The notes under the pieces were generated by a model. The model had not been told where the DNA came from and made no database searches. It worked only from the letters and a program-made list of their open reading frames with translations. Position numbers and translations under genes: made by a program. This document shows positions 1-44,599 of a stretch of 44,599 nucleotides of DNA, piece by piece (the first letter of the stretch is position 1; each line of letters opens with the position of its first letter). Where the stretch lies: contig VGOW01000031.1 of the NCBI GenBank assembly GCA_016875735.1, positions 1 through 44,599 on the forward strand, written 5' to 3'. The DNA comes from Chloroflexota bacterium (GTDB taxonomy: Bacteria; Chloroflexota; Anaerolineae; Anaerolineales; VGOW01).

Positions 1-1636
1 CCGCCACCACCGCGCCGCGGCTGGCAAACGTGCCCGCGCCCCAATAGAATTGATCGGTGTCGCCCGTCACCACTTCCACGTCGCGCACATCCACCCCGAT
101 CTGATCGGCAACGATTTGGGCGAAGCTAGTGAAGTGCCCCTGCCCCTGCGTGCCGATTCCGGTGGCCAGAGACACTTTGCCGCTGGCTTGCACTTTCACC
201 CGCCCGCCCTCATACGGCCCGATGCCCGTGCCTTCCACATAAGCCACCACCCCGATGCCCACGTGCTTGCCTTCAGCGCGCAAGCGCGGCTGTTCCTCCT
301 TCACGAATTTCTCGTAGCCGATCATTTCCAACGCTTTATCCATGATCGGGTTGTAGTTGCCGCTGTCGTACACCAGCGGGGCGAAGTCTTGATAGATCAC
401 CTCATTGTTGTACGGGAACTTGTCGGGCGGGATGTAGTTGCGCCGACGAATCTCGACGCGATCGATGCCCAGCTGTTTCGCGGCGATGTCCAACAGCCGC
501 TCGATGACGAACACGCCGTGCTGCCGCCCTGCGCCGCGATACGGAGTCACAATCGTTTTGTTGGTGAACAGCGCGGTGAACTCGGAATAGTAGTTGGGAA
601 TGTCGTACGGCCCCAGCAGTGTGCATTGGCTGTTGAGCGGCGTGGTGAGGCCATAGGGGTTGTACGCGCCGTTGTCGTGCAGAAACACATCGTGCACACC
701 GAGAATGCGGCCATCGTTCGTCAACGCAATTTCGGCGTCGTGAATCTGATTCCGCTCCTGAGTGGTGGCGACGAAATGCTCGGCGCGATCTTCGATCCAT
801 TTGATCGGGCGGTTGAGCTGCATGGCCGCCCATGGGATGACCGCCTCCTCTTGATACCACATCATGATCTTCGGCCCGAAGCCGCCGCCGATGAACGGGG
901 CGATCACCCGAACCTGATTCTCGGACAGGCCGTAGATGCCAGCATACAGATTACGCATCACCACCGGGGCCTGCGTCGTTTCCCACACCGTGAGTTTTGC
1001 GGCTCGCGCATCCCATTGAGCCACGATGCCGCGATTCTCCATCGGAGCCGACGCGCCGTGATCGTAGAGGAAGCGGCGTTTGATGGTGAGTGCGGCTTCG
1101 GTGCGCGCCGAGTCGTAATCGCCTTTGCGCTGGATAACGTGCGCGGCCACGTTCGAGCCAATGTCCTCATGCACGAAATCGGAGGCGGCGTCCCGCGCTT
1201 GCTCAAGTTCGACAACGGGGGTGAGCGGCTCGAAGTCCACGACGATGTCGCCCAGCGCATCTTCGGCCACGTATCGGCTGTCGGCGATCACCACCGCAAT
1301 CGGCTCGCCCACGAAGCGCACTTTGTCTTTGGCCAACGGCACTTGCGTGCGGGCGTTGAAGGCGATGCCCGGCACGGGCGGCGGCTGAACCAACAGCGGC
1401 CCCGGCCCCCACAAACTTCCGAGGTCGGCGGCGGTGAACACTGCCGCCACGCCCTTCCGTTCCCGCGCGCGCGAAACGTCGATGCGGTTGATGCGCGCAT
1501 GAGCATACGCGCTTCGCAGGAACGCGGCGTGCAGCATATCGGGCAGTTCAACGTCGTCAACAAACAGGGCCTGCCCGGTGAGCAGGCGCGCATCTTCGTT
1601 GCGGGTGATCGGTGCGCCGAAATAGCGTGTGGCCAT
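1..1636 (-). CDS. Molybdopterin-binding large subunit of a xanthine/CO-dehydrogenase-family hydroxylase, 3' end outside window
   Basis: Catalytic subunit of a molybdenum hydroxylase, which would hydroxylate a substrate (N-heterocycle, aldehyde or similar) with water at a Mo-cytosine dinucleotide site. The reading frame starts MATRYFGAPITRNEDARLLTG at 1636 with GGAGG at 1643-1647 and stays open to base 1 (about 545 codons; the family is usually 750-800). Near residue 366 it reads PYRGAGR. This is the site of the active loop: form I CO dehydrogenase has AYRCSFR there and form II/other family members have AYRGAGR, so it is not a classic CO dehydrogenase. Near residue 490 TGIGTQGQGH and then GTFASRG are the usual cofactor-binding stretches. 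Its FAD and Fe-S partners lie about 6.4 kb upstream in the same cluster (8064-9406), an unusual split. Substrate is inferred only from the neighbours. Confidence 0.9.
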   Translation of the reverse strand, partial: MATRYFGAPITRNEDARLLTGQALFVDDVELPDMLHAAFLRSAYAHARINRIDVSRARERKGVAAVFTAADLGSLWGPGPLLVQPPPVPGIAFNARTQVPLAKDKVRFVGEPIAVVIADSRYVAEDALGDIVVDFEPLTPVVELEQARDAASDFVHEDIGSNVAAHVIQRKGDYDSARTEAALTIKRRFLYDHGASAPMENRGIVAQWDARAAKLTVWETTQAPVVMRNLYAGIYGLSENQVRVIAPFIGGGFGPKIMMWYQEEAVIPWAAMQLNRPIKWIEDRAEHFVATTQERNQIHDAEIALTNDGRILGVHDVFLHDNGAYNPYGLTTPLNSQCTLLGPYDIPNYYSEFTALFTNKTIVTPYRGAGRQHGVFVIERLLDIAAKQLGIDRVEIRRRNYIPPDKFPYNNEVIYQDFAPLVYDSGNYNPIMDKALEMIGYEKFVKEEQPRLRAEGKHVGIGVVAYVEGTGIGPYEGGRVKVQASGKVSLATGIGTQGQGHFTSFAQIVADQIGVDVRDVEVVTGDTDQFYWGAGTFASRGAVVA

Positions 1637-1638
1637 AT

Positions 1639-1701
1639 CAATCCTCCAATCCTCTCATTCTCCATTCTCAAGATTAGAGAATCGGAGAATGAGAGGATTG
1701 A
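1639..1701. repeat. Short-word hairpin repeat between cyclase and Mo-subunit genes
   Basis: Words such as CAATCCT, TCTCATT and CTCCATT follow one another at about 7-base spacing. A perfect 17-base inverted repeat (1647-1663 with 1684-1700) encloses an inner ATTCTC/GAGAAT pair. On the transcribed strand the 3' arm runs directly into the GGAGG that serves the gene starting at 1636, so the repeat contributes to that ribosome-binding region. Confidence 0.85.
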
Positions 1702-2550
1702 CTACTTGCGTTTCTTCGCCAGCGGTTTGCGCGCAGGCTTCGCGGCGGCTTTGGCAGCGGGCTTCGACTCTTCCACGAGGGCGAAGGCGCGGCAGAACGC
1801 GGCTTCGCCGCCCTTGAACTTCCACGGCATCGCGCCGAGAATGAGTCGGCGGTTGTGCAGCTCTTTGCGGCCCATGTCGCCGCCGAGATTCTCCACGTGA
1901 ATGCAGTCGTGCGGGAAGAGGGCGTTGTGCGTGAGTTGATAGGCCGAGTCGGGGAACAACTCATCCATCCGGTTTTTGCCGAACTTGGCTTCGCATTTGG
2001 CCCGAACTTTCTGCCAATGCTCCAAACCGCCCTTGCCGAGGAAACGGCCAATGGGCAGGTTCATCGGGTGATCGGTGGAGATCATGTCCACGCCCCAAAT
2101 GTGAATCTTCTTTTTCAACAGCCAATTGCAAATGCTGTAATGGGGGCCGGGGTGCCGATGAATGTACCGCTCTTCGTCGCCATCGGGGCTGAGGAAGGAA
2201 TACTTGTGCCAGCCGGTATGAATGAAGAGGATGTCGCCGTCGCGGATGTCGGCGCGGGCTTCGAGGTCTTCGGGGGTGAAGAGGGCGAGGTCGTCGCAAA
2301 TGTCGCTCACGTCCACAATCACGCCGGGGCCGTAGCACCACTCAATCGGAATCTGCTCGATGGTTTTGCCCTTCGTCACGAAGTGGCGCGGGGCGTCGAG
2401 ATGCGTGCCCATGTGGTTGGAAGTCTGAATGTATTGCGCGTTGACCCCGTGCTCCGATTTGCGCTTGAAGTATTTCACCTCAAACGGCGGATAGAACGGC
2501 CAGAAGGAGCAATCTTGGTTGAGGTCTTGGGAGAGGTCGTAGATTTTCAT
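1702..2550 (-). CDS. Cyclase-family metal-dependent hydrolase (kynurenine formamidase/isatin hydrolase type)
   Basis: A 282-residue member of the cyclase family (PF04199), metal-dependent hydrolases that cleave amide or lactam bonds; characterised relatives include kynurenine formamidase and isatin hydrolase. The metal motif is clear: NHMGTHLDAPRHF, with H46, H50, D52 and H56. The start at 2550 (MKIYDLSQDL) is preferred over in-frame starts up to 2628 because it has AGGAG eight bases upstream and begins at the family's usual N-terminus. The last 20 or so residues are Lys/Ala/Pro-rich (ending LAKKRK), an unusual basic tail. It lies between the four-helix-bundle gene and the Mo subunit in one direction, which suggests it opens a ring or cleaves an amide made by the oxidase. 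Exact substrate unknown. Confidence 0.85.
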   Translation of the reverse strand: MKIYDLSQDLNQDCSFWPFYPPFEVKYFKRKSEHGVNAQYIQTSNHMGTHLDAPRHFVTKGKTIEQIPIEWCYGPGVIVDVSDICDDLALFTPEDLEARADIRDGDILFIHTGWHKYSFLSPDGDEERYIHRHPGPHYSICNWLLKKKIHIWGVDMISTDHPMNLPIGRFLGKGGLEHWQKVRAKCEAKFGKNRMDELFPDSAYQLTHNALFPHDCIHVENLGGDMGRKELHNRRLILGAMPWKFKGGEAAFCRAFALVEESKPAAKAAAKPARKPLAKKRK

Positions 2551-2574
2551 TGGGGGGCTCCTGTGAGGTGATGG

Positions 2575-3111
2575 GTAAGTCGTAAATGGTAATTTAGGAA
2601 TTGAGCCAGTCAAGTTCAGCATCGGCAAAGAGGGTTTCAGGGAAGTTTTGCCAATTGTCTACAGTGTAGTCGGCGGCGAGTTCACGAAGGGTTTTTGGCG
2701 AACGCTGTTCGCCAGCGCGGACATTTTTCAGGCTGTTGGCAAAGGTGTTCAGTTGGCGGACCAAGTCGGTAAGTTGAGATGCGTGTTGTTGCGCTTCTGC
2801 TAGCGGCATCAGTTCGCGTGACTGCGCGCGGTTAAGCCAATGTTTGGTTTCAAACAGACTGCCGCGCGCAAAGTATAGGAATTGGAGTTTTTCGCCAAAA
2901 TGAAAGCGACCAAACGACTCGGCGATATTGGCCCCGATGGAGTCAGCGGCTTTGGCCAACTGCACGCCCACCACTTCTCGGGCAAATTTATCCCAATGCG
3001 CCGCCCGCTTCCAAATGGAGTCGGCAATTTCTTCGGCGATCTTCAACACTCGCAAATCATCGAAAGTTGCTGACATCCTTGTCTCCAATTACCATTTACG
3101 AATTACAAATT
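2575..3111. mobile_element. Repeat-bracketed cassette carrying a four-helix-bundle gene
   Basis: The left arm (2575-2594, GTAAGTCGTAAATGGTAATT) and the reverse complement of the right arm (3087-3106) agree at 19 of 20 bases. Both arms are made of 7-base words (left GTAAGTC, GTAAATG, GTAATTT; right ACCATTT, ACGAATT, ACAAATT) like the other word repeats in the window. The 492 bases between the arms are essentially one gene (2594-3076), whose TAA stop lies at the left arm. The layout resembles 23S rRNA intervening sequences, which are stems enclosing a gene of this family, but here it sits in an operon. No target duplication was recognised. That it is mobile is inference. Confidence 0.55.
2594..3076 (-). 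CDS. Four-helix-bundle protein (23S rRNA intervening-sequence protein family)
   Basis: A 160-residue helical protein of the four-helix-bundle/IVP family (PF05635). Diagnostic stretch: AADSIGANIAESFGRFHFGEK followed by FARGSLFETKHW, the usual NIAEGxGR and A-x-GSxxE region. Members occur in 23S rRNA intervening sequences, as Avd in diversity-generating retroelements, and as free-standing genes whose biochemical role is unknown; Avd binds nucleic acid and reverse transcriptase. ATG at 3076 has GGAG nine bases before it; a TTG four codons earlier is possible. It interrupts the catabolic operon between allG and the cyclase gene and lies between inverted repeat arms (2575-2594 and 3087-3106), so it looks like an inserted passenger rather than a pathway gene. 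Confidence 0.85.
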   Translation of the reverse strand: MSATFDDLRVLKIAEEIADSIWKRAAHWDKFAREVVGVQLAKAADSIGANIAESFGRFHFGEKLQFLYFARGSLFETKHWLNRAQSRELMPLAEAQQHASQLTDLVRQLNTFANSLKNVRAGEQRSPKTLRELAADYTVDNWQNFPETLFADAELDWLNS

Positions 3112-4347
3112 GTATTTCTCCGCATAAGCGATCACCGCCTCTTCAAAAATTGCCATCGGCGGGCGCACCAGCCCTGCGCCCACCTGCCCGATGCCCGGCA
3201 GGCGGTGGGCCACGCCGGTGTTGATGCGCGGCAGAATGCCCTTCTCCACCACCTTGCGAATGTCGATGCCCGTCGGCGTGCCGCGAAAATCGAGTACGGG
3301 CATGGTGAAGTGTTTGTGTTCCGCCGCAGTGATCTCGTACATTTCGAGCGTGGCGTTCATCGCATCTTTCGGAGTGCTGCCCACAAAAGTGACGATGGCC
3401 GGAGCGGTGGCCATGGCGAATCCACCGATGCCCGCCGTCTCGGTGATGGCGCTGTCGCCGATGTCGGGATTGGCGTCGGCGGCGGTGAAACCGGGGAACC
3501 ACAACCCCTGCGGAATCTCCGCCGGAGCAGTAAACCAGCGGTCGCCCAGCCCGCTCACTCGAATGCCGAAGTCGGTGCCGTTGCGAGCCATCGTGCTGAC
3601 AAGGGTGCTTCCTTCGACTCCGTGCGCCGCATCGGTCATCGCTTTGCAGGCGGCCATCACCGGGTTGAGCACGCTCAGCGCGTTATCGCCGATGAACTTC
3701 AACGCCTCGCTTTCAGTGTCGGCATCCTTCGCCACTTTCGCCACCAACGGCGCAAGCCATTTGAGAAACAACAGCGATCCGGCTTTGTTGCGGTTATGCC
3801 CTTCATCGCCCATGTGCAGGGCTTCGGCCAACAACGCGCGAATATCCAGCCCCTCGCCGCTCGCGGCCACCGCCTCGCCCACGATGGAAGCAAACGTGTC
3901 GTTGATCCAGCGCAGGCGCTTGATCACCTCATCGCTGAATGCGCCCATGCGCAAAACTTTGCCGTAGCCTTCATTGAAGTTGCAGTAGGCCTTGTTGCCG
4001 TGCGTAAGATTTTCGACAACGTACACTTTCATCGAAGGCGAAATCACACCGGCCATCGGCCCCACCGCGCCATGCTCGTGGTTGGGCGCGAACTGCGCCT
4101 CGCCCCTCTCGGCCATCGCCGTCGCTTCCGCCTCAGTCTTCGCCAAGCCTTCGAGAATCATCGCGCCGATCATCGCCCCCTTCATCGGCCCGGCCATTCG
4201 ATCCCACGTCACAGGCGGCCCGGCATGGAAAAACAAATTGCTTTTCATGCCGGGGATCACGTCGCGCGCAGTGGCGACGCTTTTCAACACGGGCCGCGCG
4301 TCCATCATCCGGCTCACCGCAGTTGCGTTTGCTTGTTCGATGTCCAT
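3103..4347 (-). CDS. allG: AllG/YlbE-family protein (DUF1116), oxamate-carbamoyltransferase-type subunit
   Basis: A 414-residue DUF1116 protein, colinear with E. coli YlbE, sharing stretches such as LFFHAGPPVTWDRMAGPMKGA, AYCNFNEGYGKVLR, GIRVSGLGDRWFTAP, NPDIGDSAITETAGIGG and IDIRKVVEKGI. In E. coli, FdrA, YlbE and YlbF (AllF, AllG, AllH) have been reported as an oxamate carbamoyltransferase that yields carbamoyl phosphate in anaerobic allantoin use. Here AllF lies directly upstream, but no AllH (DUF2877) and no carbamate kinase are visible, so the complex is incomplete in this window or has been replaced. The upstream gap (4348-4423) is filled by a word-repeat hairpin. Family assignment is firm; the substrate (oxamate or another ureido/carbamoyl compound) is inferred. 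Confidence 0.88.
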   Translation of the reverse strand: MDIEQANATAVSRMMDARPVLKSVATARDVIPGMKSNLFFHAGPPVTWDRMAGPMKGAMIGAMILEGLAKTEAEATAMAERGEAQFAPNHEHGAVGPMAGVISPSMKVYVVENLTHGNKAYCNFNEGYGKVLRMGAFSDEVIKRLRWINDTFASIVGEAVAASGEGLDIRALLAEALHMGDEGHNRNKAGSLLFLKWLAPLVAKVAKDADTESEALKFIGDNALSVLNPVMAACKAMTDAAHGVEGSTLVSTMARNGTDFGIRVSGLGDRWFTAPAEIPQGLWFPGFTAADANPDIGDSAITETAGIGGFAMATAPAIVTFVGSTPKDAMNATLEMYEITAAEHKHFTMPVLDFRGTPTGIDIRKVVEKGILPRINTGVAHRLPGIGQVGAGLVRPPMAIFEEAVIAYAEKYNL

Positions 4348-4365
4348 TGTCTGCCGGTAGCCAGC

Positions 4366-4435
4366 GATTGGTAATTGGTGATTGGTAATTGCTGATCACT
4401 GATTACCAATCACCATTTACCAATCACTGATTACT
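4366..4435. repeat. Ten-unit heptamer hairpin repeat
   Basis: Ten consecutive 7-base words: GATTGGT, AATTGGT, GATTGGT, AATTGCT, GATCACT, GATTACC, AATCACC, ATTTACC, AATCACT, GATTACT. The two halves pair as a 24-base stem (4366-4389 with 4401-4424, 23 of 24 matching) around a short loop. The 3' end of allF, including its TGA stop (4424-4426), lies inside the array. Confidence 0.9.
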
Positions 4436-6109
4436 CTTCTTCATCTTCGCCAAAATCGCCGCCAGCTTTTCGTTGCCCGCGGCGGGTGGCCGCCAATCCA
4501 CTTGCACGGCTTGCGCGCCCTGCCCGACGAGACTCGTGTAAAACGATTCCAAGCCGACGTTGATCGCCGCCAGCGGTTGATGGAGCGACTCCAACGACAC
4601 CGGGGCGCCGACACTGCCGGGCGGCTCACTCATCCGCCCGGCCACATACTCAATGGCCTCCGTCGCCGTGCGGAACACCACCGCGCCCGCCTCCGCCAAT
4701 CGCGCCACTTGCGATTCTAGATTTTGCGGATCGTCCTCCGTCCCAACCACCACTACTACTACCTCAATCTCCAATCTCTGCTCTCTAATCTCTTTGATCG
4801 CCGGAGCCAACTCGCTCGCCGGATCGGGGTGCGCACCTTCGCCCAGCACAACGTCCAACAGAATCATACCCACGTCGGGATCAGCGGCTTCCTGCCGGAG
4901 TCGGCGCAAACGGAGATCGTTATCGATCATCGGGTGCAAACGTCCCACCATGAAAACATCGTCGCCCAGATCGACAATGGTGTGCGCCTGACTCTTCAGC
5001 GGATCGGGAAGCGTTTGATCTTTGGTGATCGGCGCGTTGGAGAAAAGGGGCGACAGCACCGCCTGCAAACCGAGCATGGTTTCATAGGCCAGCGTGCCGC
5101 CGGAGAACAATCCTCGTAAGTAGCAATTAGCAAGTGGTAATTGGGAAGGCATCTCCCACTTACCCCTTACTAGTAACTGTGTTGCCATCTCCGCCGCTTC
5201 GCTCAGGCCCGTCGCAAAATGCAGGTTGCCCAACTTGCGCGCCGGGGGCGGGTAGCCAATGAAATCGACGACGACCGGCTTGCCCACTGCTTGCGCGGCG
5301 GCCAACAATTTTGCGGCCACCGACGCGGCGGGCGGCTTCGAGACAAGCACGATCACTCTCGTTTCAGGATCGCGGGCGAGAGCATCCAACCCTTGCCGCA
5401 TCGTGATCGCGTCCACTTCCAATTTGAGATCGCGTCCGCCGGCGCCGATGGCGTGTGATACGCCGCCGCCCAGTGTGTGAATGTGCGCGGTGACGGCCTG
5501 CAAGCCCGTGCCCGCCGCGCCCACCACTCCGATTGGCCCACGCCGCACGCGATTGGCAAAACCCAAACCGACTCCGTTGATGATCGCCGTGCCGCAGTCG
5601 GGGCCCATCACCAGCAGGCCTTTCGCCTGCGCCGTTTTCTTCAGCGCGATCTCATCTTCGAGCGAGACGTTGTCGCTGTAAAGGAACACGTGGCGATTCA
5701 GGTTGAGCGCGTCGCGGGCCACTTGCGCGGCAAAGCGCCCCGGCACCGAGACCAGCACCCACGAGGCATCCGGCAGTTGCTGCGCGGCAGTTTCTAAACT
5801 CTTCGGGCGGAACTCGTCGGCAACGGAGGCGCGGCGGCGCGAGAGCAACGAGTCCACTTGCTTCAGGGCGTCGCCTGCCGCCGAGTCGCTTTCGGCTTTG
5901 ATCACGATGAGCAGATCGTTTGCGCCCGCTTTTTTGTTTTCGTCGGTGAGCAGGCCGCTCTGATCGAGCAGTTCGAGATTGGCGGGCGTGCCCATCACCA
6001 CACCCGCGTCGGCCACGCCGGGCAAGCCCAACAGCGCGCGCTGTAACTGCATCAGCACCGCCGAATCGAAATACGCGCCGGGCCGAATTTCACTGCGAAC
6101 AGAATTCAT
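4424..6109 (-). CDS. allF: AllF/FdrA-family acyl-CoA-synthetase-like protein
   Basis: A 561-residue homologue of E. coli FdrA (about 555), the succinyl-CoA-synthetase-like subunit reported as AllF of oxamate carbamoyltransferase. Visible family features: an N-terminus GAYFDSAVLMQLQ then GVVMGTPANLELL, a nucleotide-binding-like GVVGAAGTGLQ, PDCGTAIINGVGLGFANRVRRG, LRGLFSGGTLAYE and GTEDDPQN. The start at 6109 is chosen because it fits the family N-terminus, has AAGGG upstream, and follows the coxG-like stop by one base (TGA-A-ATG), implying coupled translation. Two heptamer repeats lie in frame inside it (4765-4799 and 5120-5183), encoding KEIREQRLEIEVV and the low-complexity stretch before LRGLFSGG. 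The frame stays open, so the protein is probably functional. Confidence 0.87.
   Translation of the reverse strand: MNSVRSEIRPGAYFDSAVLMQLQRALLGLPGVADAGVVMGTPANLELLDQSGLLTDENKKAGANDLLIVIKAESDSAAGDALKQVDSLLSRRRASVADEFRPKSLETAAQQLPDASWVLVSVPGRFAAQVARDALNLNRHVFLYSDNVSLEDEIALKKTAQAKGLLVMGPDCGTAIINGVGLGFANRVRRGPIGVVGAAGTGLQAVTAHIHTLGGGVSHAIGAGGRDLKLEVDAITMRQGLDALARDPETRVIVLVSKPPAASVAAKLLAAAQAVGKPVVVDFIGYPPPARKLGNLHFATGLSEAAEMATQLLVRGKWEMPSQLPLANCYLRGLFSGGTLAYETMLGLQAVLSPLFSNAPITKDQTLPDPLKSQAHTIVDLGDDVFMVGRLHPMIDNDLRLRRLRQEAADPDVGMILLDVVLGEGAHPDPASELAPAIKEIREQRLEIEVVVVVVGTEDDPQNLESQVARLAEAGAVVFRTATEAIEYVAGRMSEPPGSVGAPVSLESLHQPLAAINVGLESFYTSLVGQGAQAVQVDWRPPAAGNEKLAAILAKMKKSNQ
4765..4799. repeat. Heptamer repeat inside allF (five units)
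   Basis: Five words of seven bases: CAATCTC, CAATCTC, TGCTCTC, TAATCTC, TTTGATC. They code on the minus strand for part of a Lys/Glu/Ile/Val-rich stretch that ends in a run of six valines just before GTEDDPQN. The same word style is found in intergenic repeats of this window. Confidence 0.75.
5120..5183. repeat. Heptamer hairpin repeat inside allF (about nine units)
   Basis: Words AGTAGCA, ATTAGCA, AGTGGTA, ATTGGGA, then CCCACTT, ACCCCTT, ACTAGTA, ACTGTGT form two halves with partial complementarity (AGTGGTAATTGGGA facing TCCCACTTACC). It encodes about 21 extra residues immediately before the conserved LRGLFSGGT of AllF, an in-frame insertion of roughly 63 bases. Confidence 0.75.
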
Positions 6110-6110
6110 T

Positions 6111-6554
6111 TCACCCTTCGATTTTCTTTTTGGCGCAGGCAAAAAACTGCTCGGTGAGTTTCTGGCTCACAGGCTGCATCATGCGCGCGGCGAGGCTGGC
6201 CAGCTGCCCCAGCACCACAATGTCCGCCGTCCATTTCATTTCGGTGGTGTTGCCGGGCCCGTCGCTCAGACTCATTTCGCTGGTCACATCGGCGGCGCTG
6301 CCGGGCGCGTTGCCGTGCGCTTTCACCTTCGCCCGGCTGGGCGCATCGAGCTCGACCCACTCGGCGTCGCCGGTGAACTTGGCCTTCACCGACCCGAAGC
6401 CGATGGAGGCCGTGGCCCGAAACTTTTGGCCCGGCACAAGAACTTCCACCGACTCGACTCCCGGCGCGCATTGACTCACCTTCATCGGGTCGATGAGAAA
6501 CTCCCAAACTTTATCGCGGGAAGCATTGATGGTCACAGTGCCGGATAGTTTCAT
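6111..6554 (-). CDS. CoxG-like SRPBCC protein (carbon monoxide dehydrogenase subunit G family)
   Basis: A 147-residue START/SRPBCC-fold protein of the CoxG family (PF06240). It begins MKLSGTVTINASRDKVWEFLIDP and continues with a MKVSQCAPGVESVEV stretch, the typical CoxG N-terminus ending in a conserved CxPG-like turn. CoxG proteins accompany molybdenum hydroxylases; in Oligotropha CoxG helps tie CO dehydrogenase to the membrane, and others are thought to bind hydrophobic cofactors such as quinones. There is no signal peptide. It follows the amidase gene across a 226-base repeat region and is separated from allF by one base. Its presence supports the view that the oxidase subunits in this cluster form one working system. 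Confidence 0.88.
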   Translation of the reverse strand: MKLSGTVTINASRDKVWEFLIDPMKVSQCAPGVESVEVLVPGQKFRATASIGFGSVKAKFTGDAEWVELDAPSRAKVKAHGNAPGSAADVTSEMSLSDGPGNTTEMKWTADIVVLGQLASLAARMMQPVSQKLTEQFFACAKKKIEG

Positions 6555-6570
6555 GGGTCATGTCTCCATA

Positions 6571-6765
6571 TTTCAACACGAAGGCACAATGGCTCGAAGG
6601 CACAAAGCCTTTCGAAAAGATCCTTTCGTGCCTTTGTGTCTTGGTGACTTGGTGTTACCTTGAAAATCCTTCGTTTCAACACGAAAGCACAATGGCTCGA
6701 AGGCACAAAGCCCTTTCAAAAGACTTCTTCGTGCCTTTGTGTCTTTGTGACTTGGTGGTTTCTCG
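6571..6765. repeat. Tandem pair of about 100-base hairpin repeats
   Basis: Two direct copies begin at 6571 and 6674 (TTTCAACACGAAGGCAC and TTTCAACACGAAAGCAC, 103 bases apart). Each is itself a hairpin: CGAAGGCACAAAG pairs with the later CGTGCCTTTGTGTCTT. They fill the space between the amidase stop (6781) and the coxG-like start (6554). No gene is seen in this space. Confidence 0.9.
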
Positions 6766-6780
6766 ACCAGTTCTCCCGAT

Positions 6781-8067
6781 CTACAGTGCGCTTTCGATTT
6801 CAGCCGCCCACGCCAGCAAATGCTCGTCGGCGTTGAACCGCGCCGCCAGTTGCAGACCCAGCGGCAGGCCATCGGTGTTGCGGCCCGATGGCAGGTTGCA
6901 CGACGGCATCCCGGCGTGAGTCCACGGAAGATTCATCACCGGGTCGCCGGTGCTGTCGAGTCCCTTCGGGGCCGGGCCCACTGCCGAGGGCGCAACCCAA
7001 AGGTCAATGCCGTGCGCATTCATCAGCAAATGCAATTCGTCGCAGAGCTGTTTGCAACCCCTGCGCGCCGCGGCCAGCGCTTCATCGGAGACGGCTCGCC
7101 CCCGCTCCAGCAGTTCAACGGTTTTCGAGTGATAGAGATCGCGGTAGTGCGGGAACCAATCGACGTGAACGCGCGCGCCTTCGGCGGCGGTGATGAGCAA
7201 ATGCCGCTCGCGGATGGCGTCGAAGTCGGGCATGGCTTCCACCGATTTGACGACGAAGCCCGATTGAGTCAATCGCTGGCAGACAGCGCGAAAGTGATCG
7301 AGCATCTCGGCGCTGGCGCGATTGAGATACGGCCCTTCGGGGATGCCGAGCACGGGCCGCCTCGCCTCTCCGATCTCCGATCTCCATCCCCGAACCAACG
7401 CGCTCGCCGCCAACTTCGCGCCCGCCGCATCCGTTGCAAACAAGCCCACGTGATCGAGCGACGGCGAGAGCGGGATGACTCCGGCGCGCGAGATTCGTTC
7501 GTAAGTTGGCTTGAAGCCGAACACACCGCAGAACGAGGCCGGGCGCACGATGGAGCCGATGGTTTGTGTGCCGAGCGCGAGCGGGCACAAACCCGCCGCC
7601 ACCGCCGCCGCCGAGCCACTGCTGGAGCCGCCGGGTGTGTGCGCCGGGTTGTGCGGGTTGCGCGTGGGGCCGGGGCCGAAGTAGGCAAACTCGGTGGTCA
7701 CCGTTTTGCCCAACACCAACGCGCCCGCATTCTTCAACGCCGTCACGCTTTCGGCCTCTGCGCCCTGCAAAATTTCGGGCGGCAGTTTGCTTCCGGCGCG
7801 AGTGGTGAAGCCGCTGGCGTGAAAGATGTCTTTCACTCCGATGGGCACGCCGAAGAGCGGCGGGCGAGTTTTCGGATCGGGATAACGGGCGAGGAGGGAA
7901 TCGGCCTCGCGGCGGAGTCGGTCGAACCGCCCCTCTTCGGGAACGAAGGCGATCACGTCGCGCTCGCGCGAGTCGAATTGTGATTCGAGTCTCGCGAAGT
8001 AATCGGCGATTAGCAATTCACCGGCGCGAAGAGTGGCGGCGAGTTGAGGGAGAGTCGGCGGGATCAT
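6781..8067 (-). CDS. Amidase-signature-family amidase
   Basis: A 428-residue amidase (PF01425) that would hydrolyse an amide or ureido bond. The Ser-cisSer-Lys triad is complete: K79 in GVPIGVKD, serines in TPGGSSSGSAAAV (about 148-150) and nucleophile S172 in GTQTIGSIVRPASFCG; the family's usual GSDTGGS is GTQTIGS here. The start at 8067 overlaps the stop of the 2Fe-2S gene by four bases (ATGA), so the longer in-frame extension to 8124 is rejected. Amidases of this family include allophanate hydrolase, aspartyl-tRNA amidotransferase subunit A and many catabolic enzymes. Being coupled to the Mo-hydroxylase subunits makes a pathway role (ureido-acid or amide cleavage) likely. A short heptamer repeat (7369-7389) lies in frame at RGWRSEIGEARR. 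Confidence 0.9.
   Translation of the reverse strand: MIPPTLPQLAATLRAGELLIADYFARLESQFDSRERDVIAFVPEEGRFDRLRREADSLLARYPDPKTRPPLFGVPIGVKDIFHASGFTTRAGSKLPPEILQGAEAESVTALKNAGALVLGKTVTTEFAYFGPGPTRNPHNPAHTPGGSSSGSAAAVAAGLCPLALGTQTIGSIVRPASFCGVFGFKPTYERISRAGVIPLSPSLDHVGLFATDAAGAKLAASALVRGWRSEIGEARRPVLGIPEGPYLNRASAEMLDHFRAVCQRLTQSGFVVKSVEAMPDFDAIRERHLLITAAEGARVHVDWFPHYRDLYHSKTVELLERGRAVSDEALAAARRGCKQLCDELHLLMNAHGIDLWVAPSAVGPAPKGLDSTGDPVMNLPWTHAGMPSCNLPSGRNTDGLPLGLQLAARFNADEHLLAWAAEIESAL
7369..7389. repeat. Three-unit heptamer repeat inside the amidase gene
   Basis: TCCGATC, TCCGATC, TCCATCC: exactly 21 bases, so seven codons, in frame. It codes for a surface-like GWRSEIG stretch between conserved amidase blocks. 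Weak alone; it is listed because of the larger copies elsewhere. Confidence 0.5.
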
Positions 8068-8540
8068 TTTCCTTTTTCTGCCGCCAGCTTCACCGCATCC
8101 ACGATGTGTTGATAACCGGTGCATCGGCAGAGATTACCCGAGATGGCTTCGCGGATTTCTTCTTCGGTGGGGCGCGGGTTCTCTTCCAAAAACGGGACGA
8201 GGGTCACGAGGAATCCCGGTGTGCAGAAGCCGCATTGCAATCCGTGCGCTTCGTGAAAGGCTTGCTGGAGCGGGTGCAGTTCGGTTTGACTCTTTGCCAG
8301 ACCTTCGACGGTGGTGAGGGTGTGGCCGTTGGCTTGCACGGCAAACATGAGGCACGAACGCGCGGGGACGCCGTCGTACAGAATAGTGCACGCGCCGCAC
8401 ACGCCGTGCTCGCATCCCACGTGCGTGCCGCTGAGGCCGAGTTCGTGGCGCAGAAAGTCGCTGAGCAACAAACGGGGCTCGACCTGCCGCTCGTACTTTT
8501 TTCCGTTGATCGTGACGTTGACGGTGTGCAGTTCGCTCAT
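8064..8540 (-). CDS. 2Fe-2S small subunit of the molybdenum hydroxylase
   Basis: A 158-residue electron-transfer subunit (CoxS/XdhC type) that passes electrons from the Mo centre to FAD. All eight cluster cysteines are visible: the plant-type ferredoxin cluster C43, C48, C51 and C63 (GCEHGVCGAC), and the helical cluster C103, C106, C138 and C140 (QCGFCTPG and LCRCTGY). The length is typical. ATGA overlaps couple it to the FAD-subunit gene upstream (stop at 8537) and to the amidase gene downstream (start at 8067). The cytoplasmic partner large subunit is the partial gene at 1-1636. Confidence 0.95.
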   Translation of the reverse strand: MSELHTVNVTINGKKYERQVEPRLLLSDFLRHELGLSGTHVGCEHGVCGACTILYDGVPARSCLMFAVQANGHTLTTVEGLAKSQTELHPLQQAFHEAHGLQCGFCTPGFLVTLVPFLEENPRPTEEEIREAISGNLCRCTGYQHIVDAVKLAAEKGK

Positions 8541-9406
8541 GCTTGCGCTCGCTCGAAGGCGGTGGTCAGCGCGCGGCGAGTGAGCACGCGCGCCAAATGT
8601 CGTTGATAGGCGGGGGAGGCATGCACGTTGCCCATCGGTTCGATTTCAGAGTCGGCTTCCCGCGCGGCGGCTTCGATGGCCGAGGACGAGGGCTTTTGTC
8701 CGCGCATGAGTCCGGCGGCTTTGCGGGCAACGGTCGGCGTCTCGCCCGCGTTGAGGTACACCAGCCGCGCGTCGCGGCACACGCCGTCGCCGCTCAGAGT
8801 CACCACGGCGGCCACGCCCATCAGCGCGTAATCGCCGCGCCGCCGGGCGAATTCGATGAAGGCTGTGCCCGCGCGCGGAGGCAGATTCGGAAAAGCGATC
8901 TCAGTCAGCATTTCATCGGCGGCGAGATCGGTGGTGAAGAGGCTGCGGAAAAAATCGTCGGCGGCGATCCATCGCTCGCCGCGCGCCGAGACGGCTTTGA
9001 GTTTCGCGCCGAGCGCCGCCGCCATCACCGGCAGTTCCGCCGCCGGGTCGGCGTGGGCCAGACTTCCGCCGAGCGTGCCGCGATTGCGTATCTGCGGATG
9101 AGCCACAAACGGCATGGCTTCGGCCACGAGCGGCGCGTGCTGTTTCACCAGCGGGTCGCGCTCAAGTTGGCGCTGGCGGGTGAGCGCGCCAATGCGCAGT
9201 TCGCCGTCAACGCGCCGAATGAAGTTGAGCGCGGCGAGGCCGTTCACGTCCACGAGCAGAGCGGGTTGGGCGAGGCGGAAGTTCATGGCCGGGATGAGGC
9301 TCTGTCCGCCGGCGAGAAACTTGGCTTCGTCGCCGTGTTGCGCTTTGAGCGCCAACACCGCCTCCAGCGAATCGAGAGCAACGTAATCGAACGATGCGGG
9401 CTTCAT
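8537..9406 (-). CDS. FAD-binding medium subunit of the molybdenum hydroxylase
   Basis: A 289-residue FAD subunit (CoxM type) that receives electrons from the Fe-S subunit and hands them to a final acceptor. The two FAD motifs are present: AGGQSLIPAMNFRL (about 32-45) and NRGTLGGSLAHADPAAELP (about 108-126), followed by the C-terminal CODH-FAD domain with ARRRGDYALMGVAA. The start at 9406 (MKPASFDYVALDSLEA) fits the family. It is the first gene after the dihydropyrimidinase gene, with a 91-base hairpin repeat between them (9421-9494), and overlaps the 2Fe-2S gene by four bases. It groups with the small and large subunits as an L2M2S2-type enzyme. Confidence 0.93.
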   Translation of the reverse strand: MKPASFDYVALDSLEAVLALKAQHGDEAKFLAGGQSLIPAMNFRLAQPALLVDVNGLAALNFIRRVDGELRIGALTRQRQLERDPLVKQHAPLVAEAMPFVAHPQIRNRGTLGGSLAHADPAAELPVMAAALGAKLKAVSARGERWIAADDFFRSLFTTDLAADEMLTEIAFPNLPPRAGTAFIEFARRRGDYALMGVAAVVTLSGDGVCRDARLVYLNAGETPTVARKAAGLMRGQKPSSSAIEAAAREADSEIEPMGNVHASPAYQRHLARVLTRRALTTAFERAQA

Positions 9407-9420
9407 GGAAATCCAAAAGA

Positions 9421-9494
9421 TTCACCGCAAAGGCGCGAAGGGCGCAAAGACTATAGAAAAACGCGCTTCGCGTTCTTTGCGTCTTCGCGGTGAA
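9421..9494. repeat. Hairpin repeat (TTCACCGCAAAGGCGC family)
   Basis: The left arm TTCACCGCAAAGGCGCGAAG with GGCGCAAAGA pairs imperfectly with TTCTTTGCGTCTTCGCGGTGAA ending at 9494. It ends three bases before the dihydropyrimidinase stop codon (9498). The outer word TTCACCGCA recurs at 26091 in a different hairpin. Confidence 0.88.
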
Positions 9495-9497
9495 AGA

Positions 9498-10919
9498 TCA
9501 AAGCACAGGCGCGTGAGCGGCGCGGGGATACCATTTGCCGCTGCCGGGTTTGCCGTGCCATTGGCCGCCGTCAACCAACAACTCGCCGCGCCGGAACACT
9601 TTCTCCGGCAGACCCTTCACTTCCCAGCCCTCGTACAAATTGTAGTCGGTGCGCTGATGCGAGTTCGAGGCGCTCATCGTCTTCTTTTTGTTGGGGTCCC
9701 AAATTACCACGTCGGCATCGGCGCCCACCACCAGTGTGCCTTTGGTGGGATAGAGGCCGAAGATTTTTGCGGGATTGGTGCAGCACAACTCCACGAGCCG
9801 GTTCATGCTGATGCGCCCCTCGCCGACTCCGTGCGTCCACAAAATCGGCATCCGGTCTTCGATGCACGGCAGGCCGTTGGGGATTTTCGAGAAGTCGCCC
9901 GCCCCCAATTCCTTGCCCGGAATTTTGATCGGCTTGCCTTCGTATTGAATCTCTTTCGTGCCGTCGAAGAAGAACGGGCAGTGATCGGTGGAGACGGCTT
10001 GCAGTGAATTGTTGCGGACGGCGTCCCACAATGCGGCGTTGTCGGCTTGGGTGCGCACCGGCGGCGAGCACACCCACTTCGCGCCGTCGGGCTTGCGCAA
10101 ATCGTCGATGGTGAAGTGGAAATACTGCACGCACGTCTCGCCCATCACTTTGACTCCGCGCGCGCGGCCGGCGGCGATGGCCTCGACCGATTTGGCGCAG
10201 GTGACGTGGACGACGTACAACGGCGCGCCCGCCACCGCCGCCAGTGCCGTGGCCCGGCCTGTGGCCTCGCCCTCCACCCAATCGGGGCGAGTGAGCGCGT
10301 GCCATTCGGGAGTGGTGTGGCCTTCGGCCAACGCTTTCTTCACCAGCACGTCGATGGCGTCGCCGTTCTCGGCGTGCACCATCACCAGCATTCCAGCGTC
10401 GGCGGCTTTCATCATCGTCTTGAACAGAGTCATGTCATCGATCTGCAAGACGCCCTTGTAGGCCATGAACAGTTTGAGAGACGGGATCCCTTCGTTGCCC
10501 ATTTGCGGAATCTCGTTGAGCACGTCGTCGGTGAGATCGGCAATGGCCATGTGATAGCCGAAGTCGATCACCGCGCGGTCGTCGGATTTTTTGTGCCAGC
10601 GTTCCACCGTTTCGTGCAAACGCTCGCCTTTGGCTTGCACGGCGAAATCGATGTGAAAGGTGGTGCCGCCGAAGGCCGCCGCTTTGTGGCCGGAGTAAAA
10701 GTCGTCGGTGGAGACCGTGCCGCCAAACGGCAGTTCGAGGTGGGTGTGCACATCGATGGCGCCCGGCAGAACGAATTTGCCGGAAGCGTCCACCACTTGC
10801 GCGCCGTCGGCTGGCAGGTTCACGCCGGTCAGCGCGATCTTGCCGTCATCCATCAGCAAGTCGGCGCGGAAACTTTCGGAGGCGGTGACCAGTGTTCCGT
10901 TTTTGATGAGGGTTTTCAT
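9498..10919 (-). CDS. Dihydropyrimidinase/D-hydantoinase
   Basis: A 473-residue amidohydrolase that opens the ring of dihydrouracil, dihydrothymine or hydantoins to N-carbamoyl amino acids. The binuclear metal ligands are all visible: H58 and H60 in IDVHTH, the lysine to be carboxylated K149 in PSLKLFMAYKG, H182 in MVHAENGD, a histidine in YVVHVTCAKS and the aspartate in STDHCPFF. Length and sequence are typical of the hydantoinase/dihydropyrimidinase group. GAGGAG precedes the ATG and merges into the word repeat upstream. The nitrilase-family gene upstream encodes the enzyme for the next reaction, ureido-acid hydrolysis, and an importer follows that, so a reductive-pyrimidine or hydantoin route is implied. 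No dihydropyrimidine dehydrogenase is present in the window. Confidence 0.93.
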   Translation of the reverse strand: MKTLIKNGTLVTASESFRADLLMDDGKIALTGVNLPADGAQVVDASGKFVLPGAIDVHTHLELPFGGTVSTDDFYSGHKAAAFGGTTFHIDFAVQAKGERLHETVERWHKKSDDRAVIDFGYHMAIADLTDDVLNEIPQMGNEGIPSLKLFMAYKGVLQIDDMTLFKTMMKAADAGMLVMVHAENGDAIDVLVKKALAEGHTTPEWHALTRPDWVEGEATGRATALAAVAGAPLYVVHVTCAKSVEAIAAGRARGVKVMGETCVQYFHFTIDDLRKPDGAKWVCSPPVRTQADNAALWDAVRNNSLQAVSTDHCPFFFDGTKEIQYEGKPIKIPGKELGAGDFSKIPNGLPCIEDRMPILWTHGVGEGRISMNRLVELCCTNPAKIFGLYPTKGTLVVGADADVVIWDPNKKKTMSASNSHQRTDYNLYEGWEVKGLPEKVFRRGELLVDGGQWHGKPGSGKWYPRAAHAPVL

Positions 10920-10929
10920 GGGGCACTCC

Positions 10930-10987
10930 TCAATTCTCTAATCCTCTAATTCTCTGATCCTCCGAGGATTGGAGGATCAGAGAATTG
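10930..10987. repeat. Octamer-word hairpin repeat
   Basis: Here the word length is eight: CTCTAATC, CTCTAATT, CTCTGATC, CTCCGAGG, ATTGGAGG, ATCAGAGA, ATTGGAGA. A perfect 16-base inverted repeat (10948-10963 with 10971-10986) encloses a 7-base loop. It sits between the nitrilase-family stop and the dihydropyrimidinase start and runs into the latter's GAGGAG. Confidence 0.88.
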
Positions 10988-10991
10988 GAGA

Positions 10992-11864
10992 TTACGACGC
11001 CATCGGGTTAGAAATGTCGCCGTACATTTCGGGGCGGCGGTCACGATAGAATTGCCACGTGTTTCGCACTTCCCGAATTTTGTCGAAGTCCAGTTCGCAA
11101 ACGATCATCTGCTCTTTGGTGTCGCTGGCTTTGCCGTCGCCGGTGGTGAGGTCGGGCACGTATTGGCCGCGCGGATCGCAGAAGTACGACGAACCGTAGA
11201 AATCGTTCGCGCCGATTTCCGGTTCGACGCCGATGCGGTTGATGGTGCCGACGAACACGCCGTTGAAGATGGCATGCGCGCGCTGTTCGATCTCCCACAG
11301 GTGCATGGAGAGGCCGCGCGAGGTGGCGCTGGGGATGAAGATGATCTCCGCGCCGTGCAGGCCCAACATGCGCGGGCCTTCGGGGAAGTGGCGGTCGTAG
11401 CAAATGTAAACGCCCACTTTGCCGACGGCGGTGTTGAACACAGGATAACCGAGATTGCCCGGCTTGAAATAGAATTTTTCCCAGAAGCCGTTGATGTGCG
11501 GAATGTGCGTCTTGCGATATTTTCCGAGATACGAGCCGTCGGCGTCGATGACGGCGGCAGTGTTGTAATACACGCCGGTATTGTCTTCTTCGTACATCGG
11601 CACAACCAGCACCATCTTGTGCTTCTTGGCCTGCTCCTGCATCAACTTCACCGTCGGGCCGTCGGGCATAGGCTCGGTGTATTCGTAGAATTTCGGATCC
11701 TGCACTTGGCAGAAGTACGGGCCGTAGAACAATTCTTGAAAGCACATGATCTGCGCGCCGGCCTGCGCCGCTTTTTCCAAGTACGACACGTGCTTGTCGA
11801 TCATTGATTTTTTGTCGCCAGTCCACGAGGCCTGAAGCAGTGCGCCACGCACGATACGGGTCAT
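10992..11864 (-). CDS. Nitrilase-superfamily amidohydrolase, beta-ureidopropionase type
   Basis: A 290-residue carbon-nitrogen hydrolase. The Glu-Lys-Cys triad is E44 (CFQELFYGPYF), K118 (YRKTHIPH) and C155 (ICYDRHFPEGPR). The INGFWEKFYFKPGN stretch and GTINRIG are characteristic of the beta-ureidopropionase/N-carbamoylputrescine amidase branch. It would release CO2 and ammonia from an N-carbamoyl beta-amino acid such as the product of the dihydropyrimidinase encoded just downstream. The ATG at 11864 has GGGAGAA upstream. A hairpin repeat (11882-11958) separates it from the transporter lipoprotein gene. Gene order (importer, ureidopropionase, dihydropyrimidinase) supports a pyrimidine or hydantoin substrate. 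Confidence 0.88.
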   Translation of the reverse strand: MTRIVRGALLQASWTGDKKSMIDKHVSYLEKAAQAGAQIMCFQELFYGPYFCQVQDPKFYEYTEPMPDGPTVKLMQEQAKKHKMVLVVPMYEEDNTGVYYNTAAVIDADGSYLGKYRKTHIPHINGFWEKFYFKPGNLGYPVFNTAVGKVGVYICYDRHFPEGPRMLGLHGAEIIFIPSATSRGLSMHLWEIEQRAHAIFNGVFVGTINRIGVEPEIGANDFYGSSYFCDPRGQYVPDLTTGDGKASDTKEQMIVCELDFDKIREVRNTWQFYRDRRPEMYGDISNPMAS

Positions 11865-11881
11865 CGTTGTTCTCCCAACTC

Positions 11882-11958
11882 ACCTGACAAGATGAAAGGA
11901 TGAAGGGATGACAAGGTGAACATAGGGTTCACCTTGTCACCTTGTCATCTTGTCAGGT
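11882..11958. repeat. Hairpin repeat overlapping the lipoprotein gene stop
   Basis: Outer arms ACCTGACAAGATGA (11882-11895) and its complement at 11945-11958 and inner arms TGACAAGGTGAAC (11909-11921) and its complement at 11927-11939 form a long stem; the units TGACAAG and ATGAAGG are repeated. The TAA stop of the lipoprotein gene (11958-11960) touches the outer arm. Confidence 0.88.
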
Positions 11959-13136
11959 TAATTGCCGCCCTCGGTGATTTCAACTTCCTGAGGTGTATAG
12001 CCTGCGCCGACCACATCGATGCCCTGCGCGGCCAAATCGGCGGCGGCCTTCTCGGCCAAGTCGGTGCGGTAAGCGCCCGAATCGGGTTCGGCCTTGAGCA
12101 CGGCTTGCGAGGTGGCCACTTCAACCGTCTGCGTCCACAGCGCGGCATCCATCACGCCGATTCCGGCGGCTGGCGACGGCCAGATCAATTTGTTGATTTC
12201 GTTCAACTGCCAAGTCATGTGGCCGCGCCCGAGCGTGGGGCCGTTGGACAAAACGATCTCGACGCACTCATCAAAGTTGTCGCGGCAGAAGACCCAGCCC
12301 TTGAAGGTGGCGCGCAGGAATCGCACGGCCACATCCTCGTTAGCCGGATCGGCCAGCCAGTCTTCGCGCGCCCACACCGCGTCTTGCAGCATGGCCGTGC
12401 CCACTTCGTTGAAGTTGATCACCACGAGGTCTTCGGGCTGGTACAGCTCGCCAGTGTCGGGGTTCACGGCTTCGAGCACCTGCGCGTATTCGTTGTAAGT
12501 CATGGCCTCGGCGGCATCCACTTCGCGGTTGAGCAGCAGCGACATGTCGAACGGCTGTTGGATCACTTCCACATCAGTCTTCGGGTCAAGCCCGGCCTGC
12601 ACCATCGCCGCTAGCAATTCGAACTCGTTGCCGAAGCCCCACGTGCCCACCTTCTTGCCCCTCCAATCTTCGGGTTTGGTGATGCCCGAGTCGGCCCACG
12701 AGACTTCGAGCGTGCCGCTGCGCTGGAAGACCTGGCCAATGTTCACGATCTTCGCGCCTTCCTCGCGCGAGACGAGGGCTTTGGGCACCCACGACACAGC
12801 GAACTCGGCTTGGCCGGAGGCCAACACTTGTTGAGGCACGATGTCCACCGCGCCTTCTTTGATGGTCACGTCCAAACCTTCTTCGGCGTAGAAGCCTTTG
12901 TCAACCGCGGCGTAATATCCAGCGAACTGCGATTGAGTGACCCACTGCAATTGCAGGGTGACTTTGACCGGCTCCGCCGGGGCCGGGGGTTCGGTGGCCG
13001 CAGGCGCTTGAGTGGCGGCGGGCGCTGAAGTGGGGGCCGGGGCCTCGGTGGCGGCGCCGCCGCAAGCGGTGATCACCAGCGTGACCACTGTCAACAGCGC
13101 TGCGGCGCGAATCCATGTATGAAGTTTCGACTGCAT
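11958..13136 (-). CDS. ABC transporter substrate-binding lipoprotein, NMT1/THI5-like
   Basis: A 392-residue periplasmic-type binding protein of the NMT1/THI5 family (COG0715 type), members of which bind pyrimidine precursors, sulfonates, nitrate or riboflavin. It has a signal peptide with lipobox VITAC (lipid-anchored C25), an Ala/Pro/Thr-rich linker to about residue 55, then the binding domain starting VKVTLQLQWVTQSQFAGYYAAVDKGFYAEEGLDV, the classic N-terminus of pyrimidine-type members, and later KVGTWGFGNEFE. The ATG is preceded by AGGAGGAG. It is last of the four transporter genes and immediately precedes the ureidopropionase and dihydropyrimidinase genes, so a pyrimidine-like ligand is the best guess. 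Confidence 0.9.
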   Translation of the reverse strand: MQSKLHTWIRAAALLTVVTLVITACGGAATEAPAPTSAPAATQAPAATEPPAPAEPVKVTLQLQWVTQSQFAGYYAAVDKGFYAEEGLDVTIKEGAVDIVPQQVLASGQAEFAVSWVPKALVSREEGAKIVNIGQVFQRSGTLEVSWADSGITKPEDWRGKKVGTWGFGNEFELLAAMVQAGLDPKTDVEVIQQPFDMSLLLNREVDAAEAMTYNEYAQVLEAVNPDTGELYQPEDLVVINFNEVGTAMLQDAVWAREDWLADPANEDVAVRFLRATFKGWVFCRDNFDECVEIVLSNGPTLGRGHMTWQLNEINKLIWPSPAAGIGVMDAALWTQTVEVATSQAVLKAEPDSGAYRTDLAEKAAADLAAQGIDVVGAGYTPQEVEITEGGN

Positions 13137-13233
13137 GTTAATCTCCTCCTAGGTTGTTGAGCAAAATGTTTGGCTGAACTGCGAATTGCGGGCGATATGT
13201 TGGCGCGTTGCTTTTAATCACCTCCTTCGGTGT

Positions 13234-14085
13234 TCATTCTTCATCGGTGGCGCGGATGGATACGTGCCAGGGCATGATGAGGCGCTCCAGCGTGAGCAGG
13301 ATGGCGTAAAAGGCAATGCCCATGAGGCAGGCGATGATGATAGCCGACCACGCTTCGCCGAAGTGAAACAGCGCGGCCTGCTGAGAAATATACACGCCCA
13401 GCGCTTCGCGCGAGCCGCCGAAGTATTCGCTGACGATGGCGCCGATGACGCTCAAGGTGCTGCTGACTTTGAGAGCGCTGAAAAGATACGGCAGTGAGTT
13501 GGGGATGCGGACTCGGAGCAGAACAGCGAGATCGGTGGCGGCATAGGATCGCATGAGTTCGAGCGCGGCGGCGTCCACTTGAGTGAGGCCCTTCACCGTA
13601 TTGATCATCACCGGGAAGAATACGATGACTGCCACAATGCTCATCTTCGCCAGCGGGTTGGTGATGCCGAACCACTGATTCATGATCGGGGCGAGGGCGA
13701 CGATAGGCGTGGAATTGACGGCGATGGCGAAGGGCATCATGCCTTCGGCCACGGCGGCCCAACGCGCGGTGGCGAGGGCGATGGCGATACCGAGCAGACT
13801 GCCCAACACGAATCCGCCGACCGCCTCGCGCATGGTGAACAGCCCCGCCGGAAACACCACCGAAGACTCGGCGATGAAGGTGGCGGCGATGACGCTCGGC
13901 TTGGGAAGCAGGAAGCCTTCGATATGGAAAATGTTGACGACGGCTTCCCAGAGGACAAGGGCCAAGACGAAGACGATGGCCGGAGGAAGGAAACGGCGGA
14001 GGCGGTCGCGCCAGCGGGAAGCGGCCCCCGGTTGGGGCAACAGTTCCTGTTCGATAGGCGCAGCCAGATCGGCGACTTGGCTCAT
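13234..14085 (-). CDS. ABC transporter permease (SsuC/TauC/ThiX type)
   Basis: A 283-residue inner-membrane permease (BPD_transp_1) of the nitrate/sulfonate/pyrimidine class. Hydrophobic segments start at about residue 31 (FLPPAIVFVLALVLWEAVV). The cytoplasmic coupling loop is recognisable as LELMRSYAATDLAVLLRVRIPNSLPYLFSALK, equivalent to the EAA motif. The N-terminus (MSQVADLAAPIEQE) is an extra cytosolic tail. The start at 14085 overlaps the ATPase stop by four bases (ATGA). A longer same-strand frame through 14305 is out of phase with this coding sequence and is not used. Partner of the second permease at 14930-15844; the two probably form a heterodimer. Confidence 0.93.
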   Translation of the reverse strand: MSQVADLAAPIEQELLPQPGAASRWRDRLRRFLPPAIVFVLALVLWEAVVNIFHIEGFLLPKPSVIAATFIAESSVVFPAGLFTMREAVGGFVLGSLLGIAIALATARWAAVAEGMMPFAIAVNSTPIVALAPIMNQWFGITNPLAKMSIVAVIVFFPVMINTVKGLTQVDAAALELMRSYAATDLAVLLRVRIPNSLPYLFSALKVSSTLSVIGAIVSEYFGGSREALGVYISQQAALFHFGEAWSAIIIACLMGIAFYAILLTLERLIMPWHVSIRATDEE

Positions 14086-14879
14086 GAGGGCGGGCCTTTG
14101 TGCGTGTTGGTTTCACCCTGCCGCAGGCATTCGCGCACTTCGGTGATCTTCTCGAAGAAGCGCGGGTGTTCGCGCGTCTCGAAGTTGCGCGGCTGAGGCA
14201 CGTCGATATTGATGATGCCAGCGATGCGCCCGGGACGGGCGGACATGACCACGACTCGGCTGGAGAGGAACACCGCTTCGGGGATGCTGTGGGTGACGAA
14301 CACAACGGTGTTCTTCGTCTGCTCCCAAATACGCAGAAGTTCCATTTGCATTCGCTCGCGGGTCATTTCGTCCAACGCGCCGAACGGCTCATCCATGAGC
14401 AGGATGGAAGGTTGAAAGGCCAGCGCGCGGGCGATGGCGACGCGCTGCTGCATTCCGCCCGACAGTTGCCACGGGTAGTGGCGGCCAAACGATTCCAACT
14501 GCACCAGTTTGAGCATCTCCTGGGTGCGGGCTTCGCGCTGTTCGCGGGAGTGGCCCATGATCTCCAGCGGCAGCTGCACATTGCGGCTCACGGTTCGCCA
14601 GTCGTACAGCGTGGCTTGCTGAAACACCATGCCATACTCGCGCCCGCGCCGCGCCTGCGCCGCGCTCTTGCCGTTGACGAGCACCGCGCCGGTGGACGGC
14701 GAGGTGAGATCGCCGATGAGCCGAAGCAGGGTGCTCTTGCCACAGCCCGAAGGGCCGAGCAGTGATACGAACTCGCCGCTGTCGATCTCCAGATTGATGC
14801 TTTCGAGAGCCGATACGCGATTGTCGCGCCCTTGATTGAAGACTTTGCTCACACCGCTAACTGAGATGACAGTGTTCAA
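14082..14879 (-). CDS. ABC transporter ATP-binding protein (SsuB/TauB/ThiZ type)
   Basis: A 265-residue ATPase that powers the importer. Walker A is LLGPSGCGKST (about 40-50), the Q-loop VFQQATLYDWRTV, the signature QLSGGMQQRVAIARAL, Walker B ILLMDEPFGALDE and the switch histidine in VFVTHSIPEAV. The start is set at TTG 14879 (MNTVISVSGVSKVF) because GGAG lies seven bases upstream and the domain begins right there; an upstream in-frame TTG (14894) would place the start before that site. Its stop overlaps the downstream permease start. A 20-base palindrome (14902-14921) lies between it and the upstream permease gene. Confidence 0.93.
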   Translation of the reverse strand: MNTVISVSGVSKVFNQGRDNRVSALESINLEIDSGEFVSLLGPSGCGKSTLLRLIGDLTSPSTGAVLVNGKSAAQARRGREYGMVFQQATLYDWRTVSRNVQLPLEIMGHSREQREARTQEMLKLVQLESFGRHYPWQLSGGMQQRVAIARALAFQPSILLMDEPFGALDEMTRERMQMELLRIWEQTKNTVVFVTHSIPEAVFLSSRVVVMSARPGRIAGIINIDVPQPRNFETREHPRFFEKITEVRECLRQGETNTHKGPPS

Positions 14880-14901
14880 TAGATTTCTCCGCAAATTTTG
14901 G

Positions 14902-14921
14902 CAAGGGGCTTAAGCCCCTTG
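14902..14921. repeat. Perfect 20-base palindrome centred on CTTAAG
   Basis: CAAGGGGCTTAAGCCCCTTG is its own reverse complement. It lies nine bases after the permease stop and before the ATPase start, where it could form a tight stem in the mRNA. A related GC-rich stem around CTTAAG occurs at 35183-35202. Confidence 0.9.
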
Positions 14922-14929
14922 TCGGTGGG

Positions 14930-15844
14930 TCACTCGCTCAGGCGCCGCCCCTCGGGCACAATCCATCTTTCGGCGAGGGCGACGATGACGGCAAAGAGAA
15001 TGCCGAGCGCGGCGGCGCCGACGATGGAGGCATACAACTTTTCGGGGCCGCTGATGTAATAGTAACTGAAGGTGAGCAGCACTCGCCCCAGCCCATCCTG
15101 AATGCCCGATGGCAATTCGCCGACGATTGCGCCGATGACGCTGGCGGTGGCCGACACTTTGAGCGCGGTGAAGATATAGGGCAGTGCGGCAGGCAGGCGC
15201 AATTTGAGGAGTATCTGCATCTCCGACGCGGCATAGGAGCGCATGAGTTCAACGGCGGTGAGATTGGGTGAACGCAACCCTCGCAATGTGTTGATGGTGA
15301 CCGGGAAAAAAGTGAGATAGGCGGAAATGATGGACACCGACCACCACGCCGGCCAGTTGAGCCGCCCGCCCCAGATCACGATCATGGGCGCAATGGCAAG
15401 CAGGGGCACTGTCTGCGAGGCGACGATGTAGGGCATGAGACTGCGCTCGAAGAGAAGGAAGCGGCCAAAAATTGCGCCGAGCAAAAATCCGATGACGCTG
15501 CCCCCCACGAATCCCATGACGGCTTCCCGCCAGGTGAACAGCGCAGCCTTGAGGAGGATGACGAGCAGAATGTCTTCGCCGCCGCGGCGGGCCGGTTGAA
15601 GCAGTGATCCGCCAATCGTCCACAAGTGAGGCATCGATTTGTCGTCGGGGCGGATGGGGAGTTTGAGTGAAGTGAAGGGGACTTTGCCGCGCGTGGCTTG
15701 GCCGAGGGCTTTGTAGCCTTCCCACACGCCGCACAAGAGAAGGAGGATGAGCAGGAACGACGCGGCGCGGCGAAGAGCCAATCGCCACTGCGCGTCCCTC
15801 TGGTTTTCGTCTAATCCGAGTTCGACGGTTTGGGCAACGGTCAT
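14930..15844 (-). CDS. ABC transporter permease, second subunit
   Basis: A 304-residue permease of the same class as the one at 13234-14085. Membrane segments include AASFLLILLLLCGVWEGY (about 28-45), and the coupling loop is VELMRSYAASEMQILLKLRLPAALPYIFTALK. About 55 residues between the first membrane segment and the next (residues 46-100) form an outside loop longer than usual. It is the first transporter gene. Its ATG lies only ten bases after a TAGAAT -10 box and has no ribosome-binding site, so it is probably translated from a leaderless or nearly leaderless mRNA. Confidence 0.92.
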   Translation of the reverse strand: MTVAQTVELGLDENQRDAQWRLALRRAASFLLILLLLCGVWEGYKALGQATRGKVPFTSLKLPIRPDDKSMPHLWTIGGSLLQPARRGGEDILLVILLKAALFTWREAVMGFVGGSVIGFLLGAIFGRFLLFERSLMPYIVASQTVPLLAIAPMIVIWGGRLNWPAWWSVSIISAYLTFFPVTINTLRGLRSPNLTAVELMRSYAASEMQILLKLRLPAALPYIFTALKVSATASVIGAIVGELPSGIQDGLGRVLLTFSYYYISGPEKLYASIVGAAALGILFAVIVALAERWIVPEGRRLSE

Positions 15845-15854
15845 GTGCGGGGCT

Positions 15855-15882
15855 ATTCTATTCCGAAACAGGGCATAGTCAA
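15855..15882 (-). promoter_or_regulatory. Sigma-70-like promoter of the transporter/catabolic operon
   Basis: Minus-strand TTGACT (15877-15882), a 16-base spacer and TAGAAT (15855-15860). Transcription would start at about 15848, at most four bases before the permease ATG at 15844. Confidence 0.7.
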
Positions 15883-15944
15883 CGGTGATCGTTATGCGGC
15901 GCGGCGGATGATGGGTGGCGCAATTGTAGCACGCCCGCGCCGGG

Positions 15945-17198
15945 TTATGGACACTGGATCACTCCCTGCGCCCACAGGCATCCGCCGCAGGCCGGAAACA
16001 CATTGCCGACGCAGTCTTCTTCATTCGCCGTCGAGAGATCGCACCCGCCGCAGAAAGTGCACGGGGCAAACGCAAAACTCTGCACGCGAGCGCGGTAAGC
16101 AACGTAATCGGGGTCGAGCCACAACTCAGTGAGGCTCCGTTGGCGCACGTTGCCGACAGCGTGCCGCCGCGAGAGGCGTTGCTTGCCGTGCAGGTAACTC
16201 ATGTGGGTGTGCATAAGCGGCCAGCACGGGCTCACGTCGCCCGTCCACGATATGGTCATCGTGCCGCCTTCGATGAAGTTGCACACGTCGTTGGCCCCGC
16301 CCCAATTGTTCCCGGCGAAACTCACGTTGTACCCGCTGCTGAAGGCTTGGAACAACGCCTCGCGGGTGAGATCGTTGAAATCCATTTTGGGCAGGCTGAG
16401 GTGCGGCACGTGCGGCGTAGGCAGATAGGCAATGTCACGAAGAGTGCGGTCGTAGAGTCGGTCGCCCTGCATCTCTTCGGTGGCCGGCTGCAAATTGCTC
16501 ACCGAAAAATACTTCGCGCCCAGTTTGCGCCCCAGCCTCAGCACTTGAGGCAGATCGGCGATATTGCGTTTCATGGCCACAAAGGCAATGCCGATCTCCG
16601 GTTTGGGGTAATGACTGCCCGGCCTCAGCCTTCGGAAGCGGGTGACGTTCTCGATGACGGCCGGCAGTTCGGCGCCCATGCGCACGTCGGCATAACTCTC
16701 CGGCGTTGCGCCGTCAATCGAAACCCACAGCACATCCAGCCCGGCTCCGATCAGCTCTTTCGATTTCTTCTCGTTGAGGATCGTGCCGTTGGTGATCATT
16801 TCGACGCGCGCGCCGAGCGCCTTCACTTGCCGAATCCACTCGACCGTGCGTTGGTGGAACAACGGCTCGCCGATGCCGCCGAAGTACACAGTGGGAATCG
16901 GATCGAGGGCGCGCAGGCCGTCGAGGATGCGGGCGAATGTCTCATCCGACATGCGGCCCGTGGTCTCCTCCCACGCGTTGCGGAAGCAAGTGATGCAGTC
17001 GAGGTTGCAGGCGACGGTCGGCTCGACGTACACCTTCGCCAGATGAGTGACCGGGCGGTGCATTCGCACGTGGTGTTTATCGGGATCGAGCCGCACTTTT
17101 GCGCCCGGCTTCAACCCGTATTGCGCCGCCACGTCGGGCGGCATCACCAATCGCCCCTGCTCATCCACCTCGGCCCACAGCGTCGGTTTTGTGTACAT
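15945..17198 (-). CDS. Radical SAM protein with N-terminal AbrB-like domain and Cys-rich C-terminus
   Basis: A 417-residue radical SAM enzyme. Residues 1-45 resemble an AbrB/SpoVT swapped-hairpin domain (VDEQGRLVMPPDVAAQYGLKPGAKVRL). The SAM cluster is CNLDCITC (C64, C68, C71; Cx3Cx2C) followed by RNAWEE, with YFGGIGEPLFH and ITNGT as the glycine and substrate-side motifs. The C-terminus has a SPASM-like set of cysteines (CTFCGGCDLSTANEEDC ... CGGCLW). The AbrB plus CxxxCxxCxRNxW layout fits the group annotated as maturases of tungsten-cofactor oxidoreductases; I recall this from family descriptions and cannot confirm it here. No aldehyde ferredoxin oxidoreductase gene is in the window; the nearby cofactor enzyme is a Mo hydroxylase. 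GAGGTG precedes the ATG. Confidence 0.8.
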   Translation of the reverse strand: MYTKPTLWAEVDEQGRLVMPPDVAAQYGLKPGAKVRLDPDKHHVRMHRPVTHLAKVYVEPTVACNLDCITCFRNAWEETTGRMSDETFARILDGLRALDPIPTVYFGGIGEPLFHQRTVEWIRQVKALGARVEMITNGTILNEKKSKELIGAGLDVLWVSIDGATPESYADVRMGAELPAVIENVTRFRRLRPGSHYPKPEIGIAFVAMKRNIADLPQVLRLGRKLGAKYFSVSNLQPATEEMQGDRLYDRTLRDIAYLPTPHVPHLSLPKMDFNDLTREALFQAFSSGYNVSFAGNNWGGANDVCNFIEGGTMTISWTGDVSPCWPLMHTHMSYLHGKQRLSRRHAVGNVRQRSLTELWLDPDYVAYRARVQSFAFAPCTFCGGCDLSTANEEDCVGNVFPACGGCLWAQGVIQCP

Positions 17199-17236
17199 CG
17201 ATCACCTCATCGGGCTGTAATTGCGCGCAGAAGAAG

Positions 17237-17334
17237 GGGAACGCGGATGACGCTGAAAAATCGGATGAACGCTGATTCTTTTGATCAAAGTGATCAGCGT
17301 CCATCCTATCAAATCTGCGTTTATCAGCGTTCCC
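17237..17334. repeat. Long hairpin repeat (GGGAACGCGGATGACGCTGA family)
   Basis: The ends GGGAACGC (17237-17244) and GCGTTCCC (17327-17334) pair, and the inside repeats GATGAACGCTGATT and its partner GATCAGCGTCCATC. It lies between the RRM gene and the radical SAM gene with no coding signal of its own. Confidence 0.85.
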
Positions 17335-17368
17335 AGTAACGTGTTTGCGTAACCGATAAACCTGTCCG

Positions 17369-17404
17369 AAAAAGAAACCGACGGAGATGTTGCCCTCCGT
17401 CGGT
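17369..17404 (-). terminator. Intrinsic terminator of the RRM gene
   Basis: On the minus strand ACCGACGGAG, an 8-base loop and CTCCGTCGGT form a perfect 10-base stem followed by TTTCTTTTT. It lies 45 bases after the RRM gene stop. Confidence 0.88.
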
Positions 17405-17448
17405 ATGCCAATGTTGCGGGCCATGGCCCGCGGTGTGCTGACGATGGG

Positions 17449-17793
17449 TCAGAACGAGCGGCGTTTGTTTCCGCCGCGGCGGTCGCGGTCGCGATCGCGT
17501 TGCCCGCCGCGGCGGTCGCCCCAACTGCCGCCGCCGGTGCGCGGCCGCTCTTCGCGCGGGCGGGCCTCGTTCACCGTGAGCGTGCGCCCGCCGAATTCTT
17601 TGCCGTTCATGGCGGCGATGGCGGCCTGCGCTTCGTTCTTCTCCGGCATTTCCACGAAACCGAAGCCGCGCGATTCGCCGGTGAACTTGTCTTTGATAAT
17701 GGAGGCTGAACTCACGCGGCCAAAGGCCTCGAATGCCGTCCGCAGTTCATCCTCGGTGGTTGCGCGCGGCAAGTTTCCAACATAGATATTCAT
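17449..17793 (-). CDS. Single-RRM RNA-binding protein with Arg/Gly-rich tail
   Basis: A 114-residue RNA-binding protein. RNP2 is IYVGNL (residues 3-8) and RNP1 is SRGFGFVEM (about 41-49); the tail after residue 80 is Arg/Gly/Asp-rich (RPRTGGGSWGDRRGGQRDRD) and ends NKRRSF. Such proteins in cyanobacteria and Chloroflexi resemble eukaryotic glycine-rich RNA-binding proteins, and several cyanobacterial ones are cold-induced RNA chaperones. The ATG at 17793 has AGGAG six bases before it. It has a strong terminator (17369-17404) and a long, structured leader, so it is a monocistronic gene that may be controlled after transcription. Confidence 0.93.
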   Translation of the reverse strand: MNIYVGNLPRATTEDELRTAFEAFGRVSSASIIKDKFTGESRGFGFVEMPEKNEAQAAIAAMNGKEFGGRTLTVNEARPREERPRTGGGSWGDRRGGQRDRDRDRRGGNKRRSF

Positions 17794-17907
17794 CGTTCTC
17801 TCCTGAGTGAGTGAGGTTCCACAGTCGCCAGCCATGCCACATCATGTTATGAGGGCGGAACCTTGCCTCTCACTTTCTGCCACGCTGACACCGACGCTCG
17901 CAGTATA
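17794..17907 (-). promoter_or_regulatory. Putative promoter and long structured leader of the RRM gene
   Basis: A minus-strand TATACT box (17902-17907) lies about 110 bases before the ATG; no clear -35 is seen. Within the leader, AGGTTCC and GGAACCT stretches (around 17812-17818 and 17863-17870) are complementary and could fold the leader into a long hairpin. Whether it senses temperature is unknown. Confidence 0.45.
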
Positions 17908-17954
17908 GCCGAGAGTGGGAATTTGCGCTACGGTTTCACCGGGTTTACCGGTTC

Positions 17955-17987
17955 AGGTGACAGTCACTTCAAAAGTGACTGTCACCT
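17955..17987. repeat. Perfect 15-base hairpin after the FAD/Fe-S oxidoreductase gene
   Basis: AGGTGACAGTCACTT (17955-17969), a 3-base loop and AAGTGACTGTCACCT (17973-17987). It starts three bases after the stop codon of the 2.9-kb oxidoreductase gene, so it probably marks the mRNA 3' end; there is no U-tract. Confidence 0.9.
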
Positions 17988-17990
17988 CAA

Positions 17991-20936
17991 CTACTCCACC
18001 GCCTCCGCCAGCAACTCAATGGGATGTTTGGCCTCGCGGCGCGCGCCGTATGCGATCTGATGGCGGCACGACATGCCGGAGGCGGCGATGGCCGTCGCCG
18101 GCTCCGCCGCCCGAACCGCCGGAAACAATCGCTCCTCGCCGATGGCTTGCGAAATTTCGTAGTGCTCGACCTCGTAACCGAACGACCCGGCCATGCCGCA
18201 ACAACCGGAGTCGATCTCCTTCACTTCCCAGCCGGGCAGACTCAGCATCGTCTTCAAATGGCTCGTGCCGGTGAGCGCCTTTTGATAGCAGTGGCCGTGC
18301 AATAAAACTTTCTGCGGAGTCTTCTTCCAATTGATCTTCAATTGTCCCTCTGCCGATAACTTCGCAAGAAACTCTTCGATCATCATCGCCTTCCCGGCTA
18401 CCGCCCTCGCCCGCGAGTCGCCGGGAAGCAGATCGAGATACTCATCGCGCAGGGTGAGCAGGCACGATGGCTCAAGCCCGATGATGGGGAGGCCCTGCTC
18501 CGCAAACGCCGCCAGCACGCTCACGTTTCGAGCGGCGGCGTCCTTTGCCGCATCGAGCAACCCTTTCGAGATCATCGGTCGGCCACAGCATCCGTGATCG
18601 GCCAGCATCACGTTGTATCCGGCGGCCTCCAGCACCCGAACGGCGGCCACCCCAATTTCGGGATGATTGAAGTTGGTGAAGGTGTCGGCGAAGAGGATCA
18701 CCGATTGCTGATTGCCGATTGCTGATTGCTGATTGCGCGAAGCAACCCATTGGCGAAAGGTTTGAGCAGCGAACGGGGGGAGTGTGCGCTGATGAGCGAT
18801 GCTCAACAGTTTCTCGTTGAGCCAGCGCGTCGGGGCGAGATTCATGATCGGGTTGGCGAGGGGCGCGAAGCGATGCGCGAGATTCGAGAGGGCGTGAATG
18901 TTGGCGAAGAGCCGCGAGCGCAGGGGCACGCCGTTGGCGGCTTGATACTGCGCCAGAAATTCGTATTTGATTTTCGCCATGTCCACGCCCGAAGGGCACT
19001 CGGCCTTGCAGCCTTTGCACTCGAGGCAGAGGTCGAGCACGGCGCGCATTCTCTGCGAAGTGAATTCGGAGGGCGGCAGGCGGCCCGAGAGCGCGGCGCG
19101 CAGTGCGTTGGCCCGCCCGCGAGTCGAGTGCTCCTCCTCGCGCGTTGCCATATACGATGGGCACATCGTGCCGGTGGCTTGCCGACACGCGCCCTGCCCG
19201 TTGCACTGTTCCACCGCCGCCGCAAAGCCGCCTTCAGAGTCAAAGTTCAATCGTGTGTTGAGTTGAATAGTTTTGTGATCCGCGCCGTAGCGCAGGTTCT
19301 CGGTGAGATCGGGCGCATCCACGATCTTTCCGGGATTGAGCCGCCCCTTCGGATCGAACAACCGCTTCACTTCGCGGAACGCGCCGTAGAGTTCCGGCCC
19401 GAACAGTTTTCCGTTCCACACCGAGCGCGAGAGTCCGTCGCCGTGCTCGCCGCTCATCGCCCCGCCCATGGCAATCACCACTTCGATCACCTCCGCGCCG
19501 ATGGCGCGCATCGTGGCGATGCCTTGAGCAGATTTGAGGCTGATGACCGGGCGAATGTGCAAACAGCCCGCCGAGGCGTGAGCATAATACGCCGAACCGA
19601 CCCCGTGCCCGGCGAAGATGCGCTCGACGGCGCGAACGTATTCGCCCAATCGATCCACCGGCACGGCCACATCTTCCATGAACGACAGGGGCTTCGCCTC
19701 GCCGCGCATAGCCTGCAACAAGCCCAACCCAACCTTGCGCACGCCCCACACATTGGCCTGCTGTTGCGCGGTGATCGCCCGCACGAACGTTTGCGACGCG
19801 CCCGACGCGCGAAGGTGATTTTCGAGAGCCTCGATCTGCGAAATGAGATGCGAGTCGGAGTCCCCGTAGAATTCGACGATGAGGATCGCCGCCGGATGGC
19901 CGACGATGAAATTGAGCTGCCGGGCATAGGCCGGAACCGAGCGCGTGAGATCGATCATCACTTTGTCGATCAACTCGATGGCCGCCGGTTTGCATTCGAG
20001 AATGGACGGCGCGGCATCGGCGGCGACGGCCACCGAGTCGAAGTGGACGACGCACAGTGCGGTCATCTTCGGGCGCGGCACGAGGTTAAGTTTGGCTTCG
20101 GTGAGCACGGCCAGCGTGCCTTCGGCGCTCACCATCAGTTTGGCGAGATTGAAGCCGGGCGCGAGCGGATACGGTTGGGGCGAGTACCAACCGGCGGGGC
20201 GAGTGGCGGCGAACCCGTGCGGCGGCAAAAGATAGTTGAGCGAATATCCCGATGCGCGCCGCCACGTTTTCGGGTAACGTTCGCGAATGGTTGAGTCATA
20301 TTGAGCCACGAGCGCAGTGACGCCGCGATACAGTTCGCTCTCCCGATCGCCCGCCGACATTTTGGCTTGCAGAACGGCGCGGTCGAGCGCGGCAAAATGC
20401 GCGGGCGTGCCGTCGTCGAGAAACACGTCGGTCTCCAAAACATGATCGGCGGTCATGCCGTACAGCATCGAATGCGCGCCGGTGGAGTTGTTGGAGATCA
20501 TGCCGCCGACCGTGGCCCGATTCGACGAGGCCGGTTCAGTGCCGAACATGAGTCCGTGCGGTTTCGCCGCCGCGTTGAGCGCGTCGCACACCACGCCCGG
20601 TTGCGCGCGCACCCAGCCTTCTTCGGCGTTGATCTCGACGATGTTTCGCATGTGCTTCGAGAAATCGATCACCACGGCGGTGTTCACGCACTGCCCGGCG
20701 AGGCTCGACCCGCCGCCGCGCGCCAGCACCGGCGCGTTGTGCTTTCCGGCGATCTCGATAACGGCTTGCACATCGTCGCTACTGCGCGGCAGAACAACGC
20801 CGAGCGGCTCCATTTGATACGCGCTGGCGTCGGTGCTGTAGAGAACGCGCGAGTACGGATCGAAGCGCACTTCGCCGCTCACGGCGCGGGCGAGGTCGGC
20901 GGCGAGTTCGGTGGCGAGGGTTGAGGCAAGAGACAT
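17991..20936 (-). CDS. YdiJ-like FAD-binding oxidase fused to Fe-S/CCG domain (D-2-hydroxy acid dehydrogenase type)
   Basis: A 981-residue fusion in the D-lactate/D-2-hydroxyglutarate dehydrogenase group (E. coli YdiJ is about 1018 residues). Order: FAD_binding_4 domain (LARGGGSSLAGQCVNTAVVIDFSKHMRN and VGGMISNNSTGAHSMLYG, about residues 40-240); FAD-oxidase C domain (about 280-550, with SGEHGDGLSRS and FDPKGRLNPGKI); two ferredoxin-like cysteine sets (CNGQGACRQATGTMCPSY near 580 and CLECKGCKAECPSG near 640); and two CCG motifs (GCCGRPM near 782 and SGCCGMAGSFGYE near 912). It oxidises a 2-hydroxy acid and passes electrons to Fe-S centres and then a quinone or similar. GGAG precedes the ATG. 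A (GATTGCT)-type heptamer repeat (18703-18737) is read as QQSAIGNQQS between the Fe-S and CCG domains. Confidence 0.92.
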   Translation of the reverse strand: MSLASTLATELAADLARAVSGEVRFDPYSRVLYSTDASAYQMEPLGVVLPRSSDDVQAVIEIAGKHNAPVLARGGGSSLAGQCVNTAVVIDFSKHMRNIVEINAEEGWVRAQPGVVCDALNAAAKPHGLMFGTEPASSNRATVGGMISNNSTGAHSMLYGMTADHVLETDVFLDDGTPAHFAALDRAVLQAKMSAGDRESELYRGVTALVAQYDSTIRERYPKTWRRASGYSLNYLLPPHGFAATRPAGWYSPQPYPLAPGFNLAKLMVSAEGTLAVLTEAKLNLVPRPKMTALCVVHFDSVAVAADAAPSILECKPAAIELIDKVMIDLTRSVPAYARQLNFIVGHPAAILIVEFYGDSDSHLISQIEALENHLRASGASQTFVRAITAQQQANVWGVRKVGLGLLQAMRGEAKPLSFMEDVAVPVDRLGEYVRAVERIFAGHGVGSAYYAHASAGCLHIRPVISLKSAQGIATMRAIGAEVIEVVIAMGGAMSGEHGDGLSRSVWNGKLFGPELYGAFREVKRLFDPKGRLNPGKIVDAPDLTENLRYGADHKTIQLNTRLNFDSEGGFAAAVEQCNGQGACRQATGTMCPSYMATREEEHSTRGRANALRAALSGRLPPSEFTSQRMRAVLDLCLECKGCKAECPSGVDMAKIKYEFLAQYQAANGVPLRSRLFANIHALSNLAHRFAPLANPIMNLAPTRWLNEKLLSIAHQRTLPPFAAQTFRQWVASRNQQSAIGNQQSVILFADTFTNFNHPEIGVAAVRVLEAAGYNVMLADHGCCGRPMISKGLLDAAKDAAARNVSVLAAFAEQGLPIIGLEPSCLLTLRDEYLDLLPGDSRARAVAGKAMMIEEFLAKLSAEGQLKINWKKTPQKVLLHGHCYQKALTGTSHLKTMLSLPGWEVKEIDSGCCGMAGSFGYEVEHYEISQAIGEERLFPAVRAAEPATAIAASGMSCRHQIAYGARREAKHPIELLAEAVE
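18703..18737. repeat. Perfect-register heptamer array inside the oxidoreductase gene
   Basis: GATTGCT, GATTGCC, GATTGCT, GATTGCT, GATTGCG in direct succession (35 bases). It encodes a Gln/Asn/Ser linker between two folded domains. This is the cleanest heptamer array in the window. Confidence 0.92.
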
Positions 20937-20988
20937 GGCTGGCTCCTTTTTGTTGTGATTGTACTCGCATCTTCTGTCCAGGTTGGGC

Positions 20989-20994
20989 TAAAAT
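20989..20994 (+). promoter_or_regulatory. -10 box of the restriction-modification operon
   Basis: TAAAAT ends six bases before the ATG at 21001, so the transcript would begin at or next to the start codon. No convincing -35 lies 16-18 bases upstream, and no ribosome-binding site precedes the ATG. Confidence 0.55.
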
Positions 20995-21000
20995 ACAGCT

Positions 21001-21969
21001 ATGACCAAAACCCAAGAGACTATCGATCTTGTGAAACAATGGTGGAATTCCCTGACCCCCATCAAACAGAACAACAATCTTCCCGCCAAAGGGACTGTGG
21101 CAGGCGCTTTAGTGGTTCTCGAAACCCTGAAGGTCAAATACGTTCTTGACATCGATCAGCATAGAGCGAAGGGCCAGTCGCAAATCAAAGGGGTAGGCAA
21201 AGCACGTGTCCAAAAGATACTTGCAGAATTCGGAGAAATGCGTGATTTCCTAAAAGAAGGCGGGCGAACAAATCGCGGCTTGGCAGGTGATGTAGCAAAA
21301 CTACTTGATGCGCTGAGTTCAGCGGCTCTTGAGCCTTTGCCGCCAGACACAAGAAATGGAATCTTGACAGAAGTTCAAGGGTTTCTGGTTGGCAAGGTCA
21401 GCGAATATTTCAGCCGAGAGCGCGTCAAGATTATTTACGACCCATCGACCACTGCATGGCAATCAATACACGACATACTTGAATCAGCCAAAGAAGTTGG
21501 CAAAGAAGGGCCGGTGGCGCAATATCTCGTTGGCGCGAAACTTGCTTTGAGGTTCCCAAGCTTCAATATCAGAAATGATATTTCCAGCGCACAGGATGAA
21601 CTGTCGGGCAGTCCCGGCGACTTTTTGGTAAGCGACACCGTGTTTCATGTCACAGTTGCGCCAACCCCTGGTCACTTTGAGAAATGCAAACGAAACGTCG
21701 AAATGGGCTATAACGTCTATCTGCTAGTGCCCGACAGGATACTGGTGGGAACACGCCAAAATGTGGAAGACTTTCTCCCCAAGCAGATTACAACTCAATC
21801 CATTGAATCTTTTGTGGCGCAGAATCTTGAGGAATTATCGCGATTCTCAAAGGGCGAACTTGTAAGCGGCTTTCGGCAGCTCTTGGAGGAATACAACGAC
21901 AGAGTCGATCAAGTTGAGCCGGACAAGTCAATGTTAATCGAGCTGCCGCGAAACCTGCAAAGCCAATGA
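21001..21969 (+). CDS. Putative type II restriction endonuclease (DUF4928-like) with helix-hairpin-helix
   Basis: A 322-residue protein, first gene of an R-M operon: its TGA overlaps the methyltransferase ATG by four bases. Residues 58-80 (GQSQIKGVGKARVQKILAEFG) look like a helix-hairpin-helix DNA-binding unit. Residues about 205-250 contain SGSPGDFLVSDTVFHVTVAPTPGHFEKCKRN followed by YLLVPDRILVG; an acidic residue followed by hydrophobic strands is compatible with a divergent nuclease core, but I see no standard PD-(D/E)XK triad. The length and the FHVTVAP block resemble DUF4928 proteins found beside C5 methyltransferases; that match is from memory. Base composition is much AT-richer than the flanks, as in the next two genes. 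Endonuclease function rests mainly on context. Confidence 0.65.
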   Translation: MTKTQETIDLVKQWWNSLTPIKQNNNLPAKGTVAGALVVLETLKVKYVLDIDQHRAKGQSQIKGVGKARVQKILAEFGEMRDFLKEGGRTNRGLAGDVAKLLDALSSAALEPLPPDTRNGILTEVQGFLVGKVSEYFSRERVKIIYDPSTTAWQSIHDILESAKEVGKEGPVAQYLVGAKLALRFPSFNIRNDISSAQDELSGSPGDFLVSDTVFHVTVAPTPGHFEKCKRNVEMGYNVYLLVPDRILVGTRQNVEDFLPKQITTQSIESFVAQNLEELSRFSKGELVSGFRQLLEEYNDRVDQVEPDKSMLIELPRNLQSQ

Positions 21970-23231
21970 GGCAGAGCACATATGTCCATCCCGTCAAAGA
22001 TGTCGCTCCAAAAAGGAGTGTTCATGCGGCCGCGCCTGCTCGTGGGTTGCCTCTCACTGTGGCAGAGTATTTCGCTGGTATTGGGTTAGTCAAAATGGGC
22101 CTACAGCCTCACGGTTGGCAAGTGGCTTTTGCTAATGACATCTCGGAAAAGAAGCATGAAATGTATCAAGCATTTTTCCCAGATGCCGAGGCGAGCTATA
22201 TCGTGAGCAACATCTTTGGAATTGACCCTGCTACGGTGCCTTTAACTACTCTAGCGACTTGTTCATTTCCTTGCATTGATCTCTCGCTTGCAGGGAACAT
22301 GAATGGCATGATAAACGGCGATCACTCAAGCGCATTTTGGGGGTTCATCAAAATCCTGAGGGCGCAGGGGAATTTCGCGCCGCCTCTGATTCTTGTCGAA
22401 AACGTTCCCGGTTGGCTGTACTCCAATAACGGGAAAGACTTCAGAGTGACTGTTCAAGCGCTCAATGACCTTGGATACGCTTGTGACGTTTTCATTTTAG
22501 ATGCTCTGAGATTCACCCCTCAAAGTCGATTGCGCATCTTTCTTGTTGGGACGAAACTTTCAGGCGCCCCCACCACCGCTGAATTGATATTAACACGACC
22601 AAAATCTTTGCTATCCAGCCAACTCAAAAAGAGCATTATCGCCAACAAGGATTTAGGATGGTTCTATAACGAGATCCCTGAACCGCCGCCTCTCAATTCC
22701 AGCGGTCTAGCAAAAGTGATCGAGCGCATGAGCGATTCGGACAGCCGCTGGTGGCCAGAAGAAGAGACTAATCGCCATCTAGCAATGATGAAGGAGTCGC
22801 ACCGCGAAAGAGTCGCTGAACTCACGCAGGGCAAGCATTTATCTTACCGGACCTTCTTTCGTAGACGACGCGAAGGGCAGCAACGGGCGGAAGTTAGAGA
22901 TGATGATTTGTCGGGTTGCCTGCGCACCGCAGTCGGCGGCAGCGGCAAACAGTTTTTGATAAGGGCGGGCAAGGGCTGCGTCAAAATGCGGGCCATGACG
23001 CCGAGAGAGTATGCGCGTCTGCAAGGGGTTCCCGACAGATATCCCATCACTGTAAATGGCGTACAAGCTCTGACTGGGTTCGGTGACGCCGTATGCGTGC
23101 CCGCGATTTCTTGGATTGCTGAACACATTCTAAATCCACTGGCTGAACATGGCTCGCCGCAATTCAGCCAAGAATTGCCGACCACACAACTCTTTCTTCT
23201 AGAGAATGGGCGACAATCTCAAACCCGCTGA
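21966..23231 (+). CDS. DNA (cytosine-5) methyltransferase
   Basis: A 421-residue C5 methyltransferase that would protect the host site of this R-M system. Motif I is AEYFAGIGLVKMGL (about 33-46), motif IV with the catalytic cysteine C103 is CSFPCIDLSLAG, motif VI is LVENVPGW (E145), and motif VIII is QSRLRIF (about 186-192). Motifs IX/X are MTPREYARLQGVPD and ALTGFGDAVCVPAISW (D in place of the usual N of GNAV). The target-recognition region lies about 210-310; the target sequence cannot be read from it. It overlaps the endonuclease gene by four bases and the Vsr gene by 26. About 35 residues precede motif I, slightly long. Confidence 0.93.
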   Translation: MRQSTYVHPVKDVAPKRSVHAAAPARGLPLTVAEYFAGIGLVKMGLQPHGWQVAFANDISEKKHEMYQAFFPDAEASYIVSNIFGIDPATVPLTTLATCSFPCIDLSLAGNMNGMINGDHSSAFWGFIKILRAQGNFAPPLILVENVPGWLYSNNGKDFRVTVQALNDLGYACDVFILDALRFTPQSRLRIFLVGTKLSGAPTTAELILTRPKSLLSSQLKKSIIANKDLGWFYNEIPEPPPLNSSGLAKVIERMSDSDSRWWPEEETNRHLAMMKESHRERVAELTQGKHLSYRTFFRRRREGQQRAEVRDDDLSGCLRTAVGGSGKQFLIRAGKGCVKMRAMTPREYARLQGVPDRYPITVNGVQALTGFGDAVCVPAISWIAEHILNPLAEHGSPQFSQELPTTQLFLLENGRQSQTR

Positions 23232-23631
23232 CCGCCGAAAGACAATGCAAGCCGTCAAAGGGAAAGGAACAAGGCTTGAGAAACGCTTATTCGCTATGTT
23301 AGCTGGCATGGGGGTGAGGGGATGGAGAAAGAACGTTGACAGCATCATTGGAAAGCCAGACGTCGCCTTTATAGAACAGCATCTTGCTGTTTTTATTGAT
23401 GGATGCTTTTGGCATGGTTGCCCTTATTGCAGGAGAAAACTTCCACAGACAAATCGCAAATACTGGAAGCGCAAGATTGAGCGCAACATCGCTTTAGCCA
23501 TATCCCATAATAGACGATTGCGCGCAAGTGGATGGGCTGTCATCAGAATTTGGGGACATGAATTAGAAGGGGTGACGGGCAAACAAGCAATCAAGGCCAA
23601 GATTCTTCGGTCTCTCAGCCATAAAGAATAA
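23206..23631 (+). CDS. vsr: Very-short-patch repair (Vsr) endonuclease
   Basis: A 141-residue Vsr nicking enzyme that starts repair of T:G mismatches created by deamination of 5-methylcytosine. The family pattern is clear: MQAVKGKGTRLEKRL, GKPDVAF with the catalytic aspartate D52, VFIDGCFWHGCPYCRRKLPQTN (zinc and catalytic histidine region), YWKRKIERN and GWAVIRIWGHEL. It starts inside the end of the methyltransferase gene, so the pair is translated together; this implies the methyltransferase makes 5-methylcytosine, not N4-methylcytosine. The AT-rich island ends here. Confidence 0.94.
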   Translation: MGDNLKPADRRKTMQAVKGKGTRLEKRLFAMLAGMGVRGWRKNVDSIIGKPDVAFIEQHLAVFIDGCFWHGCPYCRRKLPQTNRKYWKRKIERNIALAISHNRRLRASGWAVIRIWGHELEGVTGKQAIKAKILRSLSHKE

Positions 23632-23637
23632 CGATTG

Positions 23638-23643
23638 TATAAT
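23638..23643 (+). promoter_or_regulatory. -10 box (TATAAT) before the FHA protease gene
   Basis: A consensus TATAAT seven bases after the vsr stop codon. It would start an approximately 28-base leader with GGAG at 23665-23668 before the ATG at 23678. No good -35 is seen. Confidence 0.5.
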
Positions 23644-23677
23644 CGGCCACAACACCTCTTTGCCGGAGTGACCCCCT

Positions 23678-26011
23678 ATGACTTCTCGCCGCGCCGCCAT
23701 TCTATTGGGCATTGGAATCGTTGTGTTGATTGCCGCCGCCGTTGGGTTTTTCGCCGTCGCCCAGCCCATGTTCTTTCCGCCCACGACGCCGACACCGCCC
23801 CCGCCGCCCAGCCCCACCCCCCGCCCCACCATCGGGCCATCGAACTTCCAAATCACCCCGCCGCCCTCGCTCGAAGATTTGGCCGCGCAGTATCCGGAGA
23901 TCGCGCCCTTATTGCTCGACCCGGAACTTTCGTCGGTCTATAAAGAATTTTTGGCCGCCTATCAAACCGGCGGCATCGAAGCGGCGCGCGATCTGGCCAG
24001 CCGGCGCGGCATCCTCGATAGCAATGATCGGGTGCGGCTCACCCTCGAACTCGATACGGCGGACGCCGCCGTTGTGGAAGCGGTGAGCGCCGAACTCGAA
24101 GCCAACGGCGCAGAAGTGCTGGGCGTGTATCAAACCAAAATGGACATCGGCATCGCCGTCGCGGTGATCGAAGCGGCGGCCTCCCAAGAGAATCCGGGCG
24201 CGGTCTTCGCGCAGCTCACGCAGTTGGATCACGTGATCCGAGTCAGCCTGCCTATCAGGAATCAGCCCGATCAGGATCCGGTGGTGGGCGAGGGCGTGCA
24301 CAACACCGGCGCCGATCTGTGGCATCAAGTGGGCCGCACCGGAAAGGGGATCAAAATCGGCGTGCTCGATTTGGGGTTTCAGGGATACACGAGTCTGCTG
24401 GGCAGTAGTTTGCCCGCCACTGTGATCGCCCAATCATTCGTTCCCGGCGAAGCGCCGGAAGACGCCCCCACCGTGCACGGCACGGCCTGCGCCGAAATCA
24501 TTCACGAAATGGCGCCCGATGCCGAGCTGTATCTCGCCTATTACGATGGCGGCGATGTGGGGTTTGGGCAAGCAGTGGATTGGCTCATGTCGCAGGGTGT
24601 GCATATTATTTCGCATTCCGCCGGAGGCTCGTTGGGGCCGATGGACGGCACCGAGCCCGACGCGCAGCTCGTGGATGCGGTGACGGCGCAGGGCGTGCTG
24701 TGGATCAACGCCTCGGGCAATGAGGCCGACGTGCATTATCGCGGCGTGTTCACCGACGCCAACGGCGACGGCTGGCACGAGTTCCCCGACGGCGAGGACA
24801 ACATGGGTTTCATTGCCGGGCCCGACGGCGCGAACATCATTCTCAATTGGGATGACTGGGTTCAACTCGATCAGGATTTCGATCTATACGTGCTCGACGA
24901 AAACGGAAATTTGATCGGCGCGTCGGAGGATACTCAGAACGGCCGGGCCGGGCAATATGCCGCCGAAGGCGTGATCGATTGGTCGGTGCCGCCGGAGTCG
25001 GTGTTGTACGCGGGCATCCGCGCCAACAACGTCACCCGCAGTGTCACCTTCGACATTTACATCGGCGGCTACGCTGTCGAGTTCCCCGTCCCCGAATACA
25101 GCCTCACTCATCCCAGCGATGCCTTCACTTCATTCACAGTGGGGGCCATCGAAGGCGCCGACAGCATTCTGGCCGAATACAGTTCGCAGGGGCCAACGAA
25201 CGATGGGCGGCTGAAGCCGGAGATCAGCGCCCCTGCCGGAGTGATGACGGTGGGATACGCGCCGGAGCCCTTCCACGGCACGTCGGCTTCCACCCCGCAC
25301 GTGGCCGGAGCGGCGGCATTGGTGTGGGCCGAGAATCCAACGTTCACCGCCGATCAAGTCAAACAATTCTTGCTCGACAACGCGCTCGATTTGCAAACCG
25401 TCGGGCCCGATAGCGAAACGGGATACGGCGCACTGCGCCTGCCCGCCCCACCCGGCGCAGTGCCCATTGAGCCGACCGCCAGTGGAGGCGACGCCAGCGG
25501 AAGTTTGGCCGCCATTGCCGTGATGACTCTGTGCGGCGGATTCTTCTGTTGCGGCGGCGCATTGGTGCTCGTCGGCGGAGTCGCGCTCGTTGTATCGTTT
25601 GGACGCCGCCCGGCCCGCATGTCCGCGCCCCCGCCTCAACCGTATTCCCCGCCGCCGTATTCGCCGCCCGCCGCATACTCACCCGAATCGACTCTGGTTG
25701 AATCTGCTGTCGCCCTCCATCCACGCCTCAGCGCCGCCGACGGGAGAATCTTCGATCTTCCGCAACGCGAATCCACCATTGGCCGCACCGCAGAATGCGA
25801 CATCGTGTTCGAGCGCAGTACGCTCGTGTCGCGGAGGCACGCAGTCATTCAGCCCGAGGGGCGGGCATGGGTCATCGTCGATCTCGGCAGCAGCAACGGC
25901 ACATTCATCAACGGCCAGCGGCTCAAGCCGAACACGCCCCACCCGTTGAGGCCCGGCGACCAGATTTTGCTGGGCGGGCACGGCGGAGAGCAGATGACGT
26001 TCTCAGCGTGA
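23678..26011 (+). CDS. Membrane-anchored S8 (subtilisin-like) protease with C-terminal cytoplasmic FHA domain
   Basis: A 777-residue protein. Order: N-terminal membrane segment (ILLGIGIVVLIAAAVGFFAV, about 8-27); Pro/Thr-rich stretch (to about 55); helical pro-region-like part; S8 catalytic domain with D231 (GVLDLGFQG), H267 (TVHGTACAEIIH), oxyanion N348 (ASGNEAD) and S536 (HGTSASTPHVAGAAAL); a second membrane segment (about 608-640, SLAAIAVMTLCGGFFCC onward); a Pro/Tyr-rich linker; and an FHA domain (about 680-777) with GRTAECD, SRRHAVI and DLGSSNGTFINGQRL. By the usual topology the protease is outside and the phosphothreonine-reading FHA inside, a possible link between Ser/Thr kinase signalling and an external protease. 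The triad is intact, so it should be active. GGAG precedes the ATG. Confidence 0.92.
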   Translation: MTSRRAAILLGIGIVVLIAAAVGFFAVAQPMFFPPTTPTPPPPPSPTPRPTIGPSNFQITPPPSLEDLAAQYPEIAPLLLDPELSSVYKEFLAAYQTGGIEAARDLASRRGILDSNDRVRLTLELDTADAAVVEAVSAELEANGAEVLGVYQTKMDIGIAVAVIEAAASQENPGAVFAQLTQLDHVIRVSLPIRNQPDQDPVVGEGVHNTGADLWHQVGRTGKGIKIGVLDLGFQGYTSLLGSSLPATVIAQSFVPGEAPEDAPTVHGTACAEIIHEMAPDAELYLAYYDGGDVGFGQAVDWLMSQGVHIISHSAGGSLGPMDGTEPDAQLVDAVTAQGVLWINASGNEADVHYRGVFTDANGDGWHEFPDGEDNMGFIAGPDGANIILNWDDWVQLDQDFDLYVLDENGNLIGASEDTQNGRAGQYAAEGVIDWSVPPESVLYAGIRANNVTRSVTFDIYIGGYAVEFPVPEYSLTHPSDAFTSFTVGAIEGADSILAEYSSQGPTNDGRLKPEISAPAGVMTVGYAPEPFHGTSASTPHVAGAAALVWAENPTFTADQVKQFLLDNALDLQTVGPDSETGYGALRLPAPPGAVPIEPTASGGDASGSLAAIAVMTLCGGFFCCGGALVLVGGVALVVSFGRRPARMSAPPPQPYSPPPYSPPAAYSPESTLVESAVALHPRLSAADGRIFDLPQRESTIGRTAECDIVFERSTLVSRRHAVIQPEGRAWVIVDLGSSNGTFINGQRLKPNTPHPLRPGDQILLGGHGGEQMTFSA

Positions 26012-26090
26012 GTGAAGGCGCAGATGATTTGCATCATCGCGCCCCATCTGCCTACGATGGTATAAATGCCCAACTCGCCTTACGCAATTC

Positions 26091-26154
26091 TTCACCGCAG
26101 AGTCGCTGAGAAAATAGCGAATAATCTCTACGCTCTCAGCGACTCTGCGGTGAA
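26091..26154. repeat. Hairpin with perfect 20-base arms
   Basis: TTCACCGCAGAGTCGCTGAG (26091-26110) pairs exactly with CTCAGCGACTCTGCGGTGAA (26135-26154) around a 24-base loop. The outer word TTCACCGCA is shared with the hairpin at 9421. Confidence 0.93.
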
Positions 26155-26171
26155 TTGATCCGAATCATTCA

Positions 26172-26287
26172 CTCACCTTACGCGCTCGATGTCATTGCGA
26201 GCGATTTATGCGAAGCAATCCCGCGGGCAAACCGAGATTGCTTCGGGCGAAAACCACCGCCCTCCCAATGACACTGCGTAAGGTGAG
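26172..26287. repeat. Nested inverted repeat containing a GTCATTGCGAG-type element
   Basis: Outer arms CTCACCTTACGC (26172-26183) and GCGTAAGGTGAG (26276-26287) match perfectly. Inside, an 82-base element from GTCATTGCGAGCG (26191) to CCCAATGAC (26272) has GCGAAGCAATC facing GATTGCTTCG. Elements beginning GTCATTGCGAG and ending in its complement are seen in many bacterial genomes. Confidence 0.88.
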
Positions 26288-26323
26288 GTATTCACTCCGC
26301 CCCGTTGACATTGGAGATCACAC

Positions 26324-27904
26324 ATGGAGATAGCCGGAAACGTCACCGCCGAATTCGCGCAGGTTCTTACCCCCGAAGCCATTGCGTTTGTGGAAAAACT
26401 GGAGCGCGAGTTTGGCGGGCGGCGGCGCGAACTGCTGAGGGCGCGAGTGGAACGGCAGAAGGCCATTGACGCCGGAGAGCAGCCCGACTTTCTTTCCTCC
26501 ACCGCCGAGGTTCGCAGCAGCGATTGGAAGGTCGCGCCCATCCCGGCCGATTTGCAGAGCCGCCGCGTGGAGATCACCGGCCCGACCGACCGCAAAATGC
26601 TGATCAATGCCCTTAACTCGGGGGCGAGCGTCTTCATGGCCGACTTCGAAGACGCCAACTCACCGACGTGGGACAACATGATTCAGGGGCATCTCAATTT
26701 GCGCGACGCCATCGAGCGCACCATCTCCCTCTCCACCTCCGAAGGAAAGGAATACAAACTCAACGAGCAGATCGCCGTGCTGTTGGTTCGCCCGCGCGGC
26801 TGGCATTTGACTGAGAAGCACGCCAAAGTGGACGGGAGACCGATGTCGGCTTCACTGTTCGACTTCGGGCTGTACTTTTTCCACAATGCGCGGCGATTGA
26901 TGGGCAAAGGTTCGGGGCCGTATTTCTATCTGCCCAAACTGGAAAACCATCTCGAAGCGCGATTGTGGAACGACGTTTTCAATTTCGCCCAAGACTCGCT
27001 CGACATCCCGCGCGGCACGATCAAAGCCACCGTGCTCATCGAAACGATCCTGGCCGCGTTCGAGATGGACGAAATCCTCTACGAACTGCGCGATCACATC
27101 GCCGGGCTGAACGCCGGCCGCTGGGATTACATCTTCAGCATCATCAAAAAATTCCGCAGCCGCCCCGACTTCCTCTTCCCCGACCGGGCGCAAGTGACGA
27201 TGACCACACCCTTCATGCGCGCTTACACCGAACTGCTGGTGAAGACCTGCCATCGGCGCGGCGCGCACGCCATCGGCGGCATGGCCGCCTTCATCCCCAG
27301 CCGCAAAGACGCGCAGGTGAATGAAGTGGCGCTGGCGAAAGTGCGCGAGGACAAACTGCGCGAATCCGGCGACGGCTTCGACGGCACGTGGGTCGCCCAC
27401 CCCGATCTCGTGCCCACCGCCAAAGAAGTGTTCGACAACGTCCTCAAAGACAAGCCGCATCAAAAAGAACGGCTGCGCGCCGACGTGAACGTGGCCGCGA
27501 GTGGCCTGCTCAACTTCACCATCCCCGGCGGACAGATCACCGAAGCCGGTCTGCGGCTCAACATCAACGTGGCCCTGCAATACATGGATGCGTGGCTGAG
27601 AGGGTCGGGCGCGGTGGCGATTTACAATCTGATGGAAGACGCCGCCACCGCCGAAATCTCCCGCGCCCAAGTGTGGCAATGGATCCATCACCCCACCGCC
27701 TCGCTCGCCGACGGGCGCAAAGTGTCCATCGATCTATATCGCCAGTTCCTTCCCGAAGAATTAGAAAAAATCAAAGCGCTTTATGGCGCAGGCGCGTATG
27801 CGTCCAGCAAGATCGAAACGGCCCAAGCGTTATTCGACAGGCTGGTCACCGACGACAATTTCAATGAATTCCTGACTCTCGTGGCATACGACCAACTCGA
27901 ATAA
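26324..27904 (+). CDS. aceB: Malate synthase A
   Basis: A 526-residue malate synthase, which condenses glyoxylate with acetyl-CoA to malate in the glyoxylate bypass. The family signature [17 protein letters not shown] is present (about 263-279), preceded by [24 protein letters not shown] and by [24 protein letters not shown], and followed by [12 protein letters not shown]. Length equals that of the A-type enzyme (E. coli 533). The ATG has GGAG eight bases upstream. It is followed after 28 bases by isocitrate lyase, so the two bypass enzymes form an operon; growth on acetate, fatty acids or other two-carbon sources is implied. Confidence 0.96.
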
Positions 27905-27932
27905 CCGTTCATCATCTCAAAGGAGGCCGTTC

Positions 27933-29246
27933 ATGTATCAAAAGTATCAACCGAAGTCTATCGAAGAACTGAAGAAGGAATGGGCAAGCGATCCGCGTTG
28001 GGAAAACGTTCATCGCCCCTACACCGCCGAAGATGTGGATCGTTTGCGGGGCACGTTCCAGCACGATCACACCATCGCCCGCATGGGCGCGGAACGCTTG
28101 TGGGAACTTCTGCATAAAGAGAAGTTCATCCGCGCGCTCGGAGCGCTCACCGGCAACCAAGCGGTGGAAATGGTGCAGGGCGGATTGAAAGCCATCTACC
28201 TCAGCGGCTGGCAAGTGGCCGGAGACGCCAACGACGCCCTCACCATGTATCCCGATCAAAGCCTGTACCCGGTGACGAGCGTGCCCACCGTTCTGCGCAA
28301 GATCAACAACGCCCTCATTCGCGCCGATCAGATTCAGCACATGGAAGGGCGCGATGGCGAGGTGTACTACTTTGCCCCCATTGTGGCCGACGCCGAGGCC
28401 GGCTTTGGCGGGCCGCTCAATACCTTTGAGTTGATCAAATCGATGATCGAGGCCGGGGCCTCCGGTATCCATCTCGAGGATCAACTATCGTCGTTGAAGA
28501 AGTGCGGGCACATGGGCGGCAAAGTGCTCGTGCCGATTCACGACTTCATCCAGAAGCTAATTTCGTCGCGGTTGGCCGCCGACGTGATGGGCGTGCCCAC
28601 CGTGCTCGTGGGCCGCACCGACGCGCTCGGCGCGACTCTCATTCGCGGCGACATCGACCGCGTGGATCGCGACCACCTCTCCGGCGAGCGCACCGCCGAC
28701 GGCTTTTATATCGTGAAGAACGGGTTGGAATACGCCGCCGCGCGCGCGCTCGAATACGCGCCGTACGTGGATATGATCTGGTGCGAAACGTCCACGCCCG
28801 ACATCGGCGAAGCGCGCGAGTTTGCCCAAGCCATTCACGCCAAGTACCCCGGCAAGATGCTGGCTTACAACTGCTCGCCGTCATTCAACTGGAAACGCAA
28901 CCTCGACGACAAATCGATTGCCACCTTCCAAGAGCAGCTGGGCGATATGGGTTACAAGTTTCAGTTCATCACGCTGGCCGGGTTCCACACCCTCAACGCC
29001 AGCATGTACGATCTGGCCTGGAACTATGCGCGCGAGGGCATGAAGGCGTTCGTGAGCGTGCAAGAGCGCGAGTTCGAAATGGAGAAGACGATGGGTTTCC
29101 GCGCCGTGAAGCATCAATCGTTCGTGGGCGCGGGCTACTTCGATCAAGTGCAGATGACGGTGACCGGCGGCGAGGTGTCCACTGCGGCAATGAAAGGCTC
29201 CACCGAAGAGCAACAGTTCAACGTGGCCCAGCCGGCGCACGCTTGA
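27933..29246 (+). CDS. aceA: Isocitrate lyase
   Basis: A 437-residue isocitrate lyase, which splits isocitrate to glyoxylate and succinate. The signature [11 protein letters not shown] has the catalytic cysteine C191. Other family blocks: [43 protein letters not shown] (metal/substrate site), GIHLEDQ and [13 protein letters not shown]. Length and sequence resemble the E. coli type (434). AGGAGG lies nine bases before the ATG, and an intrinsic terminator follows (29275-29312). It is the second gene of the bypass operon. Confidence 0.97.
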
Positions 29247-29274
29247 GTCGGCGCCCCGTTGGTTGTCAGAGTCA

Positions 29275-29312
29275 GAGCCCGCCGCCGTCGCGCAGACGGC
29301 GGCGGCTCTTTT
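29275..29312 (+). terminator. Intrinsic terminator after isocitrate lyase
   Basis: GAGCC-C-GCCGCCGTC, a 5-base loop and GACGGCGGCGGCTC (one bulged C), followed by TTTTG. It separates the bypass operon from the dehydrogenase operon. Confidence 0.9.
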
Positions 29313-29325
29313 GTCAGATCACTTC

Positions 29326-29354
29326 CTGACACGCGCTTTCGAGGTTGATATAAT
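29326..29354 (+). promoter_or_regulatory. Sigma-70-like promoter of the 2-oxoacid dehydrogenase operon
   Basis: CTGACA (29326-29331), a 17-base spacer and TATAAT (29349-29354). Transcription would begin near 29361, giving a leader of about 90 bases that includes the small hairpin at 29402-29424. Confidence 0.75.
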
Positions 29355-29401
29355 CCCATTGGCCTGCGAGCAACGCAGACTCGTGTGGGGTGTTGTAACC
29401 G

Positions 29402-29424
29402 CGTAGGCGGACAGTGCCCGCCTG
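29402..29424. repeat. Small GC hairpin in the E1-alpha leader
   Basis: GTAGGCGGACAGTG followed by CCCGCCTGC: TAGGCGG pairs with CCGCCTG. It lies between the promoter and the E1-alpha start. The motif resembles dispersed GCGGGCACTGTCCGCC-type repeats; no regulatory role can be shown. Confidence 0.55.
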
Positions 29425-29450
29425 CAGTGTTGTTTGTCGAAAAATACAAA

Positions 29451-30410
29451 ATGGAAAAAGCAGATCATCTAAAACTCTACAAACAAATGGTGCTCATCCG
29501 CCGCTTGGAGGAGAAGTCTGCCGAACTGTATCAACAGGGCAAGATCGGCGGCTTTCTTCATCTGTATATCGGCCAAGAGGCGGTGGGGGTGGGGGCGGTG
29601 GCGGCAATGAAGCCGCAAGATCACATCATCACCGCGTACCGCGATCACGGCATCGCCATTGCAGTTGGGATGGACGCAGGGGTGATGATGGCCGAACTGC
29701 TCGGCAAGCAGACCGGATGCTCGAAAGGCAAAGGCGGCTCGATGCACTTGGCCGACGTGAGCAAACATTTTTGGGGCGGCCATGCCATTGTGGGCGCGCA
29801 TCTCCCCCTCGCCGCCGGACTCGCCCTCTCCTTTCAATACAACCATGCCGACTCGGTCATCATTTGCATGATGGGCGATGGGGCGACGAACATCGGTTAC
29901 TTCCACGAGTCGCTCAACCTGTCGAAAGTGTGGAAACTGCCGGTGGTGTGGATGGTGGAAAACAATCAATACGGCATGGGCACAGCCATCGAGCGGGCCT
30001 CGGCGGTGAGCGAGATTCGGCAGAAGGCCGAAGGCTATCAAATCCCGAATGCTCGCGTGGACGGCATGAATGTGCTGGCGATGAAAGAGGCAGTGGGAAA
30101 GGCGTTAGAGCATGCGCGTTGCGGCGAGGGGCCGTACTTTCTCGAAGCGATCACTTATCGCTATCGCGGCCACTCGATGGGCGATCCCGAACGCTACCGC
30201 AAACCCGACGAGATCAAAAAATGGCAAGAGGATGATCCCATCGGCCAATACAACGAGCACCTCGCCAAAAACAAGATTGCCGCCGACTCCGAGTTGGACG
30301 CCATCGAAAGCGAAGTGGAAGCCGAGGCCGACGCCGCGGTGAAGTTCGCCGAAGAAAGCCCCAACCCCTCGCCCGAAGCGCTGTGGGAACATGTGTACGT
30401 GAGCGGATAG
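29451..30410 (+). CDS. pdhA: Pyruvate/acetoin (2-oxoacid) dehydrogenase E1 component, alpha subunit
   Basis: A 319-residue thiamine-diphosphate enzyme subunit; with E1 beta it decarboxylates pyruvate or a related 2-oxoacid (or acetoin) and loads the acyl group on lipoate. The ThDP motif is MMGDGATNIGYFHESLN ... MVENNQYG; HLYIGQEAVGVGA, ITAYRDHG and GKGGSMHL are standard. The start is placed at ATG 29451 (MEKADHLKLYKQMVLIRRLEEK), matching the family N-terminus; upstream in-frame sequence runs through the leader hairpin and is unlikely to be coding. No obvious ribosome-binding site. Its TAG stop lies inside the heptamer repeat 30406-30461. Short-form E1 alpha like this occurs in both pyruvate and acetoin dehydrogenases; the substrate is not resolved. 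Confidence 0.92.
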   Translation: MEKADHLKLYKQMVLIRRLEEKSAELYQQGKIGGFLHLYIGQEAVGVGAVAAMKPQDHIITAYRDHGIAIAVGMDAGVMMAELLGKQTGCSKGKGGSMHLADVSKHFWGGHAIVGAHLPLAAGLALSFQYNHADSVIICMMGDGATNIGYFHESLNLSKVWKLPVVWMVENNQYGMGTAIERASAVSEIRQKAEGYQIPNARVDGMNVLAMKEAVGKALEHARCGEGPYFLEAITYRYRGHSMGDPERYRKPDEIKKWQEDDPIGQYNEHLAKNKIAADSELDAIESEVEAEADAAVKFAEESPNPSPEALWEHVYVSG

Positions 30411-30461
30411 CAAGTAGCAGGTGGCAAGTAGCAACACCATCTGCCATCCGCAATCTGCAAT
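30406..30461. repeat. Eight-unit heptamer repeat between E1 alpha and E1 beta
   Basis: GATAGCA, AGTAGCA, GGTGGCA, AGTAGCA, ACACCAT, CTGCCAT, CCGCAAT, CTGCAAT: eight words in perfect register (56 bases). The second half is roughly the reverse complement of the first (16 of 24 positions). The E1-alpha stop codon (30408-30410) is in the first word. Confidence 0.9.
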
Positions 30462-30468
30462 CAACCTT

Positions 30469-31440
30469 ATGCCTCAACTCACTTATCGCGAAGCCATCTC
30501 GCAAGCCCTATGGGAAGAGATGGAAGCCAACCCCAAAATTTTTTTGATGGGTGAAGAGATCGGCATGTGGGGCGGCACGTATGCCGTCACACGCGGCTTC
30601 TACGATCACTTCGGCCCGGAGCGCGTGAAAGACACGCCCATCGCCGAAATGGTGATCGCCGGGGCGGCCATCGGCGCGGCCATGGGCGGCGCGCGGCCGG
30701 TGGCCGAGATCATGACCATCAATTTCGCCTTCGTCGCCTTCGACATGATCGTGAACCACGCCGCCAAACTGCATTACATGTTCGGCGGGCAGATGAAAGT
30801 GCCCGTCGTCATCCGCGCCCCCGGCGGAGGCGGCCGCCAACTCGGCGCGACCCATTCGCAAACGCCCGATGTGATCTTCGCTCACTTCCCCGGCCTCTAC
30901 GTCCTCGCGCCCGGCACGCCGCGCGACGCGAAAGGAATGCTCAAGGCCGCACTACGCCAAGATAACCCGGTGCTGTTCATCGAGCACGCCACGTTGTATC
31001 AGGCGCGCGGTGAAGTGCCCGCAGGCGATTACACTGTGCCGCTCGGCAAAAGCGAAGTGAAGCGGCCGGGCAAAGATGTCACTATTGTGACGTACAGCAA
31101 GATGTTGCAAATCTCGATGGAGGCCGCCTCACAATTGGCCGCCGAAGGCATCGAGGCCGAAGTGATCGATCTGCGCTCACTGCGCCCGCTCGATCTCGAT
31201 CCGGTGTTCGAATCGTTCAAGAAAACGAATCGCGCGGTCATCGTCGAAGAAGGGTGGAAGTCGTTCGGGGTGGGGGCCGAGGTGGCGGCGCGCACGTACG
31301 AAGAATGTTTCGATTACCTCGACGCGCCGATCAAGCGTGTGGCGCAGATCGAAGTGCCCCTGCCCTACAATCGCGAACTCGAACAGAGCGCCCTGCCCAA
31401 AGCCGCCGACGTGATCCGCGCCGTGAAAGAGGTGGTGTGA
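30469..31440 (+). CDS. pdhB: Pyruvate/acetoin (2-oxoacid) dehydrogenase E1 component, beta subunit
   Basis: A 323-residue transketolase-like subunit. Landmarks: LTYREAISQALWEEMEANPKIFLMGEEIG at the N-terminus, DTPIAEMVIAGAAIGAAMGGARPVAEIM, GGGGRQLGATHSQ and the C-terminal VIDLRSLRPLDLDPVFESFKKTNRAVIVEEGW. The ATG at 30469 follows the heptamer repeat without a good ribosome-binding site; in-frame starts further upstream fall within the repeat. Its TGA overlaps the E2 ATG by one base (TGATG). Forms the E1 heterotetramer with the gene upstream. Confidence 0.95.
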   Translation: MPQLTYREAISQALWEEMEANPKIFLMGEEIGMWGGTYAVTRGFYDHFGPERVKDTPIAEMVIAGAAIGAAMGGARPVAEIMTINFAFVAFDMIVNHAAKLHYMFGGQMKVPVVIRAPGGGGRQLGATHSQTPDVIFAHFPGLYVLAPGTPRDAKGMLKAALRQDNPVLFIEHATLYQARGEVPAGDYTVPLGKSEVKRPGKDVTIVTYSKMLQISMEAASQLAAEGIEAEVIDLRSLRPLDLDPVFESFKKTNRAVIVEEGWKSFGVGAEVAARTYEECFDYLDAPIKRVAQIEVPLPYNRELEQSALPKAADVIRAVKEVV

Positions 31441-32654
31441 TGGAAAAGATCACCATGCCCAAACTGGGGTTCGATATGGCCGAAGGCAAACTGGTGCGCT
31501 GGGTGAAGAAGCCGGGCGAGCCGGTGAGCAAGGGCGAAGTGCTGGCCGAAGTGGAAACCGACAAAGCAACGGTCGAAGTGGAGTCGTTCGTGAGCGGAGT
31601 GGTGGCCGCCACTTTTGCCGAAGAGGGATCGTTGCAGAAAGTGGGCGCGTTGATCGGCGTGATCGCCGCGCCGGGCGAAACGGTGGATGTGGAGGCCCTG
31701 CGCGCGGAGGCCGGAGGGAAGACAGCCGACAACGGGCGCAAGACAATCAGCGATCAGGCATCAGCGATCCGCGATCAGCCCTCCGCCCTCCGTCCTCCGC
31801 CCTCCGCATTCCTCCGCATCTCGCCCATCGCCCGGCGCATGGCCGATGAGCTCGGCCTCGATCCGCGATTGATGACCGGCACCGGCCCCGAAGGCCGCAT
31901 CACCAAAAAGGATGTGGAGGCGTTTGCGCGGGCGGCGAAGGCCTCCCCCACTCCAACCCCAACCTCCACTCCCGACTCCCCTGCCCCTCTCACTAAACTG
32001 CGTTCGGCCATTGCCCGCCGCATGACCGACAGCAAAACCACCGTGCCGCATTTTTACGTGACAAGTGAAATTGATATGGGGCCGGTGATGACTCTGCGGA
32101 AGCAACTCAACACCCTGCTCGACGAGTCGGCGAAACTCTCGGTGAACGATTTTGTGGTGAAGGCGGCGGCGCTGGCCCTGCGCGAGTTTCCGGGACTCAA
32201 TGCCTCCTTCGGCGGCGAAGGGATCACGCGCCACAGCCAGATCAATGTTGGCAACGCGGTGGCGGTTGAGGCCGGGTTGCTCACCGTCGTCGTCAAAAAT
32301 GCCGACGCCAAATCCCTCTCGCAAATCTCCGGCGAGTTGAGAGCGCTGGCCGCGCGCGCCCGCGAGGGCAAGGTGAAGCCCGACGATGTCGAAGGCTCGA
32401 CGTTCACCATTTCCAATTTGGGGATGTTCGATGTGGAGTCGTTTGCGGCCATCATCAACCCGCCGGAGGCGGCCATCTTGGCGGTGGGCTCGGCGCGGGA
32501 AGTGCCGGTGGCGAAGGACGGCGGGCTGGCGGTGGGCTGGCGCATGAAGGCGACCCTCTCCGCCGACCACCGCGCCACCGATGGAGCGGAGGCGGCGCGT
32601 TTCATGCAAGCGCTCAAGCGGCTCATCGAAGAACCGCTGAGGCTGATGTTGTGA
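31440..32654 (+). CDS. pdhC: Dihydrolipoamide acyltransferase (E2) of the 2-oxoacid dehydrogenase complex
   Basis: A 404-residue E2. Order: lipoyl domain (1-75) with lipoylated K42 in EVETDKATVEVES; linker (about 85-123); peripheral-subunit-binding domain (about 124-160, ISPIARRMADELGLDPRLMTGTGPEGRITKKDVEAF); Pro/Thr/Ser linker (SPTPTPTSTPDSPAP); catalytic domain (about 182-404) with the active-site histidine H377 and D381 of DHRATDG. The first linker is largely the product of a 63-base heptamer array (31746-31808). No E3 (lipoamide dehydrogenase) gene follows; the downstream genes are response regulators, so E3 must come from elsewhere. Confidence 0.95.
   Translation: MEKITMPKLGFDMAEGKLVRWVKKPGEPVSKGEVLAEVETDKATVEVESFVSGVVAATFAEEGSLQKVGALIGVIAAPGETVDVEALRAEAGGKTADNGRKTISDQASAIRDQPSALRPPPSAFLRISPIARRMADELGLDPRLMTGTGPEGRITKKDVEAFARAAKASPTPTPTSTPDSPAPLTKLRSAIARRMTDSKTTVPHFYVTSEIDMGPVMTLRKQLNTLLDESAKLSVNDFVVKAAALALREFPGLNASFGGEGITRHSQINVGNAVAVEAGLLTVVVKNADAKSLSQISGELRALAARAREGKVKPDDVEGSTFTISNLGMFDVESFAAIINPPEAAILAVGSAREVPVAKDGGLAVGWRMKATLSADHRATDGAEAARFMQALKRLIEEPLRLML
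31746..31808. repeat. Nine-unit heptamer array inside the E2 gene
   Basis: ATCAGCG, ATCAGGC, ATCAGCG, ATCCGCG, ATCAGCC, CTCCGCC, CTCCGTC, CTCCGCC, CTCCGCA: nine words, 63 bases, exactly 21 codons. It encodes most of the linker between lipoyl and subunit-binding domains (SDQASAIRDQPSALRPPPS). Confidence 0.92.
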
Positions 32655-32709
32655 GATCAAAATGGAGTGAGTTGGAGTGATTGCCAACTTGTCCCACGAA
32701 ACTCAATCT

Positions 32710-32738
32710 TTGTGGTCATGCCAGAGTCAGATTAGAAT
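32710..32738 (+). promoter_or_regulatory. Sigma-70-like promoter of the response-regulator genes
   Basis: TTGTGG (32710-32715), a 17-base spacer and TAGAAT (32733-32738). The ATG at 32745 lies six bases after the -10, so the message is predicted to be leaderless. Confidence 0.7.
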
Positions 32739-32744
32739 AGCGTC

Positions 32745-33116
32745 ATGCGGAAAAGAATTCTGATCATGGATGATGAGCCGGACACGCTGACGATGCTGAG
32801 CATGACGCTGAAGTTGGCCGGGTACGATGTGGCGACCGCCGAGACCGGGCAAAAGGCGCTGGCGTTGGCCGGTGAGTTCAAGCCCGATGCGATGATCCTC
32901 GATGTGATGATGCCCGATATATCGGGCATCGACGTTCTTAGCCGCATCAACGAGCAAGTGACTCCGTAGCCCGCCGCCATCATTCTGTCGGCGTCGGTGC
33001 GGAGCGACGACGTGAACGCCGGGATTGCCGCCGGGGCATACACTTACCTGCTCAAGCCGATCCCGCGCGAGAAACTGATCGAAACCGTAAAGGCGGCATT
33101 GGCTTCCAAAGCATGA
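32745..33116 (+). pseudogene. CheY-like receiver protein interrupted by an in-frame TAG
   Basis: Reading MRKRILIMDDEPDTLTMLS with D9/D10 and phospho-acceptor D53 (MILDVMMPDISG), the frame hits TAG at 32967-32969 (codon 75). It then continues in the same frame with PAAIILSASVRSDD and LLKPIPREKLIETVKAALASKA to TGA at 33114-33116. The downstream paralogue at 33139 has the matching segment without a stop, so this is a complete 123-residue receiver with one nonsense change, perhaps from CAG. All other receiver residues, including the lysine in LLKP, are kept, which suggests a very recent mutation, an assembly error or read-through. The 74-residue product alone would lack the beta4-alpha5 half. Confidence 0.85.
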
Positions 33117-33138
33117 GCAATCGAGTTGGCTAATCGCT

Positions 33139-33528
33139 ATGGGGAAAAAGATTCTAATAATTGATGATGAAGTGGACACGCTCAACTTGTTGAGCATGAC
33201 TCTCAGCCTTGCCGGTTACGACACGGCCAAAGCCGACAACGGTCAAACGGGCATCGCTCTCATTTCCGAATTCGAGCCGGACGCGATCATTCTCGATGTG
33301 ATGATGCCGGAGCAGTCGGGCATTGACGTGCTCAATACGATCAAAAAGTTGTTTGTCAACCCGCCGCCGGTCATCATCTTTTCGGCGCGAGGCCGCATCG
33401 AAGATATGGTGGAGGGCATGGAAGCCGGAGCCTTCAAGTATCTTGTCAAGCCGGTTTCGCGTGATAAACTCTTGGAGACGGTGAAGAGCGCATTGGCCTC
33501 GCGCCCCTCCGCCCTTCGACGCCGCTAA
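33139..33528 (+). CDS. CheY-like response regulator receiver protein
   Basis: A 129-residue stand-alone receiver domain. Acidic pocket D9/D10 (ILIIDDEVD), phospho-acceptor D53 (IILDVMMPEQSG), the switch Ser in IIFSARG and the lysine in YLVKPVS are all present. There is no output domain, so it acts by binding a partner after phosphorylation. It is a tandem paralogue of the interrupted gene just upstream (same order of motifs, clearly diverged). No histidine kinase is nearby. No ribosome-binding site is evident before the ATG. Confidence 0.93.
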   Translation: MGKKILIIDDEVDTLNLLSMTLSLAGYDTAKADNGQTGIALISEFEPDAIILDVMMPEQSGIDVLNTIKKLFVNPPPVIIFSARGRIEDMVEGMEAGAFKYLVKPVSRDKLLETVKSALASRPSALRRR

Positions 33529-33560
33529 TCCCAATCCATTCCCGATTCCAAATCCCACCC
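33526..33560. repeat. Heptamer-word stretch after the response regulator
   Basis: TAATCCC, AATCCAT, TCCCGAT, TCCAAAT, CCCACCC: five degenerate 7-base words occupying the whole gap between the receiver gene stop (whose TAA begins the stretch) and the next ATG. Confidence 0.6.
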
Positions 33561-33956
33561 ATGACCACCACCGCTCAAACTTGGTTTTTCCATCCACCCG
33601 AAAAGAATGCCTACTTGATCAGCGAACGAGTGCGCACCAATTTTTGGGGCGCGCGCTTCGGCGGCGTTTGGCTCGACGTTGTGCGAGTCGGCCCGCCCAT
33701 TCTTATGGCCGGAGCGTATCAAGGTTCCGCCATCGAACTGGAATGGCAACCCGCTCAATGGTGCGCGCTCCGCGCCAAACCTGCGGCGGCCAGCCTGCCG
33801 CTGGGCGTGAGCAACATGCTCGGCCTCAAGCCCGCCATCAAATATGAAGAGGCTCGCGGCTACACCGTGTGGGAATGGCTCACCGGCGACGTGAACGCGC
33901 GCTGGCAAGCCGTGCAGGGCAAGCCAGAGTACGCAAAACTAGAGCGGCTGAAATGA
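33561..33956 (+). CDS. Uncharacterised 131-residue protein
   Basis: Not recognised. The start MTTTAQTWFFHPPEKNAYLISERVRTNFWG follows 32 bases after the receiver gene stop; coding is supported by typical codon use and a clean frame. The protein is rich in Trp and aromatic residues (WLDV, LEWQPAQWCAL, VWEWLTG, RWQAVQG) with alternating hydrophobic stretches, compatible with a small soluble beta-rich fold. No signal peptide, no membrane segment, and no metal motif beyond a single cysteine. It could share a transcript with the response regulators, but nothing links it to them functionally. Confidence 0.7.
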   Translation: MTTTAQTWFFHPPEKNAYLISERVRTNFWGARFGGVWLDVVRVGPPILMAGAYQGSAIELEWQPAQWCALRAKPAAASLPLGVSNMLGLKPAIKYEEARGYTVWEWLTGDVNARWQAVQGKPEYAKLERLK

Positions 33957-33963
33957 TGACGCT

Positions 33964-34031
33964 TCCAACTTCAAATCTCAAACTCCAAACTCCAAAACGG
34001 CGCGGCGTTTGAGTTCGGTCGTTTGAAGTTG
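33964..34031. repeat. Heptamer-word hairpin repeat
   Basis: Words CTTCAAA, TCTCAAA, CTCCAAA, CTCCAAA on the left and GTTTGAG, GTTTGAA, GTTGGGA on the right. CCAACTTCAAA (33964-33974) pairs exactly with TTTGAAGTTGG (34021-34031), with GC-rich sequence in the loop. Confidence 0.85.
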
Positions 34032-34048
34032 GGAGTTCGGCTTTCGCC

Positions 34049-34609
34049 GTGCCCCTTGATTCCGACCTCTCCACCCTCCGCGCTTTCCTCGCCGACTTCG
34101 AGCAGTATCTCAAATCGGATGTGATCTTTTGGACGGTGGGCAGTGACATGCCCGCCCTCACCCTTGGCGGATTGTTATTCGTTCGCCGCGCGCTCACGGC
34201 GCAGCGGGCAGCCATTTCGCCCCAGCAGTCCATCGAATTCGACCGACTCGATTTGGAAGCCGAGACGCTGTTCAGCCGCTGGCCGGTGAACATCGAGAAG
34301 AAAGCCCTGCGCGAGATCAGTTCTCGGCTCAACGTGTGGGCTTCGGCCATCGAGGAAGCCGCCGACCATCCGCATCTCTTCGCCGACAATTATTCTCACG
34401 CGATCAACACTCGCGTTTACATTGGGCTGTTGCTTCCGTTGGTGAGCAGGGTTCCGGAGGCCGACCGATACCGCAACCGGTTGAGCATGCTCGACACACG
34501 ACTGCGCGCCACGATCGCCGCGAGCGGATTCATCCTCGACGTGGCGCTGGCTCTCTCATTCCCCCCCGGCGAATTTTGGTTTTTATACGGCAAACCAAAG
34601 AAGGTGTAA
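34049..34609 (+). CDS. Uncharacterised 186-residue protein
   Basis: Not recognised. It probably starts at GTG 34049 (MPLDSDLSTLRAFLADFEQYLKSD) directly after a word-repeat hairpin; no ribosome-binding site is visible, so the start is uncertain. The sequence is mostly helical by eye, with a hydrophobic patch VGSDMPALTLGGLLFVRRAL and a C-terminal IAASGFILDVALALSFPPGEFWFLYG. No catalytic motif stands out. It is convergent with the DUF1697 gene, with only nine bases between the two stop codons. Confidence 0.65.
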   Translation: MPLDSDLSTLRAFLADFEQYLKSDVIFWTVGSDMPALTLGGLLFVRRALTAQRAAISPQQSIEFDRLDLEAETLFSRWPVNIEKKALREISSRLNVWASAIEEAADHPHLFADNYSHAINTRVYIGLLLPLVSRVPEADRYRNRLSMLDTRLRATIAASGFILDVALALSFPPGEFWFLYGKPKKV

Positions 34610-34618
34610 CGAGCGGCC

Positions 34619-35167
34619 TCAGGCGCGGGGGGGCGGGTATTTGTCCGCTATCTTCCGAATCGTGTTTGCCCCACGAAGCGTGGCCTGCGCGCCGAGTGTC
34701 TTCTCGAGGACGGTGTTAGAAAAAGTGGACTCGCTCTGCTTCCTGCGGCACAGCCAATAAACCTCCCGCCCGCGCACCGCAAAATCATCGATCTCGGTTT
34801 TCAAAGCCATCAGTTTTTGCTTCCTTTTCGCGTCGAGCGCTTCGGCCAAGAAGGCAATGTTGAGCGCCATCGCCGCATCGAGAGCCGACTGCGGGAAAGG
34901 TTTGTGATTCGCAATGGCGGCCAGTTCCGCATCCGAGCGTATGAATGTGGCGACCTCATAGCCGAGCGCTTTGTTCAACCCGGCGGCGATTTTAGATTCC
35001 AGAGCGGCGGCGTTCTTCCCCGTCGTCTCGAACACAACATTGCCGCTGGCGATGAATGTCTCGACATTGGAAAAGCCGAACGACTCGAAGAGACGGCGCA
35101 GATGATCCATCTTGACGGTGTGGCCGCCAACGTTGATGGCTCGAAGGAAGGCGATGAATCGCGGCAT
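34619..35167 (-). CDS. DUF1697 family protein
   Basis: A 182-residue DUF1697 protein. The N-terminus MPRFIAFLRAINVGGHTVKMDHLRRLFESFGFSNVETFIASGNVVFE is the hallmark of the family (FLRGINVGG, M-x-x-L, NV-x-T-YI-x-SGNVVF), and a C-terminal block VEKTLG... is seen as SNTVLEKTLGAQATLRGANTIRKIADK. Function is unknown; the fold is related to small ferredoxin-like domains. The start at 35167 fits the family; longer in-frame starts would overlap the cyclase gene, whose stop lies 23 bases upstream. It may be co-transcribed as the last gene after the cyclase gene. Confidence 0.9.
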   Translation of the reverse strand: MPRFIAFLRAINVGGHTVKMDHLRRLFESFGFSNVETFIASGNVVFETTGKNAAALESKIAAGLNKALGYEVATFIRSDAELAAIANHKPFPQSALDAAMALNIAFLAEALDAKRKQKLMALKTEIDDFAVRGREVYWLCRRKQSESTFSNTVLEKTLGAQATLRGANTIRKIADKYPPPRA

Positions 35168-35182
35168 GGCGAAGAGAGGGCG

Positions 35183-35202
35183 GCCCGCCCTTAAGCGGGC
35201 GG
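35183..35202. repeat. GC-rich CTTAAG stem containing the cyclase stop codon
   Basis: GCCCGC (35183-35188) pairs with GCGGGC (35195-35200) around CCTTAA; the TAA stop of the cyclase gene (35191-35193) is in the loop. It resembles the CTTAAG palindrome at 14902. Confidence 0.6.
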
Positions 35203-36675
35203 CTCGCACATCACTTCGTGCGCCTGCACGGGCTTCGTCCGCCCCTTCACATCCACCGGCCCCACACGCCGCAGATCGAACTTTCCAGCCACTGCGCCCG
35301 TTGTGCCGGGGCCGACAAGAATGCGGTTGGGCCGCGCGTGGGCTTCCAATTGGTAGGCCACGTTGACGGTGTCCCCCAGCACAGTGAACTCCACGCGCTC
35401 GTCGGTGCCCACGTAACCAGCCACCACCAGCCCGGTGTTGATGCCGATGCCGATATTGATCTGATCGGGAGAGCGCCGATTCATTGCATCCAGAGTTTCC
35501 AACATTTCCAGTCCGGCTCGCACGGCATTGCTTTCGGGGCCGGGTTCGGACTTGTTCATGCCGAACACGGCCATCAAGCCGTCGCCGAGATATTTATCGA
35601 GCACGCCCCCATGATGGAAGATGATGGAGGTCATGTCGTGATAGTAGTTGCTCAGCATCTCGCCGAATCGCTTTGCGCCCATCGTTTCGGCCATGCCGGT
35701 CGAGTCCATCATATCGGCGAACAGCACGGTGAGCCTCTGCTCGGTGAGGCCGGGCAAACGCCCCGTGCGCACGTAATCCTGCAAAATATATTCGGCCTCC
35801 GGCGGCGAGAGGAAACGTTGCAGGAGCATTCGGATCTGCTGTTCCTTCTGAACGCGCTTGATCAGATCGGTGCGCTGGATGGTGAGCGCGGCTTGGTGGC
35901 CGATGGCGACGGCCAGATGCAGATCGTTGTCGTCGAATGGCCGCGAGCCGGGATCGGTCTTGTACATATAGATCAGTCCCAGCAAATCATCGCCGCTCAC
36001 CACCGGCACACACAACACCGAACGCACGCGCATGAGCAGTGAGCTCTTGCCGAAGGTCGGGTCCGTGTCAGCCGAGACCTCCGGGATGATGACCGCCGTT
36101 TTCTGATCAATCGCCATTTGGGCGATGGAAGTGGGGAAGCCCAACTCCGCGAGTCGGCCAAACTCGTCGGCGAGGATCACTTCGCACTTATCGGCGCCCA
36201 TCGAAATACGCATCAAATCCGACACTTCTCTCAGCGCCGTCTCCACATCGAGCGCCGTGTTCAGTTGGCGCGCAATTTTGTAGAGCAGGATGGCGTGATG
36301 TTCAAGCGCTTCGAGCATCAGATCGCGCGTGAGCGGCTGTGTGCCCATTCCGCGTTTGGGCATGGGCACCGGGTGGGTGTCGCGATAGTAAAGGGTGAGG
36401 ATGTGCTCGCCGATGCGGACCGAATCTTCGGGCTGAAGGATCAGCATGTGATTGATCCGTTCGCGGTTGACGTAGGTGCCGTTGGTGCTGCCGAGATCGC
36501 GGATGGTCACCGTCCGCGTAGCGGGATCGTTTTCGACTTCGGCGTGCGCGCGCGAGGCAGACTGATCGGCCATCTGAATATCGGCGTCAGCGCTTCGGCC
36601 AATCGTTGTCTTGCCAGCCTTAAGAACGTACTCTGTTGGCTCTCCCCATGGAGATCGCACGATGAAAAACCACAT
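35191..36675 (-). CDS. FHA-GAF-class III adenylate/guanylate cyclase
   Basis: A 494-residue signalling protein. FHA domain (about 22-98: TTIGRSADADIQ, SRAHAEV, DLGSTNGTYVNRE); GAF domain (about 130-285, with GFPTSIAQMAIDQKTAVIIPEV and SVLCVPVVSGDDLLGLIYMYKT); short coiled segment (QRTDLIKRVQKEQQIRMLLQRFLSP); class III cyclase domain (about 310-490) with metal aspartates in LFADMMDST and the DKYLGDGLMAVFG block. In the transition-state block the usual VNxAARLE reads VNVAYQLE: the conserved arginine is Gln442 (codon CAA at 35350-35352), which should lower or abolish turnover unless another residue substitutes. Nine bases after the RNase Y stop; likely in the same transcript. Confidence 0.9.
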   Translation of the reverse strand: MWFFIVRSPWGEPTEYVLKAGKTTIGRSADADIQMADQSASRAHAEVENDPATRTVTIRDLGSTNGTYVNRERINHMLILQPEDSVRIGEHILTLYYRDTHPVPMPKRGMGTQPLTRDLMLEALEHHAILLYKIARQLNTALDVETALREVSDLMRISMGADKCEVILADEFGRLAELGFPTSIAQMAIDQKTAVIIPEVSADTDPTFGKSSLLMRVRSVLCVPVVSGDDLLGLIYMYKTDPGSRPFDDNDLHLAVAIGHQAALTIQRTDLIKRVQKEQQIRMLLQRFLSPPEAEYILQDYVRTGRLPGLTEQRLTVLFADMMDSTGMAETMGAKRFGEMLSNYYHDMTSIIFHHGGVLDKYLGDGLMAVFGMNKSEPGPESNAVRAGLEMLETLDAMNRRSPDQINIGIGINTGLVVAGYVGTDERVEFTVLGDTVNVAYQLEAHARPNRILVGPGTTGAVAGKFDLRRVGPVDVKGRTKPVQAHEVMCEPPA

Positions 36676-36684
36676 AGCGCCCCT

Positions 36685-38217
36685 CTACTTGGCGTACTCC
36701 ACTGCCCGCTTCTCGCGGATGACCGTCACTTTGATCTGGCCGGGATACTGCATCGACTCTTCGATCTTGCGAGCCACATTCTTCGAGAGATCAATCGCCG
36801 CCAGATCATCAATGGCCTCCGGCTCCACAATGATACGCACCTCGCGCCCGGCTTGCAAGGCATACGCCTGCTCCACGCCCTTGAACGACGAGGCGATCTC
36901 TTCCAACGTGCGAATGCGTTTGACGTACAGATCCAAACTCTCGCGCCGCGCGCCCGGCCTCGAACCCGAAATGGCGTCGGCCACTTCGACAATCACCGCC
37001 TCCACACTTTCTTGATTCACTTCGTGATGGTGAGCGGCAATCGCATTCACCACCCGCGAGTGCACGCCGTGTCGCTTGGCAAACTCCGCGCCGATGGCCG
37101 CATGAGTGCCTTCCACTTCATGATCGATGGCTTTGCCCAGATCGTGCAGCAACCCGCCCGCCTTCGCCGCCGCCACATCTGCGCCCATCTCGGCGGCCAG
37201 CACTCCGGCCAGCAGAGAGGTTTCGATAGCATGGCTCCACTGATTCTGCCCGTACGACGTTCGGAACTTGAGCCGCCCGAGCAGCCGCATCACTTCGGGG
37301 TGAAGGCCCGGCACCCCGGCCTCATATGCCGCCTCCTCGCCCGCCTCTTTGATCACCGCCTCCACTTCGCGCCGCGCATCGTCCACCAACTTCTCGATGT
37401 ATGCCGGGTGAATCCGCCCGTCGCCGATCAACTTCGCCAGCGCGCGGCGGGCCACCTCGCGGCGCACCGGGTCGAACGATGAGATCGTCACCGCCTCCGG
37501 CGTGTCGTCCACAATCACATCCACTCCGGCGGCCATCTCGAAGGCGCGGATGTTGCGGCCACTGCGGCCAATGATGCGCCCCTTCATCTCATCCGAAGGA
37601 ATCGGCACCACCGACACCGCCAACTCCGAAACCTGATCCGTCGCCACGCGCTGAATGGCGACCGCGATCAGCTCGCGGGCGCGGCGCTCGCCTTCGGCTT
37701 TAGCCTCGTCCTCGATCTGGCGGATGGTGCGCGCCATGTCCGTCCGCGCCGACGCTTCCACCGTCTCCAGCAATTGCGCCTTCGCCTCTTCCTGCGTCAG
37801 CGAGGCAATGCGCTCCAGTTCGGCGATCTGCGCTACCTCGCGCTTGTCCAAATCTGTGTTACGTTTGTCCAACTGGCTTTGGCGCTTGTTCAACGCCTGC
37901 TGATCGCGCTCCAATTTGTCAATGCGTCGGTCGAGTTCCTCGCGCCGCCGCTGAAGCCGCTCCTCCGACTTGTCCATCTCAGCGCGCCGGCGTCCGGCTT
38001 CGACCTCCAGGTCATCACGCTTCTTCAGCAGTTCATCTTTCGCCTTCAGCTCTAATTCTTTGTTATGCGCTTCGGTCGTTGCTCTTACACGCTCGATCTC
38101 GGCTTCGAATTCTTTGGCCTGTGCTTGCGCCTGAACTTGACGAACAAAATAACCAACAGCCGCACCGATCGCCAACGCAACCAGACCGACCAGCGCCGCT
38201 ATCACAATCGGGCTCAT
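36685..38217 (-). CDS. rny: Ribonuclease Y
   Basis: A 510-residue membrane-bound endoribonuclease that starts mRNA decay. Order: N-terminal membrane helix (about 4-26, IVIAALVGLVALAIGAAVGYFV); long charged coiled coil (about 30-195, rich in K/E/R/Q with a Gln-Lys-Arg repeated pattern); KH domain with GRIIGRSGRNIRAFE (GxxG-type loop); HD domain with SHAIETSLLAGVLAAEMG, GGLLHDLGKAIDHEVEG and AIAAHHHEV. Length is close to the B. subtilis enzyme (520). It starts six bases after the recX stop, so recA, recX, rny and the cyclase gene may be transcribed together in part. Confidence 0.97.
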   Translation of the reverse strand: MSPIVIAALVGLVALAIGAAVGYFVRQVQAQAQAKEFEAEIERVRATTEAHNKELELKAKDELLKKRDDLEVEAGRRRAEMDKSEERLQRRREELDRRIDKLERDQQALNKRQSQLDKRNTDLDKREVAQIAELERIASLTQEEAKAQLLETVEASARTDMARTIRQIEDEAKAEGERRARELIAVAIQRVATDQVSELAVSVVPIPSDEMKGRIIGRSGRNIRAFEMAAGVDVIVDDTPEAVTISSFDPVRREVARRALAKLIGDGRIHPAYIEKLVDDARREVEAVIKEAGEEAAYEAGVPGLHPEVMRLLGRLKFRTSYGQNQWSHAIETSLLAGVLAAEMGADVAAAKAGGLLHDLGKAIDHEVEGTHAAIGAEFAKRHGVHSRVVNAIAAHHHEVNQESVEAVIVEVADAISGSRPGARRESLDLYVKRIRTLEEIASSFKGVEQAYALQAGREVRIIVEPEAIDDLAAIDLSKNVARKIEESMQYPGQIKVTVIREKRAVEYAK

Positions 38218-38223
38218 CGTAGG

Positions 38224-38877
38224 TCAGTCCTCACTTTCATTTTTCGAATCATCGCCGCCGCCTTCGCGCCACGCGCGCTCAACGGCCTCGCTAATCGTCT
38301 CGTAATCGAAACCCCTCCGGGCAAGATACTCGCCCAACTTGCGCTTAAACTCCAACTTGCTCAACTTCTGGCGGATGAGGCGCGGAGCGCGGGACTCCGC
38401 CAACTGCCGCGCCGCCGCCGATTCATCCACCCCCTCCAACGCCGCCTCAATCTCGTTTGCCCCCACACCTTTGGCGCGCAGTTCAGCTTTCAACGCCCGC
38501 TTCGCCTTTGGCCTGAAGGCCGCCCGATTCTCCACCCACTGCTCGGCAAAACTCGAATCGTCCACCAGCCCCGCCCGCCTCAGCCGCGCCACCACAGCAT
38601 CCATCCGCGACTCGGGCATCTCCTTCTTTTTCAAGTGCCGCCGAATCTCCGCCTCCGAACGCGGGCGATACGAGAGAAACTCCAGGGCCCTCTCGTAAGC
38701 CGCCTCGTCGGCATCGGCCCGCTTCAACTTCTCAACGTCCGCATCCGAAAGCGACTGCCCCACTTTCAGCCAAGCGGCCTCAATCTTCACCAGCCCCAAA
38801 GCAAACTCTCCATCGAGATACACATTCACCCGACTCTTGTTCCGGGCCTGCACTTTGAGCGCGGTAATCTTCGGCAT
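38224..38877 (-). CDS. recX: Regulatory protein RecX
   Basis: A 217-residue RecX, which binds RecA filaments and limits recombinase activity. Typical blocks: SRVNVYLDGEFALGL (the N-terminal strand region of long RecX proteins), ALEFLSYRPRSEAEIRRHLKKKE, VDDSSFAEQWVENRA and, at the end, EYLARRGFDYETISEAVERAW. The ATG at 38877 is chosen because the family N-terminus starts there; an in-frame TTG at 38937 would run through a terminator stem. There is no ribosome-binding site, and the start is only nine bases after the U-tract of a terminator, which should keep RecX much lower than RecA. Confidence 0.93.
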   Translation of the reverse strand: MPKITALKVQARNKSRVNVYLDGEFALGLVKIEAAWLKVGQSLSDADVEKLKRADADEAAYERALEFLSYRPRSEAEIRRHLKKKEMPESRMDAVVARLRRAGLVDDSSFAEQWVENRAAFRPKAKRALKAELRAKGVGANEIEAALEGVDESAAARQLAESRAPRLIRQKLSKLEFKRKLGEYLARRGFDYETISEAVERAWREGGGDDSKNESED

Positions 38878-38886
38878 GGCTGCAAT

Positions 38887-38922
38887 AAAAAAGCCGCGGC
38901 GCGCACTACACAGCGCCACGGC
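38887..38922 (-). terminator. Intrinsic terminator between recA and recX
   Basis: On the minus strand GCCGTGGCGC, a 10-base loop and GCGCCGCGGC form a 10-base stem with one G-U pair, followed by TTTTTT. It lies about 250 bases after the recA stop and just before the recX start codon. Confidence 0.9.
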
Positions 38923-39170
38923 GATAAACCCGCTCAACGCGGATCAGATATTTCAGTGTGCGGCAGGCCACCCTGCCATCCCCAACGGGATCGGTCAACG
39001 AGCGCGAATCAAGTTATCCACTGCCCAACATCGAGAGCAGTGAAAATGCAAACAGCATGATGCTGGTCAAGTCGTTCCAAATAACCGTGTAGCATCTCCG
39101 GATACCCGGATTGCAAAACATCGCCCGTGAACTTCACTTCGTCAACACTGAACGCGCAATATCGTCGTAG
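38923..39170. other. recA-recX intergenic region
   Basis: Nothing recognised besides the terminator at its end: no open frame with coding character, no tRNA-like TTCGAAT arm and no word repeat. It would be an unusually long 3' untranslated region of the recA message. Confidence 0.6.
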
Positions 39171-40220
39171 CTATTCTTCGCCGTCCGCGTCATCATCGTC
39201 CGCGTCGGCCTTGCCGGTGGGCATCGGCGATTCATTCGCCAGCGCATTCTCCCGCACGGCCTGCTCAATCTGAGCGGCCATCTCCGGGTGCTCGTGCAAA
39301 TAGCGCTTGGCGTTCTCGCGCCCCTGCCCAATGCGGGAATCGTTGTGCGTGTAAAAAGCCCCGCGTTTGGTAATGATCTCCATCGTCGTTCCCAGATCGA
39401 TCAGATCACCCATTTTGCTGATGCCTTCATTATACATGATGTCGAACTCGGCCTCGCGGAACGGCGGCGCAACCTTGTTCTTAACCACCCTCACCCGGGT
39501 GCGGCTGCCGACAACATCCTGCCCTTCCTTAATCGCCTGAATACGGCGCACATCGAGCCGCACGCTCGAATAAAACTTCAGCGCCATGCCGCCCGTCGTC
39601 GTCTCCGGGTTGCCGAACATCACCCCGATCTTCTGCCGCAGTTGATTGGTAAAGATCATGCACGTGTTCGATTGTTTGATCGCCCCCGACAGTTTGCGCA
39701 GAGCCTGACTCATCAGCCGCGCCTGCTGGCCCATCGTGGCGTCGCCCATATCCCCCTCGATCTCGGCCCGCGGCACCAGCGCCGCCACCGAGTCCACCAC
39801 CACCACATCCACCGCGCCCGACCGCACCAGCGTCTCGGCGATCTCCAACGCCTGCTCTCCGGTGTCGGGCTGGGCAATGTAGAGGTTCTCCACATCCACG
39901 CCACACCGCGCGGCGTACGTCGGATCGAGCGCGTGCTCCATATCCACATACGCGCACGTCCCGCCCCTCTTCTGCGCTTCGGCCACGATGTGCTGGCAAA
40001 TGGTCGTCTTGCCCGCCGACTCGGGGCCGTAAATCTCGGTCACCCGCCCTCTCGGCACGCCCCCAATGCCCAGCGCGAGATCGAGTGAAATAGAACCAGT
40101 GGGAATCGCTTCAACCGACAAATGCGAGGCCTCGCCCAATCGCATGAGAGCGCCATCGCCGTATTTCTTTTTGATCTGAGATAATGCCGCATCCAGAGCT
40201 TTGTCTTTTGCGCTTGCCAT
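39171..40220 (-). CDS. recA: Recombinase RecA
   Basis: A 349-residue RecA. Walker A is GPESAGKTT (about 65-73), followed by the catalytic [12 protein letters not shown], Walker [19 protein letters not shown], the L1/L2 loops ([23 protein letters not shown] and [20 protein letters not shown]), [22 protein letters not shown] and an acidic C-terminus ([10 protein letters not shown]). The ATG at 40220 has AGGAG six bases upstream; the upstream in-frame extension crosses the promoter and is rejected. It is transcribed from a good promoter (40246-40274), divergent from the acetyltransferase gene. No known SOS box was recognised in the promoter. Confidence 0.98.
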
Positions 40221-40245
40221 GAAGTCTCCTGTGAGATGTAGCGAG

Positions 40246-40274
40246 AGTGTACAAGAGGCATTAAGATTTCGCAA
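40246..40274 (-). promoter_or_regulatory. Promoter of recA
   Basis: Minus-strand TTGCGA (40269-40274), a 17-base spacer and TACACT (40246-40251). Transcription would start near 40239, giving a leader of about 20 bases with AGGAG. Confidence 0.75.
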
Positions 40275-40278
40275 GTGC

Positions 40279-40284
40279 TATACT
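40279..40284 (+). promoter_or_regulatory. -10 box before the acetyltransferase gene
   Basis: TATACT ends nine bases before the ATG at 40294. There is no clear -35 and no ribosome-binding site, which fits a leaderless transcript. It overlaps the upstream edge of the divergent recA promoter region. Confidence 0.45.
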
Positions 40285-40293
40285 TTCGTCAAC

Positions 40294-41151
40294 ATGCTCA
40301 CCACCGCGGTCAGCATTCGCCCGGCATCGCCCGCTGACCGTTTCCGGCTCGATCACCTCATTCACTCCACCCACATCCTGCACAATCATCTCGATTGGAG
40401 GCCGCCGCACGAGTGGTTGGGCCAGCGCCCCTTTCACTTCGCCCTTCTCGGCGACCGGGTGGTGGGCGCGTTGGCCGCCCCCCCCGATCCGCCCGGTGTG
40501 GCCTGGATCCGTCTGGCCGCCGTCGCCGCCGGTTACCCGATAGATGGCATTCTCAACTTGCTGTGGGATGCGACGTTGGAATCCTGGATCGATCTGCGCG
40601 TGTCACAAGTGAGCTGCATGTTGATCGATCACTGGCTGAAGCCTCATTTGCAGCGACGGGGCTTCGCGTTGCTGAACGATGTTATCGTCCTGCGCCGCCA
40701 GCGCGGCGCGGCCCGTCCGGTGGCAGGGTCGCTGGTCGATGGCGTGCGCCTCCGGTCGGCAAAATCGTCAGACATCGAAGCGATGACCGCAGCGGACAAT
40801 GCCGCCTTCGCGCCGCCATGGCAATACTCGGCGAGCGTGATTCAGCGAGCCATGGGCCAAGCGCGATTTGCCACCGTGGCCGAAGCGGGCAAAGAAGTTG
40901 TGGGCTATCAGATCAGTTCGGGCGGGCGCGAGGGCGGGCACTTGGCGCGGCTGGCCGTGTACCCTCATTTGCAGGGGCAAGGCATTGGCCGCGCGCTCGT
41001 CTCACAAGTGGTGGAGCATTTCGAGAGGCGCGGCGCGTCGCAGATCAGCGTGAATACTCAGCGCGATAATGCCCCTTCCATCGCCATCTATCGCGCCTTC
41101 GGTTTCGAGATCACCGACGAGCATTACGAAGTGTGGCAGTTTACACTGTAG
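40294..41151 (+). CDS. Two-domain GNAT acetyltransferase
   Basis: A 285-residue protein with two GNAT-like halves. The C-terminal half (about 150-285: GVRLRSAKSSDIEAMTAADNAAF ... GGHLARLAVYPHLQGQGIGRALVSQVVEHF ... NTQRDNAPSIAIYRAFGFE) has the acetyl-CoA loop QGQGIG and is the active-looking domain. The N-terminal half (about 5-140: VSIRPASPADRFRLDHLIHST ... LKPHLQRRGFALLNDVIVL) keeps the layout but not the acetyl-CoA loop. Substrate unknown. The ATG at 40294 follows a -10 box by nine bases without a ribosome-binding site. The TAG stop lies at the first base of a hairpin repeat (41151-41172). Confidence 0.87.
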   Translation: MLTTAVSIRPASPADRFRLDHLIHSTHILHNHLDWRPPHEWLGQRPFHFALLGDRVVGALAAPPDPPGVAWIRLAAVAAGYPIDGILNLLWDATLESWIDLRVSQVSCMLIDHWLKPHLQRRGFALLNDVIVLRRQRGAARPVAGSLVDGVRLRSAKSSDIEAMTAADNAAFAPPWQYSASVIQRAMGQARFATVAEAGKEVVGYQISSGGREGGHLARLAVYPHLQGQGIGRALVSQVVEHFERRGASQISVNTQRDNAPSIAIYRAFGFEITDEHYEVWQFTL

Positions 41152-41173
41152 GGGCGACGCTTGCAGTCGCCCT
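41151..41173. repeat. Hairpin repeat at the acetyltransferase stop
   Basis: GGGCGAC (41152-41158), a 7-base loop and GTCGCCC (41166-41172), preceded by TGTAG, which holds the stop codon. It lies between convergent genes and may end both transcripts. The GTAGGGGCGAC motif is known to me as a dispersed repeat style in several phyla. Confidence 0.75.
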
Positions 41174-41192
41174 CGTGCAGTCTCTCCGCATG

Positions 41193-42920
41193 TTACGGCG
41201 GCGGGATGATGAGCGATTGCCCGGCGTAGATCGAGTCGGGGTTCGACAGCCCGTTGGCTCGCACGATGCCTTCCACCGTCACGCCATATTGCTTGGCGAT
41301 GAGGGTGAGCGACTCTCCGGGCCGAACGATGTGCACAACGGGCGTGGGAGTCGGCGGGCCCGGCGGCGCTTCGGTGGGGGCGGGAGTGAGGGTGGGCGCG
41401 GCGGTCGGCATCGTCTGCCCGATGAAGTATTCAGTCAATAGCGATTCCAGATTCGAATCGGTGTGCCGCCGCAGAGCGTTGAAGAAATCGGTGGCGTTCA
41501 CAATGCGATACGCGCCGTTGCGATAGTAGTCTTGCAGAAAGGCAAAGAAAGCGTCGTCTCCGATTTCACCGCGCAGGCCGTGCATGAACTGCGCGCCGCG
41601 CCGCAAGAGGTGGCGCAAATAATCTTCGGTGCCGCGGAACTCGGAAGCGCGGCGGCCCAACAGCCCCTCCGGCTGCCAGTAATTGATTCGCGATTCCCAA
41701 TACCACGAGTCGAGATCGGGGTAAAAGGATTCGATGAAGAGGTACTCGGCGTACATCGGCAGAGATTCATTGAGCCACGGTTGAGTGAACGGGTCGCCCG
41801 ACACCATTTGCCCCCACCACAAACGCGAGACGGCCTGCGGTAATGTGGCAACGAGCAGTGAGTCGGGCTTGCCGTTGTAATCGGCGTAGCCCCGCCCGGC
41901 GTGCAGAATCACTCCGCCCGCCGTTGCCGATCCGAAATACGCATTCTCGGCGATGGCGATGGTGGAATAGGGATAGGCGCCGAAGCGATCGTTGAAGAGG
42001 GCGACCGATTGCGCGGCGGCGGTGAGGGCCGCTTTGCCGGCCTCGGCGTGTTCGGGAAGAAAATAAGAGGCAAGGGAAATGCCGCCTTCGGTTTGAGTGA
42101 GCGATTGATAGTTTGCGCTGGCGGCAAAGGCGATGGTGCGCGCGTTCTTCAGCGCAAACTTCCAATGGCCATTGGCATTGCTCGCCAGTCCGCCGCTCAC
42201 AACGGTGACGTTGGGCGAGGTGTTGACGACGAGATCGTAGTTGGCCGACTCGGCGAAGAGGGGATCGCCTGGCAGGGGGGAAGCCGACTCTTCTCCCACG
42301 ACCACCCAACCCAGCCCCGGCTGATACGGCGTGAGCGCCGGATACCAATTGACAAACTGCACGATGTCGTCTGCGTACCCCACATTGCCAACGGGCGGGC
42401 GAGTGTCGGCGGAAGCGGGGGCGGCGGCCAACCCGTAGTTGAGGGTGACGGTGGTGGCCGCGCCCGGAGTCACGCCGCCGGGCACGATCACTTTCAATGT
42501 GTATCCGCTGTGTTGATAGCTGGCATTGATCATCGTCTCGCCATCGGGCACAACGATGCTGTTGAGGATGAAGGCGTCGGACTGGACGGCGGCGGGCAGT
42601 TGGAAGAGAACGCTATCCCACGTGTCGGGGCCGGGGTTCACGATCTCCACCGCTTGAGTCACTTGCGCGCGGTGGCCGAGATAATCGAGCGTGACTTCGA
42701 AGCGATAGTTGGCGATGATGTTGGGCAGTTGGCCGAGCGGGACAGGCGTGAGGGTGGGGATGAACGGCGCGCCCTCGGCGGTGGGCGAGGGGCTGGGCAA
42801 ACTGCGCGGTGTGAAGGGAGGCAGAACGCCGGGAGTGGCCGTTGCTCCGTCGCAGGCGGTGGGCAAAACGGCGGCGAGGGCAAAGAGGATGACGAGAAGC
42901 AAGCGGCGGCTTCGAGTCAC
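41193..42920 (-). CDS. M1-peptidase-like lipoprotein without the zinc motif, C-terminal LysM domain
   Basis: A 575-residue exported protein. Signal peptide with lipobox LPTAC (C23), Pro/Ser/Thr linker, M1-like N-terminal beta domain ([27 protein letters not shown]), then the M1 catalytic-like domain, a second Pro/Thr linker ([23 protein letters not shown]) and a LysM domain ([45 protein letters not shown]). At the place of HExxHxWWG the sequence is [10 protein letters not shown] (near residue 370), so both zinc histidines and the catalytic glutamate are missing, while the following [12 protein letters not shown], which holds the third ligand, is kept. The GAMEN motif is also absent. It is therefore probably a non-catalytic, peptidoglycan-binding scaffold or sensor. 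It starts 15 bases after the PP2C gene stop. Confidence 0.85.
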
Positions 42921-42935
42921 GGAAAGAATGTGCGA

Positions 42936-43853
42936 TTACAGAGGAGCGATTTCGGCGACGACGGCGGTGATGTTGTCTTCACCGCCCGCTTGATTGGCGG
43001 CGTCCACCAATCGGCGGGCGGCATCCATCAGCGAGGGGGATTCGTGAACGATGGCGGCGATGTGCGCGTCTTCAATCATGCTGTTCAATCCGTCGGAGCA
43101 GAGGAGGATACGGTCGCCGGGCGAGAGATCGACGGTGCGCACTTCGATGTCGATGTTTTCTTTTTCGCCCATCGTGCGATAGACGATGTTGCGCCGCTTG
43201 TGGGTGCGGGCTTGGGCGGGGGTGATTTGTTTGGCGAGCACGAGCTGCTCGACAAGCGAGTGATCGACGGTGAGGCGTTCGAGTTCGCCGTCGAGGCTCT
43301 CGCGGTAAGCGCGGCTGTCGCCGACGTGGGCAATGTGGGCGGTCGTGTCTCCGATGACTACCAGCACCAGCGTGCTTCCCATGTCGGTGCCTTTGGCCGC
43401 GCGCTCGTCCATCACTGCGCGGTTGGCGGCTTCAACAGCGGTTCGGATCCATGCGTCGATCTCGTTATCAGTCAATACCCCATCGGCAAATAATTGAAAG
43501 AGAGATTGAGAGCGGCGGGCCAGCGTGGAAACGACGAGGCCGCTGGCGACTTCTCCGGCAGCGTGGCCGCCCATGCCGTCGGCTACCACAAACAAGCCGA
43601 GCGGGATCGACTGAGACAGATTGACTCGGACGGCCTGAATGGTGAGGAGGCTGTCTTGGTTTTGTTTTCGCTTTTGGCCGACGTTGGTGTATTGGCCGCA
43701 CGAGAGGACGACATCGGGGACGAGCAGAGACCCGCCGCGCTTCGTGACCATCACGGTTTCGGCGTTGGGGTCAACGCCTGCGGCAGAACGCAGGCGCTCA
43801 CTGGAAGAAGGCTCTTCCGTTTCTGAGATCGGTGTGACGGGCGTCTCACTCAT
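42936..43853 (-). CDS. PP2C-type protein serine/threonine phosphatase
   Basis: A 305-residue PPM/PP2C phosphatase that reverses Ser/Thr kinase phosphorylation. The metal-binding motifs are complete: NVGQKRKQNQDSLL, LFVVADGMGGHAAGEVAS, IAHVGDSRAYR, ILLCSDGLNSMI and GGEDNITAVVAEI. The first 50 residues are Ser/Glu/Pro-rich and possibly unstructured. The window's two FHA proteins (protease and cyclase) are logical readers of the same phosphothreonine signals, but no kinase is seen here. The ATG lies eight bases after a TATAAC -10 box with no ribosome-binding site. It is co-directional with the LysM lipoprotein gene, 15 bases away. Confidence 0.95.
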   Translation of the reverse strand: MSETPVTPISETEEPSSSERLRSAAGVDPNAETVMVTKRGGSLLVPDVVLSCGQYTNVGQKRKQNQDSLLTIQAVRVNLSQSIPLGLFVVADGMGGHAAGEVASGLVVSTLARRSQSLFQLFADGVLTDNEIDAWIRTAVEAANRAVMDERAAKGTDMGSTLVLVVIGDTTAHIAHVGDSRAYRESLDGELERLTVDHSLVEQLVLAKQITPAQARTHKRRNIVYRTMGEKENIDIEVRTVDLSPGDRILLCSDGLNSMIEDAHIAAIVHESPSLMDAARRLVDAANQAGGEDNITAVVAEIAPL

Positions 43854-43861
43854 TGGATAGA

Positions 43862-43890
43862 GTTATACATGGGAAGGCAGAAAGGGGCAA
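43862..43890 (-). promoter_or_regulatory. Promoter of the PP2C-LysM lipoprotein operon
   Basis: Minus-strand TTGCCC (43885-43890), a 17-base spacer and TATAAC (43862-43867). The ATG at 43853 is eight bases after the -10, so the transcript is predicted to be leaderless. Confidence 0.65.
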
Positions 43891-43919
43891 GTGGGAAAAT
43901 GCGATGAGTAGCCGCCCCT

Positions 43920-44258
43920 CTACTCTTCCGGCTCAATGGTCAATGTGAGCGGGTAGCCTTCGACGCGGGCGAGGGCGTGGGCTTGCCCCACTTTGTATTT
44001 GGCCTCTTCCAGCGGATACACGCCCACCAGCGCAATGCCGCGCACGTGCGCGGTGTGCGTGACGGCGGCGGCTTTGGGCCACGAGAAACCGAACACATGG
44101 CGCATAACATTGACCACGAAATCATACGGCGTGAGGTCGTCGTTATGGAGCATGACTTTTCCCTTACTGCCCGTATCCTCGGCAACCGTCCATTCGAGTT
44201 CGGTGGCGACTTCGGGGCCGGCGGCTTGTTCGTATCGGGGGTGGGTAGTCTCAGCCAT
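43920..44258 (-). CDS. clpS: ATP-dependent Clp protease adaptor ClpS
   Basis: A 112-residue ClpS, which brings N-degron substrates to ClpAP/ClpCP. The family core is present: VMLHNDDLTPYDFVVNVMRHVFGFSWPKAAAVTHTAHVRGIALVGVYPLEEAKYKVGQAHA, with the acidic and hydrophobic residues that line the N-degron pocket. The ATG at 44258 gives a normal length; an in-frame ATG at 44294 would add 12 residues, and neither has a clear ribosome-binding site. No clp ATPase gene is in the window. An insertion sequence ends about 80 bases upstream and may have displaced its original promoter. Confidence 0.94.
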   Translation of the reverse strand: MAETTHPRYEQAAGPEVATELEWTVAEDTGSKGKVMLHNDDLTPYDFVVNVMRHVFGFSWPKAAAVTHTAHVRGIALVGVYPLEEAKYKVGQAHALARVEGYPLTLTIEPEE

Positions 44259-44337
44259 TCGCGTGAGTCGTCTGCTTTGAGGGTCAGACTGCATGAGGCG
44301 TGGAGGCCTCTCTGACGCCCTCTCGCCAATCCAATTT

Positions 44338-44599
44338 GTAACTGCTCACGCGATTGACGGTTGAAGGAAATGCAAGACTGGCGCACCCAACAGGTTGATC
44401 AACTTCTGAAAGACGTTTTCGCCCGCTCGTTTGGCGGTATTCAACACCGTGGCCAAGGCGGCATAGGCTTGCGCGCCCCAGTCCGAACGAAAGCTGCCCA
44501 TCACCTTGCGGTGGATGACCGATGGCCGCAAGGCACGCTCGCAGGCGTTATTGTCCGACGGCACGTCGGCCCGATGCAGGCAGACCAACAGGTGCGCCC
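44338..44599. mobile_element. End of an IS66-type insertion sequence, truncated by the window edge
   Basis: The transposase C-terminus occupies 44346-44599. Eight bases beyond its stop the sequence GTAACTGCTCACG begins at 44338; IS66-family ends begin with GTAA, so this is the likely terminus. The other end and any 8-base target duplication are outside the window. Confidence 0.65.
44346..44599 (-). CDS. IS66-family transposase, C-terminal part (5' end outside window)
   Basis: The last 84 or so residues of an IS66-type DDE transposase. The diagnostic stretch VPSDNNACERALRPSVIHRKVMGSFRSDWGAQAYAALATVLNTAKRAGENVF contains the DNNxxERxLR motif with the catalytic glutamate and the usual RK...S..GA..YA...S...TA+..G pattern. 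The frame is open to the window edge. The stop at 44346 is eight bases inside the element terminus. Whether the whole gene is intact cannot be seen. Confidence 0.85.
   Translation of the reverse strand, partial: AHLLVCLHRADVPSDNNACERALRPSVIHRKVMGSFRSDWGAQAYAALATVLNTAKRAGENVFQKLINLLGAPVLHFLQPSIA

Follow-up and report, generated by a model that had tools for sequence, protein, structure and literature searches.

The window analysed here, a stretch of 44,599 nucleotides that is contig C31 of the Chloroflexota genome G000 (assembly of 4.15 Mb in 150 contigs), contains a small gene of the S23 family lying between two inverted repeat arms and set among protein-coding genes. An earlier note on this DNA had likened the arrangement to the intervening sequences (IVSs) of 23S rRNA and had offered two readings, either an IVS-like element outside rRNA or the autonomous member that moves the 7-base word repeats of its genome, as RAYT transposases do with REP sequences. 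The locus thus raises the question of which of these readings, if either, describes it, and whether its anatomy is peculiar to this contig or common to genes of its family.

The S23 element of the window

The protein matched PF05635 (23S_rRNA_IVP) with 76.6 bits (cut-off 33.8) and TIGR02436 (four helix bundle protein) with 74.2 bits (cut-off 24), and its AlphaFold2 model (mean pLDDT 85) consists of four long helices (residues 5-25, 30-56, 60-86 and 92-123), a low-confidence stretch (126-140) and a short C-terminal helix. A Foldseek search with this model returned the S23-family structures 2GSC and 2RLD as the best matches (2GSC: TM(target) = 0.88, E = 4e-4), in agreement with a four-helix-bundle fold, followed by the DGR protein Avd (4DWL, 8UB7/8UB8), with a probability of 1.00 but E ≥ 0.09; a likeness of PF05635 to Avd has been noted previously (PMC10053308). 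The AllG-like, S23 and cyclase genes all lie on one strand, the S23 gene between the other two (Table 1), and no Rfam match was found in positions 1500-5000, the element lying outside any rRNA gene. Its arms are 20 nt long, 95% complementary and 492 nt apart, and they were paired in the minimum-energy RNA fold of the element (z = −3.5), as expected for the terminal inverted repeat of an IVS. The description in the earlier note of a 160-codon four-helix-bundle gene bracketed by inverted arms is thus upheld by the profile matches and by the arm match, its prediction that the arms would pair in RNA around the gene by the fold, and its proposal of an IVS-like element outside rRNA and within an operon by the neighbouring genes and the Rfam result. 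Its further claim, that the arms are built from the 7-base words of the other arrays, stands in part: GGTAATT recurs in the gene-less hairpin at about 4364-4436, which we propose to be a dependent form, and the elements have no one word in common. The idea of a single shared word has to be given up, since each lineage has its own word of 7 or 8 nt.

Table 1. Positions of the S23 element, its neighbours and gene-less hairpins in the window
Feature	Position	Strand	Details
Putative cyclase gene (PF04199)	1702..2550	minus	downstream neighbour of the S23 gene
Downstream arm	2575..2594	minus	matches the upstream arm 19/20 when inverted; abuts the S23 gene at its end
S23 / four-helix-bundle gene (PF05635, TIGR02436)	2594..3076	minus	160 aa; ATG at 3076, end at 2594
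Upstream arm	3087..3106	minus	coding strand GTAATTCGTAAATGGTAATT; 7-nt word
AllG-like gene (PF06545)	3103..4347	minus	upstream neighbour of the S23 gene
Gene-less hairpin	~4364..4436		window arm word, GGTAATT/GGTGATT then ATTACCAATCACC; between FdrA-like and AllG-like genes; score 25
FdrA-like acyl-CoA synthetase gene (NF004760)	4424..6142	minus	next gene upstream
Two tandem near-identical hairpins	6571..6757		word GGCACAA/GGCACGA; 103-bp period
Gene-less hairpin	11885..11959		word TGACAAG, as in the arms of L003, a further S23 gene in G000

Inverted word arms are general among S23 genes

PF05635 was matched nine times in G000, once below the cut-off, and the flanks of the S23 genes of this genome carry inverted arms of differing words in most cases. 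Across the order, 82 of 98 S23 genes from 32 genomes had inverted arms (score ≥ 15) and 16 scored lower, compared to 16/563 for positions displaced 600-1100 nt within those loci, 69/1960 for mismatched elements, 21/980 for dinucleotide-shuffled flanks and 1/29 for PIN-domain genes from the same genome set; mismatched elements within one genome reached the threshold in 25/482 cases, and because this figure is low, the elements of one genome must mostly use different words. The S23 genes were drawn from 207 matches in 43 of 61 genomes, of which 99 were examined in order of score, which biases the set to strong matches; L049 was left out for its short flank, and L100 was left out of the 30 PIN loci. 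The arm observation is therefore confirmed as real and general. The earlier note had allowed that other genes of the family might lack arms, or that the flanks might be ordinary arrays that happen to be complementary; G000 and its relatives turned out to be mostly armed, far above the controls, and the mismatched, shifted, shuffled and PIN controls rule out chance or ordinary arrays.

The median arm is 38 nt long and the median stretch between arms 409 nt. Self-identity of the arms peaks at lags 7 (0.52), 14, 21 and 28 and, to a lesser extent, at 8 (0.36), compared to about 0.25 in coding or distant DNA. The arms consist of a 7- or 8-nt word repeated in tandem, the best unit being 7 in 62/88 and 8 in 20/88. 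A scan of 1139 kb for other genes between word arms, of little weight because its array filter misses the 20-nt arm of the window itself, found 27 array pairs, direct or inverted, 250-1500 nt apart, none of them around an S23 gene. Outside the order, all six S23 genes examined on cyanobacterial plasmids (six of 40 records with a match; 300-nt flanks) reached a score of 15, and a wider set spanning many phyla did so in 57 of 82 loci, compared to 70/1230 mismatched combinations. This set comprised the best 80 of at least 574 named loci plus two viral contigs, and its query (A2) was built from armed elements; 25/82 loci scored below 15, and some phyla with only one or two loci lack arms by score. 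L259 and L270, identical in sequence to L010 and L023, were counted in the 57/82 and left out of the cross-phylum word test, as was one element titled only 'bacterium'. Carriage by viruses was considered and set aside: narrow queries returned two related loci in IMG/VR and one in phages, and for the window protein they returned none. One of the plasmid genes (L129:2501-2860, Pseudanabaena galeata) is an armed S23 gene flanked by cas6 and cas4 in a string of type I-D CRISPR genes.

The word of the arms follows the protein. Arm similarity rose with protein identity, chiefly above 50% (order, L084 left out; Mantel r = 0.36, 0/2000 permutations), and a correlation was also observed when only pairs from different phyla were considered (r = 0.21, 0/2000), with words shared across phyla in 0.7-0.9% of pairs below 50% identity, 7.9% at 50-60% and 26.5% at 60-80%. 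Unit length agreed with that of the nearest protein neighbour in a fraction of 0.89 compared to 0.64 expected (0/5000), and in 0.84 compared to 0.64 (0/5000) when neighbours from the same genome or the element's own genus were excluded; under the same exclusion, the period-8 elements alone agreed more weakly (0.48 vs 0.23, 68/5000). In 13 same-locus S23 pairs, dN/dS was 0.02-0.12, which indicates purifying selection, six of these values being upper bounds because synonymous sites were saturated, and the arms shared a word (similarity ≥ 0.6) in 11 of the 13 pairs, though synonymous positions had largely turned over. The arms of the same-locus pair L037/L045 have partly diverged (similarity 0.46). 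The clear exception is the window element, whose word is GGTAATT in G000, while in G002 both arms carry a GGATTGGA-like word of 8 nt (similarity 0.20); a gene can thus switch words. The S23 protein of L005 shows a word array read into its own ORF, with repeated peptides such as LSTHNSPLSTH at its N-terminus.

Gene-less hairpins and comparison of loci

Beyond the arms, 445 kb of G000 contained 98 lag-7 and 26 lag-8 arrays, compared to only 3-7 at lags 5, 10, 11 and 13; lags 6, 9 and 12 gave 49, 22 and 36 arrays, as expected from codon structure. A local inverted partner was present for 42 of 111 array clusters. The words of seven of the eight armed S23 genes of G000 matched solo arrays of this genome (median 5.5), compared to 26/59 words of other families (median 0; p = 6e-4 for the difference), so that dispersed gene-less hairpins match the repeats beside the gene, as they do in the REPIN/RAYT system. 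Hairpins matching an S23 word of the genus had the same polarity in 18 of 22 cases, with three opposite and one tie; among the amplified families, CAAACG gave 11 to 2 and CGTATTC 5 vs 10, and since the latter is mixed, hairpin polarity is not a general property.

Array density also tracks the presence of the cognate gene, again as in REPIN/RAYT, in a comparison uncontrolled for kinship or for genome size, which differs (p = 0.025). In the 18 S23-free genomes, three lag-7 arrays were found in 564 kb, which equals the level of the control lags, while the 25 S23-bearing genomes other than G000 had 57 in 695 kb. The samples were first contigs or fixed positions rather than random draws, and 13 of the 26 sampled S23-bearing genomes gave no lag-7 array, every such sample being 20 kb or shorter. 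The three arrays of the S23-free set are all from G059 (L166-L169), which has no S23 match; they may be relics, because four other genomes of its genus carry two or three S23 genes each.

Some pairs of elements at unrelated loci have homology confined to the stretch from arm to arm. In L042/L046 and L003/L046, the homology spans nearly the whole element, end to end, at unrelated loci (L042/L046 with seven further short, scattered translated matches outside the element), and L039, from the order, and L133, on a Trichormus plasmid, share 77% protein identity and arm-to-arm homology, with flanks that do not match. Orthologous sites could be compared at two loci named from their flanks. At the first, cimA|leuB, G000 and G002 have an S23 gene, and G003 has instead a compact hairpin with perfect 21-nt arms and a word resembling that of the S23 element L036. 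At the second, pth, a hairpin occupies the same position in each of the five genomes of the genus, with differing words, and only in G000 is there an S23 gene within the loop; the slot words were read by eye and then scored, and the hairpins of the other four genomes scored 16, 19, 17 and a weak 14. Two of these words are unevenly amplified, a CAAACG-type word having 56 matches in G002 and 0, 1, 1 and 0 in the other four genomes, and a CGTATTC-type word having 52 in G004, 39 in G001, 10 in G002 and 1 and 0 elsewhere (the G001 and G004 assemblies are incomplete). A slot thus tends to hold a word currently abundant in that species, which agrees better with spread or conversion than with gradual drift at the site. 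Of the two amplified families, 25 of 40 sites examined were compact hairpins (10/20 and 15/20), mostly with short loops, and no common flank was seen among the 40.

The empty sites to which the earlier note had pointed as a check did not appear: where readable, orthologous gene-less sites were solo hairpins, and the flanks of L003, L001 and the window element led to no hairpin-free site. The orthologue of the window locus was cut by a contig end in G004, and its search gave no match in G001 or G003; the flanks of L004 gave no usable orthologue. No target-site duplication was found, the gene-less sites compared all carrying hairpins. At L005 (G000:C6), a near-identical coding stretch of about 20 bp, HsdS-type-like, is present on both sides of the S23 element, possibly as a target duplication or as part of two adjacent genes.

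Readings of the element and known systems

As read from the sequences compared, these loci support a mobile unit with dependent gene-less hairpins, and we consider it probable that the whole is a mobile element composed of an arm, an S23 gene and an inverted arm, based on recognition between protein and word, with gene-less hairpins as its dependents. The S23 protein would most likely bind its own word array, as a single strand or a hairpin and in DNA or RNA, and such recognition would tie the gene to its arms and to the gene-less hairpins, which would spread through the genome as dependent copies. PDB entries 2GSC and 2RLD have five chains each, and a ring of five subunits meeting a tandem word would be an attractive geometry. 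The strand chemistry of the copying step could be supplied by host replication or by an HUH transposase. A requirement for reverse transcriptase is unlikely given that PF00078 had no match in 33 of the 43 S23-bearing genomes, some of them incomplete (G000 has one match), and the enzyme seems unneeded because the S23-rich genomes G039 (22 S23 genes), G006 (16) and G027 (11) have none. The same count separates the elements from DGRs, with whose Avd protein they share a similar predicted fold.

The S23 genes might instead act at the RNA level, as IVS-like elements whose arms pair in the mRNA, leaving the gene in the loop of a stem that RNase III cuts; the arms would then protect the host operon, and the words would be by-products of slippage. 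The pairing of the window arms in the RNA fold argues for this account, as do the anatomy and RNase III excision of the Coxiella 23S IVS (PMC4990558) and the neighbours of S23 genes, which, with strands taken from the longest open frames rather than annotation, were on the same strand in 131 cases and on the opposite strand in 28 (PIN: 23 vs 18; p = 7.5e-4), a co-directional placement that fits an element tolerated because RNA can fold it out. However, the genome-wide link between arrays and S23 genes, the co-variation of word and protein and the uneven amplification are left unexplained, and we regard this account as a real possibility that falls short of being probable; it is compatible with the mobile-element reading rather than exclusive of it. 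A role as an RNA-binding post-transcriptional regulator, with word hairpins in UTRs as its regulon and its own arms as autoregulatory sites, would suit the intergenic positions within gene strings and the purifying selection, and regulatory roles and a repeat-binding protein have been proposed for TAACTGA arrays (PMC4679880). We think it unlikely, since the differing words of sister species at one site and the bursts of different words are more in keeping with a spreading repeat than with a stable regulon, and one genome can contain several words and several S23 genes side by side.

The hairpins could also be moved by HUH (Y1, TnpA_REP/RAYT-like) transposases, with S23 as cargo or accessory in some loops. 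PF01797 (E ≤ 0.001) was matched in 38 of 43 S23-bearing and 6 of 18 S23-free genomes, and its counts correlated with those of S23 genes (rho = 0.66, 61 genomes), which may point to a helper transposase; RAYTs, moreover, are tied to REPIN hairpins (PMC3116915). That they are the movers is nevertheless doubtful, because the six S23-free genomes with Y1 had only three lag-7 arrays in 275 kb, every one of them from a single genome, five S23-bearing genomes had no Y1 match, and a cargo role does not predict that word and protein co-vary. The view that word hairpins are ordinary repeats, made everywhere by slippage and quasipalindrome correction, with S23 genes among them by chance, can appeal to the abundance of word arrays in G000 and to inverted array pairs without S23, but it is very improbable in view of control rates of 2-5% vs 84%, of the background array level in S23-free genomes, and of a word and unit length that follow the protein.

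In the mobile-element reading, S23 genes, word arms and gene-less hairpins look like a mobile-repeat system whose parts were previously unconnected, and, with binding and movement as inferred here, the system would work like REPIN/RAYT with a non-HUH protein. In REPIN/RAYT, a diverse cognate gene is accompanied by hairpins that spread as its dependent copies, and co-evolution of gene and repeat has been proposed (PMC3116915), a logic that the present gene-less hairpins with their cognate gene resemble. The two differ in that S23 is a four-helix bundle without an HUH domain, the repeat consists of a 7- or 8-nt word in tandem, the gene lies within the hairpin, and a genome may hold up to 22 S23 genes. 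The REP/RAYT-like autonomous member suggested by the earlier note accordingly survives in its tie to the word repeats of the genome, while its protein is of the S23/Avd rather than the HUH fold: PF05635 is the sole family match of the window gene, its structural matches are S23 and Avd proteins, and a profile search found no transposase domain in it.

The anatomy of the window element is also known from inside rRNA. The Coxiella 23S IVS is described as an S23 ORF preceded by two or three tandem heptamers, within a 28-bp terminal inverted-repeat stem and subject to RNase III excision, and its authors think that the S23 protein is not made there (PMC4990558); IVP ORFs are also reported from rRNA insertions of CPR bacteria (PMC11270868). 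In both the IVS and the present elements, a terminal inverted repeat encloses an S23 gene in its loop, and in Coxiella there are tandem heptamers too (PMC4990558), whereas the present elements are found away from rRNA, flanked by protein genes, and a genome has several copies with differing words. Judging from the Coxiella heptamers, rRNA IVSs may be one form of this element, and 23S rRNA IVSs might be the same element at one privileged site, with RNase III removing the RNA copy.

According to PMC4990558, S23 proteins have no known function, and a detailed literature on heptameric repeats is said to be lacking (PMC4692102). The two are now linked by a statistical rule, which makes a protein's own word array a candidate ligand, offers the matched protein-word pairs as a natural set from which a recognition code could be read, and would also account for S23 genes in some rRNA IVSs. 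A search of titles and abstracts in the open-licence literature found none that joins S23 genes to heptamer arms in general. Cyanobacterial STRR sequences are likewise heptamer arrays. Arrays of TAACTGA occur in Beggiatoaceae, where the authors suggest that the mobile element might be a repeat-binding protein (PMC4679880), and Xanthomonas has arrays of GGGAATC, 70 inverted pairs of them in Xcc (PMC4692102); a term search of the available text of these two papers gave no mention of S23 or four-helix. Like the present arrays, those of all three groups are dispersed, intergenic and of 7-nt words, partly as inverted pairs; the present data differ in tying such arrays to S23 genes, and in other taxa. 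A still wider proposal, which we find evenly balanced between right and wrong, is that of a widespread class of bacterial mobile DNA in which hairpin arrays of an evolving 7- or 8-nt word are maintained and spread because a small protein recognises that word, the protein being a ring-forming non-enzyme instead of a transposase. Orphan four-helix-bundle genes, 23S rRNA IVSs and the heptamer arrays known from Xanthomonas, Beggiatoaceae and cyanobacteria would then belong to one system, whose words sweep through species and replace each other at fixed slots. Dense related arrays, several of the AGCTACC type, were also observed in G029 (L197:173-3493), just upstream of the S23 gene at 3542-3902.
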